In this document: positions 1 through 64,000 of the stretch, piece after piece
Position numbering within the stretch: the stretch's first letter is position 1
Layout of the letters: every line of letters starts with the position of its first letter
NCBI RefSeq assembly: GCF_003709565.1
Contig: NZ_QNRC01000003.1
Location: forward strand, 1-64,000
Reading direction: 5' to 3'
Source: Paracoccus sigandri
GTDB lineage: Bacteria > Pseudomonadota > Alphaproteobacteria > Rhodobacterales > Rhodobacteraceae
DNA: 64,000 bases
The notes under the pieces: generated by a model
Database searches by the model: none
The model's input: the letters and a program-made list of their open reading frames with translations, nothing else
What the model was told of the DNA's origin: nothing
Made by a program: the position numbers and the translations under genes

Positions 1-531
1 GGCCAGCGCGGCGGCATGGGCGCGGGCCAGGCAGGCGGCCGCCAGCGCCATGCCCCGGTGCCGGGGCCGCGGCGGCTGCGCATCGGGACCCGCATCGGTC
101 AGCGCCACCACGCCCACCGCGCCCCCCTGCAGCGCCGCCCGCCAGCCGGCCAGCGCCAGCATCTCGGCCACCGCGACCGAGCGCAGCCGGGACGCGGTGC
201 CCCACAGCATCGGGCGGCGGAAATCGGCGATCAGCAGCAGGCTGCGCTCGCGGTCCTCGTGGAAGCTGCGCACCTGCGGGCTGCCGGAGCGGGCGGTCGC
301 GGCGGCGTCGATATGGCGGGGATCGTCGCCATCGGCGAAGGGCCGGATCTCGCGGATCTCATGGCCCTGCCCGCGCCGCCGCGTGGCGGTCGTGCCGGGC
401 CGTTCGGCCAGCGCCACGGCCTCGCGCCCGTCGCGGGCGGCCAGCGGCTCCAGCGCCATCAGCGATGCGGTGCTGACGCCGGCGGGATCGGCGGCCCCCT
501 GCCCGGCCCCCTCCGGTAAGGCCCTCACCAT
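1..531 (-). CDS. DUF58 domain protein, 3' part cut off by window edge
   Basis: Frame read on the minus strand from an ATG at 531; 177 codons are present and the frame is still open at position 1. The hallmark DUF58 stretch is visible at about residues 60-100: an EIREIRPFADGDDPRHID motif, then TARSG and SFHEDRERSLLLIADFRRPM. This resembles the RPYxxGDDxRxIDWxxTAR signature that precedes a von Willebrand A-like fold. The start overlaps the 3' end of the upstream MoxR gene by 7 bases, so the two are translationally coupled. MoxR/DUF58 pairs usually act together as a chaperone-like module that matures envelope or metalloenzyme complexes; the client here is unknown. The start has no strong ribosome site of its own, as expected for coupling. 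Confidence 0.8.
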   Translation of the reverse strand, partial: MVRALPEGAGQGAADPAGVSTASLMALEPLAARDGREAVALAERPGTTATRRRGQGHEIREIRPFADGDDPRHIDAAATARSGSPQVRSFHEDRERSLLLIADFRRPMLWGTASRLRSVAVAEMLALAGWRAALQGGAVGVVALTDAGPDAQPPRPRHRGMALAAACLARAHAAALA

Positions 532-1505
532 GGCCGGACATGGGTCAGCAGCCGCGCGATCAGGTCCCGCGGCGACAGCCCTTCCGAGCTTGCCCGCCAG
601 CTTGGGATCAGCCGGTGCGACAGCGCATCGGCGGCCAGCGCCTCGACATCCTCGGGCAGGCCGTGGTCGCGGCCCAGCAGCGCCGCCCGCGCCCGGACCG
701 AGGCCGCAAGCGCCAGCGAACCGCGCGGCGAGACGGCATGTTCCACCAGCCCGGCCAGCGGCCCGCCCTCGGTTTCCCGCGTGGCCACCACCAGCCGCAC
801 GATGAAATCCTTCAGCGCCGGGGCCAGATGCACCGCCGCCACCGCATCGCGCGCCGCATGGATCGCCCCGGCCTCCAGCCGCCGCGCGGGCGGGCGCGGA
901 TCGGCGCGGCCCTCGTCCTCGACCAGATCCAGGATCGCGCGCTCGGCCTCGGCCCCCGGCAGGGTCAGGTTCAGGTGCAGAAGGAAACGGTCCAGCTGCG
1001 CCTCGGGCAGCGGAAAGGTCCCCTCGTGCTCGATCGAGTTCTGCGTCGCCACCACCATGAACGGATCGGGCAGCGCGCGGGTCACGCCGCCCGCCGTCAC
1101 CTGCGATTCCGCCATCGCCTCCAGCAGCGCGGATTGCACCTTGGGGGGCGCGCGGTTGATCTCGTCCACCAGCACCAGCTCGTGGAACAGCGGGCCGGGC
1201 AGAAAGTCGAACCGCCCGCTGTCGGGCCGGAAGACCTGCGTGCCGGTGATGTCCGAGGGCATCAGGTCGGGCGTGCACTGGATGCGGGCGAAGCTGCCCG
1301 CCAGCCCGGCCGCCAGCCGCTTGACGGCGCGCGTCTTGGCCAGTCCCGGCGGGCCCTCGATCAGCACATGCCCGCCGGTCAGCAGCGCGACCATCAGCCG
1401 CTCGACCAGCAATTCGTGCCCGATCAGGCCCTGCCCGACCTGCGCCGCAAGCCCGATGACCGGGGCAAGCGGCCCCGACAGATCCTTCGCTGAATCCTTC
1501 GCCAC
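525..1505 (-). CDS. MoxR-family AAA+ ATPase
   Basis: A 326-residue AAA+ ATPase of the MoxR class. Walker A is GPPGLAKT (about residue 51), Walker B is LVLVDEINRAPPKVQ, followed by the MoxR-typical ALLEAMAESQVT and a sensor-1 ATQN. It starts at a GTG at 1505 behind a good ribosome site (GGGGAGGAGCAGC). It is first in a short minus-strand operon with the DUF58 gene, which it overlaps. Family knowledge: MoxR proteins work with VWA/DUF58 partners to insert cofactors or assemble complexes. In methylotrophs mxaR/mxaS are such a pair, but no methanol dehydrogenase gene is visible here, so assignment to mxaR is not supported. Confidence 0.9.
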   Translation of the reverse strand: MAKDSAKDLSGPLAPVIGLAAQVGQGLIGHELLVERLMVALLTGGHVLIEGPPGLAKTRAVKRLAAGLAGSFARIQCTPDLMPSDITGTQVFRPDSGRFDFLPGPLFHELVLVDEINRAPPKVQSALLEAMAESQVTAGGVTRALPDPFMVVATQNSIEHEGTFPLPEAQLDRFLLHLNLTLPGAEAERAILDLVEDEGRADPRPPARRLEAGAIHAARDAVAAVHLAPALKDFIVRLVVATRETEGGPLAGLVEHAVSPRGSLALAASVRARAALLGRDHGLPEDVEALAADALSHRLIPSWRASSEGLSPRDLIARLLTHVRPW

Positions 1506-1640
1506 GCTGCTCCTCCCCGAAGAACGTGTTCCGGCGGCAGACTGACAGGCTTTGTGGCGGCGGGCCAGCGATTGCGCGCCGGTTCACACTTTGGGATGAG
1601 GCGGAGGGCGGCGGCCGGAACCCGCCGGCGCGGCATGAAG

Positions 1641-1668
1641 AAGCCGCCGTTCCGGGAAACGGCGGCTT
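1641..1668 (-). terminator. Hairpin terminator after the DUF475 gene
   Basis: Perfect 11-bp stem AAGCCGCCGTT / AACGGCGGCTT with a 6-base loop. It lies 20 bases past the stop of the DUF475 gene, and the minus strand continues CTTCTTCAT. It fits an intrinsic terminator, although the T-run is weak. Confidence 0.7.
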
Positions 1669-1687
1669 GCAGGGCCTGGGGGATGGA

Positions 1688-2785
1688 TCAGCCTTCGGCC
1701 GCGGGGTTGTGGCGGTTCCAGCGGATCGAGGACCACAGCGAGACGCCGATCAGCGCCGCGCCGCCCAGGCCGGTGATGACCTCGGGGATATGGACCAGCG
1801 ACTGGCAGAACATGATCACCGACAGCGCGATGATGGCATAGAAGGCGCCATGTTCCAGATAGCGATACTGCGCCAGCGTGCCCTTCTCGACCAGCATGAT
1901 GGTCATCGAGCGCACATACATCGCGCCGATCCCCAGCCCGATGGCGATGATGAACAGGTTCTGCGTCAGCGCGAAGGCGCCGATCACCCCGTCGAAGCTG
2001 AAGGACGCGTCCAGCACCTCCAGATACAGGAAGGCGCCCAGGCCGCCCTTCGCCCCCGCGTGCAGCATCTCTTGCGAGCTGTCCAGAAGCCCGCCCACGA
2101 CCTCGACCAGCAGGAAGGTCAGCAGGCCCCAGATGGCCGCGCCGAAGAAGACCTCTGAATCATAGGTGTCCAGGAAGCTGGAGAAGATTAGCACCGTGAC
2201 CAGCACGATGGCCACCTCGATGCCGCGGATGGTCGCATAGCGCTGCATCCGGCGTTCCAGCCAGCGGACCCAGTGGACGTCCTTTTCATGGTCGAAGAAG
2301 AAGCTGAGCCCGACCATCATCAGGAAGGTGCCGCCGAAGGCCGCGATGGGCAGATGGGCGTCGTGCATGATCCGCGAATATTCCTCGGGCCGCGCGGCGG
2401 CCAGCACGATGGCCTGCCAGGGGCCGATATTGGCGGCGATCACCACGATCAGCAGCGGGAAGACGATCCGCATCCCGAAGACCGCGATCAGGATGCCCCA
2501 GGTCAGGAAGCGGCGCTGCCAGACCGGCGTCATCTCCTTCAGCTTGTTGGCGTTGACGATGGCATTGTCGAAGGACAGCGAGATCTCCAGCACCGCCAGC
2601 ACGGCGCAGATGAAGAAGATCGACAGCGTGCCGCCGATGGTACCGGTCATCTGCCAGCCCAGCACCACCCCCAGTGCCAGGCCGATCGCGGTGACGATGA
2701 AGGCCCAGGTGAAATATTTCAGGGTCGGACGAACAGGCTGGCCATTCAGGCCACCCCCCATGAGAGGTTCGTTTCCGTGGCTCAT
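1688..2785 (-). CDS. DUF475 integral membrane protein (TerC superfamily)
   Basis: About 365 residues with roughly nine hydrophobic segments. The two diagnostic TerC/DUF475 acidic motifs are present: SFDNAIVNANKL in the third segment region and its internal repeat SFDGVIGAFALTQN near residue 255. This family is linked to metal (Mn2+/tellurium) handling or membrane-associated metal export; the exact substrate is not known. The start is uncertain. ATGs at 2785 and 2761 are both possible and neither has a strong ribosome site; family members usually begin just before the first membrane segment, which slightly favours 2761. It is monocistronic, with a terminator downstream at 1641-1668 and 180 non-coding bases before the tctE end. 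Confidence 0.85.
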   Translation of the reverse strand: MSHGNEPLMGGGLNGQPVRPTLKYFTWAFIVTAIGLALGVVLGWQMTGTIGGTLSIFFICAVLAVLEISLSFDNAIVNANKLKEMTPVWQRRFLTWGILIAVFGMRIVFPLLIVVIAANIGPWQAIVLAAARPEEYSRIMHDAHLPIAAFGGTFLMMVGLSFFFDHEKDVHWVRWLERRMQRYATIRGIEVAIVLVTVLIFSSFLDTYDSEVFFGAAIWGLLTFLLVEVVGGLLDSSQEMLHAGAKGGLGAFLYLEVLDASFSFDGVIGAFALTQNLFIIAIGLGIGAMYVRSMTIMLVEKGTLAQYRYLEHGAFYAIIALSVIMFCQSLVHIPEVITGLGGAALIGVSLWSSIRWNRHNPAAEG

Positions 2786-2965
2786 TCGAAAAAATCCAGG
2801 CGGCTGGTCAAAGATCGATGCCGACATCACGGACGTGCCGCCACGTCCGCCAGAGGGGCCCGGCCATCAGATTGCGTTCACGAAAGCGCGAACGCGCTGA
2901 AAATGCCGAAGCGCGCGTGATTCGGCAAGCGTCCTCATGACGATTGCGTGACCCTTCGGCGGGGA

Positions 2966-4366
2966 TCAGCCGCGCGGCAGGGCCGGAAGCGCGACCTGGG
3001 CCAGCAGCCCGCGCCCCGCCGCGCCGTCGGACAGCGTCAGCCGGCCGCCGAACAGGGTGGCGATCTCCTCGACCACCGGCAGGCCCAGCCCCATGCCCGG
3101 CCCGGCGGCCTCTCCACGGGCGAAGCGGCTGACGGCGGCGGGGCGGGCCTCGGGCGGGATGCCGGGGCCGTCATCCTCGACCTCCAGCAGCGCCCGGTCG
3201 CCGTCGCGGCGCACCCGCACGGTGACGACGCCGCCCCGCCCGCCATGCAGCAGCGCGTTCGAGATCAGGTTGCTCAGCGCCTCGCCCAGCAGCACCGGGG
3301 CGGCGCGGACCGGCAGCGGCCCGTCCCCCTCGAAGCCCAGGTCGATGCCGGCTTCGGCGGCGGCGGGGATGTGGTCGGCGGTCAGCTCGCGCGCCAGCGC
3401 GCTCAGGTCCAGGACGCTGGCCGCCTGCCCTGCCCCGCCCGCCGCCTCGACCCTGGCCAGCAGCAGCAGCTGGGCCAGCACGCGCTCGGCATGGGCGACG
3501 GCGGCATCGCCCTTCTGCGCGGCCTGCTGCGCCTCGGCCAGGGTCGGCGCCCGCGCCGCCAGCGCCAGCTGGGTGCGCACCACAGCCAAGGGCGTGCGCA
3601 GCTGATGGCCGGCATTGCCGGTGAAGTTGCGCAGCCCGTCCAGCGCCGATTTCAGCCGCCGCATGAAGGAATTGATCGTCTCGACCAAGCCGCGCACCTC
3701 TTGCGGGACATGGGTTTTCACCGGGCTCATGTCGTCGGGGCTGCGTTCGGCGATGGCCTCGCCCAGCCGGTCCAGCGGGCGCAGCGAGACGGTGACCGCG
3801 ATCCAGACGATGGCGGCGGCGCCCAGGATCATGACCAGCAGCCGCAGCGCCGAGCGCATCAGGATCGCCCGCGTCAGTTCCTGCCGGGCGATGGTGGTTT
3901 CGGCCACGGTGACGATGACCGGCACCTCGTCGATGCCGGTCGAGGCCGCGCGCGCAAGGCTGGCCACCCGCACCGGCACGCCGCGGAAGGTGGCATCCGC
4001 GAAGGCCGCGTCCTGGCCCTGGACCGCGGGCGCCACCGGCAGGTCGCCGTAACCCGTGACCAGGTGGCCCGGCGGGCCGTCGACGCGATAGAATACCCGA
4101 TCCTGCGCCGCCGAGCTGAGCATCTCCAGCGCGCCATAGGGGATGTCGATCGCGATCAGCGCATCCTCGTCCAGCGAGGCGCGTTCGGCGATGATCATCG
4201 CCGATCCCGCCAGCATCCGGTCGGCCAGCGCATTCGCCATGCGCACCGCCTCGCGCCAGGTGTCGATCAGCGCGCCGGTGCCCAGGACGGCGGTCGCGAC
4301 CAGCAGCCAGGCCAGCAGCCTGCGCCGAAGCGAGAAGGACTGGCCCCGCGGCGGGCGGAGTTTCAT
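2966..4366 (-). CDS. tctE: Sensor histidine kinase, TctE type
   Basis: A 466-residue membrane sensor kinase. A short cytoplasmic N-terminus is followed by a membrane segment (about residues 15-35), a periplasmic 2CSK_N-like domain (about 40-165), a second membrane segment (about 170-192), HAMP, a dimerisation helix with the phospho-acceptor in GHQLRTPLAVVRTQ (about 250), then an N-box (NLISNALLHGG) and G-box (DDGPGIPPE). Its start overlaps the stop of the response regulator gene by four bases (ATGA). The TctE family senses tricarboxylates or related acids and switches on TTT operons; a tctCBA operon lies close by at 6412. The ligand here is unknown. Confidence 0.9.
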   Translation of the reverse strand: MKLRPPRGQSFSLRRRLLAWLLVATAVLGTGALIDTWREAVRMANALADRMLAGSAMIIAERASLDEDALIAIDIPYGALEMLSSAAQDRVFYRVDGPPGHLVTGYGDLPVAPAVQGQDAAFADATFRGVPVRVASLARAASTGIDEVPVIVTVAETTIARQELTRAILMRSALRLLVMILGAAAIVWIAVTVSLRPLDRLGEAIAERSPDDMSPVKTHVPQEVRGLVETINSFMRRLKSALDGLRNFTGNAGHQLRTPLAVVRTQLALAARAPTLAEAQQAAQKGDAAVAHAERVLAQLLLLARVEAAGGAGQAASVLDLSALARELTADHIPAAAEAGIDLGFEGDGPLPVRAAPVLLGEALSNLISNALLHGGRGGVVTVRVRRDGDRALLEVEDDGPGIPPEARPAAVSRFARGEAAGPGMGLGLPVVEEIATLFGGRLTLSDGAAGRGLLAQVALPALPRG

Positions 4367-5034
4367 GCCTGTATCCGGTCGAGGAAATAGCCGATGCCCC
4401 GCGCCGTCCTGACGGTCAGCCCCAGACCCGCCAGCCGCTTGCGCAGCCGGCTGACATATTGCTCGACCGCGTTGGGCGACAGGTCGGCATCCAGCGTCGT
4501 CAACGAGGCCATGATCGATTCGCGCGCCACCACCTTGCCGGCGCGCAGGATCAGCAGCTCCAGCAGGTCGCGCTCGCGGGTGGGCAGCTCCAGCGGCTGG
4601 CCCGAGGCCGAGAAGCTGCGCGCAATCAGGTCGAATTCCAGCGCCCCGAAACTGGCGGTGGAGCTGCGCAGCCCCGCCTGCCGGCGCAGAAGCGAGCGGA
4701 TGCGGGCCTCGAATTCGCCGATGTCGAAGGGCTTTATCAGGTAGTCGTCGGCGCCCAGGTCCAGCCCGCGCACGCGCTCCTCGGGGCTGCCGCGCGCGGT
4801 CAGGATCATCACCGGCGCGGGATTGCGCCGCGCCCGCATCGCCCGCAGCACGTCCAGCCCGTCCATCTGCGGCAGGTTCAGGTCCAGGATCACCAGGTCG
4901 AAGCCGACCGCCGCCGCCAGGGCCTCGGCCGAGGCGCCGTCATGGACCACGTCCACGGCATAGCCCGACTGGCGCAGCAGCGCCGTCAGCCCCTCTGCCA
5001 GAGACAGGTTGTCCTCGACCAGCAGGATGCGCAT
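4363..5034 (-). CDS. tctD: Response regulator, TctD type (OmpR family)
   Basis: A 223-residue response regulator. The receiver domain (1-115) begins MRILLVEDN, the phospho-aspartate is in LVILDLNLPQMDG, and the conserved lysine is in LIKPFD. A winged-helix DNA-binding domain follows (about 125-220, with PTRERDLLELL and a VSRLRKRL recognition helix). The start at 5034 is chosen because it begins exactly at the receiver fold and is preceded by GGGGGAGGGATCG; the frame stays open further upstream but without family similarity. It is co-transcribed with tctE and divergent from the periplasmic binding protein gene at 5114, leaving a 79-base shared promoter region. Confidence 0.92.
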   Translation of the reverse strand: MRILLVEDNLSLAEGLTALLRQSGYAVDVVHDGASAEALAAAVGFDLVILDLNLPQMDGLDVLRAMRARRNPAPVMILTARGSPEERVRGLDLGADDYLIKPFDIGEFEARIRSLLRRQAGLRSSTASFGALEFDLIARSFSASGQPLELPTRERDLLELLILRAGKVVARESIMASLTTLDADLSPNAVEQYVSRLRKRLAGLGLTVRTARGIGYFLDRIQA

Positions 5035-5113
5035 CGATCCCTCCCCCGAAGCGGAACCTAGCGCCGCGCGAAAGGCTTGTGAACGGGCTTCGGCTGTTTC
5101 AAGATCCCGGCCC

Positions 5114-6205
5114 ATGCGCCTGACCGCTTCACGCCTGCACCTTCCGGCCATCGCCCTCGCCCTGCTGTCGCTGGTCGGGGCGGCGCGGGCAGAGCTTGCG
5201 GAATTCCCCGCCCCCTCGGGCCGGGCCGAGGGCGAGCTGCGCATCTATTCCTCGCTGGACATCCCGCTGGCCCGGCCGCTGATCGAGGCCCATCAGGCCC
5301 GGAACCCGGACCTGGCGGTGCGATACGAGACCCTGCTGACCCAGGAGCTGCACGACCGCATCGTCGCGGAAAGCGAAGCCGGCGGGGGCACGGCGGATTT
5401 CGCCTTTTCCTCGGCCATGGACCTGCAGGTGAAGCTGGCCAATGACGGCTTCGCCCGGCCGGTGCTGACCCCCGACAGCGAGGACTGGCCCGGCTGGGCG
5501 AACTGGCGCGACACCGCCTATGCGCTGACCTTCGAGCCCGCGGTCTTCGCCTATCACAGGCCCAGCTTCGCCGGGCAACCGCCGCCCTCGACCCGCGCCG
5601 ACCTGATGCGCTGGATGGCGGAACATCCCGACCGGGCGCGGGGCCGGATCGGCACCTATGACGTCGCGCGCTCGGGCGTGGGCTATCTGTTCCTGGCCCG
5701 CGACCAGGAGCTTTATCCCGGCATCTGGTCGGTCGTGGCCGCCATGGGCCGGGCGAGGGTGCAGCAATACCCGACCTCGGCCGAGATCCTGGAGCGGATT
5801 GCCGAGGGCGAGCTGGTGCTGGGCTACAACCTGCTGGGATCCTATGCCGCCGAATATGCGCGCCGCCATCCCGACCGGGTCGGGCTGATCCTGCCGCGCG
5901 ACTTCACCGTCGTCGTCTCGCGCGTGGGGCTGGTGCCCGAGGCGGCGCGGTCCCCCGGCGCGGGGGCGGATTTCCTGGCCTTCCTGATGTCGCCCGAGGG
6001 CCAGACGCTGCTGTCGCGCACGCTGCGGCTGTCGGCCGTCAGCCTGGAGGTGGCGGGGCGCGACAGCCCGGCCGGCGGGATGCAGGACCTGGCCGGGCTG
6101 CGGCTGAAGCCCGTGCCGGTCAGCCCCGGCCTGCTGGCCTATCTGGACCGCGCGACGCGGGACCGCCTGCTGGCGCGCTGGAACGAGGCCCTGGCGGGCC
6201 GCTGA
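5114..6205 (+). CDS. Periplasmic solute-binding protein, Fe3+/polyamine ABC type, no permease nearby
   Basis: A 363-residue exported protein. It has a signal peptide ending near AARA-ELAEF, then a class of binding protein starting GELRIYSSLD (COG1840-like), which usually serves Fe3+ or small-anion ABC importers. No ABC permease or ATPase is next to it. Instead it sits divergently beside tctD-tctE and ahead of tctCBA. That arrangement suggests, but does not prove, that it presents a ligand to the periplasmic domain of TctE rather than working in transport. The ATG at 5114 is chosen because the signal peptide starts there; the longer frame runs into the tctD promoter. Confidence 0.8.
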   Translation: MRLTASRLHLPAIALALLSLVGAARAELAEFPAPSGRAEGELRIYSSLDIPLARPLIEAHQARNPDLAVRYETLLTQELHDRIVAESEAGGGTADFAFSSAMDLQVKLANDGFARPVLTPDSEDWPGWANWRDTAYALTFEPAVFAYHRPSFAGQPPPSTRADLMRWMAEHPDRARGRIGTYDVARSGVGYLFLARDQELYPGIWSVVAAMGRARVQQYPTSAEILERIAEGELVLGYNLLGSYAAEYARRHPDRVGLILPRDFTVVVSRVGLVPEAARSPGAGADFLAFLMSPEGQTLLSRTLRLSAVSLEVAGRDSPAGGMQDLAGLRLKPVPVSPGLLAYLDRATRDRLLARWNEALAGR

Positions 6206-6252
6206 TCCCCTGCCGATCCCCGCTGATCCGCCGCGCAAAAAACCCGCCGCGA

Positions 6253-6268
6253 TGTCAGGTGGATGACA
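6253..6268 (+). promoter_or_regulatory. Candidate TctD site upstream of tctC
   Basis: TGTCA-GGTGGA-TGACA is an inverted repeat. It can also be read as two 11-base direct repeats (GATGTCAGGTG, GATGACAGCTT), the spacing OmpR-family regulators favour. It lies in the 206-base gap before tctC, which holds no gene. Assignment to TctD is inference from position only. Confidence 0.35.
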
Positions 6269-6411
6269 GCTTTCTGTGCTGGAACGGATCGCGGAACGGG
6301 TGACGCCCTTCCGCAAGGCTGCCGCGCTTTGGGAGAGGCGCGGCATTCCAACCGACAGACGAACCCAAGTCCGGGCCGCCGAGGCGGGCCCGGCATCAGC
6401 GGAGGAACACC

Positions 6412-7353
6412 ATGAGGAATTTTGTGCTGGCCGGCCTGTTCGCGGGCGCGATGGCGCTGCCGGCGGCGGCCGATTACACCATCATCGCCCCCGCCAATCC
6501 CGGCGGCGGCTGGGACCAGACCGCGCGCACCATGCAGACGGTGATGCAGGAGGAAGGCATCTCGCGCTCGGCGCAGGTCCAGAACGTGCCCGGCGCGGGC
6601 GGCACCATCGGGCTGGCGCAATTCGCCAGCCAGAACCGCGGCAATCCCGATGCGCTGATCGTCGGCGGCTATGTCATGGTCGGCGCGATCCTGACCAACA
6701 ATTCGCCCGTCTCGCTGGCCGATGTCACGCCGATCGCCCGGCTGACCGGGGAATACGAGGCGATCGTCGTCCCCGCCGCCTCGCCCATCGAATCGATCGA
6801 CGGGCTGATCGAGCAGCTGAAGGCCGATCCCGGCTCGGTCAGCTGGGCCGGCGGCTCGGCCGGGGGGACCGACCATATCGCGGTGGGGCTGATCGCCAAG
6901 GCCGCGGGCGTCGATCCGACCACCATCAACTATATCGCCTATTCCGGCGGCGGCGAGGCGCTGGCCGCGATCCTGGGCAACCAGGTGACGGCGGGGATCT
7001 CGTCGCTGGGTGAATTCGAGGCGCAGATCCAGGCGGGCACGCTGCGGCTGCTGGCGACCTCGGCCCCCGAACCCATCGAGGGCGTGGACGCGACGACCCT
7101 GAAGGAGGCCGGGCTGGACGTGGTGCTGGAGAACTGGCGCATGGTCGCCGCCGCGCCGGACCTGACGGACGAGCAGAAGGCGAAGATCTCGGCCGATATC
7201 GAGGCGATGGTGACTTCCGAGAACTGGCAGAAGCAGCTGGCCGACAAGGGCTGGGCCGACACCTATCTGGCCGGGGCCGAATTCGACGCCCAGCTGGAAA
7301 GCGACATTGCCGCGACCGAGGCGGTGCTCAGGGATATCGGTCTGGTCAAATGA
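6412..7353 (+). CDS. tctC: TTT system 1 substrate-binding protein
   Basis: A 313-residue TctC/Bug-family periplasmic binding protein. Signal peptide about residues 1-20 (cleavage near AAA-DYT). The Bug-family opening is [14 protein letters not shown] and the loop is [14 protein letters not shown], which shapes the carboxylate-binding site. Ribosome site GCGGAGGAACACC. It is first in a tctCBA operon: the stop codon overlaps the tctB start (ATGA), so binding protein and membrane genes are tightly coupled, unlike the other two TTT operons in this window. The TctDE pair upstream is the likely regulator. Substrate presumably a di- or tricarboxylate; not determinable from sequence. Confidence 0.93.
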
Positions 7354-7844
7354 GCCGGGAGTTGCAGGACATGAAGCGCGGCCGGGACACGGCTGCGCTT
7401 TTCATCGCCGCCGGGCTGGCCGTCGTCGGGGCCGTGGTGCTGTGGGACAGCGCCCGGCTGGCGGATCTGGGCGGCTATTCCGGGCTGGGACCGGCCAGCG
7501 TGCCCCGCGTCGTGGGCTTCGGCCTGCTGGGGCTGGCGCTGTGGACGGTGATCGCGGCCCTGCGCGGCGAGTTTCCCGAACGTCCCGCCCAGAACCCGGC
7601 GCCGGTGCTGTGGATCGTGGCCGGCCTTGCCGCGCAGCTGATGCTGCTGCACGCGGCGGGGTTCTCGATCGCGACCGGGATCCTGTTCGCCTTCACCGCG
7701 CGCGGCTTCGGCAAGCGCAACATGGCGCTGTCGCTGTCGGTGGGCATCGCGCTGTCCTTCGCGGTCTGGTGCGTCTTCTCGCAACTGCTGATGCTGCATC
7801 TGCCCGCCGGCCCGATCGAGCAGCTGATCTTCCGACGGGGCTAG
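7350..7844 (+). CDS. tctB: TTT system 1 small membrane subunit
   Basis: A 164-residue TctB protein with four predicted membrane segments: near residues 10-30, 45-65, 80-115 (in two parts) and 130-150. The typical TctB phrase GLGPASVPRVVGFGLLGLAL follows the first segment. It overlaps tctC at its start and is separated from tctA by three bases. In the family it forms the membrane complex with TctA. Confidence 0.9.
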   Translation: MSRELQDMKRGRDTAALFIAAGLAVVGAVVLWDSARLADLGGYSGLGPASVPRVVGFGLLGLALWTVIAALRGEFPERPAQNPAPVLWIVAGLAAQLMLLHAAGFSIATGILFAFTARGFGKRNMALSLSVGIALSFAVWCVFSQLLMLHLPAGPIEQLIFRRG

Positions 7845-7847
7845 CAC

Positions 7848-9365
<1,518 letters not shown>

Positions 9366-9374
9366 ACCAGAGAC

Positions 9375-9397
9375 CCCCGCCCCGGTTCGGGGCGGGG
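9375..9397 (+). terminator. GC hairpin after tctA
   Basis: Perfect 10-bp stem (9375-9384 with 9388-9397) around the loop GTT, ten bases past the tctA stop. No T-run follows, so termination may be weak or the hairpin may protect the mRNA end. Confidence 0.6.
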
Positions 9398-9411
9398 CCG
9401 CCATACCCTGC

Positions 9412-9430
9412 GGTCATGGCAGCCATGACC
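9412..9430. promoter_or_regulatory. 19-base palindrome upstream of small gene
   Basis: GGTCATGG-CAG-CCATGACC is a perfect 8-bp inverted repeat. It sits 77 bases before the small DUF1127-like gene, just upstream of a possible -35 (TTGCAG at 9440). It looks like a dimeric repressor or activator site; the protein is unknown. Confidence 0.45.
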
Positions 9431-9506
9431 AATGCTGCGTTGCAGAAAACGCCCGATGCTCCCATCTGTATGGCATCCGCCACGATCCGTCAGAAGGGAG
9501 ACGATC

Positions 9507-9662
9507 ATGCTCCGCCTCATCCGCCAATTCGCCACGATCCTTGCCACGATGCGCGCCGCGATCGCCGTCGCCGCCTCGGCCGAAGGCCACCGGATGCCGG
9601 CCGCCTCGGACCTGCGCCGGCTGGGCATCAGCGAAGCCGACTACCGCGCCATCCATATCTGA
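9507..9662 (+). CDS. Small DUF1127-like protein
   Basis: A 51-residue protein. It starts at ATG 9507 behind AAGGGAGACGATC. The C-terminal half reads DLRRLGISEADYRAIHI, which resembles the helix DLxDLGISRSDI that defines DUF1127 proteins. Those are small proteins common in alphaproteobacteria, some of them RNA-binding regulators linked to phosphate and carbon metabolism. It stands alone between the tctA hairpin and the end of mauN, with its own promoter region holding a perfect palindrome. The family match is by eye and is weaker than for longer genes. Confidence 0.65.
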   Translation: MLRLIRQFATILATMRAAIAVAASAEGHRMPAASDLRRLGISEADYRAIHI

Positions 9663-9688
9663 CGGCGCGGAATCCGACAGCGCGGGCC

Positions 9689-10564
9689 TCAGCCGCCCTC
9701 GCGGGCCTGCGGCACGGTCAGTCGTGTGGTCATCCTGAACACGTCGACCGGGCAGGCATCGATGCAGCCGCCGCAATTCTGGCAATCGCCCGACAGGATC
9801 AGCGGGCTGCCCGTTCCCTTCAGCCCCGGCACGATCACATGCGGCTCGGGGCAGATGGTGAAGCAGGCGCCGCAATCGGTGCAGGCGTCGCGGTTCACCG
9901 CCGCGACACGCACCAGCGAACCGCGCCCGATCAGCCCGTAGAACGCCCCCACCGGGCACAGATGGCCGCACCACGCCCTGCGCGAGACGAACAGGTCCAG
10001 CAGGAACACCGCCAGGATGATCGCCCAGCCGAAGCCGATGCCCGAGATGAAGGCGCGCTGCATCAGGCTGACCGGATTGACGAATTCCCACGCAACCGTG
10101 CCGGTCAGGGCCGAGGCCAGCAGGGTCGCGGCCAGGATGCCCAGCCGGCTGCGGCGGTCCAGCTTGCGGTCGCGGGTCAGGCCGGTCTTCTCGCGCAGCC
10201 AGAAGGCGGCGTCGGTGACGATGTTGACCGGGCAGACCCAGCCGCAATAGACCCGCCCGCCGACGATCAGATAGGCCAGCGCGATGATGATCGCCCCGGT
10301 CACGACGGGGATGGCCGGCGAGGCGCCGCCGAAAAGGCCCTGGATCAGGATATAGGGATCGGCCAGCGGCACCACTCCGCCGATCTGGCTGGCCGCGAAA
10401 TTGCCCCGCGCGATCCAGATCCCCGCCATCGGCCCCAGCATGAACAGGCCCAGGACCGAGATCTGGCAGATCCGCCGCAGCAGCCACCATTTATGCGCGC
10501 GCAGCACGCCATGGGCCTGAACCCCCAGCCGGCGGCTGTCGGCGATCAGCCAGCGCGCGTTCAT
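9689..10564 (-). CDS. mauN: MauN, NapH-like membrane ferredoxin
   Basis: A 291-residue membrane iron-sulfur protein. Membrane segments lie near residues 30-50, 75-100, 135-155 and 165-185. Cytoplasmic CxxxCP motifs (CGWVCPVN and CGHLCPVG) are typical of NapH/NosR-type electron carriers. Two C-terminal 4Fe-4S sites follow, CTDCGACFTICP and CQNCGGCIDACP. Its ATG overlaps the mauM stop. It is the last mau gene; the family is thought to move electrons in the periplasmic maturation or electron-transfer path of methylamine dehydrogenase. MauN is dispensable in some Paracoccus strains (family knowledge). Confidence 0.9.
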   Translation of the reverse strand: MNARWLIADSRRLGVQAHGVLRAHKWWLLRRICQISVLGLFMLGPMAGIWIARGNFAASQIGGVVPLADPYILIQGLFGGASPAIPVVTGAIIIALAYLIVGGRVYCGWVCPVNIVTDAAFWLREKTGLTRDRKLDRRSRLGILAATLLASALTGTVAWEFVNPVSLMQRAFISGIGFGWAIILAVFLLDLFVSRRAWCGHLCPVGAFYGLIGRGSLVRVAAVNRDACTDCGACFTICPEPHVIVPGLKGTGSPLILSGDCQNCGGCIDACPVDVFRMTTRLTVPQAREGG

Positions 10565-11223
10565 GCCTTGCGCCCCGCGCGGTTGCGACCGGATCCGCCA
10601 AGGCCCAGGTCGCGCGGCAGGACCCGGATCGAGGCATGGCCGGTCACGCAATGCTTCTCGCATGTGCCGCAGCCGGTGCAATGGCGCGAATGCACGGTCG
10701 GGATCATGATCCTGCGGCCGTTGTATTCGCCCGGCTCCAGCGTGATCGCGTCGCCGCGGATCGGGCAGACCCGCACGCAGATGCTGCAATTCATGCCCTT
10801 GTAGTTCAGGCAATCCTCGTGCCCGACCAGCACCGCAACGCCCATGTTCGCATCGCGGATGGCAATGTCGCCGTCCAGCGCCCCGGTCGGGCAGGCCCGC
10901 GCGCAGGGCACGTCGCGGCACATGTAGCAGGGCACCTCGCGCGGGGTGAAGAAGGGCGTGCCGACGGCGGGCTCCTGCCCCCATTCGGCCAGCGACAGCG
11001 TGCCATAGGGACAGGCCTGCACGCACAGCCCGCAGCGCACGCAGGCCGACAGGAAATCCGCCTCGGGCTGCGCGCCGGGCGGGCGCAGGGCGCGGGCGTC
11101 GGCCTGCCGGGCCATATGGACCAGCGCCGCCAGCGAGAACCCGCCCAGGCACACGGCGCCGGCCGCGCGCGCGGTCTCGGTGATCGCCGTGCGACGGTTC
11201 ATCTTGCGCTTGCTGGATGCCAT
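10561..11223 (-). CDS. mauM: MauM, NapG-like ferredoxin
   Basis: A 220-residue NapG-type protein with a Tat-like N-terminus (NRRTAITET followed by a short hydrophobic helix) and four 4Fe-4S cysteine clusters: CVRCGLCVQACP, CYMCRDVPCARACP, CSICVRVCP and CTGCGTCEKHC. ATG 11223 is preferred over a GTG six bases upstream because GGGAGG lies five bases before it. Start-stop overlap with mauN shows coupling. Probably passes electrons together with MauN; role in methylamine oxidation is accessory. Confidence 0.9.
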   Translation of the reverse strand: MASSKRKMNRRTAITETARAAGAVCLGGFSLAALVHMARQADARALRPPGAQPEADFLSACVRCGLCVQACPYGTLSLAEWGQEPAVGTPFFTPREVPCYMCRDVPCARACPTGALDGDIAIRDANMGVAVLVGHEDCLNYKGMNCSICVRVCPIRGDAITLEPGEYNGRRIMIPTVHSRHCTGCGTCEKHCVTGHASIRVLPRDLGLGGSGRNRAGRKA

Positions 11224-11250
11224 CTTCACCTCCCTTGCCGGGTTTGCAGC

Positions 11251-12453
11251 TCAGTCCCCCGCCGCGGCCCTTTCCCGGCGCCGTTCCTCCAGCAGGGGCT
11301 CGTAGCGCCGGTCCGTCAGCGTCTCCAGAAAGGCCACCAGCGCATCGATCCGGGCGTCATCGACCATCAGCCCCGATTGCAGTTCGGGCAGCGAGAGGTT
11401 CTGGGCCACTTCCGGCGGGCCCCAGTCCGCTCCGGTTTCCGGGTTGATCTGGTGGATCGGCCGGCGGCTGGGATATTTGTTGTAGAACAGCACCGCCGTG
11501 CGCAGATCCTCGAAGACGCCATTGCGCATGTAGGGGCCGGTCACGGCGACATTGCGCAGCGTCGGCACCTTGACGCGCCCGGCCTGCGCCGGATCGTCGA
11601 TCCCCGGCCGTTCGGCCAGGCCCCGGTCCACATGGTCCGGCCCCAGACCGTTCAGCGCCCGCACGGCATGGTTCGCCGGCACGCCGATATTGTGATACTC
11701 GAAGCTGGTGAAGGTCTCGTGCTGGGTCAGGCCCTGCTTGCGCAGCTGGTGGCACAGGCGGCAGTTCCAGGTGATGAAGACCGTATGGCCGAATTCCTCC
11801 TGCGGGGTCAGCTCGGCCTCGCCGCGCAGGTAACGGTCGTATTTCGAATCGAAGGGCGCGAATTCGGGGGTCGACTGATAGGCGGCCAGCGCCTCGGCGG
11901 CATGGTCGAAGGCGCGGTCGATGTCCTCCAGCGCGCCGGGGCCGAAGACCGCCTCGAACTCTGCCACATAGCCGGGTTCGCCGCGCAGGCGCCCGATGAC
12001 GGCGGCCTTGTCGGGCATTCCCATCTCGACCGGGTTCAGCATCGGCTGGCCCGCCTGGTCCTTCAGGTCGTCGGCGCGCCCGTCCCAGAACTGGCCGCCC
12101 TTGTAGCGGCCCTTGTCGTCGCGGTGGAAGGCGGGGCTGAGAAAGGCATAGCTCAGCGTCGGCGTGTTGCGGTCGCCATGGGATGTTCCGTCATCGCCAA
12201 GCGAGACCGCCCGCCCCGCCGCGGTTTCGCGCGGATCGGTGAAGGCATGGTCGGGATCGTGGCAGGTCGCGCAGGACTGGCTGCCATTGCGCGACAGCAG
12301 CGGTTCGTGGAACAGCTGGCGGCCCAGCTCCTCCAGCGCTTCCAGCCGGTCCGCCGGGGGCAGGCCGTGGCCCGAGGCGGCGACGCCGGCGATCACCGAT
12401 CCGGCCAGCAGCACCGGCGACAGCAGCAGAAGGATGTTCAGCCCGCCCCGCAT
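11251..12453 (-). CDS. mauG: MauG, di-heme enzyme for TTQ formation
   Basis: A 400-residue exported c-type cytochrome. After a signal anchor (1-26) come two haem sites: CATCH (C61, C64, H65) and CRLCH (C231, C234, H235). Spacing matches Paracoccus denitrificans MauG exactly with an offset of 30: H65/H235 correspond to H35/H205, W123 (in QFWDGRA) to the inter-haem W93, and Y324 (in LFYNKYP) to the axial Y294. MauG forms a bis-Fe(IV) state and catalyses the six-electron oxidation that completes the tryptophan tryptophylquinone cofactor in MauA. The unusual His-Tyr ligand is therefore conserved, so this is a true MauG and not a bacterial di-haem peroxidase. Confidence 0.97.
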   Translation of the reverse strand: MRGGLNILLLLSPVLLAGSVIAGVAASGHGLPPADRLEALEELGRQLFHEPLLSRNGSQSCATCHDPDHAFTDPRETAAGRAVSLGDDGTSHGDRNTPTLSYAFLSPAFHRDDKGRYKGGQFWDGRADDLKDQAGQPMLNPVEMGMPDKAAVIGRLRGEPGYVAEFEAVFGPGALEDIDRAFDHAAEALAAYQSTPEFAPFDSKYDRYLRGEAELTPQEEFGHTVFITWNCRLCHQLRKQGLTQHETFTSFEYHNIGVPANHAVRALNGLGPDHVDRGLAERPGIDDPAQAGRVKVPTLRNVAVTGPYMRNGVFEDLRTAVLFYNKYPSRRPIHQINPETGADWGPPEVAQNLSLPELQSGLMVDDARIDALVAFLETLTDRRYEPLLEERRRERAAAGD

Positions 12454-12457
12454 CGCC

Positions 12458-13393
12458 TCATGCCCCCAACCCCGCTTCGGCCGGCCCCGCCGCCCGCAGG
12501 CCCCGCGCCATGACGGCCAGCGCCTCGGCCCGCGAGGGATCGCGTCCGCGCGCCCGGATCTCGGCGCAGATCAGGCGATGGGCGATCAGGTCCGACAGGT
12601 TGGCAAGCTGCGCCAGCCGCCTCTGCCCGGCCAGATCGTCGAGGACCGGGGCCAGCACGCCGCCCTGGATCAGCCGGTCGTGATGGGGCCGCATCAGCGA
12701 CAGCAGCTGGCCCAGCTCCAGGTCCAGCAGCGGCTGGGGCCAGGCCAGCGCGCCGGAATGGACCAGCATTTCCTGGGTGACGCGCAGCGTTTCCGCGCCC
12801 GAGCGGCGCAGCGCCGGATGCCCGCCATGCGCGGCATGAAGCACCGCATAGCCCGCCAGCAGGCGGCTGGCCGCGTCGAAGGCGTTGCGGGCGCGCTGGA
12901 ACAGCTCGATGAAAGGGGCAAGGTCGCGGTCGGCCGGGGCCAGCGCCTGGAAATCCACCTTCATCGCGCTGGGGCGGAACGGGGTGCAGCGCCAGCGCGC
13001 GCCATGGGCCATGTCGGCGATGCGCCAGCCGCCGATCGCCATGCCCCGCCCGATCTCGGCCAGATAACGCATCAGGCGCAGCTGGAAATCCGCATGCGAG
13101 CGGTCCAGCGCCTCCTCGGCCGAGCTTGCGGGCAGCTGATAGATCACCTCGCCCAGCTTGCCCGCCTCGTTGCCATAGATGCTGATCCGCGCCTCGGGCA
13201 GGTCCGGGCCGGCGGGGATCTGCTGGGGCTCGGCATCGGCGACCATGTCCAGCTCCCATGATTGCGTGATCGGGTTGCGCAGGCAGAAGCCGACCACGAA
13301 ATCCCGGCGCCGGCCATCGGCCCGCGACAGCCGCACGGCCTCGGGATTGCTTTCCGCCTTCAGCGAGGAACGGATGTCATAAGGGATCCACAT
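12458..13393 (-). CDS. mauJ: MauJ, methylamine utilisation protein
   Basis: A 311-residue soluble protein with no signal peptide or membrane segment and no recognisable catalytic motif. Its place between mauC and mauG is the conserved position of mauJ in Paracoccus. The ATG at 13393 follows GAAGGAACCCGGCC, and the stop lies four bases before the mauG start. The function of MauJ is unknown in the literature I can recall, and it was reported as non-essential for methylamine growth; the call rests on synteny and length. Confidence 0.85.
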   Translation of the reverse strand: MWIPYDIRSSLKAESNPEAVRLSRADGRRRDFVVGFCLRNPITQSWELDMVADAEPQQIPAGPDLPEARISIYGNEAGKLGEVIYQLPASSAEEALDRSHADFQLRLMRYLAEIGRGMAIGGWRIADMAHGARWRCTPFRPSAMKVDFQALAPADRDLAPFIELFQRARNAFDAASRLLAGYAVLHAAHGGHPALRRSGAETLRVTQEMLVHSGALAWPQPLLDLELGQLLSLMRPHHDRLIQGGVLAPVLDDLAGQRRLAQLANLSDLIAHRLICAEIRARGRDPSRAEALAVMARGLRAAGPAEAGLGA

Positions 13394-13417
13394 GGCCGGG
13401 TTCCTTCCGCCTCTGCC

Positions 13418-13792
13418 CTATTCGACCACGACCTTGCCGCGCATGAAGGGATGCGGGGTGCAGTGATAGTCATAGGTGCCCGGCTCGTTGAACCGCGCCG
13501 ACCAGCTTTCGTCCTTCTTCAGCATGGTGCCCTTCACCGCCTCGTCGGCGACCACGCCGGCCAGGAAATGGACGTTGTGGGGCATCACCTCCTGATTGGT
13601 CCAGGTGACGGCATCGCCGGCCTTGATGGTGATCTCGGGCGTCTCGTATTTCATCTTGTCGATGTTCACGACCAGCGCATCCTCGGGCGCGGCGTCCAGA
13701 AGCTCGATCTTATCGGCAAGCGCGCCGGAAGCTGTGGCCAGCGCCATGGCGACCGCGGCCAGCAGGGTCCGCGCCTTCGTCGGAAAGGGCAT
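13418..13792 (-). CDS. mauC: Amicyanin, blue copper electron acceptor
   Basis: A 124-residue precursor. Signal peptide 1-26 (cleavage at ALA-DKIEL). All type I copper ligands are present: H72 (MPHNVHF), C111 and H114 (YHCTPHP) and M117 (FMRGK). Their spacing is identical to Paracoccus denitrificans H53/C92/H95/M98, and the last 17 residues look identical. Amicyanin takes electrons from the TTQ of methylamine dehydrogenase and hands them to cytochrome c. The mature N-terminus appears about seven residues shorter than in P. denitrificans. ATG 13792 is chosen because AGGAG lies just upstream and the signal peptide starts there. Confidence 0.97.
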   Translation of the reverse strand: MPFPTKARTLLAAVAMALATASGALADKIELLDAAPEDALVVNIDKMKYETPEITIKAGDAVTWTNQEVMPHNVHFLAGVVADEAVKGTMLKKDESWSARFNEPGTYDYHCTPHPFMRGKVVVE

Positions 13793-13859
13793 GTCTTTCT
13801 CCTGAAAATGAGGGTGCCGGAGGCGGCGCGCCCGCATCCGGCCGGTTCGCACCCGCCCG

Positions 13860-14426
13860 TCAGCTTGCCTTGCCGACGATGGGCGAGATGGTGCAGTGAT
13901 AGGTCATCGCGTCATCCTCGGCGCCGAAGCACCAGATGATGTCGTTGGCGAATTCCGGGCGATAGACCGGCAGCTCGCCCTCGGTGTTCAGGCAGGGGCA
14001 GCGGCCGGGCATGTTCGCGCCGCAGCAATCGCGATAGGCGATCAGGTAGCTTTCGCCGTCGGTCGGGTTATAGCAGCTGGCCACCCAGGATGCCGTCGCC
14101 AGCTTGGTGCCCGGCGGGCAGTTGGTCAGCGACCCGCCCGAGCAGTCGCAGATATTGCCGTCGATGGAACAGTGGCGCCAATAGTCGCAGGACTGGATGT
14201 CGGTGTCCTGCGGCTGCCACTTGGCGCGCGGATCGCTGCCATCGGCGGGACCGGCGGCATGGGCGCGGCTGACCCGCCCCCGACGGTCGACCGGCAGCAG
14301 CGGCACCAGCGCCACGCCCGCCATCACCGTGCCCAGGCGGCCGATGACGCCCCGGCGGCTGGTCCGGCCCGCCACCCGGCGGGACAGTTTCTCGACCATG
14401 TCGTCGAACCTGAAATTCCCCAGCAT
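13860..14426 (-). CDS. mauA: Methylamine dehydrogenase light chain (TTQ subunit)
   Basis: A 188-residue precursor with a Tat-like leader (SRRGVIGRLG, then a hydrophobic stretch) and probable cleavage at AHA-AGPADG (after residue 57). The mature part is extremely close to P. denitrificans MauA and carries its many cysteines (disulfide network). W114 and W165 correspond to mature W57 and W108 (51 residues apart), the two tryptophans crosslinked into TTQ. The enzyme oxidises methylamine to formaldehyde and ammonia in the periplasm. It sits in the canonical mauD-mauA-mauC order. Confidence 0.98.
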   Translation of the reverse strand: MLGNFRFDDMVEKLSRRVAGRTSRRGVIGRLGTVMAGVALVPLLPVDRRGRVSRAHAAGPADGSDPRAKWQPQDTDIQSCDYWRHCSIDGNICDCSGGSLTNCPPGTKLATASWVASCYNPTDGESYLIAYRDCCGANMPGRCPCLNTEGELPVYRPEFANDIIWCFGAEDDAMTYHCTISPIVGKAS

Positions 14427-14468
14427 CGTTTTCCTCCCTCTGCTTGGGGTTGAGACTGAACGGCCGGA

Positions 14469-15065
14469 TCAGGCCGCGTTCTGCTTGCGGCTGGCGATGA
14501 ACTGCTGCAGCGAGGCGAAGCCGGTCTTGTCGGCCTCCAGCAGGCTTTCCAGATGTTCGCGCGTATTGGTCAGGCCCTTGGCCTTGATCACGCCCTCGGC
14601 GTCCAGAAGCACGCCGTAAGGGATCTTGCCGACCTGGAAGGCCATGCCGATCTCGGCCGAGACGACATAGCGGATCTGGCCCAGCTCGTGGCTTTCCAGG
14701 AAGCGGGCATGTTCCTCGGGGGCGCCGTCGCTGATCATCACCACGCCGATCTTTTCCGCCCGCGCGATCGACTTGATGATCGGGAACAGCTTGTCGCAGA
14801 CCGGGCAGGTCGGCGCGGTGAACATCAGAAGCGTGGGCCGGCCCCCGGAGGCGCCGCCGATCTTCACGCCCTGCCCGAAATAGTCCGGCAGCTCGAATTC
14901 CGGGGCGGCGTCGCCGATGTCGGGGCCATGGTCGGTGATCATCGCGCCCATGGGCGAGGACCGCTCGTGCAGCAGCCCGACCTGGCGCATCAGGCCCAGA
15001 AGCGCCACCGTCACGCCCAGGAACGCGATCCACAGCAGGATGTTGGAGGCAATCAGAAACGTCAT
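14469..15065 (-). CDS. mauD: MauD, thioredoxin-like maturation protein
   Basis: A 198-residue protein with an N-terminal membrane anchor (about 5-26) and a periplasmic thioredoxin fold carrying a CPVC redox motif (C87, C90; APTCPVCDKLFP). MauD and MauE are both needed for disulfide formation and stability of the light chain MauA, which has six disulfides. It starts one base past the mauE stop, so the two are coupled. Confidence 0.95.
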   Translation of the reverse strand: MTFLIASNILLWIAFLGVTVALLGLMRQVGLLHERSSPMGAMITDHGPDIGDAAPEFELPDYFGQGVKIGGASGGRPTLLMFTAPTCPVCDKLFPIIKSIARAEKIGVVMISDGAPEEHARFLESHELGQIRYVVSAEIGMAFQVGKIPYGVLLDAEGVIKAKGLTNTREHLESLLEADKTGFASLQQFIASRKQNAA

Positions 15066-15066
15066 G

Positions 15067-15636
15067 TCAGCGGCCTTTCGGTGACGGGGTTGCGCCTTGC
15101 CGGGCAGAGAGCCCGCCCAGCATCGAGACGGTGAAATAGAGCAGCATGAAGAGGGTCCCGGCCATCAGCCCGACCAGCAGGTCCAGCGCGCCGCCGGCCC
15201 GCGTGGCGGGCAGCAGCGCGGCGATCAGCAGCGCCAGCCCGGCCAGCCCGGCATTGCGGGCGACCATCAGCCAGCTGATGCGCTGCTTCATGCCGTCGCG
15301 GAAACAGCCGCAATCGATCTGCCTGCGTCCCCGCGCGACGTTGATCGCGATGGCCAGGCCGAAGCCCGCCAGCAGCAGGGCGGCAAGGATGGCCGCGGGC
15401 GCGGCAAGCGCCGTGACCATCAGCCCCGCCGCCACCGCCAGCTCCACCACCGGCAGCGCCAGCGCGACGGGCCGGGCAAGCCCGTCGGGCAGCAGGCGGA
15501 AATTGCGGACCACGCCGTGGAATTCCTCGATCGCGGTCAGTTTCGAGATCGCCGCCGTCGCAAAGAGCAGCGCCAGAAAGCAGCGCAACCCCCAGGTCAG
15601 AAGCGGCTCGTGAAGCAGGTCCTGCATGTCACGCAT
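15067..15636 (-). CDS. mauE: MauE, membrane protein for MauA maturation
   Basis: About 189 residues with four to five membrane segments. It contains a DCGCF motif (IDCGCFRDG, near residue 95) typical of the MauE/DoxX-related family and thought to take part in disulfide exchange with MauD. The start is ambiguous: ATGs at 15645, 15636 and 15627 all lie around the mauB stop. 15636 is chosen because it overlaps the mauB TGA region most naturally; no good ribosome site separates them. Confidence 0.88.
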
Positions 15637-16909
15637 CCATGTCATGGGTGGTGATGATCTGCGGACCGTGGCCCAGCTGGTCGACGCTGCGCAGCTCCTC
15701 GCCGCTTTCGGCGTCATAGATGTACAGCGTCTTGTCCCCGGCCGAGAGACCATACAGCAGCGGCTCGGCGTCCTGGCTGACATTGATCGAGTCGATCTCG
15801 TGGCCCATCTCCAGCTTGGCGATGCGTTCGCCGGTGGCGGCGTCGATGACCACGACGAAGCGGCTGGCGGTCTTGTGGCGCCATTCGTCGCGCTGATCGA
15901 CCAGCAGGAAGATCCGGTCCGAGGGGCGGTGATAGGCGGTCTGCTGCCAGCCGCCCGGACGCCAGCCATCGGCGCGCTCCTGCTCGGTCAGCGCCTCGAA
16001 GGGCTCGCGGAAGCTGGCGGCGTCCTCGGTCAGGTCCGCCTGGAAGATCTTGCCGGTATAGGTCGGCCAGACCAGCCGACCCGCCCGCAGCGAGAAGGCC
16101 GGGTGGTTGATCAGCAGCTCGTTCTCGGCATGGAAGACCTCGGTATTGGTCACGTCGGTCTCGCCATCGGCGAAATCGACGCGCGCCAGGCTGCCGTCGC
16201 GGCAGTTCATGTAGAAGACCGTCGGCGAGGCCGGGAAGATGTGATAGCAGTCCGGCACGTCCAGCATCCGGTCGAACTGCTGGTTTTCCAGGTCGACGAC
16301 GCCGACGGCGGGCGCGGGCGAGAACTGGTAGAACAGCAGGTTCTTGTTGTCGGGCGTCAGCGCGTTCATCCACTGATAGGTGCCGACCAGGAAGCGCGGC
16401 GCATCCGGCAGCTCGATATCGGCGATGGGCAGGAAGGTGACGGGATCGAAGACCTCGACGTAATCGGTGCGCTTGCCGCGCGCGATGCGCTCGAAGACGG
16501 TGCTCGCCTGGGCGAAGAAGGACCCGTCCTCGGCCGCGACCGGATGGGGCAGGAAGCCGCCATCGGTCATGCCGATCACCCGCCCGGTATCGCCGTCGAT
16601 GACGAATTGCTGCGTCACCGCCGCGAAATGCGCCGGGTCCTGGATATAGACGCGGCGCGTATCGGGTTCGGGCGCGTTCAGGATGACGGGCTCGTCCGCC
16701 TCTCCGGCGGCCAGTTGCGCGGCGGCCTCGGCGGCGGCGCGCTGGCCCTCGGTCATGTCGGCGGTTTCGGCCGCTTCTGCCGTTTCGGCGGGGGCGTCGG
16801 CACCCTCGTCCGTCTGCGCCCATGCCGCGCCAAGGGCAAGGACCGAGCAGGTCACGCCGGCCCCGATCAGCGTCAGGTATTTCGGGGTCGATTTCGGTGG
16901 ATAAGCCAT
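15629..16909 (-). CDS. mauB: Methylamine dehydrogenase heavy chain
   Basis: A 426-residue exported protein. The signal peptide ends at AWA-QTDEG, then a low-complexity Ala/Glu-rich linker (about 35-70), then the seven-bladed beta-propeller of the MADH alpha subunit. Conserved phrases include [38 protein letters not shown] and [16 protein letters not shown]. It forms the alpha2-beta2 periplasmic enzyme with MauA. ATG 16909 is preceded by GGGAGGAAACG; the frame extends upstream through mauF sequence but without family similarity. Its 3' end overlaps mauE. Confidence 0.97.
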
Positions 16910-17004
16910 CGTTTCCTCCCTGAGATGGCAGCCTGACCCAGGCGACGCCTTGCGGGTCGGGCAGAACGGTCGAACTTGCGGGATGCCCCCTGGGGGCGAT
17001 TGCG

Positions 17005-17853
17005 TCAGGCCAGCGCCAGCACGGCGAAGGCGGCGCCCAGCATGGTCAGGATGGCCCCGTCGGCGATGGCGGCGCGTTCCTGGTTGCGGCCCAGCCAGGA
17101 CTGGATCCGGTAATCCGTCAGCGGCAGCAGGTTCACCGCGACGGGCAGGAAACGGCCCAGGTTGAACAGGGCGATGATGCCGATGGCCTCGGGGATGTTG
17201 CCGGTCAGGATCGCCGCGGCGGTCATCATGTAGAGCAGCGGGGTCTGCACATAGGTCAGGTAATCCAGCCCCAGCGACAAGCCGTAAAGCCCGCCGACCA
17301 CCCATTTCGGAAAGCGCTGGCGCGCGTCATGGGGCACCTGCGCCCGCCGTTGCGGATAGGGCAGCCGCAACAGGTCCAGCTGATGCGCGCCGTAAAGCAG
17401 CCCGATCGCCGCCAGGACGCCCAGCCCCAGCGTGGTCGCGAAGCCCGTGAAGCCGGCGATGCCCCCCAGCGCCCCCAGCAGCGTGCCCAGGATCACCGCC
17501 CCCAGCGCATAACCCAGCCCGTGCATCGCGAAGGTCGGCAGGAAGCCCGCCACCGCCCTCGTCCCCCTGCCCGTCTGGCGCAGCAGCGAGATCGAGGACC
17601 AGCCGCAGGGCGACCAGGTGGACAGCAGCCCCCCGGCCACGGCCGCCAATCCGACGACGATCCAAAGCGCCCCCGGATCGGCCGCGCCCTTCAGCGCCAG
17701 CCCGCCGGCGGCCCCGGCGACAAGGCCGCCCGCCAGCAGCGCCAGGCGCGTTCCCCGCGAGAATCGCTGCGGAAAGGCGATGCAGTCGGGCACGCCTTCG
17801 GGCTGTTCTGCGGCCATTTTCGCGGCCATCGGAAACTCGTCGATCGTCGACAC
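17005..17853 (-). CDS. mauF: MauF membrane protein
   Basis: A 282-residue membrane protein with about seven hydrophobic segments. [13 protein letters not shown] motif near residue 80 resembles the proline-cysteine motif of DsbD/CcdA-type electron conduits. MauF is required for MADH synthesis, probably supplying reductant or helping cofactor/disulfide maturation. It starts at GTG 17853 with AGAGGAGGCGTGAG upstream; an internal ATG at 17829 is an alternative. First gene of the mauFBEDACJGMN transcription unit; the 95-base gap to mauB contains a small GCCCCC/GGGGGC hairpin near 16984. Confidence 0.93.
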
Positions 17854-17976
17854 CTCACGCCTCCTCTCGCTTGGGTCGAGCCGGGTCCGCAGGGGATCCG
17901 GCCTGATTGCAACGACAGTGCGACGTGGTGTCGCAGAGGATAAGCCGGTATTTCGGCAGTGCCCCGCTGCAAATAT

Positions 17977-18019
17977 GCAGGGGAATCATTATTTCCTGTC
18001 AGGAAATTGATTCCCCTGC
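17977..18019. promoter_or_regulatory. 43-base nested palindrome upstream of mauF
   Basis: Outer arms GCAGGGGAATCA / TGATTCCCCTGC (12 bp, perfect) enclose an inner perfect repeat ATTTCCTG-T-CAGGAAAT. A further overlapping repeat CTGCA-AATA-TGCAG lies at 17967-17980. It sits 124 bases upstream of the mauF start, past the terminator of the upstream regulator, and has no T-run on the minus strand. An operator, plausibly for the LysR-type MauR, fits better than a terminator. The gap 17854-18095 holds no gene. Confidence 0.55.
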
Positions 18020-18055
18020 GAAAAACGCCCGGTGCCGGTCGGGGGCCTGCGCGCG

Positions 18056-18079
18056 AAAAACTCGTATTTTGGTATGAGT
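18056..18079 (-). terminator. Intrinsic terminator of the LysR gene
   Basis: On the minus strand ACTCATA-CCAAAA-TACGAGT runs straight into TTTTT then CGCG. The stem pairs 6 of 7 bases. It is 17 bases past the stop of the mauR-like gene, which separates that gene from the mau operon. Confidence 0.65.
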
Positions 18080-18095
18080 TGCCCCGGCGGATCCC

Positions 18096-18914
18096 CTAGG
18101 AAAACAGATTCGCGCACCAGTCCGAGATGTGCCGCGCAAGGCTGTCATTGCGCAGATGCGGCTGCGAGAGCAGCCAGATTTCCCGCCCCTCGGGCAAGGG
18201 CGTGACCTCGACCGGGGCGGCGGGATCCAGGGTTTTCGCCAGGAAATCGGGGATGACGCCGACGGCCCGCCCGCTTTCCAGGACCGAGCGGATGACGTTC
18301 AGATTGGTGGTTTCCACCCGCACCGCGCCCAGGCCGTGGACCTGCTGCAGATGCCGCATCTCGGGCGTGTCCGACAGGCTGGCGGGATAGGCGGCCAGCA
18401 GCGTGGCGGGGGACCGGCCCGTCACCATGCACAGCCCCATCTGCCCGATGCGCCGCATCAGGAACGCCCCCTGCCGGGGACGCCCCAGCCGCAGCGCGAA
18501 ATCCGCCTCCCATCGCGACATGTCGGCATTGTGGTCCGAGGTATCGATGCCGAGCGACAGTTCCGGCAGCTCCTCCAGCAGCCGGGGCAGGTTCGGCGCA
18601 AGGTAATGCTCGGCGATCACCGCGATGGTGGTCAGGCGCAGCTTGCGCAGCGAATAGTCGTGGCCATGCAGCATCCGCTCGATATCCTCGGCCGCCTGCT
18701 CGATGCTGTCCAGCTGGCGCAGGATGGCGCGGCAGACATCGGTCGGGTTGCGCCGGCCATCCGCGGCCTCGAACAGGGTGACGCCGAAGGTGCTTTCCAG
18801 CCGGGCAAGGCGGCGGCTGACGGTGGTTTCGTCGATATGCAGGCTGCGCGCCGCCTTGGAATAGGAATTGGTCCTGCTGACCGCCGCAACGATACGCAGA
18901 TCGTCCCAGTTCAT
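18096..18914 (-). CDS. mauR: LysR-type regulator, probable MauR
   Basis: A 272-residue LysR-family protein. The N-terminal winged HTH (MNWDDLRIVAAVSRTNSYSK, with SRRLARLE recognition helix) is followed by a substrate-binding-like effector domain (about 90-270). In Paracoccus a LysR-type activator, MauR, sits next to mauF and induces the operon with methylamine. Here the gene is also next to mauF but points the same way, whereas mauR is divergent in P. denitrificans, so the name is by position and family. ATG 18914 is used because the HTH starts there; the longer upstream frame overlaps the next gene. Confidence 0.72.
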   Translation of the reverse strand: MNWDDLRIVAAVSRTNSYSKAARSLHIDETTVSRRLARLESTFGVTLFEAADGRRNPTDVCRAILRQLDSIEQAAEDIERMLHGHDYSLRKLRLTTIAVIAEHYLAPNLPRLLEELPELSLGIDTSDHNADMSRWEADFALRLGRPRQGAFLMRRIGQMGLCMVTGRSPATLLAAYPASLSDTPEMRHLQQVHGLGAVRVETTNLNVIRSVLESGRAVGVIPDFLAKTLDPAAPVEVTPLPEGREIWLLSQPHLRNDSLARHISDWCANLFS

Positions 18915-19008
18915 CACCCTCGTCCCCCCATTCGGCAACGCCGTTCCCCGGATACCTGCCCCGGAGAAAGGGTCCCGGCAAGGGGCGGGCGGCGCGCGGC
19001 GGCGGCTT

Positions 19009-19950
19009 TCAGCCGCGCCGGGTCCGCCGCAGGGTCTGGCCGAACTGGGCGCGATAGGCCCGCGCCAGCGTCGAAGCCGAGGAAAAGCCGGTCCGGGCCG
19101 CGATCTCGTCCAGGGGCAGGCCGGTCTCGATGGCCAGCGCGCGGGCGTGCGACAGGCGGATCGTCCGGTAATAGCCGCCCGAGGCCATGCCCAGATGCTT
19201 GTGGAACAGCCGGTCCATGGTGCGCGGCGACAGCGCCGCCCGCGCCGCGATCCCGGCCAGCGGCAGCGGGGTCTCGGCGCTTTCCCGCATGGCCAGGATC
19301 GCGCGCTGCAGGCTGGCGGGCAGCGCCCGGTCGACCATGCGGCTCGCGCCGGCCTCGGGCGGGTGCATGTGGGTGCGGCCGAACATGTTGGCGACGTCGA
19401 AACGCAAGGCCTCGTCGGCATGCTGGCCGATCAGGTCCAGCGACCAGGACAGCACCCCCTGCGCGCCCCCGCAGGTGACGGTATTGCCGTCGGCGACATA
19501 GGGCGCGGGAACCACGTCGACCTCGGGGAAGGCCTCGGCCATGGCTTGCAGCTCCATCCAGTGGATCGTGGCGCGGCGACCGGCCAGCAGCCCCGCCTCG
19601 GCCAGGATCCAGGCGCCGGTATCGATGCCGCCGACCAGCGGCAGGCCGCGCCCCTTCGACAGCACCAGCTGCAGCGTGTCGCGCCGCGAATGGTCGCGCA
19701 CGCCATAGCCCGCGACCACGATCAGCGCATCCGTCGCGCCCACGCGCGGCAGGGCGACATCCACCCCCAGCGACAGGCGCGACGAGCTGGCCACCGCGCC
19801 GCCCCGGACCGAGGCGACCTGCCACGAGAACAGCCGCTTGCCGCTGAGGTCGCGGGCCGCGCGCAGCGGCTCGATGGCGCTGGCCAGCACCATGTTCGAA
19901 AAGCCGTCCAGCAGCAGGAAGGTCAGGTTGAAGGCGGAAATTGGCTGCAT
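19009..19950 (-). CDS. cdhR: GlxA/AraC-family regulator, probable CdhR
   Basis: A 313-residue regulator with an N-terminal DJ-1/PfpI-like amidotransferase-fold domain (1-185: [21 protein letters not shown] and [15 protein letters not shown]) and a C-terminal double AraC helix-turn-helix (about 215-310: [33 protein letters not shown]). This architecture matches CdhR, the carnitine-catabolism activator of Pseudomonas. It is divergent from the carnitine operon with an 83-base shared promoter, which supports the name. ATG 19950 is preferred to a TTG two codons upstream. Confidence 0.82.
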
Positions 19951-19994
19951 CGGCAAATTTTATGGCACGATCCGCATATCATGCCAAGCGGCGC

Positions 19995-20011
19995 TGGGTC
20001 ACGTTGGGTCA
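19995..20011 (+). promoter_or_regulatory. Direct repeats in the cdhR-cdhC promoter region
   Basis: TGGGTCA-CGT-TGGGTCA: two identical 7-mers exactly 10 bases apart (one helical turn), as AraC-family proteins bind. They lie 23 bases before the cdhC start. A looser TGGCA-N14-TGCCA repeat is at 19963-19986. Candidate CdhR operator by position. Confidence 0.4.
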
Positions 20012-20033
20012 ACACCATTCCCGGAGCTTTTGG

Positions 20034-20921
20034 ATGAATCACGACGTCTTCGTCACCTGCGCGGTCACCGGATCGGGGCAGAGCCACAGGAAATCCGATC
20101 TTGTGCCGATCACCCCCCGCCAGATCGCCGATGCCTGCATCGAGGCCGCGCAAGCCGGCGCCGCCATCGCCCATGTCCATGTCCGCGACCCCGAAACCGG
20201 CACGCCCTCGCGCGATCCGGCGCTCTATCGCGAGGTGGTGGAGCGGGTGCGGTCCTCGGACGTGGACGTGGTCTTGAACCTGACGGCGGGGATGGGCGGC
20301 GACATCGTGCTGGGCTCGGCCGAGGCGCCGCTGCCGCTGTCGCCGCAATCCGACATCATCGGCGCGACCGAGCGGCTGGTCCATGTCGAGGAACTGCTGC
20401 CCGAGATCTGCACGCTGGATTGCGGCACGATGAACTTCGCCGAAGCCGATTACATCATGACCAACACGCCCGGCACGCTGCGGGCCATGGCGGCGCGCAT
20501 CCAGGCGGCGGGCGTGCGCCCGGAAATCGAGGTCTTCGACACCGGCCACCTGTGGCTGGCCAAGGCGCTGGTCGACGAAGGGCTGATCGACGACCCGGTG
20601 ATGGTCCAGCTGTGCATGGGCATCCCCTATGGCGCGCCCAGTGACCCCAACAGCCTGCTGGCGATGGTGAACAACATCCCGCCGGGCTGGGTCTATTCCA
20701 TGTTCTCGATCGGGCGGATGCAGATGCCCTATGTCGCCCAGGCCGTCCTTGCCGGGGGCAATGTCCGGGTGGGGCTGGAGGACAACATCTGGCTGGATCG
20801 CGGCGTGCCGGCGCGCAACGGCGATCTGGTGGAACGCGCGGCGACGATCCTGACCAACATGGGCAGCCGCATCCTCGGCCCGGCCGAGGTCCGTCAGAAG
20901 CTGAAGCTGACCCGCCGCTAG
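20034..20921 (+). CDS. cdhC: 3-dehydrocarnitine cleavage enzyme (BKACE family)
   Basis: A 295-residue beta-keto acid cleavage enzyme (DUF849/BKACE, TIM barrel). Zn ligands are visible: H47 and H49 in [10 protein letters not shown] and E249 in RVGLEDN. It matches the family that condenses a beta-keto acid with acetyl-CoA and splits it to acetoacetate and an acyl-CoA; CdhC makes acetoacetate and betainyl-CoA from 3-dehydrocarnitine. Neighbours (carnitine dehydrogenase-thioesterase, CdhR) support that substrate over 3-keto-5-aminohexanoate. Start ATG 20034 follows CCGGAGCTTTTGG. Confidence 0.9.
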
Positions 20922-20954
20922 AACGGCCGGGCGCACAACAGGGAGACTGAAGAC

Positions 20955-22508
20955 ATGACCATCCGCAATGGAATCTCGCGCCGCGGCCTGCTTGCGGGGG
21001 CCGCTTGCATGACGGCGGCGGGGCTGATCCTGCCGCGCGCCTCCTGGGCGCAGCCGGGGCCGAAGCGCGGCGGCTCGTTCCGCATCGGCCAGTTCGGGGG
21101 CGCGACCTCGGACACGATCGACCCGGCGACCTTCGCGGCCGGGCCGGTGGTGACGGCGATGCTGGCGGTCTGCAACAACCTGGTCGAGATCGACGCCCAG
21201 GGCCAGGCCGTCCCCGAGCTTGCCGAAAGCTATGAGCCCGATGCCGAGGCCCGCATCTGGACCTTCCGCATCCGCGACGCGAATTTCGGCGACGGGCGCA
21301 AGGTCACGGCGCGCGACGTGGTCGCCTCGTTCAACCACCACCGCGGCGACGACACCGTGTCGGGTGCCAAGGGCGCGCTGGCGCAGGTCAGGGACATCCG
21401 CGCGGATGGCGACAATGTGGTGGTCTTCGAGCTGGAAAGCGGCAATGCCGATTTCGCCTATCTGACCTCGGACTATCACTTCATCATCATGCCGGCGAAG
21501 GAAGATGGCACGCTGGACTGGCAGTCCGGTCTGGGCACCGGCGGCTATACGCTGGTCGATCACGAACCCGGCGTGCGCATCACCCTGAAGCGGCGCGACG
21601 ACTACTGGAAGCCCGACCGGGCCTGGTTCGACGACGTGACGCTGCTGAGCATCGGCGACCCGACCGCGCGCCAGAACGCGCTGATGACCGGCGAGGTCGA
21701 TGCGATCAACGGCCCGGACCTGTCGACCATCCACCTGCTGCAGCGCCGCCCCGGCATCACCCTGGTCGAGGCGACCGGCACCGCGCATTACACCATGCCG
21801 ATGTTCTGCGACGCCGCGCCCTTCGACGACGTGAACGTGCGGCTGGCGCTGAAACACGCCATCAACCGCGAGGAACTGCTGGAAAAGATCCTGCGCGGCT
21901 ATGGCCGGGTGGCCAATGACAGCCCGATCGCGCCCGCCAACCGCTATTACGCCGCGGACCTGCCGCAGAACGGCTATGACCCCGACAAGGCGCGGCATTA
22001 CCTGAAACAGGCGGGCCATGACGGCCTGACGCTGGAGCTGTCGGCCTCGAACGCGGCCTTTACCGGCGCGGTGGACGCGGCGCAGCTGTTCCAGCAATCG
22101 GCCAAGGCGGCCGGCATCAACGTCAATGTCCGGCGCGAGCCCGAGGACGGCTACTGGTCGAATGTCTGGCTGAAGAAGCCCTTCTGCATGGGCTACTGGA
22201 ACGGCCGCCCAACCGAGGACGACATGTTCAGCCTGGTCTATGCGCGCGGCGCCGAATGGAACGAAAGCCATTGGGACAACCAGCGCTTCAACGAGCTGCT
22301 GCTGGCCGCCCGCGCCGAGCTGGACGAGGGCCTGCGCGCCGAGATGTATCACGAGATGCAGGGCCTGGTCAGCCAGGACGGCGGCACGATCATCCCGGTC
22401 TTCGTCAATTATGTCGACGCCCATAACGACAAGGTCGCCCATGGCGAGGTCGCCAGCGACCGCTTCTTCGACGGCTGGAAACTGGTGGAAAGGTGGTATG
22501 CGGCATGA
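20955..22508 (+). CDS. Opp/Dpp-type ABC substrate-binding protein
   Basis: A 517-residue SBP_bac_5 family binding protein with a twin-arginine leader (SRRGLLAGAACM) and cleavage near SWA-QPGPK. Family features include the cluster-5 opening GGSFRIGQFGGATSDTIDPATF and DPDKARHYLKQAG. Cluster-C binding proteins usually take peptides, nickel or opines; embedded here in a carnitine operon with its own permeases and ATPase, it is likely to bind carnitine or short acylcarnitines. The stop overlaps the start of the dehydrogenase (ATGA). Substrate is inferred from context. Confidence 0.9.
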   Translation: MTIRNGISRRGLLAGAACMTAAGLILPRASWAQPGPKRGGSFRIGQFGGATSDTIDPATFAAGPVVTAMLAVCNNLVEIDAQGQAVPELAESYEPDAEARIWTFRIRDANFGDGRKVTARDVVASFNHHRGDDTVSGAKGALAQVRDIRADGDNVVVFELESGNADFAYLTSDYHFIIMPAKEDGTLDWQSGLGTGGYTLVDHEPGVRITLKRRDDYWKPDRAWFDDVTLLSIGDPTARQNALMTGEVDAINGPDLSTIHLLQRRPGITLVEATGTAHYTMPMFCDAAPFDDVNVRLALKHAINREELLEKILRGYGRVANDSPIAPANRYYAADLPQNGYDPDKARHYLKQAGHDGLTLELSASNAAFTGAVDAAQLFQQSAKAAGINVNVRREPEDGYWSNVWLKKPFCMGYWNGRPTEDDMFSLVYARGAEWNESHWDNQRFNELLLAARAELDEGLRAEMYHEMQGLVSQDGGTIIPVFVNYVDAHNDKVAHGEVASDRFFDGWKLVERWYAA

Positions 22509-23959
22509 AGATCGCGGCAATCGGCGGCGGCGTCATCGGCGGGGGCTGGATCGCGCGCTTCATCCTGAACGGCCATGACGTCCAGGTCTTCGACCCCCAT
22601 CCCGAGGCCGCCCGCATCGTCGGTGAGGTCCTGGCCAATGCCGGCCGCGCCTATGAGGCGCTGTTCCAGGCCCCCCTGCCCCGGCCGGGCCGGCTGGTCT
22701 GGGCCGGCAGCATCGCCGAGGCGGTCCGGGGCGCCGAGCATATCCAGGAAAGCGTGCCCGAGCGGCTGGAGCTGAAGCACCGCATCATCGCCGAGATCGA
22801 GGCGGCCGCGCCCGCGGATGCGATCATCGGCTCCTCGACCTCGGGCTTCAAGCCGTCGGAACTGCGGCAGGGCGCGGTCCATCCCGACCGCATCCTCGTC
22901 GTCCATCCCTTCAATCCGGTCTATCTGCTGCCTGTGATCGAGGTGGTCGGTGGCGGCGCGGCGGCGCGGCGCGCCTGCGACTTCCTGACCGCCATCGGCA
23001 TGAAGCCCGTCACCATCGCGCGCGAGATCGACGCCCATATCGGCGACCGCCTGCTGGAGGCCGTCTGGCGCGAGGCGCTGTGGCTGGTCCGCGACGGCAT
23101 CGCCACGACCCAGGAGATCGACGACATCATCCGCTTCGGCTTCGGCCTCAGATGGGCGCAGATGGGCCTGTTCGAGACCTATCGCATCGCCGGGGGCGAG
23201 GCCGGGATGCGGCATTTCCTGTCGCAGTTCGGCCCGGCGCTGAAATGGCCGTGGACCAAGCTGATGGACGTGCCCGACCTGGACGAGGCGCTGATCGACA
23301 CCATCGCCGCGCAGTCCGACGCCCAGTCCGGCGCGCACACGATCCGCGAGCTTGAACGAATCCGCGACGACAACCTGATCGGCATCCTGCATGCGCTGAA
23401 GGCCAATGACTGGGGCGCGGGCCGGACCCTGCGCGCGGCCGAGAACCGCCTCTATGCCCGCCGGATCGAGCCCGCACCGGGCTATCCCCTGCGCCTGCAC
23501 CGGGCGCGGGTCGGCGGTTCCTGGCTGGACTATAACGGCCACATGACCGAGTTCCGCTATCTCCAGGTCTTCGGCGACGCGACCGACGCCTTCCTGATCC
23601 ATGCCGGCCTTGACGAGGCCCATCGCGCCACCGGCTTTTCCGCCTATACGGTCGAGACCCATATCCGCCACCTGGCCGAGATCGGCGCGGGCGAGGATCT
23701 TTTGGTCGAGACCCGGCTTCTGGGCCATGACGCCAAGCGCATCCGCCTGCACCACGCGATCCTGCGCAAGGACGGCAGCCCGGCGGCGACCGCCGAGCAC
23801 ATGCTGCTGCATGTCAGCACCGACCAGGGCCGCGCCGCGCCGATGCCCGACGCGCTGCTGCAGGCGCTGGACCGGATCGCGGCGCAGGACGACGCGCCGC
23901 ATCCCGATCACGCGGGCGGCGGCATCCGCGTCCTCCGCCCGCGCGAGGCGGTGACATGA
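22505..23959 (+). CDS. lcdH: Fused L-carnitine dehydrogenase / betainyl-CoA thioesterase
   Basis: A 484-residue two-domain enzyme. Residues 1 to about 310 are a 3-hydroxyacyl-CoA dehydrogenase-type oxidoreductase: NAD site IGGGVIGGGW at 6-15, SSTSGFKPS and HPFNPVYLLPVIEVV. It oxidises L-carnitine to 3-dehydrocarnitine. About 325-484 form a hotdog thioesterase with DYNGHMTEFRY near residue 340. The fusion equals Pseudomonas cdhA plus cdhB and is known from rhizobia (lcdH), where the C-terminal part hydrolyses betainyl-CoA to glycine betaine. So one protein carries out the first and third steps and the BKACE at 20034 the second. It overlaps both neighbours by four bases. Confidence 0.92.
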   Translation: MKIAAIGGGVIGGGWIARFILNGHDVQVFDPHPEAARIVGEVLANAGRAYEALFQAPLPRPGRLVWAGSIAEAVRGAEHIQESVPERLELKHRIIAEIEAAAPADAIIGSSTSGFKPSELRQGAVHPDRILVVHPFNPVYLLPVIEVVGGGAAARRACDFLTAIGMKPVTIAREIDAHIGDRLLEAVWREALWLVRDGIATTQEIDDIIRFGFGLRWAQMGLFETYRIAGGEAGMRHFLSQFGPALKWPWTKLMDVPDLDEALIDTIAAQSDAQSGAHTIRELERIRDDNLIGILHALKANDWGAGRTLRAAENRLYARRIEPAPGYPLRLHRARVGGSWLDYNGHMTEFRYLQVFGDATDAFLIHAGLDEAHRATGFSAYTVETHIRHLAEIGAGEDLLVETRLLGHDAKRIRLHHAILRKDGSPAATAEHMLLHVSTDQGRAAPMPDALLQALDRIAAQDDAPHPDHAGGGIRVLRPREAVT

Positions 23960-24933
23960 GCGGCGGGGCGGCGCGCAGCCGCCCGCTGCGCCGCATGATC
24001 GGGCTGCGGCTGGGGATCGGGCTGCTGACGCTGTTTCTGATCTCAGTGCTGGTCTTCCTGGCCGTCGCCCTGCTGCCCGGCGACATCGCCCAGCAGATCC
24101 TGGGCCAGTCCGCGACCCCCGAGACCGTGGCCGCCTTCCGGCGCGAGCTGGGCCTGGACCAGCCGCTGCCGCAGCGCTACCTGGGCTGGATCCTGGGCAT
24201 CCTGCAGGGCGATTTCGGCAATTCGCTGGCCAATGGCCGCCCGGTGGCCGACCTGCTGGCGGCGCGGCTGGGCAATACGCTGTTCCTGGCCGGCTACGCG
24301 GCGGCGATCGCGGTGCCGCTGTCGGTGCTGCTGGGCCTGCTGGCGGCGCTGTGGCGCGGATCGTGGTTCGACCGCGGCGTGAACGTGGTCAGCCTCTCGG
24401 CGATCTCGTTTCCCGAATTCTTCATCGCCTATATCCTGATGTTCTGGCTGTCGATCCGGCTGGGCTGGTTTCCCTCGATGGCCGATCCGGGCGCCGCGCC
24501 GAGCCTGGCCGAGATGCTGGGCCGGGCCTTCCTGCCCGCGGTGACGCTGGTGCTGGTGGTGACGGCGCACATGATGCGGATGACGCGGGCGGCGGTGGTC
24601 AACGTGCTGGGCGCGCCCTATGTCGCGATGGCACGGCTGAAGGGCGCCTCGCGCTGGCGGATCGTCACCCGCCACGCCCTGCCCAACGCCCTGGCCCCGA
24701 TCATCAACGTGATCGCGCTGAACATCGCCTGGCTGATCACCGGCGTGGTCATCGTCGAGGTGGTCTTCGTCTATCCCGGCCTGGGCCAGCTGATGGTCGA
24801 CAGCGTGACCAATCGCGACATGCCGGTGGTGCAGGCCTGCGCGCTGATCTTCGCGGCGGTCTATATCCTGCTGAACATCACCGCGGACGTGCTGGCCATC
24901 GCCACCAATCCGCGCCTGCTGCACCCGAGGTAG
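23956..24933 (+). CDS. ABC permease, DppB/OppB type
   Basis: A 325-residue permease with six membrane segments. The long periplasmic loop after segment 1 is typical of DppB (ARxxLGLDxPLPxRY, here FRRELGLDQPLPQRYLGW). The cytoplasmic EAA loop is visible as ARLKGASRWRIVTRHALPNAL near residue 225. Coupled to lcdH by ATGA overlap; three bases separate it from the second permease. Part of the presumed carnitine/acylcarnitine importer. Confidence 0.92.
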   Translation: MSGGAARSRPLRRMIGLRLGIGLLTLFLISVLVFLAVALLPGDIAQQILGQSATPETVAAFRRELGLDQPLPQRYLGWILGILQGDFGNSLANGRPVADLLAARLGNTLFLAGYAAAIAVPLSVLLGLLAALWRGSWFDRGVNVVSLSAISFPEFFIAYILMFWLSIRLGWFPSMADPGAAPSLAEMLGRAFLPAVTLVLVVTAHMMRMTRAAVVNVLGAPYVAMARLKGASRWRIVTRHALPNALAPIINVIALNIAWLITGVVIVEVVFVYPGLGQLMVDSVTNRDMPVVQACALIFAAVYILLNITADVLAIATNPRLLHPR

Positions 24934-24936
24934 GCC

Positions 24937-25770
24937 ATGACCCGCGCCATGACCCTTGCCTCGCTGCGCCAGATCCCGCCGACCGCGCTGATCGGGCTGG
25001 CCGTCATCCTGGCCTATGCGCTGGTCGGCATCCTCGCGCCGCTGATCGCCCCCTATGGCGAGGCGCAGATCGTCGGCGCCCAGTTCGAACCCTGGGGCGG
25101 CGATTATCTGCTGGGCACCGACAGCCTTGGCCGGGACATGCTGTCGCGGCTGATCTGGGGCGCCCGCAACACCGTGGGCATCGCCCTGCTGACCACGCTG
25201 CTGGCCTTCCTGCTGGGATCGGTCACGGGGCTGCTGGCCGCCGCGCTGCAGGGCTGGATCGACATGGCCCTGTCGCGGGTGGTCGATGTGCTGATGGCCG
25301 TGCCCTCGCTGATCTTCACCCTGCTGGCGCTGTCCGCGCTGGGGCCTGGGGTCTGGAACCTGATCCTGGTGATCGCCGTGCTGGACGCCACCCGCGTCTT
25401 CCGGCTGGCCCGCGCCACCGCGATGAACGTCATGGTCATGGACTATGTCGAGGCCGCCCGGCTGCGCGGCGAAGGCACCTGGTGGATCATCCGCCGCGAG
25501 GTGCTGCCCAACATCACCGCGCCCCTGATCGCCGAATTCGGCCTGCGCTTCTGCTTCGTCTTCCTGACCATCTCGGCGCTCAGCTTCCTGGGGCTGGGGC
25601 TGCCGCCGCCGATGGCCGACTGGGGCGGCATGGTGCGCGACAACGCGGCGCTGATCACCTTCGGGGATTCGACGCCGCTGCTGCCCGCCGCCTGCATCGC
25701 CGCGCTGACGGTCTCGGTCAATTTCGTCGTCGACTGGCTTCTGCACCGCGCCTCGGACCTGAAGGAGTAA
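24937..25770 (+). CDS. ABC permease, DppC/OppC type
   Basis: A 277-residue permease. An N-terminal segment (about 15-40) leads to the OppC signature LLGTDSLGRDMLSRLIWGAR, then five further segments with the EAA loop AARLRGEGTWWIIRREVLPN near residue 170. Pairs with the DppB-like gene to form the membrane channel. Confidence 0.92.
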   Translation: MTRAMTLASLRQIPPTALIGLAVILAYALVGILAPLIAPYGEAQIVGAQFEPWGGDYLLGTDSLGRDMLSRLIWGARNTVGIALLTTLLAFLLGSVTGLLAAALQGWIDMALSRVVDVLMAVPSLIFTLLALSALGPGVWNLILVIAVLDATRVFRLARATAMNVMVMDYVEAARLRGEGTWWIIRREVLPNITAPLIAEFGLRFCFVFLTISALSFLGLGLPPPMADWGGMVRDNAALITFGDSTPLLPAACIAALTVSVNFVVDWLLHRASDLKE

Positions 25771-25773
25771 GCC

Positions 25774-27372
25774 ATGCTGCTGGACATCCGCGACCTGAAG
25801 ATCGAGGCGAGGGCCGAGGCAGGCTGGACGCCGATCCTGCACGGCGTCGACCTGGCCGTGGACAGGGGCGAGGTGGTCGGGCTGATCGGCGAATCCGGCG
25901 CGGGAAAATCCACGCTGGGGCTGGCCGCGATGGGCTATGCCGCGCCGGGGCTGCGCTTTGCGGGCGGCAGCGTCCGCTTCGACGGCACCGACCTGCTGGC
26001 GCTGCCCGAAGCCCGCCGCGCCGGCTTTCGCGGGCGCCGCATCGCCTATGTCGCGCAATCGGCGGCGGCCAGCTTCAACCCCGCCTGGCGGCTGATCGAG
26101 CAGTTCTGCGAGGGACCCGCAATCCACCGCACCGCCAGCCGCGCCGAGGCCGAGGCCTTCGCCCGCCAGCTCTATGCGCAGATGTCCCTGCCCGAGCCGG
26201 ACCGGTTCGGGCTGCGCTTTCCGCACCAGGTCTCGGGCGGGCAGCTGCAGCGGGCGATGGTCGCCATGGCGATGGCCTGCCGCCCGGACCTGATCGTCTT
26301 CGACGAACCGACGACGGCGCTGGATGTGACCACCCAGATCGGCGTGCTGGCGGCGATCCGGCAGGCGGTGGAAGGCTTCGGGGCGGCGGCGATCTACATC
26401 ACCCACGACCTGGCCGTGGTCGCGCAGATGGCCGACCGCATCAAGGTCATGCGCCACGGGCGCGAGGTCGAGGAGGCGCCCACCCGCCAGATGATGGCCG
26501 CCCCGCGCGAGGATTACACCCGCTCGCTCTGGGCGGTGCGCGAATTCCGCCGCCCGGCGCGCGAGCTGCCCGGCGGCGCGCCGCTGATCCGCGTCGCCGG
26601 GGTGACGGCGGGCTATGGCGCGAAGACCGTGCTGGAGGATGTGGATTTCGCCGTGCCGAAGGGGGCGACGGTGGCGGTGGTGGGCGAATCCGGCTCGGGC
26701 AAGTCCACCACGGCGCGGGTCATCACCGGGTTGCTGCCGCCGCAGGCAGGCCGGGTCGAGCTGGACGGCCAGGCCCTGCCGCCGCGCCTGGCCGATCGGT
26801 CGCGCGACCAGCTGCGCATGGTGCAGATGATCTACCAGATGGCCGACACGGCGCTGAACCCGCGCCAGACCATCCGCCAGATCCTGTCGCGCCCGCTGGC
26901 CTTCTACCTGGGCCTGACGGGCCGCGCGCGCGAGGAACGCCTGCACCAGCTGATGGACCAGATCGAGCTTGAGCCCGGGCGCTTCCTGGACCGCCGCCCG
27001 TCCGAGCTGTCGGGCGGGCAGAAGCAGCGCATCGGCATCGCCCGCGCGCTGGCCGCCGATCCCCGCTTCATCATCTGCGACGAGGTGACCAGCGCGCTGG
27101 ACCAGCTGGTGGCCGAGGGCATCCTGCGGCTGCTCAGCCGGCTGCAGGACGAACAGGGGCTGTCCTACATGTTCATCACCCATGACATCGAGACCGTCCG
27201 GGCGATCGCCGACGAGGTGGTGGTGATGCGCCACGGCCGGGTGATGGATCGCGGGCCGCGGGCGCAGGTCATGGACCCGCCCCGGCACGACTATACAAGG
27301 CAGCTTCTGGCCTCGGTCCCGCAGCCCGACCCGGACTGGCTGACCCGGCGCATCGCCGAGGGCGTCCGATGA
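25774..27372 (+). CDS. Fused double ATPase of the Opp-type importer
   Basis: A 532-residue protein with two ABC ATPase halves. Half 1 (about 1-255): Walker A GESGAGKST, signature VSGGQLQRAM, Walker B LIVFDEPTTALD, H-loop ITHD. Half 2 (about 270-525): GESGSGKST, LSGGQKQRIGIARAL, FIICDEVTSALD, ITHD. It corresponds to DppD and DppF fused in one chain, as seen in several proteobacterial Opp-type systems. The second half has a modified Q-loop region (MIYQMADTALNPR, without the usual QDP). It overlaps the hydrolase start by four bases. Confidence 0.92.
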   Translation: MLLDIRDLKIEARAEAGWTPILHGVDLAVDRGEVVGLIGESGAGKSTLGLAAMGYAAPGLRFAGGSVRFDGTDLLALPEARRAGFRGRRIAYVAQSAAASFNPAWRLIEQFCEGPAIHRTASRAEAEAFARQLYAQMSLPEPDRFGLRFPHQVSGGQLQRAMVAMAMACRPDLIVFDEPTTALDVTTQIGVLAAIRQAVEGFGAAAIYITHDLAVVAQMADRIKVMRHGREVEEAPTRQMMAAPREDYTRSLWAVREFRRPARELPGGAPLIRVAGVTAGYGAKTVLEDVDFAVPKGATVAVVGESGSGKSTTARVITGLLPPQAGRVELDGQALPPRLADRSRDQLRMVQMIYQMADTALNPRQTIRQILSRPLAFYLGLTGRAREERLHQLMDQIELEPGRFLDRRPSELSGGQKQRIGIARALAADPRFIICDEVTSALDQLVAEGILRLLSRLQDEQGLSYMFITHDIETVRAIADEVVVMRHGRVMDRGPRAQVMDPPRHDYTRQLLASVPQPDPDWLTRRIAEGVR

Positions 27373-28250
27373 TCCGCGATCCGCAGGTGCTGGACTTCAT
27401 CGCCCGGACCGAGGCCGCCTATCCGGCCGAGGCCAATCACGCCGGCCCCGCCCAGAACCGCCGCCATTACGACGCGATGTGCGCCGCCTTCCGCGCCCCC
27501 CGCCCTTCGGGCCTGGCCGTCGAGGACCGGGCCATCGCCGGCATCCCCTGCCGGGTCTACGGCGCCCGCACGCCGGTGTTCGTGCTCTACCTGCATGGCG
27601 GCGGCTTCGTGGTCGGGGGCCTGGACAGCCATGACGACATCTGCGCCGAGATCGCCGATGCGACCGGGTTGCAGGTGGTCGCGGCGGATTACCGGCTGGC
27701 GCCCGAACATCGCTGGCCGGCGCCGCTTCAGGACGCGCAGGCGGTCTGGCGCGCCATCGACCGGCCGGGCGTCGTCGCGGGCGACAGCGCGGGCGGGCTG
27801 CTGGCGGCGGCGCTGTGCCTGTCCCAGCGCGGGGCGCGCGCGCCTCTTGGGCAGGTGCTGGTCTATCCGGGGCTGGGCGGCCGGGGCGACGCGCCCTCCT
27901 ATAGCCAGAACGCCGAGGCCCCGCTGCTGCGCGCCAGCGACATCGCCGCCTATCACCACGCCCTGCATGGCGGTGACGCGCCCGAAGATCCGCTGGCCGC
28001 GCCGCTTCTGGTCGCCGACCTGCGCGGCGCCGCCCCGGCCTTCATCGCCAGCGCCGATGTCGATCCGCTGCGCGACGACGCCCGGCTCTATGCCGAACGG
28101 CTGCGCGAGGCGGGCGTGCCGGTGCGCTATCGCAACGAGCCGGAGCTGCCCCACGGCTATCTGCGCGCCCGGCGCGGCAGCGACCGCGCAAGGCGCAGCT
28201 TTCAGGCCATCCTCGCCGCGATCGGCAGCTTCGCGCAGGGCGCCGGATAG
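27369..28250 (+). CDS. Alpha/beta hydrolase, HSL-type; possible acylcarnitine hydrolase
   Basis: A 293-residue esterase of the hormone-sensitive-lipase family: oxyanion motif YLHGGGFVVGG near residue 75, nucleophile elbow GDSAGG near 138, acid residue in the SADVDPLRDDA segment and the histidine in ELPHGYLRAR. In Pseudomonas the carnitine operon ends with an alpha/beta hydrolase, HocS, that releases carnitine from short-chain acylcarnitines. Here too the hydrolase is the last gene of the carnitine operon and is translationally coupled to it. That makes acylcarnitine hydrolysis a good guess, not proven. It converges on the nitrate reductase gene with seven bases between stops. Confidence 0.85.
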   Translation: MIRDPQVLDFIARTEAAYPAEANHAGPAQNRRHYDAMCAAFRAPRPSGLAVEDRAIAGIPCRVYGARTPVFVLYLHGGGFVVGGLDSHDDICAEIADATGLQVVAADYRLAPEHRWPAPLQDAQAVWRAIDRPGVVAGDSAGGLLAAALCLSQRGARAPLGQVLVYPGLGGRGDAPSYSQNAEAPLLRASDIAAYHHALHGGDAPEDPLAAPLLVADLRGAAPAFIASADVDPLRDDARLYAERLREAGVPVRYRNEPELPHGYLRARRGSDRARRSFQAILAAIGSFAQGAG

Positions 28251-28257
28251 CGGCCGG

Positions 28258-30882
28258 TCATTCGGCAGCCTGTTTCGCGGCAAGGCTGCTGGCGATCAGC
28301 GACCGGATCTCGGGCCGGCAAGAGCCGCAATTCGTGCCCGCGCGCAGGGCTGCGCCGATGGCCTCGACCGTCACCAGCCCCTGGCCGGTGATGGCGCGGG
28401 CGATGCTGTTCACGCCGATGCCGAAACAGGCGCAGATGGTCGCGCCCTCATCCGGCAGATCGCTGCCGGGATGGCCGGCCAGCACCGAGGGCCCGGCCTC
28501 GGCCCCCAGCAGCGTCGCGACATGGCTGCGCGACAGGGCGACGGGCCGGGGCGCCACGAACAGCGCCGCCCGAAGCCGCCCGGCCTCCAGGAAGGCCAGC
28601 CGCATGATCCCGCGCCCGGCATCGCGCATGACCAGCGGTTCCGCGGTGGTGCCGAACAGCGCGCGGGCGAAGCCGGTCCAGTCCTCGGGCAGCGCCTCGC
28701 CGGCCAGTTCGGCCTGGCTGCCGCCCGGCAGCACCGCCTGCGCCCAGTATCGGCATTCTGGCCGCATGGGCCGGGTCGAGATCGCGAAGCCATACCAGGC
28801 GGCGGCAAAGGGACGGATGGACACCGGCGCGGATTTCGATGCCGGCTGGCCCGAGACCGGATCGGTCAGCGGCGGCACCAGCGCCGCGACCCGGCCCGAG
28901 GGCGCGGTGGTTCCCGTCCAGTGGATCGGCGCGAAGGGATGGCCCGGCCGGACCCGGTCCGTCACCAGCACGCGCAGGATCGCCCGGCCCCGGTCGTTCC
29001 ACAGTTCCGCAAGGCCCGCCGGCTCCAGCCGCAGCCGGCGCGCGTCGTCGGGATGGATCTCCAGATAGGGTTCCGCGATATGGCGCGACAGGCGCGGCGA
29101 CAACCCGGTGCGGGTCATCGTGTGCCAATGGTCGCGGACCCGGCCGGTATTCAGGCGGAAGGGACGGTCCGGGGCCAGAAGCGGGTTGACCGGCACCATC
29201 CGGCCCTTGCCGTCGGGCGTGTGGAAAACCCCGTCCGCGAAAAAACGCCCGCCCCGCCGGCGCGCCGATTGCGGCCACAGGAAGGGGCGCAGCGCGTCGT
29301 ATTCCGCGCCCCCGATCCCGGCATGAAGCGAGATGTCGAAATCGCTGCCAAGCGCCCCGGCCAGACCCGACAGGCGCGCATGTTCCGCAAAGATCTCGGC
29401 CGGGGAATCCCAGGCGAAACCCTCGGCCCAGCCCATGCGGGCGGCGACATCGGCGATGATGCGCCAGTCGTCGCGCGCCTGTCCGGGCGCGGGCAGCAGG
29501 CGGCGCTGGCGGCTGATGCGGCGTTCGGAATTGGTGACGGTGCCGTCCTTTTCCGCCCAGCCGGTGGCGGGCAGCAGCACATGGGCCAGCCGCGTCGTGT
29601 CGGTATCGGCCATCATGTCCGAGACCACCACGAAATCGCAGCCGCCGATGGCGCGGGCCACCCGGTCGGCATCGGGCATCGAGGCGGCGGGGTTGGTGCA
29701 CATGATCCACAGCGCGCGGATCCGGCCTTCCTCGACGGCGCGGAACATCTCGACCGCCTTCAGGCCGGGGCCGGGCGCCATCGCGGGCGAATTCCAGAAG
29801 CCTTGGACGGCCTCGCGATGCGCCGGGTCCTCGATGTCCAGGTGGCAGGCCAGCATGTTCGCCAGCCCGCCCACCTCGCGCCCGCCCATGGCGTTGGGCT
29901 GGCCGGTGAGGCTGAAGGGCCCCATGCCCGGTCGCCCGATCCGGCCGGTCGCCAGGTGGCAGTTCAGGATCGCGTTGACCTTGTCCGTGCCGCTGTCGGA
30001 CTGGTTGATCCCCTGCGAATAGAGCGTCACGACGCGCCGGGTCGAACACCACAGATCCAGGAATTCCGCCAGCTGGCGCGCGGGCAGGCCGGTGGCACCG
30101 GGGTCGGTCAGGCGGGCGGCCTGCAGCGCGGCGTCGAAACCGGAGAGATTTTCCAGAAAGCCGCCATCCGTCGCGCCGCGCCGGTCGATCTCGGCCAGAA
30201 GGGCGTTGAACAGCGCCGCGTCGGATCCCGGCGCCAGCGCCAGGTGCAGGTCGGCGATGTCGCAGCTGGCGGTGCGGCGCGGATCGACGACGACGACGCG
30301 CATCCCCGGCCGCGCCTCCTTCGCCGCCGCCAGCCGCTGATACAGGACCGGATGGCACCAGGCCAGGTTCGAGCCGACCAGGACCACCAGGTCGGCCTGC
30401 TCCAGGTCCTCATAGAGGCCGGGCACCGTGTCGGACCCGAAGGCGCGCCGGTGGCCCGCCACCGAGGACGCCATGCAGAGCCTTGAATTCGTGTCGATAT
30501 TCGCGCTGCCGATATAGCCCTTCATCAGCTTGTTGGCGACATAGTAATCCTCGGTCAGGAACTGGCCCGAGACGTAGAAGGCGACCGAATCCGGGCCGTG
30601 CCGGGCGATGGTTTCGGAAAAGCGCCGGGCGACCAGGTCCAGCGCCTCGTCCCAGCCCGCCTGCCGGCCGTGGATGCGGGGGGCCAGCAGCCGGCCCTGC
30701 AGCCCCAGCGTCTCGGCCAGGGCGGCGCCCTTGACGCAGAGGCGGCCGCGGTTCGCGGGATGGTCGGGATCGCCGGTGACGGCAAGCCCGCCCCCCGGCT
30801 GCGGCGTGGCCAGCACCCCGCAGCCCACGCCGCAATAGGGACAGGTCGTGCGGATCGCGGTCTTGCCGGACACGGGCTTCAC
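28258..30882 (-). CDS. nasC: Assimilatory nitrate reductase catalytic subunit
   Basis: An 874-residue molybdopterin oxidoreductase. N-terminal 4Fe-4S site: CPYCGVGC plus RLCVKG. Molybdopterin regions include SANIDTNSRLCMASSV and LVGSNLAWCHPVLYQR; the dinucleotide-binding domain is at about 620-740 (RLNTGRVRDHWHTMTRTG). A C-terminal BFD-like [2Fe-2S] domain (about 815-860: CACFG and CGSCRPE) is typical of ferredoxin- or flavoprotein-linked assimilatory enzymes. It reduces nitrate to nitrite in the cytoplasm. GTG start at 30882 overlaps the transporter stop (GTGA). The symbol follows Paracoccus denitrificans usage. No nitrite reductase or NasT/NasS gene is in the window. Confidence 0.92.
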   Translation of the reverse strand: MKPVSGKTAIRTTCPYCGVGCGVLATPQPGGGLAVTGDPDHPANRGRLCVKGAALAETLGLQGRLLAPRIHGRQAGWDEALDLVARRFSETIARHGPDSVAFYVSGQFLTEDYYVANKLMKGYIGSANIDTNSRLCMASSVAGHRRAFGSDTVPGLYEDLEQADLVVLVGSNLAWCHPVLYQRLAAAKEARPGMRVVVVDPRRTASCDIADLHLALAPGSDAALFNALLAEIDRRGATDGGFLENLSGFDAALQAARLTDPGATGLPARQLAEFLDLWCSTRRVVTLYSQGINQSDSGTDKVNAILNCHLATGRIGRPGMGPFSLTGQPNAMGGREVGGLANMLACHLDIEDPAHREAVQGFWNSPAMAPGPGLKAVEMFRAVEEGRIRALWIMCTNPAASMPDADRVARAIGGCDFVVVSDMMADTDTTRLAHVLLPATGWAEKDGTVTNSERRISRQRRLLPAPGQARDDWRIIADVAARMGWAEGFAWDSPAEIFAEHARLSGLAGALGSDFDISLHAGIGGAEYDALRPFLWPQSARRRGGRFFADGVFHTPDGKGRMVPVNPLLAPDRPFRLNTGRVRDHWHTMTRTGLSPRLSRHIAEPYLEIHPDDARRLRLEPAGLAELWNDRGRAILRVLVTDRVRPGHPFAPIHWTGTTAPSGRVAALVPPLTDPVSGQPASKSAPVSIRPFAAAWYGFAISTRPMRPECRYWAQAVLPGGSQAELAGEALPEDWTGFARALFGTTAEPLVMRDAGRGIMRLAFLEAGRLRAALFVAPRPVALSRSHVATLLGAEAGPSVLAGHPGSDLPDEGATICACFGIGVNSIARAITGQGLVTVEAIGAALRAGTNCGSCRPEIRSLIASSLAAKQAAE

Positions 30883-32147
30883 TCTGCCGCCACAAGGTCG
30901 GGGGCGGCGGGGGCGCGCTCCATCCGGCGGATCGCGGCGTGCATCCAGGCAAGGCAGATGGCGACCAGCACGAACAGCACCATGAAGCAGCTGGACCACA
31001 GCCCGGTCACGTCCTTCAGCCAGCCGAACAGCAGCGGCAGGAAGAAGCCGCCCAACCCCCCGATCATGCCGACAAGCCCGCCGACCGCGCCGACATTCTG
31101 CGGGTAATAGACCGGGATATGCTTGTAGACGGCGGCCTTGCCCAGGCTCATCACGAAACCCAGCACGAAGGTCACGGCGATGAACAGCGCGGGCGCGATG
31201 CCCAGCTGGACGGCGGCGGCACCGTCGATGCCTGCCGGGACGAATTCGCCGGCCGGCAGGGACAGGACCAGCGTGGCGACCAGCGAGACCGACAGCATCC
31301 AGTACATCACCGCCCGCGCCCCGATCCGGTCCGACAGCACGCCGCCATAGGCGCGGAAGATCGAACCGGGGATCGAATAGGCCGCGCCGATCATGCCCGC
31401 CGTCCTGATGTCGAAGCCATAGACCCCGATCAGATAGCGCGGCAGCCACAGCGCCAGCGCGACGAAGGCCCCGAACGCGAAGAAGTAGTAGATCGAGAAG
31501 CGCCAGACCTGCGGGTTCCTCAGCGGCGCGAACTCGGCGGCAAGGCTGCGCAGCGGGGCGGGCTTGTCCTTGCGGGCGGCGATGACGGGATCGTCCTGGC
31601 TGAACAGCCAGAACAGGATCGCCGTCGCGGCCAGGACCGCCGCCCAGATCTGCGCGGTGCCCTGCCAGCCGACAGCCAGCATGACGAAGGGCGCCGCGAA
31701 CTTGGTCAGCGCCGCGCCGACATTGCCGACCCCGAAGATGCCAAGCGCCGTGCCCTGCCGCGCGGTGTCGAAGAAGCGCGACACATAGGCCACGCCCACC
31801 GCGAAAGAGCCGCCGGCAAGCCCGACCCCCAGCGCCGCGACCAGCATCTGCGGATAGGTCTGCGCATGGGACAGAAGGAAGGTCGCCAGCGCCGCCGACA
31901 GCATGGTCAGCGTATAGACGAGGCGCCCGCCCAGCCGGTCGGTCATCACGCCAAGCGCGATCCGCACCAGCGATCCGGTCAGGATCGGCATCCCGACCAG
32001 CAGGCCGAACTGGGTCTCGCTCAGCTGGAATTCCTCGTGGATCTGCAGCCCGATGATCGAGAAGATCGTCCAGACCGCGAAGCAGATGGTGAATGAGAAG
32101 GTGGACAGGCCAAGCGCGCGGCTGGCCGCGGAGGGGGTGGCGGACAT
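30879..32147 (-). CDS. nasA: Nitrate/nitrite MFS transporter, NarK/NasA type
   Basis: A 422-residue major facilitator with 12 membrane segments. The nitrate/nitrite porter signatures are visible as GVGLAGGSFAVGVAYVSRFF and, in the second half, GFVMSLGKAAVYKHIPVYYP. These glycine-rich stretches line the anion path. ATG 32147 follows GGAGCAATC; the longer frame upstream lacks similarity. It is translationally coupled to the nitrate reductase, so nitrate uptake and reduction are made together. The symbol follows P. denitrificans, where nasA is the transporter. Confidence 0.9.
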   Translation of the reverse strand: MSATPSAASRALGLSTFSFTICFAVWTIFSIIGLQIHEEFQLSETQFGLLVGMPILTGSLVRIALGVMTDRLGGRLVYTLTMLSAALATFLLSHAQTYPQMLVAALGVGLAGGSFAVGVAYVSRFFDTARQGTALGIFGVGNVGAALTKFAAPFVMLAVGWQGTAQIWAAVLAATAILFWLFSQDDPVIAARKDKPAPLRSLAAEFAPLRNPQVWRFSIYYFFAFGAFVALALWLPRYLIGVYGFDIRTAGMIGAAYSIPGSIFRAYGGVLSDRIGARAVMYWMLSVSLVATLVLSLPAGEFVPAGIDGAAAVQLGIAPALFIAVTFVLGFVMSLGKAAVYKHIPVYYPQNVGAVGGLVGMIGGLGGFFLPLLFGWLKDVTGLWSSCFMVLFVLVAICLAWMHAAIRRMERAPAAPDLVAAE

Positions 32148-32567
32148 GATTGCTCCGTTGGCGAATGCGTTGCTGTCGGAAAGCGCGGTCGCAGGCGGTG
32201 GCCGCCGATATCCTGCGCTTTCGGAAAATCCGCGTCCTCGCGGAACCTGCCGCATCTTTGCGAGCGGGCATCAGCGCGCCGTTGCGCCTTGCCATGCCCG
32301 CATCATGGGCCGCCCTTGGGGTTTTTCAAGCGATGCCCGCCGCGGCGGCGGCGGATCGGGACGCCCCCGCCGCCGCTGCCCGCAAATGCTTCGCCAGCGC
32401 GATGCCCTGCCCGAAAAATGGTCAGGCTGCGGACGGCGCGCCGGGGTTTTCGCGCCCTCGCCCATGGCAAGGAAAGCCCGCCGCGATTCGCCGCGGCTTT
32501 CGACCGGCCCCGCCCCTTGCGCTTCTTGCAGATCCTGCAAGTCCGGCGTAACGCGGGGGCGTTTTCC
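32148..32567. other. 420-base intergenic region without a gene
   Basis: Divergent promoter region between the nitrate transporter and the EamA gene. I see no coding frame with family similarity, no tRNA and no strong long palindrome. It is GC-rich throughout; a short repeat TTCTTGCAGATCCTGCAAG lies near 32523. The nitrogen-control promoter of the nas operon must lie here. Confidence 0.5.
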
Positions 32568-33521
32568 ATGGATGGTGACATGCCGATTCCTGCCCAGAGA
32601 CCGCTCTTCGGCATCATGCTGAAATGCTGCAGCGTCACGGTCTTCACGGCCATGGCGGCGCTGATCAAGGCCACGTCCGAGAGCGGGCTGGGCGTGCCGC
32701 CCGGCCAGCAGGTGTTCTTCCGGTCGCTGTTCGCGGTGCCGGTGATCCTGGTCTGGCTGGCGGCGCGGGGCGAGCTGCGGGTCGGGCTGAAGACCTTCCG
32801 CCCGATGGGGCATTTCTATCGCGGCATCATCGGCACGGCCGCGATGGGGCTGGGCTTCTGGGCGCTGGCGCTGCTGCCCTTTCCCGAAGTCACGGCCATC
32901 GGCTATGCGGCCCCGCTGCTGGTGGTGATCTTCGCGGCGATGTTCCTGGGCGAGGATGTGCGGTTCTTCCGGCTGGGCATGGTCGGGCTGGGGCTGACCG
33001 GGGTGCTGATCGTGCTGTCGCCGCAGCTGGGCGGCAAGGGCGGGACCGACACGGCCCGCACCCTGGGCGCGGTGCTGGCGCTTGGCGCCGCGGTCTTCAC
33101 GGCGCTGGCGCAGATCTTCGTGCGCAAGCTGGTGCAGGACGAACGGACCTCTGCCATCGTCTTCTGGTTCTCGATCACCTCGACGGTGCTGGCGCTGACC
33201 ACGCTGCCCTTCGGCTGGGTCATGCCGGATGCGCGGACGGCGGCGCTCTTGGTGACGATCGGCCTCCTGGGCGGCCTGGGGCAGATCCTGCTGACATCGT
33301 CTTACCGCTTCGCCGACGCCTCGCTGATCGCGCCCTTCGAATATGTCTCGATGATCCTCGCCCTGCTGATCGGCTGGTTCGTCTTCGACGAGGCGCCCAC
33401 CTGGGTGGTGCTGATCGGCGCGGCGCTGGTGATCCTTGCCGGCATCCTGATCATCCAGCGCGAGCGCCAGCTGGGGATCGAGCGCAGCCGCCAGCGCAAG
33501 GCGATGACGCCGCAGGGCTGA
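32568..33521 (+). CDS. EamA/DMT-family membrane transporter
   Basis: A 317-residue drug/metabolite transporter with ten membrane segments in two EamA repeats (about 15-150 and 165-300). Repeat ends show the family pattern VTAIGYAAPLLVVIFAAMFLGE and SLIAPFEYVSMILALLIGWFVFDE. Likely an exporter of small metabolites; substrate unknown. ATG 32568 is chosen (GGGGGC ten bases upstream); ATG 32580 is an alternative. It converges with the YaiI-like gene, 15 bases between stops. Confidence 0.88.
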   Translation: MDGDMPIPAQRPLFGIMLKCCSVTVFTAMAALIKATSESGLGVPPGQQVFFRSLFAVPVILVWLAARGELRVGLKTFRPMGHFYRGIIGTAAMGLGFWALALLPFPEVTAIGYAAPLLVVIFAAMFLGEDVRFFRLGMVGLGLTGVLIVLSPQLGGKGGTDTARTLGAVLALGAAVFTALAQIFVRKLVQDERTSAIVFWFSITSTVLALTTLPFGWVMPDARTAALLVTIGLLGGLGQILLTSSYRFADASLIAPFEYVSMILALLIGWFVFDEAPTWVVLIGAALVILAGILIIQRERQLGIERSRQRKAMTPQG

Positions 33522-33536
33522 CGCGGCAGCGGCGGG

Positions 33537-33998
33537 TCAGGCGCGCGGCACGCGCCGCGCCCCCGTCAGCAGCCGGTCGAGCGATTGCAGGAAGCGCGCC
33601 CGGTCCGCCTTGGAAAAGCCCGCGCCGCTGCCCTGGTGGAAGGGGTTCGCGGCGCGGATGTCGCTCATCAGGTCGCGGGTCGCAAGGCGCGCGCCGATAT
33701 TGGCCTGGGTCAGCACCTCGCCATTGGGCTGGACGACCTGCGCCCCGGCCTTGATGCAGCGATCGGCCAGCGGGATGTCCGCGGTGACGACGACATCCCC
33801 GGCGCCGCATTGCGCCGCGATCCACTGGTCCGCCTTGTCCGGCCCCTCCTCGACGATGACCGTCTGGACGAAGGGATTGGCCGAGGGCCTGAGCCCGCCA
33901 TTGCAGACAAGGATCATCGGCAGGCGCAGCCGGGTCGCGACCCGTTCCGCCTCGGCCTTCACCGGGCAGGCATCCGCGTCGATATAGAGTCGGGTCAT
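33537..33998 (-). CDS. YaiI/YqxD family protein (UPF0178, DUF188)
   Basis: A 153-residue cytoplasmic protein with the UPF0178 hallmarks: [17 protein letters not shown] at the start, then [18 protein letters not shown] and [17 protein letters not shown]. The family has a PIN-like fold with conserved acidic residues; the biological role is not known. Monocistronic; the 115 bases between it and sodC show no gene. Confidence 0.9.
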
Positions 33999-34113
33999 CG
34001 CGGGCCTTTCGACAGCTGCAACGGGGCGCGACTATGCACCCTGTCGCGGCCGGGCGAAAGTGGCGCTGCACCGTCGTCGCCTGCCCCTGCCGCCCTCCTG
34101 CCTGCCGATGCGC

Positions 34114-34608
34114 CTATTCGATCTCGGCGCAGGCCAGGCGGCCGCCGGCATCGCCGGTCGGCTGGGTCTGATAGTCGTCGGGACCTTCATGGATCATCAG
34201 CGCCCTGCCCTGGACGGCATTCTCGCCTTCGAAGGACACGAAGGGGTTGAACACCTGCGCGCGCGCCGTGCCGCTGGCATCCACCCACAGGTTCGGCATG
34301 TCCCCGGCATGGGGGCCGGTCTCGGTCAGGAAGCCATGCTCGGCATCGGTGGGATTGAAATGCCCGCCCGCCGATTCGTGCTGGGTGTCGCTGTCGCAAT
34401 GCCCGGTCTCGTGGATGTGGAAGGCGACCCATTGCTCGGGCGGCAGGCCGGCCACCTCGACCGAGATCAGCACGCCGTTCTGGGTCGAGGTCAGCGTGGC
34501 CTCCCCGGCCTCGTTCCCCTCGGCATCGACGAACGAGGCGCGAAGGTCCTCGGCGGCGGCGAAGGACGGGATCAGCAGAAACGGAAGGGCGAATAGGTGT
34601 CGGTTCAT
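34114..34608 (-). CDS. sodC: Periplasmic Cu/Zn superoxide dismutase
   Basis: A 164-residue precursor with signal peptide 1-19 (cleavage near AAA-EDLRA). Metal ligands are seen in AFHIHETGHC and GGHFNPTDAEHG, with the last Cu histidine in LMIHEGPDDY. The disulfide pair is HC (in ETGHC) and LAC near the C-terminus (RLACAEI). Converts superoxide to peroxide and oxygen in the periplasm. ATG 34608 is chosen because it starts the signal peptide and follows CCGGAGCTGGACAG. Divergent from the RpiR gene. Confidence 0.93.
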   Translation of the reverse strand: MNRHLFALPFLLIPSFAAAEDLRASFVDAEGNEAGEATLTSTQNGVLISVEVAGLPPEQWVAFHIHETGHCDSDTQHESAGGHFNPTDAEHGFLTETGPHAGDMPNLWVDASGTARAQVFNPFVSFEGENAVQGRALMIHEGPDDYQTQPTGDAGGRLACAEIE

Positions 34609-34699
34609 CTGTCCAGCTCCGGTCGTTGCACGGGGCTCAACCAGCAAGCGATCCATTTGTTCCCGCCTCGCCCCCTGCCCGCCTCCGGCGCCAAGGTGC

Positions 34700-34746
34700 T
34701 TGACACAACTGTTTCGATGAAGGCTAATAAAGAGACACTTGTTTCG
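34700..34746 (+). promoter_or_regulatory. Promoter and direct repeats before the RpiR gene
   Basis: TTGACA at 34700-34705, then 17 bases, then GCTAAT at 34723-34728, a near-consensus sigma-70 promoter in an AT-rich pocket. Two TGTTTCG heptamers at 34710-34716 and 34740-34746 are 30 bases apart, bracketing the -10 region. They may be the RpiR operator. Confidence 0.5.
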
Positions 34747-34772
34747 CCCCTGTTTCCTTTCGCGGTCCCGTC

Positions 34773-35654
34773 ATGCCCCTGCAGCAGATCTGGCAGTTGA
34801 TCGAGACCCGCTATGGCGGCTTTTCCCCGCAGTTGCAGCGCGCGGCCAAATTCGTGCGCGAGAACCCGCAAGAGGTCGCGCTGCAATCCCTGCGCAACAT
34901 CGCCGGCCGGGTGGGCGTGTCGCCCGCCACGATGACGCGGCTGATGCAGGCGCTGGGTTTCGACACCTGGGAGGCGTTCCAGGCCGTCCACCGGCAATGG
35001 CTGACCGAGGGCCAGCGCGGCGTCTTCTCGGGTCCCGCCGACCGGGTGATCGCCGATGCCCGCCGGCCGGGGGCCGAGGACCTGCTGCTGGATTCCATGG
35101 CCCATGCCGAGCGTTTCAACCTGGAGGCCGCGCTGGGGCCGCAGGCGCGCGAGGCGCTGCGCCAGGCGGCGGCGCTGCTGGCCGCGGCACCCACCGTCGC
35201 GGTGGCGGGGCTGCGCAGCTGCTTTCCGGTGGCCTACGGGCTGCATTACGCGCTGTCGCTGTTTCTGCCGGGCACGCGGCTGATGCCGGGGATCGGCGGC
35301 ACGCTGCTGGACGAATTGCACCATCTGCGGCCGGGCGACGCGCTGGTCGCCATCTCGATCGCGCCCTACAGCCGCGAGACCGTCGATCTGGCGCGGCTGG
35401 CGCATGAGGCCGGCGTGAAGACCGTCGGCATCACCGACGGGCCGCTGAGCCCGATCGCCCGCAACGCCGACATCGCGCTGAGCGCGCGCACCGACAGCCC
35501 CTCGCACCTGGCCTCGCCCATCGGGCTGATGGCCCTGTCGCAGGCGCTGGCCATGCTGGTCCTGGTGCGGGCGGGCGACGCCGCGCTGGAAACCATGCGC
35601 CACCGCGAAGCCGTTTTCGAGGCCACTTCCGCTTACCTTCCAGTCCAGGGCTGA
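34773..35654 (+). CDS. MurR/RpiR-family regulator
   Basis: A 293-residue regulator. N-terminal HTH_6 domain (1-77; SLRNIAGRVGVSPATMTRLMQALGF) and C-terminal SIS domain (about 120-265; VAVAGLRSCFPVAYGLHYAL, then VAISIAPYSRETVDLARLAHEAG). SIS domains normally bind phosphosugars, but RpiR members next to TRAP and amino-compound operons respond to other ligands. It is first in a tight operon: three bases separate it from the aminotransferase, so it is probably autoregulated and controls the aminotransferase, BKACE and TRAP genes. Confidence 0.9.
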   Translation: MPLQQIWQLIETRYGGFSPQLQRAAKFVRENPQEVALQSLRNIAGRVGVSPATMTRLMQALGFDTWEAFQAVHRQWLTEGQRGVFSGPADRVIADARRPGAEDLLLDSMAHAERFNLEAALGPQAREALRQAAALLAAAPTVAVAGLRSCFPVAYGLHYALSLFLPGTRLMPGIGGTLLDELHHLRPGDALVAISIAPYSRETVDLARLAHEAGVKTVGITDGPLSPIARNADIALSARTDSPSHLASPIGLMALSQALAMLVLVRAGDAALETMRHREAVFEATSAYLPVQG

Positions 35655-35657
35655 CCC

Positions 35658-37019
35658 ATGACCACCAACCGCACCCGCATCCATCACCGCGACCCCCGCC
35701 ACGACCTGCCCATGGCGGCAGGCGGCGACGGCCCCTTCGTCATCGACAGCGCCGGGCGGCGCTATCTGGACGCCTCGGGCGGCGCGGCGGTGTCCTGCCT
35801 CGGCCACAGCGAGCGCCGCGTGATCGAGGCGATCAAGGCGCAGCTGGACCGCCTGCCCTATGCCCATACCGGCTTCTTCACCAACGAACCGGCCGAGGCG
35901 CTGGCCGATCACCTGACCAGCCGGGCACCCCGTGACGATCTGCGGGAACTGGGCCATGTCTATTTCGTCTCGGGCGGCTCCGAGGCCAACGAGACCGCGA
36001 TGAAGCTGGCCCGGCAGTATTTCTTTGAACGCGGCGAGACCGGCCGACGGCATTTCATCGCCCGGCGCCAAAGCTATCACGGCAACACCATCGCGGCGCT
36101 GTCGGTGGGCGGCAATGCCGGGCGGCGCGCGGTCTATGAACCGATCCTGCTGCCGGCCAGCCATATCGCCCCCTGTTTCGAATACCGCCACCGCGCCGAG
36201 GACGAGACGCCCGAGCAATATGCCATCCGCGCCGCCGACGAGCTGGAGGCCGAGATCCTGCGCCTGGGCGAAGGCAGCGTGATCGCCTTCATCGCCGAAA
36301 CCGTGGTCGGCGCGACCGCCGGGGCGGTGACGCCCGCACCCGGCTATTTCCAGCGCATCCGCGAGATCTGCGACCGCCATGGCGTGCTGTTGATCCTCGA
36401 CGAGGTGATGAGCGGCATGGGCCGGATCGGCCAGCTTTACGCCTGCGACCATTACGGCGTGGTGCCCGACATCCTGACCTGCGCCAAGGGGCTGGGGGCG
36501 GGCTATCAGCCGATCGGCGCGGTGCTGATGTCGGACCACATCCACGACACGATCATCGCGGGCTCGGGCGCCTTCCAGCACGGCTTCACCTATATCGGCC
36601 ACGCCACCGCCTGCGCCGGCGCGCTGGCCGTGCAGCGGGTGATCGAGGAGGACGGGCTGCTGGAAAACTGCCGCAACATGGGCGCGGCCCTGCGCGGGCA
36701 GCTGCGCGAGACCTTCGGGGACAAGCCGTGGTTCGGCGATCTGCGCGGCGAGGGGCTGTTCATCGGGCTGGAGCTGGTCCAGGATCGCGCCACGAAACGC
36801 CCCTTCGACCCGGCCCTGCGGCTGCACGCCAGGATCAAGGCGGCGGCGATGGCCGAGGGGCTGATGGTCTATCCGGCGGGCGGCACGGCGGACGGGCGCG
36901 CGGGCGACCATGTGCTGATCGCGCCCTCGTTCATCATCGACGAAACCCATGTCGGGCTGATCGTGGAACGGCTGGACCGCGCCATCGCAAGCGCGCTGGC
37001 CGAGGCGGTCCCGGCATGA
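35658..37019 (+). CDS. Class III pyridoxal-phosphate aminotransferase
   Basis: A 453-residue fold-type I aminotransferase of the omega-amino acid/beta-alanine-pyruvate group. Visible: GGSEANETAMKLARQ (PLP phosphate site), SYHGNTIAALSV, DEVMSGMGRIG and the Schiff-base lysine in TCAKGLGAGYQPIGAV near residue 277. Such enzymes move a terminal or beta amino group to pyruvate or 2-oxoglutarate. Its stop overlaps the next gene, a beta-keto acid cleavage enzyme, which suggests the product is a beta-keto acid, i.e. the substrate is a beta-amino acid. The exact substrate cannot be read from sequence. Confidence 0.9.
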   Translation: MTTNRTRIHHRDPRHDLPMAAGGDGPFVIDSAGRRYLDASGGAAVSCLGHSERRVIEAIKAQLDRLPYAHTGFFTNEPAEALADHLTSRAPRDDLRELGHVYFVSGGSEANETAMKLARQYFFERGETGRRHFIARRQSYHGNTIAALSVGGNAGRRAVYEPILLPASHIAPCFEYRHRAEDETPEQYAIRAADELEAEILRLGEGSVIAFIAETVVGATAGAVTPAPGYFQRIREICDRHGVLLILDEVMSGMGRIGQLYACDHYGVVPDILTCAKGLGAGYQPIGAVLMSDHIHDTIIAGSGAFQHGFTYIGHATACAGALAVQRVIEEDGLLENCRNMGAALRGQLRETFGDKPWFGDLRGEGLFIGLELVQDRATKRPFDPALRLHARIKAAAMAEGLMVYPAGGTADGRAGDHVLIAPSFIIDETHVGLIVERLDRAIASALAEAVPA

Positions 37020-37873
37020 GCGCCCCCTTCGCCATCGCCGTGGCGCCGAACGGCGCACGGCGCGGCCAGGCAGATCATCCCCGCCTGCCCCTGACCGCGC
37101 CCGAGATCGCCCGCGACGCCACTGAGGCGCTGGAGGCGGGCGCGGCGATGATCCACCTGCATGTGCGCGACGCGGCGGGCGGGCATGTGCTGGACGCGGA
37201 TCTCTATCGCGAGGCGACCGAGGCGGTGCGCCGCGCGGTGGGCGACCGGCTGGTCATCCAGATCACCACCGAGGCGGTGGGCCGATATACGGCCACGCAG
37301 CAGATCGCGCTGGTCGACGCGCTGCACCCCGAATCGGTTTCCATCGCGCTGCGAGAGATCCTGCCCGAAGACGGCCCCGAAGATGGCGGCGAATCAGCCG
37401 CCGCCGCCCTGTTCCAGCGGATGGAGACGGCCGGCATCCTGCACCAGATCATCATCTATGACGCCGCCGAATTGCAGCGGCTGGACCGGCTGGCGGCGCG
37501 CGGCGTGCTGCCCGACGGGCCGCTGGCGGTGCTGGCGGTGGCCGGGCGCTATACTGAGACGGGCGCGACCATGGCGGAACTTGATGCCTATCTGGCCGCG
37601 GGGATCGACCGGCATCAGTGGATGCTCTGCGCCTTCGGCCCGCAGGAGGCCCGCTTCATGGCCCGCGCGGCGATGGCGGGCGGGCATGCGCGGGTGGGCT
37701 TCGAGAACAATCTTTGGTTGCCTGACGGCACGCTTGCGCCGAACAATGCGGCTATCGTCGCGGCCACCGCGGCGGCTTCAGCGGATGCCGGACGGGTGCT
37801 TGCCGATGCGGCAGGCTTGCGGGCAAGCTGGCGGCAGAGTAGTCGGGCCGCCCGGCAAAATTCGGTCGCGTGA
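37016..37873 (+). CDS. Second beta-keto acid cleavage enzyme (BKACE)
   Basis: A 285-residue DUF849 protein. Zn ligands H47 and H49 lie in [10 protein letters not shown] and E230 in RVGFENN. It is clearly diverged from the carnitine BKACE at 20034: the stretch after the Zn loop and the substrate-binding loop ([13 protein letters not shown] versus [12 protein letters not shown]) differ. This places it in another BKACE subgroup, so a different beta-keto substrate is expected. It begins inside the aminotransferase gene (ATGA overlap). Family reaction: beta-keto acid plus acetyl-CoA gives acetoacetate plus acyl-CoA. Confidence 0.88.
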
Positions 37874-37959
37874 CGCGCGCTCCGATAGGCGCGCGCCCGA
37901 GGGGGCGCGCAGAGGCAAGAAACGGCCCCGACAGGGGGTATGATGGAAGGAGAGTTGAA

Positions 37960-38934
37960 ATGACATCCCGGAAACTGATCGGCCTTGGTCTGGCCGCCGC
38001 AATGGCCGGCAGCCTGGGGGCGGGTGCCGCCAGCGCGCAGCAGCAATTCGTCACCATCGGCACCGGCGGCGTCACCGGCGTCTATTACGCCGCGGGCGGC
38101 GCGATCTGCCGGCTGATGAACCAGACGCGCGAGGAACACGGCTTCCGCTGCTCGGCCGAGGCGACGGGCGGGTCGGTGTTCAACCTCAACGCCATGCGCC
38201 AGGGTGAATTCGACCTGGGCCTGGTCCAGTCCGACTGGCAGTATCACGCGCTGAACGGCACATCGAGCTTCGAGGATGCCGGCCCCTGGGAAGACCTGCG
38301 CGCGGTGTTCTCGGTCCATCCCGAGCCCTTCACCGTGGTCGCCCGGCCCGATGCCGGAATCGCCGGGATCGACGACCTGCGCGGCAAGCGCTTCAATATC
38401 GGCAACCCCGGCTCGGGGACGCAAGCCTCGGCCGATCTGCTGATCGAGACGCTCGGCTGGAGCCGCTCGGACTTCTCGCTAGCGGCGGAACTGCGCGCCG
38501 ACGAACACGGCCCGGCGCTGTGCGACAACCAGATCGACGCCTTCTTCTATGGCGTCGGCCACCCGTCCGCCAATATCGCCGACCCGACCACGACCTGCGG
38601 CGCCAAGATCGTGCCGCTGGAGGGCGAGGCGATCGACCAGCTGGTCGAGGAAAATCCCTATTACGCGCAGGTGAACATTCCGGGCGGGCTCTATACCGGC
38701 AACCCGGACGACATCCCGACCTATGGCGTGCTGGCGACGCTGGTCGCCTCGACCGACGTGTCCGAGGAAGCGGTCTACAACCTGGTCCGCTCGGTCTTCG
38801 AGAATTTCGACAGCTTCCGCAGCCTGCACCCGGCCTTCGCCAACCTGACGCCCGAGGAGATGGTCCAGAATGGCAACTCGGCGCCGCTGCATCCGGGCGC
38901 CGAACGCTATTACCGCGAGCAGGGCTGGCTCTGA
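37960..38934 (+). CDS. TAXI-family TRAP substrate-binding protein
   Basis: A 324-residue periplasmic binding protein. Signal peptide 1-26 (cleavage near ASA-QQQFV), then the TAXI signature [32 protein letters not shown] and [13 protein letters not shown]. It has four cysteines, two of them close together (LCDNQ and TTCGAK). It is made from ATG 37960 with GGAAGGAG upstream; the longer frame starting at 37870 has no signal peptide. The 86-base gap from the BKACE gene keeps it in the operon. Substrates known for TAXI proteins are few, mostly amino acids and small acids. Confidence 0.92.
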
Positions 38935-38947
38935 CGCGCATGAAACC

Positions 38948-38977
38948 GGCCGGGGCGGATAGAAGCCCGCCCCGGCC
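38948..38977 (+). other. GC hairpin between TRAP binding protein and permease
   Basis: Perfect 11-bp stem GGCCGGGGCGG / CCGCCCCGGCC with an 8-base loop, 13 bases after the binding-protein stop. It has no T-run. It probably stabilises the upstream mRNA or lowers permease expression. Confidence 0.6.
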
Positions 38978-39022
38978 TCCGGTCACGACAAGATAACAAG
39001 AACCGCAGGGAGAATCCGGCTC

Positions 39023-41650
39023 ATGAATGCTGCAAGCACCGACAGGGACCGGCAGGCCGAAGAGCTTGCCCGCATGGTCGCGGAATCCGATACCGGCGGG
39101 CGCAGCCCCGCCGACCGCCCGACGCGCCTTCTGCTGCTGCTGGTGCCGCTGGCCTGGTCGCTGTTCCAGCTGTGGTATGCCTCGCCGCTGCCCTACCAGC
39201 TTGGCTTCGGGGTCTTCAACGCGACCGAGGCGCGGGCCATCCACCTGGCCTTCGCGATCTTCCTGGTGTTCATGGCCTATCCCGCCTTCGTCGGCTCGCC
39301 GCGCGACCGGGTCCCGGTGCTGGACTGGGTCTTCGCGCTGGCCGGGGCCTTCTGCGCCGGATACCTGTATCTCTACCAGACCGAGCTTGCCCGCCGGCCC
39401 GGCCTGCCGACGACGATGGACCTGGTGGTGGCGGTGGCCGGGATGCTGTTCCTGCTGGAGGCCGCGCGGCGGTCGCTGGGGATCGCCCTGCCGATCGTGG
39501 GCAGCCTGTTTCTGGCCTATGCCTTCCTGGGGCCGCATCTGCCGGGGCTTCTGGCGCATCGCGGCGCCTCGCTGTCGCGCGCGGCCTCGCAATACTGGCT
39601 GACGACCGAGGGCGTCTTCGGCGTCGCCCTTGGCGTCTCGACCAGCTTCGTCTTCCTGTTCGTGCTGTTCGGCGCCCTGCTGGAGCGCGCCGGCGCGGGC
39701 AACTATTTCATCAAGGTGGCCTTCGGACTGCTGGGCCACCTGCGCGGCGGACCGGCCAAGGCCGCCGTGCTGGGTTCGGCCGCGACCGGACTGATCTCGG
39801 GGTCCTCGGTGGCCAATGTCGTCACCACCGGCACCTTCACCATCCCGCTGATGAAGCGCACCGGCTATCCGGCGGTGAAGGCCGGCGCCATCGAGGTCTC
39901 GGCCTCGGTCAACGGCCAGATCCTGCCGCCGGTCATGGGCGCCGCCGCCTTCCTGATCGCCGAATATGTCGGCATCGCCTATGCCGAGGTGGTCAAGCAC
40001 GCGATCATCCCGGCGCTGCTGACCTATCTGTCGCTGTTCTACGTCGTCGATATCGAGGCGCGCAAATACCGCCTGTCGGGCTTGCCGCGGGTGCGGCACC
40101 GCTCGGGGGCGGTCAGCCTTGCCATCGGCGGCATGACCATCTCCGGCTTCATCCTGTTCAGCGCGGCGGTCTATTACGGGCTGGGCTGGACGCGCAGCCT
40201 GTTTGGCGCCAGCGCCAGCTGGGCCGTCGCCATCGGCACGCTGGCCATCTATGTCGCGCTGATCGCGGTGCGCGCCCGCTTCCCGGACCTGGAGGAGGAC
40301 GACCCCGAGAAGCTGGCCCAGGGCCTGCCCGACGCGGCCAGGATCGCCCCGGCGGGCATCCATTACGCGCTGCCGGTCTTCATCCTGGTCTGGTGCCTGA
40401 TGGTCGAGGAACTGTCGCCCGGCCTCTCGGCCTTCTACGGCACCTGCGCGCTGCTGTTCCTGGTGGCGACGCAGCATTCGCTGATCGCGCTGTTCCGGGG
40501 CGAAGCCGACTGGATCGCGCCGCTGAAGGCCGGGGCGGTCGATGTCGTCGAGGGGCTGGTCACCGGCGCGCGCAACATGATCGGCATCGGCATCGCCACC
40601 GCCGCCGCCGGGATCGTGGTCGGCACCGTGGCGCTGACCGGCATCGGGCTGGTGCTGGCGGAACTGGTCATCACCGCATCGGGCGGCAACCTGCTGATCA
40701 TGCTGCTGATGACGGCGCTGATCTGCATGGTGGTCGGGCTGGGGATGCCGACGACAGCGAACTATGTCGTCGTGGCGACGCTGCTGGCCCCGGTCATCGT
40801 CGAGGTCGCCACGCTGAACGGCCTGGCGGTCGCGCTGGTGGCGGTTCACCTCTATGTCTTCTATTTCGGGCTGATGGCCGATGTGACGCCGCCGGTGGGG
40901 CTTGCCTCCTTCGCGGCCTCGGCGATCTCGCGCGCGGATCCGCTGAAGACCGGGGTGCAGTCCTTCCGCTACGAGATGCGCACCGCGATCCTGCCGCTGA
41001 TCTTCATCTACAACCAGCAGCTTCTGCTGATCGGCATCAGCAGTTGGCTGCATCTGGTGGTCGTGGTGGTCGGATCGCTGATCGGGATGCTGATCTTCGT
41101 CTCGGTCACGCAGGGCATCTTCGTGACCCGCAGCCGGCTGTGGGAATCGGCGGTGCTGCTGTTCGCCTGCTTCATGATGTTCCGCCCCGGCTTCTTCATG
41201 GACCGGATCGAGGACCCCTATACCGACCAGCCCGCCGCCGAGATCGTCGCGCTGGCCGAGGCCGTGCCGCAGGGCGGCTTCCTGCGCTTCGAGGTCGAGG
41301 GGATGGACCTGTCGGGCCAGGACTATACCCGGCTGGCGCAGCTGCCGATGGGCGAGGCCGGGCGGCCGGGGGCCGAGCGGCTGAACGCCGCGGGCGTCCA
41401 GATCATGGAGTTCGGCGGCCAGGTCCAGGTGATGAACGTCGCCTTCCGCAGCCAAGCCGACCGCCTGGGGCTGGAGGCCGGCCAGAACGTCAGCCGCGTG
41501 CTGCTGCCCAATACCGACCGGATGACCGCGGAATGGATGTATGTCCCGGCGCTGCTGCTGATCGGCCTGATCGGGCTGTTGCAATGGCGCCGCCGCGACT
41601 GGGACCAGCCCGGCATGCCCACCGCCGCCGAGCGTCGCCGCGCGGCCTGA
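39023..41650 (+). CDS. Fused TRAP transporter permease (4TM/12TM) with C-terminal DUF3394
   Basis: An 875-residue membrane protein. Residues about 35-200 correspond to the small DctQ-like part, about 200-650 to the large DctM part (GSAATGLISGSSVANVVTTGTFTIPLMKR, then NGQILPPVMGAAAFLIAEY, GLGMPTTANYVVVATLLAPV and a VTPPVGLASFAASAIS re-entrant loop). The C-terminal region (about 690-860) is a soluble DUF3394-type domain seen in TAXI permeases, flanked by last helices. Sodium-driven uptake of the compound bound by the TAXI protein. Last gene of the RpiR operon; converges on the dehydroshikimate dehydratase gene. Confidence 0.92.
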   Translation: MNAASTDRDRQAEELARMVAESDTGGRSPADRPTRLLLLLVPLAWSLFQLWYASPLPYQLGFGVFNATEARAIHLAFAIFLVFMAYPAFVGSPRDRVPVLDWVFALAGAFCAGYLYLYQTELARRPGLPTTMDLVVAVAGMLFLLEAARRSLGIALPIVGSLFLAYAFLGPHLPGLLAHRGASLSRAASQYWLTTEGVFGVALGVSTSFVFLFVLFGALLERAGAGNYFIKVAFGLLGHLRGGPAKAAVLGSAATGLISGSSVANVVTTGTFTIPLMKRTGYPAVKAGAIEVSASVNGQILPPVMGAAAFLIAEYVGIAYAEVVKHAIIPALLTYLSLFYVVDIEARKYRLSGLPRVRHRSGAVSLAIGGMTISGFILFSAAVYYGLGWTRSLFGASASWAVAIGTLAIYVALIAVRARFPDLEEDDPEKLAQGLPDAARIAPAGIHYALPVFILVWCLMVEELSPGLSAFYGTCALLFLVATQHSLIALFRGEADWIAPLKAGAVDVVEGLVTGARNMIGIGIATAAAGIVVGTVALTGIGLVLAELVITASGGNLLIMLLMTALICMVVGLGMPTTANYVVVATLLAPVIVEVATLNGLAVALVAVHLYVFYFGLMADVTPPVGLASFAASAISRADPLKTGVQSFRYEMRTAILPLIFIYNQQLLLIGISSWLHLVVVVVGSLIGMLIFVSVTQGIFVTRSRLWESAVLLFACFMMFRPGFFMDRIEDPYTDQPAAEIVALAEAVPQGGFLRFEVEGMDLSGQDYTRLAQLPMGEAGRPGAERLNAAGVQIMEFGGQVQVMNVAFRSQADRLGLEAGQNVSRVLLPNTDRMTAEWMYVPALLLIGLIGLLQWRRRDWDQPGMPTAAERRRAA

Positions 41651-41665
41651 GCCTGAAACTCGTCG

Positions 41666-41681
41666 GGCCCCCGCCGGGGCC
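41666..41681. terminator. Short GC hairpin between convergent genes
   Basis: GGCCCC-CGCC-GGGGCC in the 46-base gap between the TRAP permease stop and the dehydroshikimate dehydratase stop. It could end transcripts from both sides, but there is no T-run. Confidence 0.4.
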
Positions 41682-41696
41682 TGACGCCGGGGCGCC

Positions 41697-43583
41697 TCAG
41701 CCCTTGACGCGCGGCAGGCCGGCCGGGCGCATGCTGCGTTTCTGCGCGGCGATGCGGAAGGGCGCATTGGGCGCGCCATAGCCGTCATAGCCGTCGCAGC
41801 GCTGCACGATCTCGAAGAACAGCCCGCCTGCCAGCGGCTGGCTATAGAACTGGAAAAACCGCCCCGCGCCATCCTCGTCATACATGATGTCATGGGCGCG
41901 CAGCCGCGCCATCAGCGCGGGGTCCAGCCCGAACCGGGCCTCGATGTCGTCGAAGTAATTGGCGCCGATCTTCAGCACCGGAAAGCCGCGCGCCGCCATC
42001 GCCCTTGCCGTCGCGAAGATGTCGTCGCTGGCGAAGGCGATATGCTGGACGGCCGAGCCGAAGGTCTCCTCGATGAAGCGCCCGGCAAGGGTGTGGCGGG
42101 CCTCGGCGCCGTTCAGCGTCACCCGCAGCGCGCCCGCCCGGATCGCCTGGCTGCGCACCAGCCCGTCGGGGTCCACGACATCGACCATCGGCGTCCTGTC
42201 GGCCTTGAACAGCGTGGTGTAGAACAGCGACCAGCTCAGCATTTCCTCATAGGCCATGGTCTGCGCCAGGTGGTCGATCCGCACCAGCCCCGCCCCCGCC
42301 GGGTCGGGATTGCTGACCTCGAAATCGACCTCCCACAGCCGGGACAGGCGGGACTTGCCGTCGACGAAGCGGATGACGCTGCCGCCGACGCCGCGGATGC
42401 CGGGGATGTCCAGCTCGTCGGGCTGATGGGCCGGGTCATGGGGCAAGGCGCGCAGGGCCACGGCGCGGTCATAGCTGTCCTGCGCATCGGGAACGCGCAG
42501 CGCGATCTCGGACACGCCGGTGCCGTGGGTCAGCCAGGCGCTGTGGGCGAAGCCCTCGGTTTCCGCATTCACCAGCAGGTTGACGCCGTTCTGGCGCCAC
42601 AATGAGACCTGTTTCGAGCGATGCCGGCCCGCATGTTCGAACCCGGCCGAGGCCAGCAGCGCCTCCAGCGCGGGCGCGTCCTCGGCGCTGGTCGCGAATT
42701 CGACGAATTCGCAATCCTCGACCGGGGCCGGGGCGGGAAAGTCGGGCAGGTCGGGCGTCAGCGCCGGTTCGTCGCGACGCACTTGGTCGGCCAGCGCGAT
42801 CAGGCTGCGGATGCCGTCCTGCGCCACCAGCCGGGGCAGGCCGGACCGGAACTGGTCGTTGAAGATCTCCAGGCTCAGCGGCCCCGCATAGCCGGTCGCC
42901 AGGACCGCGCGGGTGAAGGCGCCGACATCCAGGTCGCCCTCGCCCGGCATGTTGCGGAAATGGCGCGACCAGTAGAGCAGGTCCATCTCGATCGCCGGCG
43001 CATCGGCCAGCTGGACGAAGAAGATCCGGTCGCCGGGAATGCTGCGGATCGTGTCGGGATCGGTCTTGCGGGCCAGCGTGTGGAAACTATCCAGGATCAG
43101 CCCGACATTGGGGTGATCGGCGCGGCGCACGATCTCCCAGGCGTCGCGGTGGTCGCTGACATAGCGCCCCCAGCACAGCGCCTCATAGCCGACGCGGATG
43201 CCGTATGTCGCGGCCAGCTCGCCCAGCTCGCGGAAATCGGCGGCGGCGCGGTCGATGCCGCCCATCGCCTGCGGATGCAACGTCGAGCAGACCAGGACCA
43301 GGTCGGTGCCCAGTTCGTTCATCAGCTGGAACTTGCGCTCGGCACGGGCGAAGGCGCGGCCGCGATGCGGTTCGGGCAGGCCCTCGAAATCGCGGAACGG
43401 CTGGAACAGGGTGATTTCCAGCCCGTGATCGCGCACCATCCGCCCGACCTCTTGCGGCGTATGGTCCGAGGCCAGGAAATCCTGCTCGAAAATCTCGATC
43501 CCGTCGAAACCCGCCTGCGCAATGGCCGCCAGCTTCTCGCGGAAGCTGCCGGAGATCGAGACCGTGGCGATCGAGGTTTTCAT
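41697..43583 (-). CDS. quiC: 3-Dehydroshikimate dehydratase, two-domain type
   Basis: A 628-residue protein. The N-terminal half (about 1-270) is a sugar-phosphate-isomerase TIM barrel with metal ligands expected in YEALCWGRYVSDH, LILDSFHT, FVQLADAP and LSLEIFND. The C-terminal half (about 290-610) is a 4-hydroxyphenylpyruvate-dioxygenase-like VOC fold keeping the His-His-Glu set (VRIDHLAQ, VQHIAFASDD, FFEIVQR). This is the architecture of QsuB/AsbF-related dehydroshikimate dehydratases, which turn 3-dehydroshikimate into protocatechuate; the dioxygenase-like half has no established oxygenase role. It is divergent from a LysR gene and near two shikimate dehydrogenase-like genes. Confidence 0.9.
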   Translation of the reverse strand: MKTSIATVSISGSFREKLAAIAQAGFDGIEIFEQDFLASDHTPQEVGRMVRDHGLEITLFQPFRDFEGLPEPHRGRAFARAERKFQLMNELGTDLVLVCSTLHPQAMGGIDRAAADFRELGELAATYGIRVGYEALCWGRYVSDHRDAWEIVRRADHPNVGLILDSFHTLARKTDPDTIRSIPGDRIFFVQLADAPAIEMDLLYWSRHFRNMPGEGDLDVGAFTRAVLATGYAGPLSLEIFNDQFRSGLPRLVAQDGIRSLIALADQVRRDEPALTPDLPDFPAPAPVEDCEFVEFATSAEDAPALEALLASAGFEHAGRHRSKQVSLWRQNGVNLLVNAETEGFAHSAWLTHGTGVSEIALRVPDAQDSYDRAVALRALPHDPAHQPDELDIPGIRGVGGSVIRFVDGKSRLSRLWEVDFEVSNPDPAGAGLVRIDHLAQTMAYEEMLSWSLFYTTLFKADRTPMVDVVDPDGLVRSQAIRAGALRVTLNGAEARHTLAGRFIEETFGSAVQHIAFASDDIFATARAMAARGFPVLKIGANYFDDIEARFGLDPALMARLRAHDIMYDEDGAGRFFQFYSQPLAGGLFFEIVQRCDGYDGYGAPNAPFRIAAQKRSMRPAGLPRVKG

Positions 43584-43731
43584 CGCATCCTCCGTGACGA
43601 TGGGTATCCCTCAAGCATGGCAGGAACGGAAATAACGGCAAGTATATGGTTGTCCGTTTGATTAACACAAAGTTACGCGATGCCTTTCGGGCGGGCTTGA
43701 CGCAGGCGGGGGCTTCTGCGTCCATCCGGGA

Positions 43732-44670
43732 ATGAAGGAACTGACGCTGCGCCAGGTGGAAGTGATCCGCGCCGTGATGATGGCGGGGACCATCCAGGGT
43801 GCGGCGAAGCTTCTGAACGTCTCGGCCCCCGGCATTTCGCGGCTGGTCAAGCATACCGAGGAATCGCTTGGCATCCGCCTGTTCGAACGCAAGGCGGGGC
43901 TGTTCGTTCCCTCCTCGGAGGCCGAGACGATCTTCGAGATCGTCCACCAGGTCCATCGGCAGATGGAGAACCTGAACACCGCCGTCGCCGCGCTGAAGAA
44001 GGGCGAGGATGTGCGGCTGTCCTTCGCCTCGGCCCCCTCGATCGCGCAGTTCATCGCCGCCCGCGCCATCCGCGGGGTCCGCAAGCGCTTTCCCGACCTG
44101 TTCATCGACCTGAACATCCTGAAGATCGAGGAGACGGTCGACTACCTTCTGCTGGACCGCGGCGAATTCGTGGTGATGAGTTCGCCGATCGACAATCCCG
44201 CCCTGGACAACGTGCTGCTGGCCCGAGGCCGTCTTGTCGCCATCGTGCCGGAAAATCATCCTCTTGCCGCGAAAAGCTCGATTTCGGTTCATGACTTGGC
44301 GCGCGAGGATTTCGTGGGCGTCGACCCCAGGGACCCCTATGGCGCGATCCTGGCCCAGCCCTTCGCGGAGGCGGGCATCCCGCTGCGCTATGCGATGCGC
44401 GGGCGCTTCGCGCAGACCGTGGTCAGCCTGGTGCGGCACGGCCTGGGGGTGGCGGTCATCGACGAATTCTCCGTGGCCGAGGTCTACATGCCCGGCGTCG
44501 CCCGGCGCCCGCTGGCCGAAAGCGCCGGCATCACCGCCTGGGTGGTGTCGCGGAAGGGCCGGCAGCTGTCCAGCTTCGCCGAATATGCGATCGAGCGGTT
44601 CCGCCGCGAAATGGCCGCCGCCATCGCCCGCGAGAGCTGGGACAACCCGCCGCGCGGGCCTGCGGCCTAG
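43732..44670 (+). CDS. LysR-type regulator beside dehydroshikimate dehydratase
   Basis: A 312-residue LysR protein. HTH at 1-62 (LTLRQVEVIRAVMMAGTIQG, VSAPGISRLVKHTEESLG), effector domain about 90-295. It is divergent from quiC with a 148-base AT-rich promoter region, so it probably controls quiC with dehydroshikimate, shikimate or protocatechuate as signal. Its stop codon overlaps the IclR gene coming from the other side. Confidence 0.9.
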   Translation: MKELTLRQVEVIRAVMMAGTIQGAAKLLNVSAPGISRLVKHTEESLGIRLFERKAGLFVPSSEAETIFEIVHQVHRQMENLNTAVAALKKGEDVRLSFASAPSIAQFIAARAIRGVRKRFPDLFIDLNILKIEETVDYLLLDRGEFVVMSSPIDNPALDNVLLARGRLVAIVPENHPLAAKSSISVHDLAREDFVGVDPRDPYGAILAQPFAEAGIPLRYAMRGRFAQTVVSLVRHGLGVAVIDEFSVAEVYMPGVARRPLAESAGITAWVVSRKGRQLSSFAEYAIERFRREMAAAIARESWDNPPRGPAA

Positions 44671-45464
44671 GCCATCTCCTCGATCCGGCGCCTGAAATAG
44701 ATCGAGGCGCCCGCCGCGTGCGACATCTCCTCGACCGCCGCGAGGAGCGGCGGGCCCAGCTCCTCCATCCGCGCCGCGTCCAGCAGGATCGACGGCCCCG
44801 CGATCGAGACCGCCCCCAGCGCGCGGCCGTCCCGGCGCAGGATCGGCGCGGCGATGGCCGCCATGCCGGGGATGAAGCTGTCGGTGGTGATCGCGAACCC
44901 CTTGCGGCGCGTCTCCTCCAGCCGGGCGATCAGCGCCGCGGCCGAGCCCGGCGCGCCGGGTCCCGAGAATTCCTGCGTGAACCCCTGCTGCGCGACCTTC
45001 ATCAGCGCGGCCTCGTCGCTCATCGTCGACAGCCAGGCCAGCCCGCTGGCCGAGCTTGCCAGATGCGCCGTCGCCCCCTGCTCGCGCCCCGGATCATAGC
45101 GCAGCCCGGTCGTCGCCCCCTGCGCCACCGCGACCCAGACCAGGCTGTCGCCGTCGATGACGCTCAGCCGGACAAGGTGGCGGCTCTCGGCGGCCAGGCG
45201 GTCCAGGATCGGCTGCGCGACATCGGTGATCCCGCTTTGCGCCAGATAGGACAGGCCAAGCGCGGGCAGCTTCATCCCCAGGACATAGACGCCCTTCGCG
45301 CCCTCCTGGTGGACATAGCCATATTCGACCAGCTGCTTCAGCATCCGGTGGACCCCGCTTGGCGGCAGGTCCAGTTCCGACGCGATCTGCCCCACCGCCA
45401 TGCCATCCGGCCGCTTCGACAGCAGATCCAGAAGCGCCAGACCACGTTCAAGCGACGAACTCAT
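44667..45464 (-). CDS. IclR-family regulator
   Basis: A 265-residue IclR regulator. Winged HTH at 1-60 (LERGLALLDLLSKRPDG, LPPSGVHRMLKQLVEYGYV), then the IclR effector domain (about 80-255; SVIDGDSLVWVA, GMAAIAAPILRRDG, LGAVSIAGPS). ATG 45464 follows GGCGGAGGTGGG. It is divergent from the 45687 operon; the shared 222-base region contains two near-perfect IclR-type boxes. Family members often control aromatic-acid genes (PcaR, PobR), which agrees with the neighbours. Confidence 0.92.
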   Translation of the reverse strand: MSSSLERGLALLDLLSKRPDGMAVGQIASELDLPPSGVHRMLKQLVEYGYVHQEGAKGVYVLGMKLPALGLSYLAQSGITDVAQPILDRLAAESRHLVRLSVIDGDSLVWVAVAQGATTGLRYDPGREQGATAHLASSASGLAWLSTMSDEAALMKVAQQGFTQEFSGPGAPGSAAALIARLEETRRKGFAITTDSFIPGMAAIAAPILRRDGRALGAVSIAGPSILLDAARMEELGPPLLAAVEEMSHAAGASIYFRRRIEEMA

Positions 45465-45505
45465 CCCACCTCCGCCAGCATTTTACACACCTGCCAGTTC
45501 CGAAG

Positions 45506-45520
45506 TGGAACAGTATTCCA
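45506..45520. promoter_or_regulatory. IclR box 1
   Basis: TGGAA-CAGTA-TTCCA: perfect 5-bp arms, the same length and arm sequence as the known E. coli IclR box (TGGAAATNATTTCCA). It overlaps the likely -35 region of the iclR-type gene (its -10 TAAAAT is at 45480-45485 on the minus strand), so it suggests autoregulation. An overlapping GTTCC-GAAGT-GGAAC repeat starts at 45497. Confidence 0.6.
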
Positions 45521-45582
45521 GTTTTTTTGTCAGGGCAAGCCATGAAGATTTCCATTTTGTACCAGTGCATTGGACCTTGAAC

Positions 45583-45611
45583 TTGAGATCGGAAGCTGCT
45601 CGCCTTAAAAT
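45583..45611 (+). promoter_or_regulatory. Sigma-70 promoter of the hydroaromatic operon
   Basis: TTGAGA (45583-45588), 17 bases, TAAAAT (45606-45611). The start of transcription would fall at about 45618, inside IclR box 2. It is the best promoter in this AT-rich region and leaves a leader of about 70 bases before the first gene. Confidence 0.55.
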
Positions 45612-45626
45612 TGGAACATAATTCAA
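45612..45626. promoter_or_regulatory. IclR box 2
   Basis: TGGAA-CATAA-TTCAA, one mismatch from the perfect repeat and sharing TGGAACA with box 1. Lies immediately after the -10 element, a position for repression. The two boxes are 106 bases apart (about ten helical turns), which would allow looping. Confidence 0.5.
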
Positions 45627-45686
45627 CTATTGACTGTTATTTGATTTCTGGCAAGTTCCCACCGGAACAGGAGGAGATTCTGCCCG

Positions 45687-46487
45687 ATGCGACTGGACGG
45701 AGAAACGCGGCTCATCCCGATTCTGGGCGACCCGATCGCGCAGGTGAAATCGCCCGCCCTGCTGGGCCGTCGGCTGGCCGAGGCCGGGCTGAACGCCATC
45801 GTGCCGCCGGCCCATGTCCGCCCCGGCGATTTCGCCGCGGTCGTCGACGGCCTGAAGCGGATTGGCAATCTGGACGGTTTCATCGTCACCATCCCGCACA
45901 AGTTCGCGGCCGCGGCGATCTGCGACCGGCTGAGCGATCGCGCGGATTTCCTGGGCGCGGCCAATGTCCTGCGCCGGCAGGCGGATGGCGCCTGGCTGGG
46001 CGATCACTGCGACGGCCAGGGCTATGTCGCGGGCATCCGGGCCGAGGGCGGGCGGATCGAGGGCCGCTCGGTCCTGCTGGTCGGCGCGGGCGGGGCGGGA
46101 TCGGCCATCGCCTATGAATTCCTGGACCAGGGGGCGGGTTCGATCGCCATCCATGACGCGGATGCCGCGCGCCGCGACGATCTGGTCCAGCGGCTGACGG
46201 CGCGCTTTCCCGGCCGCGCGCAGGCCGGCGGCCCGGACCCGGCCGGCCATGACATCATCGCCAATGCCACGCCCCTGGGGATGGGTCCCGACGATCCCTT
46301 CCCCGTCGATCCAAGGGCCCTGCATCCCGGCCAGTTCGTCACCGATTGCGTCACCCGGCCCGAGGTGACGCCGCTGATCGCCCGTGCGCGGGCCGCCGGC
46401 TGCGCCACGATGACCGGGCTTGGCATGTTCGACGGCGTGGCGGCGCGCATGGTGGCGTTCTTCACCCGCCAAGCCGGCGCCGCCTGA
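45687..46487 (+). CDS. Shikimate/quinate dehydrogenase-like protein 1
   Basis: A 266-residue AroE-fold protein. Substrate domain 1-105 with GDPIAQVKSP, catalytic lysine in VTIPHKFAAAA and partner aspartate in HCDGQGYV; NAD(P) domain from LVGAGGAGSAIAYEF at about 132. Closing INATPLG-like motif is ANATPLGMG. The absence of the strict SxS serine pair (SPALL present, but VK before it) sets it apart from biosynthetic AroE, so it is likely a catabolic enzyme for a hydroaromatic acid. First gene of the IclR-controlled operon; ribosome site GGAACAGGAGGAG. Confidence 0.87.
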   Translation: MRLDGETRLIPILGDPIAQVKSPALLGRRLAEAGLNAIVPPAHVRPGDFAAVVDGLKRIGNLDGFIVTIPHKFAAAAICDRLSDRADFLGAANVLRRQADGAWLGDHCDGQGYVAGIRAEGGRIEGRSVLLVGAGGAGSAIAYEFLDQGAGSIAIHDADAARRDDLVQRLTARFPGRAQAGGPDPAGHDIIANATPLGMGPDDPFPVDPRALHPGQFVTDCVTRPEVTPLIARARAAGCATMTGLGMFDGVAARMVAFFTRQAGAA

Positions 46488-46515
46488 CCATTACCAACAA
46501 GGAGGAGGAACCCAG

Positions 46516-47514
46516 ATGATCCGCAAGCTGATGCTTGGCGCCGCGACGGCGCTGGCCTTCACATCGACCGCACCGCTGGCGCAGGACTATCCCGACCGCG
46601 ACCTGACCGGCATCATCCAGTGGGGCGTCGGCGGCGCGACTGACACGGTCAGCCGGGCGCTGAAACCCGTCGCGGATCAGATGCTCGGCCGCAGCATCGT
46701 GATGAACAACCGCAGCGGCGGCAGCGGCGTGATCGGGATGCGCTTCGCCCAGGCGCAGCGCGCCGATGGCTATACGCTGCTGTTCGGCGCCGAGAACCCG
46801 CAGCTCTACAAGGTGCTGGGGCTGGCGGATTCCGACTATGGCGATTTCTATCCGGTCAATATCCCGGCGCGCGGCGTGGTGGTGATCGCGGTGCCGGCGG
46901 ACTCGCCCTATCAGGGCCTGCAGGACCTTCTGGACGCCGCCCAGGCCCAGCCCGGCAAGCTGCGCATGGGCACCATGGGGCCGGGCAGCCTGTCCCATGT
47001 GGTCGAGACGATGATCAGCGCCGAGACCGACTTCCAGGTGAACGCGGTGCCCTTCGACGGCGAGGGTCCCGGCTTCACCGCCATGCTGGGCGGCGCGGTG
47101 GACTTCATCCCGACCAGCCTGTCGGTCGCCAAGCCGATGATCGACGCGGGCCGCGCCCGCGCGCTGGCAGTGATCGAATCCGAGCCGCTGGACCAGCTGC
47201 CCGGCGTGCCCCCGGTTACGGAAACCCTGCCCGAGCTGGCGCGCTTCCTGCCCTGGGGGCCGTTCTACGGGGTCTTCGTCGCCAGGGACGCCCCCGACGA
47301 GGCCCGCGAAAAGCTGGTCGCGGCCTTTGCCGCCGCCGCCGAAAGCGAGGATTTCCGCAAGCTGGTCGAGAATCGCGGCAACCTGATGATGAACATCTCG
47401 GGCGCGGAAGCCGATGCCTTCCTGCGGAACTGGCAATCGGTGTCCAGCTGGCTCTTGCATGACGCGGGCGTCACCAAGAACTCGCCCGAGGATTTCGGCA
47501 TCCCCCGTCCCTGA
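46516..47514 (+). CDS. TctC-family binding protein without its own TctBA
   Basis: A 332-residue TctC/Bug protein. Signal peptide about 1-22 (cleavage near PLAQ-DYPDR). Conserved RDLTGIIQWGVGGATDTVSR and loop MNNRSGGSGVIGMRF. It ends in SWLLHDAGVTKNSPEDFGIPRP, nearly the same ending as the TctC at 53507, so the two are close paralogues. No tctB/tctA follows; it probably delivers to the TctBA at 54564-56581. Ribosome site GGAGGAGGAACCCAG. Confidence 0.9.
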   Translation: MIRKLMLGAATALAFTSTAPLAQDYPDRDLTGIIQWGVGGATDTVSRALKPVADQMLGRSIVMNNRSGGSGVIGMRFAQAQRADGYTLLFGAENPQLYKVLGLADSDYGDFYPVNIPARGVVVIAVPADSPYQGLQDLLDAAQAQPGKLRMGTMGPGSLSHVVETMISAETDFQVNAVPFDGEGPGFTAMLGGAVDFIPTSLSVAKPMIDAGRARALAVIESEPLDQLPGVPPVTETLPELARFLPWGPFYGVFVARDAPDEAREKLVAAFAAAAESEDFRKLVENRGNLMMNISGAEADAFLRNWQSVSSWLLHDAGVTKNSPEDFGIPRP

Positions 47515-47547
47515 CCCGATCGCCGTCCCCAGCCACAGGCCCCTGTC

Positions 47548-49272
47548 ATGAACGCAGCAGCACCCCTTGATGAAACCGTCGACGTGATCGTGGTCGGCTC
47601 CGGCGCCTCGGGGCTGGCGGCGGCGGTGACGGCGGCGCATCACGGGCTGTCGGTCCTGGTGCTGGAAAAGCACGCCCGTTTCGGCGGCACCAGCGCCTGG
47701 TCGGGCGGCTGGCTGTGGATCCCGCTGAACCCGCTGGCGCGCGAGGCCGGGATCCGCGAGCCCGCCGACAGGATCCGCACCTATCTGCGCGTCGCGCTTG
47801 GCAATGGCTACGACGCCCCGCGGATCGAGGCCTTCCTGACGGCGGGGCCGGAAATGGTCGGCTTCCTGCGCGATCTGGGCATGGCGTGGCGCGACGGCAA
47901 TGCCATTCCCGACATGCTGGGCCATCTGCCCGGCGCGGGGACCGGCGGGCGCTCGGTCACGGTGGCGCCCTTCGACGGGCGGCGTCTGGGCCGCGACCTG
48001 CACCGGCTGCGCCATCCCAAGGCCGAGACCGCGTTCATCGGCATGGGCATCGCCTCGGGGCAGGATCTGGGCCATTTCCTGCAGGCCGCGCGCTCGGCCC
48101 GGTCCTTCGTCCATGTGGCCCGCCGCGTCCTGCGCCACCTGTGGGACCTTGCGCGGCACGGGCGCGGGACGCATCTGGTCAACGGCAACGCGCTGATCGC
48201 CCGGCTGGCCGAGATCGCCTTCGCCAAGGGGGTTCATATCCGCACGCTGGCCCCGGTCGCGGCGCTGCTGGCGAAGGGCGGGCGCGTCGGCGGCGTGGTG
48301 ACGGGCGACGGGCGGCGCATCCATGCCCGGCGCGGCGTGGTGCTGGCGGCGGGCGGCTATCCCGCCGATCCCGCGCGGCGCAGGGCCAGCTTCCCGCATT
48401 GCCCCACGGGGCGGGAACACTGGACCGCCGCGACCCCGCAGAATACCGGCGACGGCATCGGCCTTGGCGAGACCGCCGGCGGCCATGTCGCGAACGGGCT
48501 GGCCCATCCGGCCAGCTGGGCGCCCGTCTCGCTGGTGCCCCGCCGCGACGGCCCTCCAGGCCATTTCCCGCATCTGATCGAGCGGGCGAAGCCCGGCCTG
48601 ATCGCCGTGACCGCCGACGGGCGCCGCTTCGCCAACGAGGCCGACGGCTATCACCAGTTCATCGGCAGCCTGCTGGAGGTGACGCCCGCGGGGCAGCGGC
48701 CGGTCTGCTGGCTGATCGCCGATCACCGCTTCGTCCGCCGCTACGGGCTGGGCCATGCCAAGCCCGCACCGGTGCCGCTGCGCGCGTCGCTGCGGTCGGG
48801 CTATCTGAAGCGCGGCAGGACCTTGCGCGAGCTGGCACGGACCTGCGGCATCAACCCCGAGGGGCTCAAGGCGACGGTCGCGGCCTGGAACGACCATGCC
48901 CGCCATGGCCGCGACCCGGAATTCGGCCGGGGCGAGACGCCCTATAACCGTGCCGGCGGCGATCCCGCGCAGCGCCCCAATCCCTGCGTCGCGCCGATCG
49001 GCAGTGGCCCCTTCTACGCGGTCGAGGTCGTGCCGGGCAGCCTGGGCACCTTCGCCGGACTTGCCGTGGATGCCCGCGCCCGCGTGCTGGACCGCGCGGG
49101 GGCGCCAATCGCGGGGCTCTATGCGGTGGGCACCGACGCGGCCAGCCTCATGGGCGGCACCTATCCCGCCGGCGGGATCAACCTGGGCCCCGGCATGACA
49201 TTCGGCTTCATCGCCGGCCGCGACCTGGCCGGCCTGCCTGCAAGAACCCCTGAACAGGAGACCCTGCCGTGA
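47548..49272 (+). CDS. FAD-dependent dehydrogenase 1 (3-ketosteroid dehydrogenase/fumarate reductase type)
   Basis: A 574-residue flavoprotein. N-terminal FAD site VIVVGSGASGLAAAVTAA then EKHARFGGTSAWSGG, and C-terminal FAD closure LYAVGTDAASLMGGTYPAGGINLGPGM. This is the FAD_binding_2 group that contains ketosteroid delta1-dehydrogenases, which desaturate alicyclic ketones. In an operon with shikimate-dehydrogenase-like enzymes a ring-desaturating or ring-reducing role on a hydroaromatic acid is reasonable but unproven. Its stop overlaps the NIPSNAP start. A clear paralogue is at 51599. Confidence 0.85.
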   Translation: MNAAAPLDETVDVIVVGSGASGLAAAVTAAHHGLSVLVLEKHARFGGTSAWSGGWLWIPLNPLAREAGIREPADRIRTYLRVALGNGYDAPRIEAFLTAGPEMVGFLRDLGMAWRDGNAIPDMLGHLPGAGTGGRSVTVAPFDGRRLGRDLHRLRHPKAETAFIGMGIASGQDLGHFLQAARSARSFVHVARRVLRHLWDLARHGRGTHLVNGNALIARLAEIAFAKGVHIRTLAPVAALLAKGGRVGGVVTGDGRRIHARRGVVLAAGGYPADPARRRASFPHCPTGREHWTAATPQNTGDGIGLGETAGGHVANGLAHPASWAPVSLVPRRDGPPGHFPHLIERAKPGLIAVTADGRRFANEADGYHQFIGSLLEVTPAGQRPVCWLIADHRFVRRYGLGHAKPAPVPLRASLRSGYLKRGRTLRELARTCGINPEGLKATVAAWNDHARHGRDPEFGRGETPYNRAGGDPAQRPNPCVAPIGSGPFYAVEVVPGSLGTFAGLAVDARARVLDRAGAPIAGLYAVGTDAASLMGGTYPAGGINLGPGMTFGFIAGRDLAGLPARTPEQETLP

Positions 49273-49883
49273 AATATTACGAACTTGCCACGCTGTTTCT
49301 GCCGATGGGCAGCGCACCCCGCGCGCTGGAGGGCGTGCCCGCCTTCGCCGCCGAGGGCCGGGGCCGGCTGCTGGGCATGTGGATGGTCGATATCGGCCGG
49401 CTGAACCGGATGCTGGTCTTGCGCGGCTTCGACGATGCCGAAAGCCTGCTGGCCGAGCGCCGGCGCACCCATGAAAGCACCAGCCCCTTCGGCTGCGGCG
49501 AGGTTCTGGCCGACCTGTCGCTGGACAGTTACGAGCCCTTTCCCTTCATGAAACCCGTCCGGCCCGGCCGGTATGGCGGGGTCTACGAATTCCGCACCTA
49601 TCCGTTCCGCATTGGTGGCGGCTATCCGCAGACGGTGGCGAAATGGCAGGAGGCGCTGCCGGCGCGCGGGGATTTCTCGGACTGCCTGATCGCGATGCGG
49701 GCGCTGGACGGCTCGCCGCGCTTCGTCAATATCTGGCCCTATGCCGACATTGCCGCCCGCGGCAAGGCGCGCGCCGATGCGGTCGCGGCGGGCGTCTGGC
49801 CGCCGAAGGGCGGCCCCGACTGGCTGAAATCCGAGATGGAATCGCTGATCGCCATTCCCGCCGCCGGCTCGCCCCTAGCCTGA
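49269..49883 (+). CDS. NIPSNAP-family protein
   Basis: A 204-residue protein with two NIPSNAP ferredoxin-like barrels (about 1-95 and 100-195): YYELATLFLPMGS at the start and VYEFRTYPFRIGG at about residue 103. The GTG start at 49269 overlaps the previous stop (GTGA). Proteins of this type are often found in catabolic operons and may bind small hydrophobic or aldehyde compounds; no defined reaction is established. Confidence 0.82.
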   Translation: MKYYELATLFLPMGSAPRALEGVPAFAAEGRGRLLGMWMVDIGRLNRMLVLRGFDDAESLLAERRRTHESTSPFGCGEVLADLSLDSYEPFPFMKPVRPGRYGGVYEFRTYPFRIGGGYPQTVAKWQEALPARGDFSDCLIAMRALDGSPRFVNIWPYADIAARGKARADAVAAGVWPPKGGPDWLKSEMESLIAIPAAGSPLA

Positions 49884-49907
49884 CACTGCCCGATGAAGGA
49901 GACCGAC

Positions 49908-50759
49908 ATGCCGCATCCCCTGTCACTGGCCTTCCTGACGCTTCCCGGCATCCCGCCCGCGCGGATGATCGAGGCGGCCGCCGGGGCGGGTTTCGCGGCG
50001 GTCGGCCTGCGCCTGCTGCCCGCCGCCCTGTCGGGCGAGGGTCCCTACCCGCTGCTGACCGACGACCGGGTGCTGGCCGACACGCTTGCCGCGCTGCGCG
50101 ATACTGGGCTGGGCGTGGCCGATGTCGAGATCATCCGCCTGAACGCCGGTTTCGACCCCGAATCCTGCCTGCCCTTCCTGGAACGCGCCGCCCGCCTCCA
50201 GGCCCGCCACGTGCTGGTCGCGGGCGACGACCGCGACCTGTCGCGGCTGACCGGCAGCTATGCCCGCTTCTGCGAGGCGGCGGCGGGCTTCGGGCTCAGC
50301 GGCGACCTGGAATTCATGCCCTGGACGGCGGTGCCCGACCTGGCCACCGCCCGGCGCATCGTCGAGGCGGCCGCCCAGCCCAACGGCGCGATCCTGATCG
50401 ACGCGCTGCATTTCGACCGCGCCCCCACCACGCTGGAGGAGATCCGCGCCCTGCCCGCCGGGCTGATCAACTATGTGCAGTTCTGCGACGGCCCCCGCCC
50501 CTATGATCCCGGCGACGAGGGGCTGATCGCGGTGGCGCGCGGCGGGCGGCTGATGCCCGGCGAGGGCGCGATCGACCTGACCGGCCTTGCCCGCGCCATT
50601 CCCGAAGGCTGCATGATCTCGGTCGAGGTCGCGGACCTGACCAACCGGCTTTCGCCACTTGACACGGCTCAACGCGCCGCCCGGACGACCCGCGCTATCC
50701 TGGACGCGGCCGCGCGGATCCCTGCCGGCCCGAATCAGCAAGAGGAGGAAGGAAGATGA
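49908..50759 (+). CDS. Sugar-phosphate isomerase/epimerase-type TIM barrel
   Basis: A 283-residue AP-endonuclease-2 fold protein. Metal sites are expected in LEFMPWTAVPD, LIDALHFDR, NYVQFCDGP and ISVEVADLT. The family includes xylose-isomerase-like enzymes and single-domain dehydroshikimate dehydratases, i.e. the same fold as the N-terminal half of the quiC gene at 41697. A dehydratase or isomerase step in the same pathway is plausible. ATG 49908 has AAGGAG upstream; an ATG at 49893 is an alternative. Its stop overlaps the next start. Confidence 0.82.
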   Translation: MPHPLSLAFLTLPGIPPARMIEAAAGAGFAAVGLRLLPAALSGEGPYPLLTDDRVLADTLAALRDTGLGVADVEIIRLNAGFDPESCLPFLERAARLQARHVLVAGDDRDLSRLTGSYARFCEAAAGFGLSGDLEFMPWTAVPDLATARRIVEAAAQPNGAILIDALHFDRAPTTLEEIRALPAGLINYVQFCDGPRPYDPGDEGLIAVARGGRLMPGEGAIDLTGLARAIPEGCMISVEVADLTNRLSPLDTAQRAARTTRAILDAAARIPAGPNQQEEEGR

Positions 50760-51580
50760 CGTTCAAGTCGATCCTGGCAGCCTATTCCGGCGAGGCGGAC
50801 GGCCGCGCCAGCCTCGAGATGGCGCTGACCCTGCAACGCCACTGGCCGCTGCATGTGACCGGCCTGGCCTGGCACGGGCTGAACACGCTGCAGCGCAACT
50901 GGCGCGGGGTCCTGCCGCGCGACATCGAGGAGATCCTGGCCGAACGCGATGCCGACACCGTGGCCGAGATCCGCGAGCGGTTCGACGCCGTGATGGCCGA
51001 GCGCGGCGATCCGGCCCGCGCCGATTTCCTGACGGTCGCGGGCGACAGCAGCCTTTCGCTGGCGGAAACCGCGCGCGGCTTCGACCTGGTGATCATGGGC
51101 CGGCATTCCGAGGAACCCGACCGCTCGCATTTCTCGGCGCGGCCCGACGTGGTCGCCTTGCGCGCCGGCCGGCCGGTGATCGTGACGCCGCCGCGCCACG
51201 CGGCGGGCGAGCTGCCGCAGCGGGTGCTGATCGGCTGGGACGGCAAGCGCAATGCCGCGCGGGCGGTCGTGGACGCGATGCCCTTCCTGACCGCCGCGGC
51301 CGAGGTGCTGCTGGTCAGCATCGGCAAGCCCCCGCCCGAGCGCGAGGGCGCGACGATCCTGAACCTGATGCAGCGCCACGGGGTCAATGCGCGCCCCGAG
51401 ATCCTGCCCGAGAAGCGCGGCGGCGCCGGCCGCGCGCTGCTGGACGCCGCGCAGGATTTCGGCGCCGGGCTGCTGGTCATCGGCGCCTACGAGCACAGCA
51501 AGTTCCACGAGGACCTGCTGGGCGGCGTCACCAACCTGATGCTGGCCGAGGCGCCGCTGCCGGTTCTCATGTCGCATTGA
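50756..51580 (+). CDS. Universal stress protein, two UspA domains
   Basis: A 274-residue protein with tandem UspA folds (about 1-140 and 150-274). The second has the ATP-type loop VIGAYEHSKFHEDLLGG followed by LPVLMSH; the first has VIMGRHSEE. Starts by ATGA overlap with the TIM-barrel gene. USPs embedded in catabolic operons are common in TTT/TRAP loci; the role is unclear. Confidence 0.88.
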   Translation: MTFKSILAAYSGEADGRASLEMALTLQRHWPLHVTGLAWHGLNTLQRNWRGVLPRDIEEILAERDADTVAEIRERFDAVMAERGDPARADFLTVAGDSSLSLAETARGFDLVIMGRHSEEPDRSHFSARPDVVALRAGRPVIVTPPRHAAGELPQRVLIGWDGKRNAARAVVDAMPFLTAAAEVLLVSIGKPPPEREGATILNLMQRHGVNARPEILPEKRGGAGRALLDAAQDFGAGLLVIGAYEHSKFHEDLLGGVTNLMLAEAPLPVLMSH

Positions 51581-51598
51581 CGGAAGGACGATCCCCGC

Positions 51599-53317
51599 AT
51601 GACGCAGACCAATGACGACACCCTGCCCGAAACCGTCGACCTTCTGGTCTGCGGCGCGGGCGCCGGGGGCATGACCACGGCGCTTGTCGCCGCGCTGGAG
51701 GGCCTGTCGGTCGTCATCTGCGAAAAGACCGCCCAGGTCGGGGGAATCACCGCGACCTCGGGCGGGACCACCTGGGTGCCGGGCAATTCGCTTGGCGCCT
51801 CGGTCGGCGCGCCCGACGACGCCCGCGACGCGGCGGCCTTCCTGCGCCATGTCGTCGGCGACCGCGGAGGCGAGGATCTGCGGCTGGCCTTCCTGGCCTC
51901 GGGCCGGGCGGCCATCGACGAGTTGCAATCGCGGACCGAGGTGCAATTCGCGGCGTCACCCGCCCATCCCGACTATCTGGACGGGCCGGGCAGCGCCCAT
52001 GGCGGGCGGGCCATCGGCCCCCTGCCCTTCGACGGCCGCAGGCTGGGCGCGGATTTCCGCCGCATCCGCCCGCCCCGGCCCGAATTCATGGGGCTGGGCG
52101 GGATGATGGTCGGCCGGACCGAGATCGACGCGCTGCTGCACCCTTTCGCCTCGCTGGCGAATTTCCGGCTGGGGACCGGCATCGTGCTGAACTATCTGAA
52201 GGACCGGCTGCGCCACCCGCGCGGCACGCGGCTGCTGATGGGCAATGCGCTGGTCGCCCGCCTGCTGTTCAGCCTGCGCCGGCGGAATGTGCCGCTGCTG
52301 TTCGACACCGCCCTGGCCGACCTGCTGGTCCAGGATGGCCGCGTCACCGGCGCCCGGCTGCGCACCCCGCAGGGCGAACGCACCATCCGCGCCCGGCGCG
52401 GCGTGGTGCTGGCCACCGGCGGGATCGGCTGGAACCGGGCGCTGCGCCAGCGGCTGTTTCCCGAACCCGCGCGCGATCTGTCGCTGGCGCCCAGCACGAA
52501 CAGCGGCGACGGCGCCGAGGCCGCGATGCGCATCGGCGCGCGGCTGGACGATGGCGGCGACAGCCCGGCGCTGTGGATGCCCTGTTCCAGCTATCGCCGC
52601 GCCGACGGCCATCTGGCGGTCTGGCCGCATATCCTGCTGGACCGGGCGAAACCGGGGCTGCTGGCGGTGAATGCCGCGGGGCGGCGCTTCGTGAACGAAA
52701 GCGACAGCTATCACGATTTCAGCATGGGGCAGATCCGGGCGCAGGCGCCCTCGGTCCCGGCCTGGCTGATCTGCGACGCGGGGTTCATCCGCCGCTATGG
52801 GCTGGGGCTGGTCCTGCCGGGCGGGCGCGGGCTGAGGCGGCTGCTGAAGGCGGGATACCTGGTGCAGGCCCCCGACCTTGCCGCGCTGGCCGGAAGGATC
52901 GGCGTCGACGCGGCGGCGCTGCAGGGGACGGTGCGGGACTACAACCGCTTTGCCGCGTCGGGGCAGGATGCGGAATTCGGGCGCGGCGGCAGCGCGATGA
53001 ACCGCTTCAACGGCGACAAGGACGCGGGCGGCGCCAATCCCTGCCTGGGCCCGGTCGGCGACGCGCCCTTCTACGCGCTGGCCGTCCGGCCGGCCGACCT
53101 TGCCGCCAGCGCCGGGCTGGCGGGCGATATTCACGGCCGGGTCCTGGACCATGCCGGCCAGCCCATCGAGGGCCTCTATGCGGTGGGCAACGACTTGGCC
53201 TCGATCTTCCGCGGCACCTATCCGGGGCCCGGCACCACCATCGGCCCGGCGCTGGTCTTCGGCTGGCGCATCGCCCGCCATGCCGCGGGGCTGCCGACGC
53301 CCGACCGGCCGGGATGA
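51599..53317 (+). CDS. FAD-dependent dehydrogenase 2, paralogue of 47548
   Basis: A 572-residue flavoprotein of the same FAD_binding_2 group: VCGAGAGGMTTALVAALEG and EKTAQVGGITATSGGTTWVP at the start; LYAVGNDLASIFRGTYPGPGTTIGPAL at the end. It shares the layout and motifs of the 47548 protein (FDGRRLG, NALVARL, RARRGVVLATGG), but the middle is diverged, so the two probably act on related but different substrates. Last gene before a promoter-like AT-rich stretch. Confidence 0.85.
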   Translation: MTQTNDDTLPETVDLLVCGAGAGGMTTALVAALEGLSVVICEKTAQVGGITATSGGTTWVPGNSLGASVGAPDDARDAAAFLRHVVGDRGGEDLRLAFLASGRAAIDELQSRTEVQFAASPAHPDYLDGPGSAHGGRAIGPLPFDGRRLGADFRRIRPPRPEFMGLGGMMVGRTEIDALLHPFASLANFRLGTGIVLNYLKDRLRHPRGTRLLMGNALVARLLFSLRRRNVPLLFDTALADLLVQDGRVTGARLRTPQGERTIRARRGVVLATGGIGWNRALRQRLFPEPARDLSLAPSTNSGDGAEAAMRIGARLDDGGDSPALWMPCSSYRRADGHLAVWPHILLDRAKPGLLAVNAAGRRFVNESDSYHDFSMGQIRAQAPSVPAWLICDAGFIRRYGLGLVLPGGRGLRRLLKAGYLVQAPDLAALAGRIGVDAAALQGTVRDYNRFAASGQDAEFGRGGSAMNRFNGDKDAGGANPCLGPVGDAPFYALAVRPADLAASAGLAGDIHGRVLDHAGQPIEGLYAVGNDLASIFRGTYPGPGTTIGPALVFGWRIARHAAGLPTPDRPG

Positions 53318-53384
53318 ACGCCCGCCGGCTTTCGGGCGTCCGGCCTTGAATCACCAGCAGGATTCGGCACGCATACCGATCAGG

Positions 53385-53448
53385 ATTAACTTCATGTTAA
53401 TTGCAGAGACAAACATATCTTTGACGTTAAGCCGTCCGTCATTAATCT
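53385..53448 (+). promoter_or_regulatory. Promoter region of TTT system 2
   Basis: AT-rich pocket in an otherwise GC-rich region. An ATTAAC-TTCAT-GTTAAT inverted repeat (53385-53401) is followed by TTGACG at 53421-53426 and TAATCT at 53443-53448 (16 bases apart). It suggests that tctCBA-aroE can be transcribed independently of the upstream flavoprotein genes. Confidence 0.5.
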
Positions 53449-53506
53449 GGCAACTCGGAGGAGCCGATGCCATGGCGGGCATCGACCGGAACTCATGGGA
53501 GGCACT

Positions 53507-54499
53507 ATGAAAGCCACGTTCATCGCGGTCGTCAGCGCGGTCGTTGTCAGCGCCGGCGCCGCAGTCGCGGAATTCCCCGAGCGCGACCTGCAGGGGATCA
53601 TCCAATGGGGCGCAGGCGGTTCGACCGATGTGGTGATGCGGGCGGTCACGCCCCATGCCGAGGAGATCCTGGGCCGCAGCGTCGTCATGACCAACCGCAC
53701 CGGCGGCGCCGGCGCGATCGCGACCCGCTTCGTCGCCAGCCAGAGGGCCGACGGCTATACCCTGCTGATGGGCGCCGAGAACCCGCAGACCTACAAGGTC
53801 ATGGGCCTGGGCGACATGGATTACAGCGACTTCACCCCGATCACGATCCTGGCGCGCGGGGTGCCGGTGATCGTCGCCAACACCGACGCGCCCTTCGACG
53901 ATTTCGCCGGCATGATCGAATATGTGCAGGCCAATCCGGGCCAGATCCGGGTCGGCTCGACCGGGCCGGGCGGCGTGCCCTCGGTGGTGACAGCGATGCT
54001 GGAAAGCGCGGTCGAGCTGCCGATGACCGCGGTTCCCTATGACGGCGACGGCCCGGCGCAGACCGCGCTGATGGGCGGCGCCGTGCAGGTCCTGCCCGCC
54101 GTGATGGGCGCCGCGATCGAGAACATCCGCGCCGGCCGCGTGAAGCCCATCGTGCTGATCGACAACCAGCGCAACGACCTGCTGCCCGACGTCCCGGCCG
54201 TCACCGAGACCCATCCCGAGCTGGAGAAATTCCTGCCCTGGGGCCCGTTCTTCGGCATCTTCGTCGCCAAGGACACCCCCGAGGAGGCGGTGGCGAAACT
54301 GCGCGAGGCCTTCGGCACCTCGGCCGAGCAGGAGGGCTTCCGCCAGCTGATGGACGACCGCGGCTTCGTGCACATGAACATCACCGGCGAGGAGGCCGAG
54401 GACTTCCTGACCCGGTTCCAGTCGGTCACGTCCTGGCTGGTCTATGACGCCGGGGTCGCGAAGAACTCGCCCGAGGATTTCGGGATCGCGCGCCCCTGA
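53507..54499 (+). CDS. tctC: TTT system 2 substrate-binding protein
   Basis: A 330-residue TctC/Bug protein with signal peptide about 1-22 (cleavage near AVA-EFPER) and the loop TNRTGGAGAIATRF. It shares LQGIIQWGAGGSTD and the C-terminal motif VAKNSPEDFGIARP with the orphan TctC at 46516, showing duplication. Here it is followed by tctB and tctA. ATG 53507 follows GGGAGGCACT. Confidence 0.93.
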   Translation: MKATFIAVVSAVVVSAGAAVAEFPERDLQGIIQWGAGGSTDVVMRAVTPHAEEILGRSVVMTNRTGGAGAIATRFVASQRADGYTLLMGAENPQTYKVMGLGDMDYSDFTPITILARGVPVIVANTDAPFDDFAGMIEYVQANPGQIRVGSTGPGGVPSVVTAMLESAVELPMTAVPYDGDGPAQTALMGGAVQVLPAVMGAAIENIRAGRVKPIVLIDNQRNDLLPDVPAVTETHPELEKFLPWGPFFGIFVAKDTPEEAVAKLREAFGTSAEQEGFRQLMDDRGFVHMNITGEEAEDFLTRFQSVTSWLVYDAGVAKNSPEDFGIARP

Positions 54500-54507
54500 A
54501 ACCGGAC

Positions 54508-54530
54508 GGCCCGGCCAGACCGGCCGGGCC
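54508..54530 (+). other. GC hairpin between tctC and tctB (system 2)
   Basis: Perfect 9-bp stem GGCCCGGCC / GGCCGGGCC with loop AGACC, nine bases after the tctC stop. Followed by TTCG, not a T-run, so more likely a stabiliser/attenuator than a full terminator. Confidence 0.6.
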
Positions 54531-54563
54531 TTCGTCACCGACCTGTGGGAGGAGGCCTTCAGA

Positions 54564-55079
54564 ATGCATACGACACGGTCCAAACGGCCGGGCGAGGATA
54601 TCTTCGGCCTCGCCACGCTGGCGGTCAGCATCGTGCTGCTGTGGCAATCATATGAAATTTCCGGCTTCTCGGCGCTCAGCTCGCCCGGTTCCTTTCCGAT
54701 GGCCTGTTCGGCCGTGATGGTGCTGGGATCGCTGCTGGTGGTGCGCGACAATGTGCGCCGCAACCGGCAGGCGACGACGACCGGCGACCGGATGCCGATC
54801 ATCACCCTGACCGGGGTGATCTTCATGGCGCTGATCCTGGCCTATGCCCTGCTGCTGGAGCCGCTCGGCTTCCTTCTGTCCTCGTTCCTGTTCCTGATGG
54901 CGGGCATGATGCTGCTCTATCGCGGCGGGGTCGTGAAGACGCTCGGCATCGTGCTGCTGGCGCTGGCGATCATCTATGTGGTGTTCCGGCTGATCTTCCA
55001 GGTGATCCTGCCCGAGGGGGTCATCCCCGAACGCCAGATCATGGCGGCGCTCGGCAACCTGTTCGGAGGGGCGCGCTGA
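54564..55079 (+). CDS. tctB: TTT system 2 small membrane subunit
   Basis: A 171-residue TctB protein with four membrane segments; PGSFPMACSAVMVLGSLLVV is the TctB signature. ATG 54564 is preceded by GGGAGGAGGCCTTCAGA. Its stop overlaps the tctA start (TGATG). Confidence 0.9.
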   Translation: MHTTRSKRPGEDIFGLATLAVSIVLLWQSYEISGFSALSSPGSFPMACSAVMVLGSLLVVRDNVRRNRQATTTGDRMPIITLTGVIFMALILAYALLLEPLGFLLSSFLFLMAGMMLLYRGGVVKTLGIVLLALAIIYVVFRLIFQVILPEGVIPERQIMAALGNLFGGAR

Positions 55080-56581
55080 TGGAGGCGTTGCAGTATTTCC
55101 TGATCTCCTGGCTGGATCCCTGGCTGGTCTTCCTGCTGGCCGCGGGCACCTTCGCGGGCATCTATATCGGCGCGATCCCCGGCCTGTCGGTCACGATGGC
55201 GGTGTCGATCCTGATCTCCTTCACCTTTTCCTGGCAGGTCAACGACGCGCTCTGCCTGATGATCGGCATCTTCGTCGGCGGTGTCTACGGAGGCGCGCGA
55301 ACCGCGATCCTTCTGAACATCCCCGGCGGGCCATCCTCGATCGCCACGGCGCTGGACGGCTATCCGCTGGCGCAGCGAGGCGAGGCGGGCGAGGCGATCG
55401 GCCTCTCGACCGTCATGTCGGTGGTCGGCGGCTTCGTGGGCATCCTGGCGCTGGCCCTGGCGGCGCCCTCGATCTCGGATTTCGCGCTTGGCTTCCAGCC
55501 CCGCGACTTCATGCTGCTGGCGATCCTGGGCATCCTGCTGGTCGGCTCGCTGGCCGGGGAAAGCCTGGCCAAGGGCGTCGTCGCCGGCGCCTTCGGGATG
55601 CTGATCGGCACCGTCGGGCTCGACCCGCTGACCGCCGAGGAACGCTTCACCTTCGGCATGGTCCAGCTGTGGAGCGGGATCTCCTTCATCGCCGTCATGA
55701 TCGGCATGTTCGGCGTGTCCGAGGTGCTGTTCCAGCTGCGCCACATGGACAAGGTCGCGGTCAAGCAGGACCTGTCGCGGATCGTGCCGCGCTGGTCCTC
55801 GGTCCGCAAGATGCTGCCGCTGTCGCTGCAGACCTCGACCATCGGCGTGGGCGTGGGCGCGCTGCCCGGCGTCGGCGGCGACATCGCGGCGCTGATGGCC
55901 TACGACTATGCCAAGCGCACCACCCGCAACCCCGAGGTCCCCTTCGGCCAGGGCGCCAAGGAAGGCCTGGTCGCGCCGGAGACCGCCAACAGCTCCGCCG
56001 TGGGCGCCAGCTTCATCCCGATGCTGACCCTGGGCATCCCCGGCGACGCGGTGACAGCGATCTTCATCGGCGCGCTGTTCATCCACGGGCTGAACCCCGG
56101 CCCGATGCTGATGATCGAGCAGCCGCACATGTTCTGGTTCATCGTCGGCGGTCTGGTGCTGGCCAATATCTTCCTGCTGATCTTCGGCCTGACCGGCATC
56201 AAGATCTTCACCCGCATCGTCGAGATCCCCAAGGGCATCCTGTTGCCGCTGATCCTGCTGCTGTCGGTGGTGGGGGCCTATGCGCTGAACAACTCGGTCA
56301 CGGATGTCTACTGGATGCTGGGCTTCGGCGTGCTGGGCTTCTTCATGAAGGAATACGGCTATCAGGTCGGCCCGGTGATCCTGGGCGTGATCCTGTCGCG
56401 CCTGATCGACGAGAACTGGCGCCGCGCGATCATCTCCGAACAGGAAAGCCTGGGCAGCTTCTTCGCGAACATGCTGACCAGCCCGCTGTCGCTGGTGCTG
56501 TTTTTGACGGTGATCGTGATCCTGCTCAGCCAGACGCCGCTTCTCGGCCATGCCCGCCGCGCGCTCAGCCGCGCGAAATGA
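55079..56581 (+). CDS. tctA: TTT system 2 large membrane subunit
   Basis: A 500-residue TctA permease: GAIPGLSVTMAVSILISF near residue 33, GGVYGGARTAILLNIPGGPSS, then GVGALPGVGGDIAALMAYDYAK and APETANNSSAVGASFIPMLTLG. About 11-12 membrane segments. Probably serves both TctC proteins of this region (46516 and 53507). Confidence 0.93.
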   Translation: MEALQYFLISWLDPWLVFLLAAGTFAGIYIGAIPGLSVTMAVSILISFTFSWQVNDALCLMIGIFVGGVYGGARTAILLNIPGGPSSIATALDGYPLAQRGEAGEAIGLSTVMSVVGGFVGILALALAAPSISDFALGFQPRDFMLLAILGILLVGSLAGESLAKGVVAGAFGMLIGTVGLDPLTAEERFTFGMVQLWSGISFIAVMIGMFGVSEVLFQLRHMDKVAVKQDLSRIVPRWSSVRKMLPLSLQTSTIGVGVGALPGVGGDIAALMAYDYAKRTTRNPEVPFGQGAKEGLVAPETANSSAVGASFIPMLTLGIPGDAVTAIFIGALFIHGLNPGPMLMIEQPHMFWFIVGGLVLANIFLLIFGLTGIKIFTRIVEIPKGILLPLILLLSVVGAYALNNSVTDVYWMLGFGVLGFFMKEYGYQVGPVILGVILSRLIDENWRRAIISEQESLGSFFANMLTSPLSLVLFLTVIVILLSQTPLLGHARRALSRAK

Positions 56582-56596
56582 ATGGAACCTGACCGC

Positions 56597-57457
56597 ATGG
56601 AAACCGCAATGACGACCCCGACCGGCGCCGATGTCGTGCGCCTTGGCCTGATCGGCGACAATATCGCCGCCTCGCAATCGCCGCGCCTGCACGAACTGGC
56701 CGGGCGGCTGACCGGCATCGAGGTCGCCTATGAGCTTCTGATCCCGCATCAGCGGGGCCAGGATTTCCAGCAGGTGTTCGATGCCGCCCGCGCCGAGGGG
56801 CTGCGCGGGCTGAACATCACCTATCCCTACAAGGAGCGCGTGGTGCCGCTGGTCGAGATCCCCGATCCGCGCGTGGCGGCGCTGGGGGCCTGCAACACGG
56901 TGCTGTTCACCGAAAAAGGGCCGCAGGGCCACAATACCGACTGGTCCGGCTTCGTGGCCGCCTATCGCCGGGTCATGGGCGATGCCGCGCCGGGGGTGGT
57001 CTGCATGGTGGGCGCGGGCGGCGTCGGTAAGGCCGTGGCCTTCGGGCTCCTGGCGCTCGGCATGACCGAGCTGCGCCTGGTCGAGCGCGACCTGCCCAAG
57101 GCCGAGGCGCTGGCCCAGGCCCTGCGCCGCGCCGATCCCGCGCTGAAGGTCAGCACCACCGCCGAGGTGGCGGCCGGTGCCGCCGGGACCTCGGGGCTGA
57201 TCAACTGCACGCCGGTCGGCATGGTCGGCCACGAGGGCACGCCGGTCCCGGCGGATCTGATGGCGGGCGCGGCATGGGCCTTCGATGCCGTCTATACCCC
57301 GGTCGATACGCGCTTCCTCAAGGATGCCGAAGCCGCCGGGCTGCGGATCATCAGCGGATACGAGCTGTATTTCTATCAGGGCCTGCACGCCTATGAGCTG
57401 TTCCACGGCCGGCCGATCTCCGAAACGCTGCTGCGCGATGCGCTGATGGGCCTCTGA
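56597..57457 (+). CDS. Shikimate/quinate dehydrogenase-like protein 2
   Basis: About 286 residues, AroE fold. GDNIAASQSPRLHELAGRL, catalytic lysine in NITYPYKERVV, aspartate in NTDWSGF, dinucleotide loop VGAGGVGKAVAFGLL and INCTPVGM. Only distantly similar to the AroE-like protein at 45687. Position directly after tctA suggests it acts on the imported compound. The start is uncertain: ATGs at 56582, 56597 and 56609 are all possible, none with a strong ribosome site. Confidence 0.88.
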   Translation: METAMTTPTGADVVRLGLIGDNIAASQSPRLHELAGRLTGIEVAYELLIPHQRGQDFQQVFDAARAEGLRGLNITYPYKERVVPLVEIPDPRVAALGACNTVLFTEKGPQGHNTDWSGFVAAYRRVMGDAAPGVVCMVGAGGVGKAVAFGLLALGMTELRLVERDLPKAEALAQALRRADPALKVSTTAEVAAGAAGTSGLINCTPVGMVGHEGTPVPADLMAGAAWAFDAVYTPVDTRFLKDAEAAGLRIISGYELYFYQGLHAYELFHGRPISETLLRDALMGL

Positions 57458-57550
57458 CCGGCCGGCCGGGCGTTTGCACCGGCGCGCGGTCTTGCGCTAT
57501 CCTGTCCGCGCGCGGGTGCGAACCGCGGCGTGGGGGGATGACGAAAACGG

Positions 57551-59407
57551 ATGCAGCTTTCCTGGCGGCGAGATTCGATCGTGCCCGTCGGCCTGGCGGT
57601 GGCGGTGACGATCGCCACCGCCCTGCCCGCGACCCGCTACATGACCGGCCTGCAATTCGACCAGCTTGCGGGGCGGGCGGAAAACACCCTGGGCCTGGCG
57701 GTCAGCGCTTTGCGCGGCGAGCTGGCCCGATACGAGAACCTGCCGGCGCTGATCGCGCAGCATGACAGCATCCGCGCGCTGGTGCGCGACCCCGGCAACG
57801 GCCCACTGGCCGATCAGGTCAATCGCGAGCTGGAGGCGATCAACGCGCTGCTGGGCTCCTCGGTCATCTATGCGATGCTGCCCGACGGCACCACGGTCGC
57901 GGCCTCGAACCACGGCGCCCCGGACAGTTTCGTGGGCGGCAACTTCGCCTATCGCCCCTATTTCAGCGATGCGCTGGCGGGGGGCGAGGGGCGCTTCTTC
58001 GCGCTGGGGACGACCTCGCTGAAGCGCGGCTATTACTTCGGCGCGCCGATCCGCGAGGCGGGACGGATCACCGGCGTGCTGGTCTTCAAGGTCGACATCG
58101 ACCCGATCGAGATGACCTGGAAGGGCGCCGATTACGGCATCGTCGTGACCGATCCCGAGGGCATCATCTTCATGTCCGACCGCGCCGAATGGACCTATGC
58201 GGCGATCGAGGCGCTGACCGAGGAACGGCTGGCCCGCACCGCCGAGACCCGCCGCTATGCCGAGACCGAATTGCGCGAACTGCCGGTGACGCGCGGGCAA
58301 GGCCCCGGCGGGCATCTGCTGATGACCGTGCCCGAGCCGCAGGGGCGGACCGAATACCTGGCCCTGACCGAGGCCATGCCCGAGATGGACTGGACGGTGA
58401 AGGTGCTGATGCAGACCCGCCCGGCGCGGATCCAGGCGCTGATCGCGGTCGCGGCGCTGCTGTCGCTGTTCTGGGTGGCGGTGCTGATCTGGCTGAGCCT
58501 GCAGCAGCGCCGGCGCCGCTTCGAGGAACGCCTGGCCGTCCAGCGCGAGGCGCAGGAGACGCTGGAGCGGCGGGTCGGCGAAAGGACCGCCGACCTGGCC
58601 GAGGTCAACCGCCGGCTGGAGGAAGAGGTGATCGAGCGCCGCGCGACCGAGCGCGAATTGCGCAAGACCCAGTCCGACCTGGTGCAGGCCGGCAAGCTGG
58701 CGGCGCTGGGGCAGATGTCGGCCGCGCTCAGCCATGAATTCAACCAGCCGCTGGGGGCGGTGCGGGCCTATGCCGAAAATGCCGGGATCCTGCTGGAGCG
58801 CGGCCGCATCGACGAGGCGCAGCAGAACCTTGCGGACATCAGCGCGCTGGTCGAGCGGATGGACGTGCTGGGCCGCCACCTGCGCAATTTCGCGCGGATG
58901 CCGAATACCGAGCTGCAGACCGTCGCGCTGGAACAGGTGATCCGCGACACAAGGCCGATCATCGCGCCCCGCCTGCGCGCCGCCGGGGTGGAGCTGGAAA
59001 CCGAGATCGGCGACGGCGATCATGACGGGCCGCTTCTGGTGCGGGCCGGGCCGGTGCGGCTGCAGCAGGTGCTGGTCAACATCATCTCGAACGCCGCCGA
59101 CGCGGTCGAGGGCCGGCCCGATCCGCGCATCCGCCTGACCGCCCGGCGCAGGGGCGACCGGGTGACGGTGGCGGTCCGCGACAACGGGCCGGGGGTGGCG
59201 CCGGGCATCGCCGCGCGGATCTTCGACCCGTTCTTCACCACCAAGGGCGTCGGCAAGGGGCTGGGGCTGGGGCTGTCGATCTCCTACAACATCGTCAAGG
59301 ATTTCGGCGGCAGCCTGCACCTGTCCAGCCCCGATGGCGGCGGCGCCGAGATGCTGCTGGAACTGCCCGCCGCCACGGCACGCGACCTGCCCGAGGCCGC
59401 GGAATGA
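57551..59407 (+). CDS. dctB: DctB-type sensor histidine kinase
   Basis: A 618-residue kinase. Membrane segment about 11-30, a large periplasmic double-Cache (PAS-like) domain (about 35-295), a second membrane segment about 296-318, a coiled-coil linker (QREAQETLERRVGER), the H-box LSHEFNQPLGAVRAYAENA near residue 395 and ATPase boxes NIISNAADAVEG and DNGPGVAPG. DctB-type sensors detect C4-dicarboxylates or related acids in the periplasm. Overlaps the dctD start by four bases. The cluster is followed by TTT system 3. Confidence 0.92.
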   Translation: MQLSWRRDSIVPVGLAVAVTIATALPATRYMTGLQFDQLAGRAENTLGLAVSALRGELARYENLPALIAQHDSIRALVRDPGNGPLADQVNRELEAINALLGSSVIYAMLPDGTTVAASNHGAPDSFVGGNFAYRPYFSDALAGGEGRFFALGTTSLKRGYYFGAPIREAGRITGVLVFKVDIDPIEMTWKGADYGIVVTDPEGIIFMSDRAEWTYAAIEALTEERLARTAETRRYAETELRELPVTRGQGPGGHLLMTVPEPQGRTEYLALTEAMPEMDWTVKVLMQTRPARIQALIAVAALLSLFWVAVLIWLSLQQRRRRFEERLAVQREAQETLERRVGERTADLAEVNRRLEEEVIERRATERELRKTQSDLVQAGKLAALGQMSAALSHEFNQPLGAVRAYAENAGILLERGRIDEAQQNLADISALVERMDVLGRHLRNFARMPNTELQTVALEQVIRDTRPIIAPRLRAAGVELETEIGDGDHDGPLLVRAGPVRLQQVLVNIISNAADAVEGRPDPRIRLTARRRGDRVTVAVRDNGPGVAPGIAARIFDPFFTTKGVGKGLGLGLSISYNIVKDFGGSLHLSSPDGGGAEMLLELPAATARDLPEAAE

Positions 59408-60756
59408 CGCCGGGCGACATCCTGCTGGTCGATGACGACGACCAGATGCGCCGCGCCACCGCGCAGGCGCTGGAACTGGCCGAATTCCAGGTGCGCAGCC
59501 TCTCGGTCGCGGAACGCGCGCTGGATTTCGTCGGCTTCGGCTTTCCCGGCGTGCTGATCACCGACATCCGCATGCCCGGCATGGACGGCATGACGCTGAT
59601 GACCCGCGTGCACGAGATCGATTCCGAAATCCCGGTGATCCTGATCACCGGCCATGGCGAGGTCGAGCTTGCCGTCCGGGCGATGCGCGAGGGCGCCTAT
59701 GACTTCATCGAGAAGCCCTTCGCGCCCCGGCGGCTGGCCGACATCGCCCGGCGGGCCAGCGAAAGGCGGCGGCTGGTGCTGGAAAACCGGCTGCTGCGCG
59801 CGGCGGCCGGGCAGCGCGACGACCTGGAGCAGCGCCTGGTCGGGCGATCCGCCGCGATGATCGAGCTGCGCTCGCGCCTGCGCACGGTGGGGCCGACCAG
59901 CGCCGACGTGCTGCTGCTGGGCGAGACCGGCGTCGGCAAGGAGGTGACCGCCCGCGCGCTGCACGATTTCAGCCCGCGCGCCAGCCGCCCCTTCGTCGCG
60001 ATCAACTGCGCCGCCCTGCCGGTCAGCCTGATCGAGAGCGAGCTGTTCGGCCACGAGCTGGGCGCCTTCCCCGGCGCAATGCGCGCGCGCTACGGCAAGT
60101 TCGAGCTGGCCCAGGGCGGCACCATCCTGCTGGACGAGATCGGCGCCATGCCGCTGGACGTGCAGGCCAAGCTGCTGCGCGTGATAGAGGAGCGCAAGAT
60201 CACCCGGCTGGGCTCGAACGAGGAATACCAGCTGGACGTGCGCTTCATCGCCACCAGCAAGTCCGACCTGGCCGACCAGGTGGCCGCCGGGCGCTTCCGC
60301 GAGGATCTGTTCTATCGCCTGAACGTCGTCGCGCTGCGCGTCCCGCCGCTGTCCGAACGGCGCGAGGACGTGCCGCTGCTGTTTCTGAAACTGGTGCAGG
60401 AGGCCGCGGTGCGCCACCAGCGCGACCCGGTGCCGGTGCCCGACCACGTGATCGCCGCGATCGCCGCGCGCGACTGGCCCGGCAATGTGCGCGAATTGCG
60501 CAATGCCGCCGACCGCTACGGGCTGGGGCTGGGGCTGCAATTCGCCGACGGGCGGCCGGACGCGGACCTGCCCGCGCGGCTGTCGGATCGGATGGCCGCC
60601 TATGAAAAGCAGCTGATCTCGGACGCGCTGGCGCTGCATGGCGGCAGCCTGAAGCCGGTCTATGAATCGCTTGGCCTGTCGCGCAAGTCGCTTTACGAAA
60701 AGATGCAGAAACACGGCCTTAGCCGCCGCGCCTTCGCCGGTGAAGGCGAAGCCTGA
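59404..60756 (+). CDS. dctD: DctD-type sigma-54 response regulator with GAFPGA loop
   Basis: A 450-residue NtrC-class regulator: receiver domain 1-120 (DDDDQMRR, phospho-Asp in LITDIRMPGMDG, lysine in IEKPFAP), AAA+ domain about 140-370 (Walker A GETGVGKE, Walker B GGTILLDEIG), and a C-terminal Fis-type HTH (about 405-440, YESLGLSRKSLYEKMQ). The loop that normally reads GAFTGA is GAFPGA (residues 220-225), replacing the threonine that contacts sigma-54. Likely activates TTT system 3 downstream. I recall similar variants in Rhodobacteraceae DctD homologues. Confidence 0.92.
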   Translation: MTPGDILLVDDDDQMRRATAQALELAEFQVRSLSVAERALDFVGFGFPGVLITDIRMPGMDGMTLMTRVHEIDSEIPVILITGHGEVELAVRAMREGAYDFIEKPFAPRRLADIARRASERRRLVLENRLLRAAAGQRDDLEQRLVGRSAAMIELRSRLRTVGPTSADVLLLGETGVGKEVTARALHDFSPRASRPFVAINCAALPVSLIESELFGHELGAFPGAMRARYGKFELAQGGTILLDEIGAMPLDVQAKLLRVIEERKITRLGSNEEYQLDVRFIATSKSDLADQVAAGRFREDLFYRLNVVALRVPPLSERREDVPLLFLKLVQEAAVRHQRDPVPVPDHVIAAIAARDWPGNVRELRNAADRYGLGLGLQFADGRPDADLPARLSDRMAAYEKQLISDALALHGGSLKPVYESLGLSRKSLYEKMQKHGLSRRAFAGEGEA

Positions 60757-61016
60757 ACGGCTTTTGGGTGAAAATCGACACATCGCGGCCCGATGATGTT
60801 ACCATATCCACCCATTCGGGGCCGATGACGGCCATTTTCTTGCCGCGCGGGCCGATGCGTGCTTGCGCGGCGGGCCGCCGCACCGCCTGATGGGCTGTCT
60901 GAACGCATCTGGGGAGGAGGTGCGGCGGCTGTCATGCGGGTCTTCAGGGTCGCGGTCGTCTGCCTGTCTCTCTGCCGCGCAAGCGCCCATGGCGCATCCA
61001 ACAGGAGGAGAGAAGC
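60757..61016. other. 260-base leader of TTT system 3
   Basis: No coding frame with similarity and no tRNA. It holds a GG-N10-GC element at 60828-60844 and a GGAGGAG ribosome site just before tctC at 61017. Confidence 0.5.
60828..60844 (+). promoter_or_regulatory. Candidate sigma-54 (-24/-12) promoter
   Basis: ACGGCCATTTTCTTGCC has GGC at -24 and TTGC at -12 with exact 12-base spacing of the G positions. The middle of the element (CACG) does not match consensus. About 170 bases before tctC and directly downstream of dctD. Confidence 0.4.
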
Positions 61017-61985
61017 ATGAAGAAGACCACCATCCTTGCCGCCGCGCTGGCCGCTTTCGCGGGCATGGCCTCGGCGCAGGACTATCCCACCCAGCCGATC
61101 AACATCGTCGTCCCCTTCGCGGCGGGCGGCCCCACCGATACCGTGACCCGCCTGGTTGCCCAGGCCATGAGCCGCGACCTGGGCCAGCAGGTGGTGGTCG
61201 AGAATGTCGGCGGCGCCGGCGGCACGCTTGGCGCCGCGCGCGTGGCGCAGGCCCAGGCCGACGGCTATACGCTGCTGCTGCATCACATCGGCATGTCCAC
61301 CGCGCCGACGCTGTATCGCCAGCTGCCCTTTGACGTGCTGAACGATTTTTCCTATATCGGGCTGGTGACCGAGGTGCCGATGGTCTTCGTCGGCCGTCCC
61401 GACCTGGAGCTGAACACCCTGGAAGAGGTCATCGACTGGGTCCGCGAGGAAGGCGAGAACGTGATGTATGCCAATGCCGGCATCGGGGCGGCCTCGCATC
61501 TGTGCGGGCTGCTGTTCATGAACGCGGTCGACCAGCAGATGACCACCATCCCCTATCAGGGCACCGCGCCGGCCGTGACCGACCTGATGGGCGGGCAGGT
61601 CGATTTCCTCTGCGACCAGACCACCAATACCACGAACCAGATCCGCGACGGCTCGATCAAGCCCTTCGCCGTGACCGTGCCCGAGCGGCTGGACAGCCTG
61701 CCCGACGTGCCGACCACCGCCGAAGCCGGGCTGGGCGATTTCGAGATCACCATCTGGCACGGGCTCTATGCGCCGGCGGGTACCCCCGACGACGTGGTGG
61801 CCAAGCTGAGCGCGGCGCTGCAGACCGCGCTGCAGGATGAAACCGTGATCGAGCGTTTCGCCGACCTGGGCACCGCGCCCTCGCCGCAGGACGACGCCAC
61901 CCCCGAGGCGCTGCGCGCCAAGCTGGAAGCCGAGATCGAACTGTGGCGCCCGCTGATCGAGGACGCCGGCGTCTACGCCAACTGA
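61017..61985 (+). CDS. tctC: TTT system 3 substrate-binding protein
   Basis: A 322-residue TctC/Bug protein. Signal peptide about 1-21 (cleavage near ASA-QDYPT). The classic Bug loop is VVPFAAGGPTDTVTRLVAQAM, then VENVGGAGGTLGAARVAQA. It contains two cysteines (SHLCGLL, FLCDQ), unusual for the family. Not close to the TctC pair of system 2. Ribosome site GGAGGAGAGAAGC. Confidence 0.93.
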   Translation: MKKTTILAAALAAFAGMASAQDYPTQPINIVVPFAAGGPTDTVTRLVAQAMSRDLGQQVVVENVGGAGGTLGAARVAQAQADGYTLLLHHIGMSTAPTLYRQLPFDVLNDFSYIGLVTEVPMVFVGRPDLELNTLEEVIDWVREEGENVMYANAGIGAASHLCGLLFMNAVDQQMTTIPYQGTAPAVTDLMGGQVDFLCDQTTNTTNQIRDGSIKPFAVTVPERLDSLPDVPTTAEAGLGDFEITIWHGLYAPAGTPDDVVAKLSAALQTALQDETVIERFADLGTAPSPQDDATPEALRAKLEAEIELWRPLIEDAGVYAN

Positions 61986-61994
61986 GCCCGGACC

Positions 61995-62019
61995 GGCCGG
62001 CCGGGCGATCCGGCCGGCC
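61995..62019 (+). other. GC hairpin between tctC and tctB (system 3)
   Basis: Perfect 10-bp stem GGCCGGCCGG / CCGGCCGGCC with a 5-base loop (GCGAT), ten bases after the tctC stop; no T-run. Confidence 0.6.
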
Positions 62020-62064
62020 GCCCTCGTTTGGCCGCCCCCGGCGCGGGGGCCCTGCACGGAGAAG

Positions 62065-62520
62065 ATGACAATGCTGTCTCGGGACTACAGGGATATCTTC
62101 GGGGGCCTGCTGATGGTCGCCTTCGGGGTCTGGGTGGCGTGGTATTCGGCCGCGCATTACGACTTGGGCACCTTCCGCCGCATGGCGCCGGGGATGTTCC
62201 CGATGATGCTGGGCATCATCCTGGCGGGGTTCGGCCTGGCGATCGCCATCCCGGCCTTCTTCCGCACCGGGCCGAAGCCCTATATCCGCATCTGGACGCC
62301 GCTGTTCGTGCTGCTGGGCGTGGGCGCCTTCGCGATCCTGGTGCGGCCCTTCGGGCTGATCCCGGCGATCCTGGGCGTCACCATCATCTCGTCGCTGGCC
62401 GAGCTGAAGTTCCGCCCCGTCAGCCTGGCCATCCTGTGTGCCGTGCTGTGCCTGATCGCCTGGCTGACCTTCCGCGTCGGGCTGGGCCTGCCCATGCCGA
62501 TGTTCCGCTGGCCGTATTGA
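62065..62520 (+). CDS. tctB: TTT system 3 small membrane subunit
   Basis: A 151-residue TctB protein with four membrane segments and the signature RRMAPGMFPMMLGIILAGFG. ATG 62065 (or 62071) follows CACGGAGAAG. Thirteen bases before tctA. Confidence 0.9.
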   Translation: MTMLSRDYRDIFGGLLMVAFGVWVAWYSAAHYDLGTFRRMAPGMFPMMLGIILAGFGLAIAIPAFFRTGPKPYIRIWTPLFVLLGVGAFAILVRPFGLIPAILGVTIISSLAELKFRPVSLAILCAVLCLIAWLTFRVGLGLPMPMFRWPY

Positions 62521-62533
62521 GGGGCACCCGCAT

Positions 62534-64000
62534 ATGGACATCTTCAGCAATATCGCGCTTGGCCTGAACACGGCGCTGTCCTTCACCAACCTGCTCTACT
62601 GCTTCCTGGGGGTGTTCCTGGGCACGCTGGTCGGCGTCATTCCGGGCATCGGGGTGCTGTCGGCGATCTCGATGCTGTTTCCGATCACCTTCTACCTGGA
62701 GCCCACCACCGCGCTGATCATGCTGGCGGGGATCTGGTACGGGACCAGCTATGGCGGCAACACCGCATCGATCCTGCTGAACATCCCCGGCACGCCGGCC
62801 AATGCGGTGACCTGCCTCGACGGCTATCCGATGGCGCGGCAGGGGCGGGGCGGCGTGGCGCTGTTGATGACCACGGTCGCGTCCTTCGTCGGCGGCTCGA
62901 TCGGCATCCTGCTCTTGATGCTGTTCGGGCCGGTGATCGCGCGATACGCGCTCAGCTTCGGGTCGGCGGAATATTTCGCGCTGATGGTGATGGGGCTGGT
63001 CGCGGCCTCGACCATCTCGGACGGATCGGCGCTGAAGGGGCTGGCGATGGTGGTGCTGGGCATCCTCTTCGGCTGCGTCGGCGCCGACATCTATACCGGC
63101 ACGCCGCGCTTCAACTTCGGCACGCTGGAGCTGACCGACCAGATCAGCCTGATCGCGCTGGCCATGGGCATCTTCGGCGTGTCCGAGGTGATCGCCTCGG
63201 TCCGCAACGTCCATGTCGGCGACATCGACCCCGAATCGGTCAGGTTCAAGGCGATGAAACCCAGCAAGGACGACGTGAAGCGGTCGATCTTCCCGATGCT
63301 GCGCGGATCCTCGATCGGGTCCTTCTTCGGCACGCTGCCCGGCACCGGCCCCTCGGTCGCGGCCTTCATGGCCTATGCGATGGAAAAGCGCGTCGCCAAG
63401 GACCCCAGGCGCTTCGGCAAGGGCGCCATCGAGGGCATCATGGCGCCGGAATCGGCCAACAACTCGGCCGACCAGACCAGCTTCATCCCGACGCTGTCCC
63501 TGGGCATCCCCGGCAGCCCGACCATGGCGCTGATGCTGGGCGCGCTGATGATCCACGGCATCGCGCCGGGGCCCAGCCTGGTCAACGACCAGCCGGCGCT
63601 GTTCTGGGGCCTGATCATGAGCTTCTGGATCGGCAACCTGCTGCTGGTGGTGCTGAACGTGCCGCTGATCGGGGTCTGGGTGCGGCTGTTGATGATCCCC
63701 TATCACCTGCTGTTCCCGGCGGTGCTGATGTTCATCTGCATCGGGACCTATTCGGTCAACATGTCCAGTTTCGAGGTCTGGCTGGTCGTGTTCTTCGGCT
63801 TCCTGGGCTACCTGATGCGGATCCTCGACTGGCCCTCGGCGCCCCTGCTGCTGGGCTTCGTGCTGGGCCCGCTGATGGAGGAGCATTTCCGCCGCGCGCT
63901 TCTGCTGTCGCGGGGCGACTTCATGACCTTCATCGACCGGCCGATCAGCGCCACGGTCATGGGCATCACCGTGCTCTTGCTGGCCTGGGGCGCCTGGTCG
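62534..64000 (+). CDS. tctA: TTT system 3 large membrane subunit, cut by window end
   Basis: 489 codons present, open at 64000; family length is about 500, so only a few residues are missing. GVIPGIGVLSAISMLFPITF near residue 36, YGTSYGGNTASILLNIPGTPANAV, and the second-half motif GTLPGTGPSVAAFMAYAMEK near residue 265 with APESANNSADQTSFIPTLSLG. About 11 membrane segments. Starts at ATG 62534. Confidence 0.93.
   Translation, partial: MDIFSNIALGLNTALSFTNLLYCFLGVFLGTLVGVIPGIGVLSAISMLFPITFYLEPTTALIMLAGIWYGTSYGGNTASILLNIPGTPANAVTCLDGYPMARQGRGGVALLMTTVASFVGGSIGILLLMLFGPVIARYALSFGSAEYFALMVMGLVAASTISDGSALKGLAMVVLGILFGCVGADIYTGTPRFNFGTLELTDQISLIALAMGIFGVSEVIASVRNVHVGDIDPESVRFKAMKPSKDDVKRSIFPMLRGSSIGSFFGTLPGTGPSVAAFMAYAMEKRVAKDPRRFGKGAIEGIMAPESANNSADQTSFIPTLSLGIPGSPTMALMLGALMIHGIAPGPSLVNDQPALFWGLIMSFWIGNLLLVVLNVPLIGVWVRLLMIPYHLLFPAVLMFICIGTYSVNMSSFEVWLVVFFGFLGYLMRILDWPSAPLLLGFVLGPLMEEHFRRALLLSRGDFMTFIDRPISATVMGITVLLLAWGAWS

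What the first reader, a model, noticed from the sequence alone, without database searches (positions are those of the whole stretch)
34773..41650. RpiR - aminotransferase - BKACE - TAXI/TRAP operon: a probable undescribed amino-compound degradation route
Five genes in one direction, most coupled by 3-base gaps or ATGA overlaps, combine uptake (TAXI-TRAP), deamination (class III aminotransferase), carbon-carbon cleavage (BKACE) and regulation (RpiR). Chemistry implied: a beta-amino acid is imported, transaminated to a beta-keto acid, then split with acetyl-CoA. The BKACE differs in its substrate loop from the carnitine BKACE in the same window, so its substrate is not 3-dehydrocarnitine. I do not recognise this combination as a named pathway.
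Basis: partly seen in the sequence, partly recalled or inferred. Interest (0 to 1): 0.65.

Follow-up and report, generated by a model that had tools for sequence, protein, structure and literature searches.

The report
Glutamate-like amino acid breakdown operon
Five neighbouring bacterial genes probably import a glutamate-like amino acid, strip its amino group and break down the product, using an odd branch of a known enzyme family that has lost its usual catalytic residues, so its chemistry is probably not the textbook one.

Summary
The operon is real: RpiR 34773-35654, class III aminotransferase 35658-37019, BKACE homologue 37016-37873, TAXI 37960-38934, fused TRAP permease 39023-41650. Two near-palindromic operators overlap its promoter and are 2 of 4 exact matches in the genome. 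Synteny is conserved: in a sample of 385 genomes of the class, 33 of 45 with this BKACE branch have the aminotransferase within 3.5 kb. Cleavage with acetyl-CoA is therefore unlikely. The TAXI protein is 56% identical to glutamate-binding VcGluP and keeps its key residues. Best reading: a 3-amino dicarboxylate (my candidate: beta-glutamate) is imported, transaminated to 3-oxoglutarate and decarboxylated to acetoacetate. A glutamate-like ligand and deamination are well supported; the exact substrate and the BKACE reaction are inferred. BKACE looks like an accessory step: many genomes keep the aminotransferase without it. No description was found in the paper searches made.

The parts
34700..34730 (+). 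Promoter-like TTGACA (34700-34705) and TAATAA (34725-34730), 19-base spacer
   Evidence: sequence read; TTGAC invariant in the 8-sequence alignment
34702..34715 (.). Operator copy 1, GACACAACTGTTTC (near-palindrome GANACANNTGTTTC)
   Evidence: 0.13 matches expected in the window; 4 exact matches in the genome
34732..34745 (.). Operator copy 2, GAGACACTTGTTTC, 30 bases downstream of copy 1
34773..35654 (+). RpiR/MurR-family regulator, 293 aa (HTH_6 + SIS)
35658..37019 (+). Class III aminotransferase, 453 aa (PRK07483 / NF005685)
37016..37873 (+). BKACE-family (PF05853) TIM-barrel protein, 285 aa, non-canonical branch: R15, E86, S109, E114, Q144, I146, N231 (window numbering); Zn ligands H47, H49, E230 kept
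37960..38934 (+). TAXI-family TRAP solute-binding protein, 324 aa (start chosen by me); glutamate-type pocket
39023..41650 (+). Fused TRAP permease, 875 aa (DctM + C-terminal DUF3394)

Best explanation
An RpiR-controlled catabolic operon for a glutamate-like amino acid. The TAXI/TRAP system imports it (inferred from the pocket). The class III aminotransferase removes the amino group (family shown, substrate inferred). The BKACE-fold zinc protein acts on the resulting beta-keto dicarboxylate. Because its branch has lost the residue proposed as the base for acetyl-CoA-dependent cleavage, and has gained invariant or near-invariant Arg and Glu at positions that align with the Kce active site, I propose that it does not use acetyl-CoA but decarboxylates the beta-keto acid, with zinc holding the enolate. 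My specific candidate is beta-glutamate (3-aminoglutarate) to 3-oxoglutarate to acetoacetate + CO2, with acetoacetate then activated by 3-oxoacid CoA-transferase encoded elsewhere in this genome. Shown: gene content, conserved synteny, operator pair, residue changes, pocket residues. Inferred: ligand, direction of transamination, decarboxylation.
For: Synteny: of 81 BKACE-branch loci, 53 have the aminotransferase within 3 kb, 34 TAXI within 5 kb, 48 RpiR within 3.5 kb and 28 all five genes, in both orientations. In a class sample, 33 of 45. Regulation: operator pair. Ligand class: TAXI 409 bits and 56% identity to VcGluP, whose most important ligand residues are Y45 and Q93 (PMC11574862 passages); Y45, S75, Q93 and E125 are kept in the window and in 34 of 39 TAXIs of these loci, with 2 truncated and 3 divergent. 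Some relatives without a nearby TAXI carry GlnH/GlnP-type ABC genes (L042, both over their NCBIfam cut-offs; R. leguminosarum annotation) or a glutamate/aspartate SBP (L024, over its cut-off). Beta-keto chemistry: in L041 and L027 an enzyme most like L-carnitine dehydrogenase (below that model's cut-off) stands next to this BKACE instead of the aminotransferase, and Microvirga ossetica has a similar pair. Loss of base: I143 and N231 in 81 of 81; E171L abolishes activity in the Paracoccus enzyme. Precedent: BKACE group G6 is described as 'not BKACE, presenting decarboxylation activity', with 16 cases of beta-ketoglutarate activity (PMC4922564 section 22). Downstream: two scoB/pcaJ-family genes in this genome. 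In L196 scoA/scoB-family genes, and in L211 a thiolase-like gene, stand next to the aminotransferase.
Against: TAXI pockets near the aminotransferase do not differ in their core from those without it: 58 of 58 further TAXIs (the best-scoring loci of two searches) keep Y45, S75, Q93, H123 and E125, and positions 157/201 do not separate the two sets, so L-glutamate itself cannot be excluded as TAXI ligand. In the class sample 60 of 93 genomes with the aminotransferase have no BKACE of this branch beside it, and the two states are intermixed on the tree (10 changes). Identity of this branch with group G6 could not be tested, since its sequences and logos were not held. Invariant E86 or E114 might serve as a substitute base, which would keep cleavage possible. 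Some members sit beside other enzymes, e.g. a BhcC-like protein in L217. One of the two scoB/pcaJ-family genes lies near another BKACE gene of the genome (C83), so it may belong there. No residue was mapped to an actual structure: coordinates of the model were not available to me.
Confidence: 0.42

Rival explanations
1. One reading: a beta-amino acid is transaminated and the BKACE performs the usual acetyl-CoA-dependent cleavage, with another residue (e.g. invariant E86 or E114) as base.
For: Fold, zinc ligands and R226 are kept; the best structural matches are BKACEs (Z about 28-32); aminotransferase plus beta-keto-acid enzyme is chemically coherent.
Against: The proposed base and D231 are replaced in 81 of 81 homologues, while 30 of 40 sampled family members and the nine solved family chains whose alignments were printed keep both.
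Confidence: 0.25
2. The module handles L-glutamate or glutamine derivatives rather than a 3-amino acid: the TAXI is an ordinary L-glutamate importer, and the aminotransferase and BKACE homologue act on another compound or use glutamate as amino donor.
For: Pocket core shared with L-glutamate TAXIs; a TAXI-TRAP of Cereibacter sphaeroides is required for sodium-dependent growth on L-glutamate (PMC12632250 passages).
Against: A dedicated class III aminotransferase, RpiR and BKACE homologue in one operon seem unnecessary for L-glutamate (inference); position 157 is T instead of D and 201 is G instead of M in the window protein, though such changes also occur in TAXIs without the aminotransferase.
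Confidence: 0.25
3. The transporter belongs to the neighbouring quinate/shikimate-type genes (QuiC-like 41697-43583, shikimate dehydrogenase-like 45687-46487).
For: Adjacency in the window.
Against: The QuiC-like gene is convergent, on the other strand, and no QuiC match was listed in any of the 81 loci (flanks up to 8 kb) although it was a query; TAXI goes with the aminotransferase.
Confidence: 0.03

Closest known systems
BKACE / 3-keto-5-aminohexanoate cleavage enzyme (Kce, 2y7d; Paracoccus BKACE15, 8rip)
   Same: TIM barrel, Pfam PF05853, zinc ligands, R226; Tyr145 of Kce is also Tyr
   Different: About 27% identity; Kce E14 is R, G84 is E, T111 is E, E141 is Q, base E143 is I, D231 is N
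BKACE group G6 of Bastard et al. 2014 (seen only as described in PMC4922564)
   Same: A group called 'not BKACE' with decarboxylation activity on beta-ketoglutarate would fit the lost base and an acidic substrate
   Different: Membership not testable here: no G6 sequences or logos were held
VcGluP/VcGluQM glutamate TAXI-TRAP (8S4J)
   Same: 56% identity; Y45, S75, Q93, E125, Y200 kept; permease with a C-terminal extension (here DUF3394; that these correspond is inferred)
   Different: S40G, D157T and M201G in the pocket; here in an operon with aminotransferase and BKACE homologue
Carnitine-type operon with carnitine dehydrogenase and BKACE (recalled)
   Same: A 3-substituted acid turned into a beta-keto acid, then a BKACE-fold enzyme; some members of this branch pair with a carnitine-DH-like enzyme
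   Different: Aminotransferase in place of the dehydrogenase; pocket signature differs from the other BKACE in the window

Membership tests
BKACE (PF05853) | Profile match over the whole chain and same fold | tested here: met
   216.9 bits; TIM barrel, pLDDT 92.6; Kce Z 32.3, rmsd 2.8, 263 residues aligned
BKACE (PF05853) | Zinc ligands H46, H48, E230 | tested here: met
   81 of 81 homologues and the window protein; that these are the ligands is recalled for Kce
BKACE, functional sense (acetyl-CoA-dependent cleavage) | Catalytic base Glu (Kce E143 / Paracoccus E171) | tested here: not met
   Ile in the window and in 81 of 81 homologues; E171L inactive (PMC11961710 section 9); equivalence inferred from the place two residues before the conserved Tyr
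BKACE, functional sense (acetyl-CoA-dependent cleavage) | Asp231 next to the zinc-binding Glu | tested here: not met
   Asn in the window and in 81 of 81 homologues
BKACE, functional sense (acetyl-CoA-dependent cleavage) | Conserved Tyr (Kce Tyr145; PMC12871164 passages) | tested here: inconclusive
   Tyr in the window, 77 Tyr and 4 Phe in homologues; but many canonical members have Phe there, so the feature does not discriminate
BKACE group G6 | Active-site pattern of the group | not testable with these tools
   Group described in PMC4922564; logos are figures and were not held; the 2014 paper is not held
Dehydrocarnitine BKACE | Same pocket as the other BKACE of the window | tested here: not met
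   G/R at 14, G/E at 84, E/I at 143, D/N at 231; the carnitine role of that second gene was not tested
TAXI TRAP solute-binding protein | TIGR02122 profile and partner fused permease | tested here: met
   344.1 bits against cut-off 84.35; TRAP_fused 662.8 against 320.65
Glutamate-binding TAXI (VcGluP type) | Ligand residues Y45 and Q93 | tested here: met
   binding itself not tested, and the paper gives these residues in 78% and 54% of TAXIs
Class III aminotransferase PRK07483 | Score above the NCBIfam cut-off | tested here: met
   711 against 485 bits; the model names no substrate
RpiR regulator of this operon | HTH_6 + SIS and a conserved operator at its own promoter | tested here: met
   binding to the operator is inferred

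The most novel reading that the evidence does not exclude
A widespread, undescribed proteobacterial pathway for beta-glutamate (3-aminoglutarate): TAXI import, transamination to 3-oxoglutarate, and decarboxylation to acetoacetate by a BKACE-fold zinc enzyme that has exchanged CoA-dependent cleavage for decarboxylation.
Probability: 0.28. Interest if true: 0.7.

Novelty: new variant of a known kind. Interest (0 to 1): 0.52.

Why it matters
It would give a function to a distinct enzyme branch that is annotated '3-keto-5-aminohexanoate cleavage protein' (seen) and is probably mis-named, and to PRK07483 aminotransferases, whose model names no substrate. It could supply a degradation route for beta-glutamate, a compatible solute (recalled; the review PMC1224877 holds the term 18 times according to the listing, not read). 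It also offers a case of reaction change by loss of a catalytic base inside one fold.

Tried and rejected
Quinate/shikimate uptake by the TAXI/TRAP was rejected: the QuiC-like gene is on the other strand and no QuiC match was listed in the 81 loci. TAXI positions 157/201 as a marker of a non-glutamate ligand failed: AT-linked and unlinked TAXIs share the same letters (four loci with only a short aminotransferase end in the flank fell under that script's threshold and were counted as unlinked). The idea that the aminotransferase always needs the BKACE was rejected. Neighbours of BKACE-branch genes without the aminotransferase were mostly mixed and gave no single substrate; the carnitine-DH-like partner was the useful exception. 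An acetoacetyl-CoA synthetase over the curated cut-off was not found in this genome, but none of the 14 control genomes passed that cut-off either; two CoA-transferase genes were found. The upstream regions of L015 and L016, also printed, lack an exact TGTTTC and were left out of the operator alignment; L228 has more copies and was left out too. Of the 66 rows I fetched 40; the others (this genome's own, near-duplicates by eye, partial matches) were dropped. The fold search of the TAXI model did not list 9oz4, the closest sequence match (against the 50 rows), so its ligand stays unknown to me. The second look at the TAXI model was not collected. Paper searches relevant to this operon found nothing on it: for beta-glutamate, for 3-oxoglutarate, for BKACE + aminotransferase + TRAP (0 papers), for BKACE/DUF849 (18 and 16 papers, none on this operon by title and start of abstract). 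They cover only the held open-access library.
Full report
OBSERVATION. Two of the four junctions are tight (3-base gap, ATGA overlap); the other two are 86- and 88-base gaps. The genome is held as 115 contigs, 4.9 Mb, and has three BKACE-family genes.

REGULATION. Upstream of RpiR the sequence GANACANNTGTTTC occurs twice, at 34702-34715 and 34732-34745, around a TTGACA promoter. With one mismatch allowed it is found nowhere else in the window, against 0.13 matches expected. The genome holds four exact matches, two of them here (the control pattern gave none). In an alignment with seven relatives, TTGAC, the GTTTC of the first copy and parts of the second copy (G..ACA, GTT.C) are invariant. These seven were chosen from ten other upstream regions printed; L015 and L016 lack an exact TGTTTC and L228 has more copies. 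This fits an autoregulated operon. Binding by RpiR is inferred.

SYNTENY. A scan of one genome per species with the BKACE protein gave 158 relatives, of which the best 80 were kept; one more locus came. Of these 81, 53 have the aminotransferase within 3 kb (21 on the same strand, 32 on the opposite one), 34 TAXI within 5 kb, 35 TRAP within 7 kb, 48 RpiR within 3.5 kb and 28 all of them (thresholds by tblastn score; 13 loci have under 4 kb on one side). The set is chosen by similarity, so I also used an even sample of the class (385 genomes): 45 have the BKACE branch at E <= 1e-80, 93 have the aminotransferase at E <= 1e-140, and in 33 of the 45 (own genome included) the listed matches start within 3.5 kb of each other; in 6 the aminotransferase is elsewhere and in 6 it was not found at that threshold. 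The two sets overlap in part: G489 has a contig of the same length as the record of L081, and one aminotransferase of the sample is identical to that of L061. A Thalassospira marina plasmid carries the same five genes in the same order.

THE BKACE HOMOLOGUE. Against Kce, 81 of 81 homologues keep H46, H48, R226 and E230. In 81 of 81, G84 is E, T106 is S, E143 is I and D231 is N; E14 is R in 78 of 81. Of 66 rows of a phylum-wide search with the Pfam model I fetched 40: 30 have the normal E143 and D231, 6 have this signature and 4 depart in another way. The signature group (11 rows) is one side of a branch with SH-aLRT 100 among 52 rows (quick tree). The nine solved family chains whose alignments were printed keep E143 and D231 (one of them, 9zsc, is BsfD, whose reaction diverges from BKACE according to PMC12871164, so a kept Glu does not prove BKACE activity). 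In the Paracoccus enzyme the equivalent Glu (E171) is proposed as catalytic base and E171L abolished activity (PMC11961710, section 9 read); the equivalence rests on its place two residues before the conserved Tyr (PMC12871164 passages). The predicted model is a confident TIM barrel (pLDDT 92.6) closest to Kce. So fold and metal site are BKACE, but the machinery for acetyl-CoA-dependent cleavage is incomplete. PMC4922564 (section 22 read) describes group G6 of Bastard et al. as 'not BKACE, presenting decarboxylation activity', with 16 cases of beta-ketoglutarate activity; I suspect this branch is that group but could not test it.

THE SUBSTRATE. The TAXI protein matches VcGluP (8S4J/9IBO, L-glutamate) at 409 bits and 56% identity. 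Of the residues named in PMC11574862 (passages), V44, Y45, Y46, S75, Q93, H123, E125, G156, Y200 and G203 are kept; S40, D157 and M201 are G, T and G. Of 39 TAXIs in the BKACE loci, 34 keep Y45, S75, Q93 and E125, 2 are truncated and 3 are divergent. Some relatives without a nearby TAXI carry GlnH/GlnP-type ABC genes (L042; annotated as such in R. leguminosarum) or a glutamate/aspartate-type binding protein (L024); others have neither. This agreement points to a glutamate-like ligand. Against a special ligand: 58 of 58 further TAXIs (the best-scoring loci), with or without the aminotransferase nearby, keep Y45, S75, Q93, H123 and E125, and positions 157/201 do not sort them.

THE CHEMISTRY. 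In L041 and L027 an enzyme most like L-carnitine dehydrogenase (below that model's cut-off) stands next to this BKACE branch in place of the aminotransferase, and a Microvirga plasmid shows a similar pair. Both a 3-hydroxy acid oxidised and a 3-amino acid transaminated give a 3-keto acid, so the BKACE homologue probably does see a beta-keto acid. A glutamate-like 3-amino acid is beta-glutamate, and its keto acid is 3-oxoglutarate, which decarboxylates on its own (general knowledge, recalled). That would explain why the BKACE step is optional: of 50 chosen aminotransferases on a tree, 28 with and 22 without an adjacent BKACE are intermixed (10 changes against 16.6 in shuffles, of which well-supported branches force 3), and several genomes keep RpiR, aminotransferase and TAXI together with no BKACE in the stretch examined (L199, L202, L203; L272-L275 and L280 with short flanks). 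The product acetoacetate would feed 3-oxoacid CoA-transferase, of which this genome has two B-subunit-type genes, one of them near another BKACE gene; in single loci such CoA-transferase genes (L196) or a thiolase-like gene (L211) adjoin the aminotransferase.

VERDICT. Operon, synteny, operator and residue losses are shown. A glutamate-like substrate is likely. Beta-glutamate and decarboxylation are my inference. No report of this combination was found in searches of the held open-access library, which does not cover most subscription journals.

Noticed in passing
window 41697-46487: Quinate/shikimate-type genes next door: QuiC-like 3-dehydroshikimate dehydratase (628 aa, minus strand, below that model's cut-off), LysR regulator, IclR regulator closest to BhcR, and a shikimate dehydrogenase-like gene.
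   Followed up: partly
L149, L150, L151, L153: Four of 40 sampled BKACE-family proteins lack the catalytic Glu in other ways (H/Q, H/M or S/A at positions 141/143), suggesting further non-canonical branches.
   Followed up: no
L217:6747-8730 and L218: In two related genomes (one apparently the Kordiimonadales record of L081) this BKACE branch overlaps a gene of one cluster; the L217 protein is BhcC-like (3-hydroxy-D-aspartate aldolase family), below that model's cut-off.
   Followed up: partly
L226:9145-9468: A RidA-family gene follows the BKACE in Rhizobium leguminosarum, which would fit enamine or imine intermediates; the same locus has a C45-family peptidase beside the glnHPQ genes.
   Followed up: no
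window 39023-41650: The fused TRAP permease has a C-terminal DUF3394 domain (about residues 679-858), which may correspond to the periplasmic C-terminal extension described for VcGluQM.
   Followed up: no
L230 and L233: Two further exact operator matches in the genome (C33 and C50); contexts not examined, and they may be chance.
   Followed up: no
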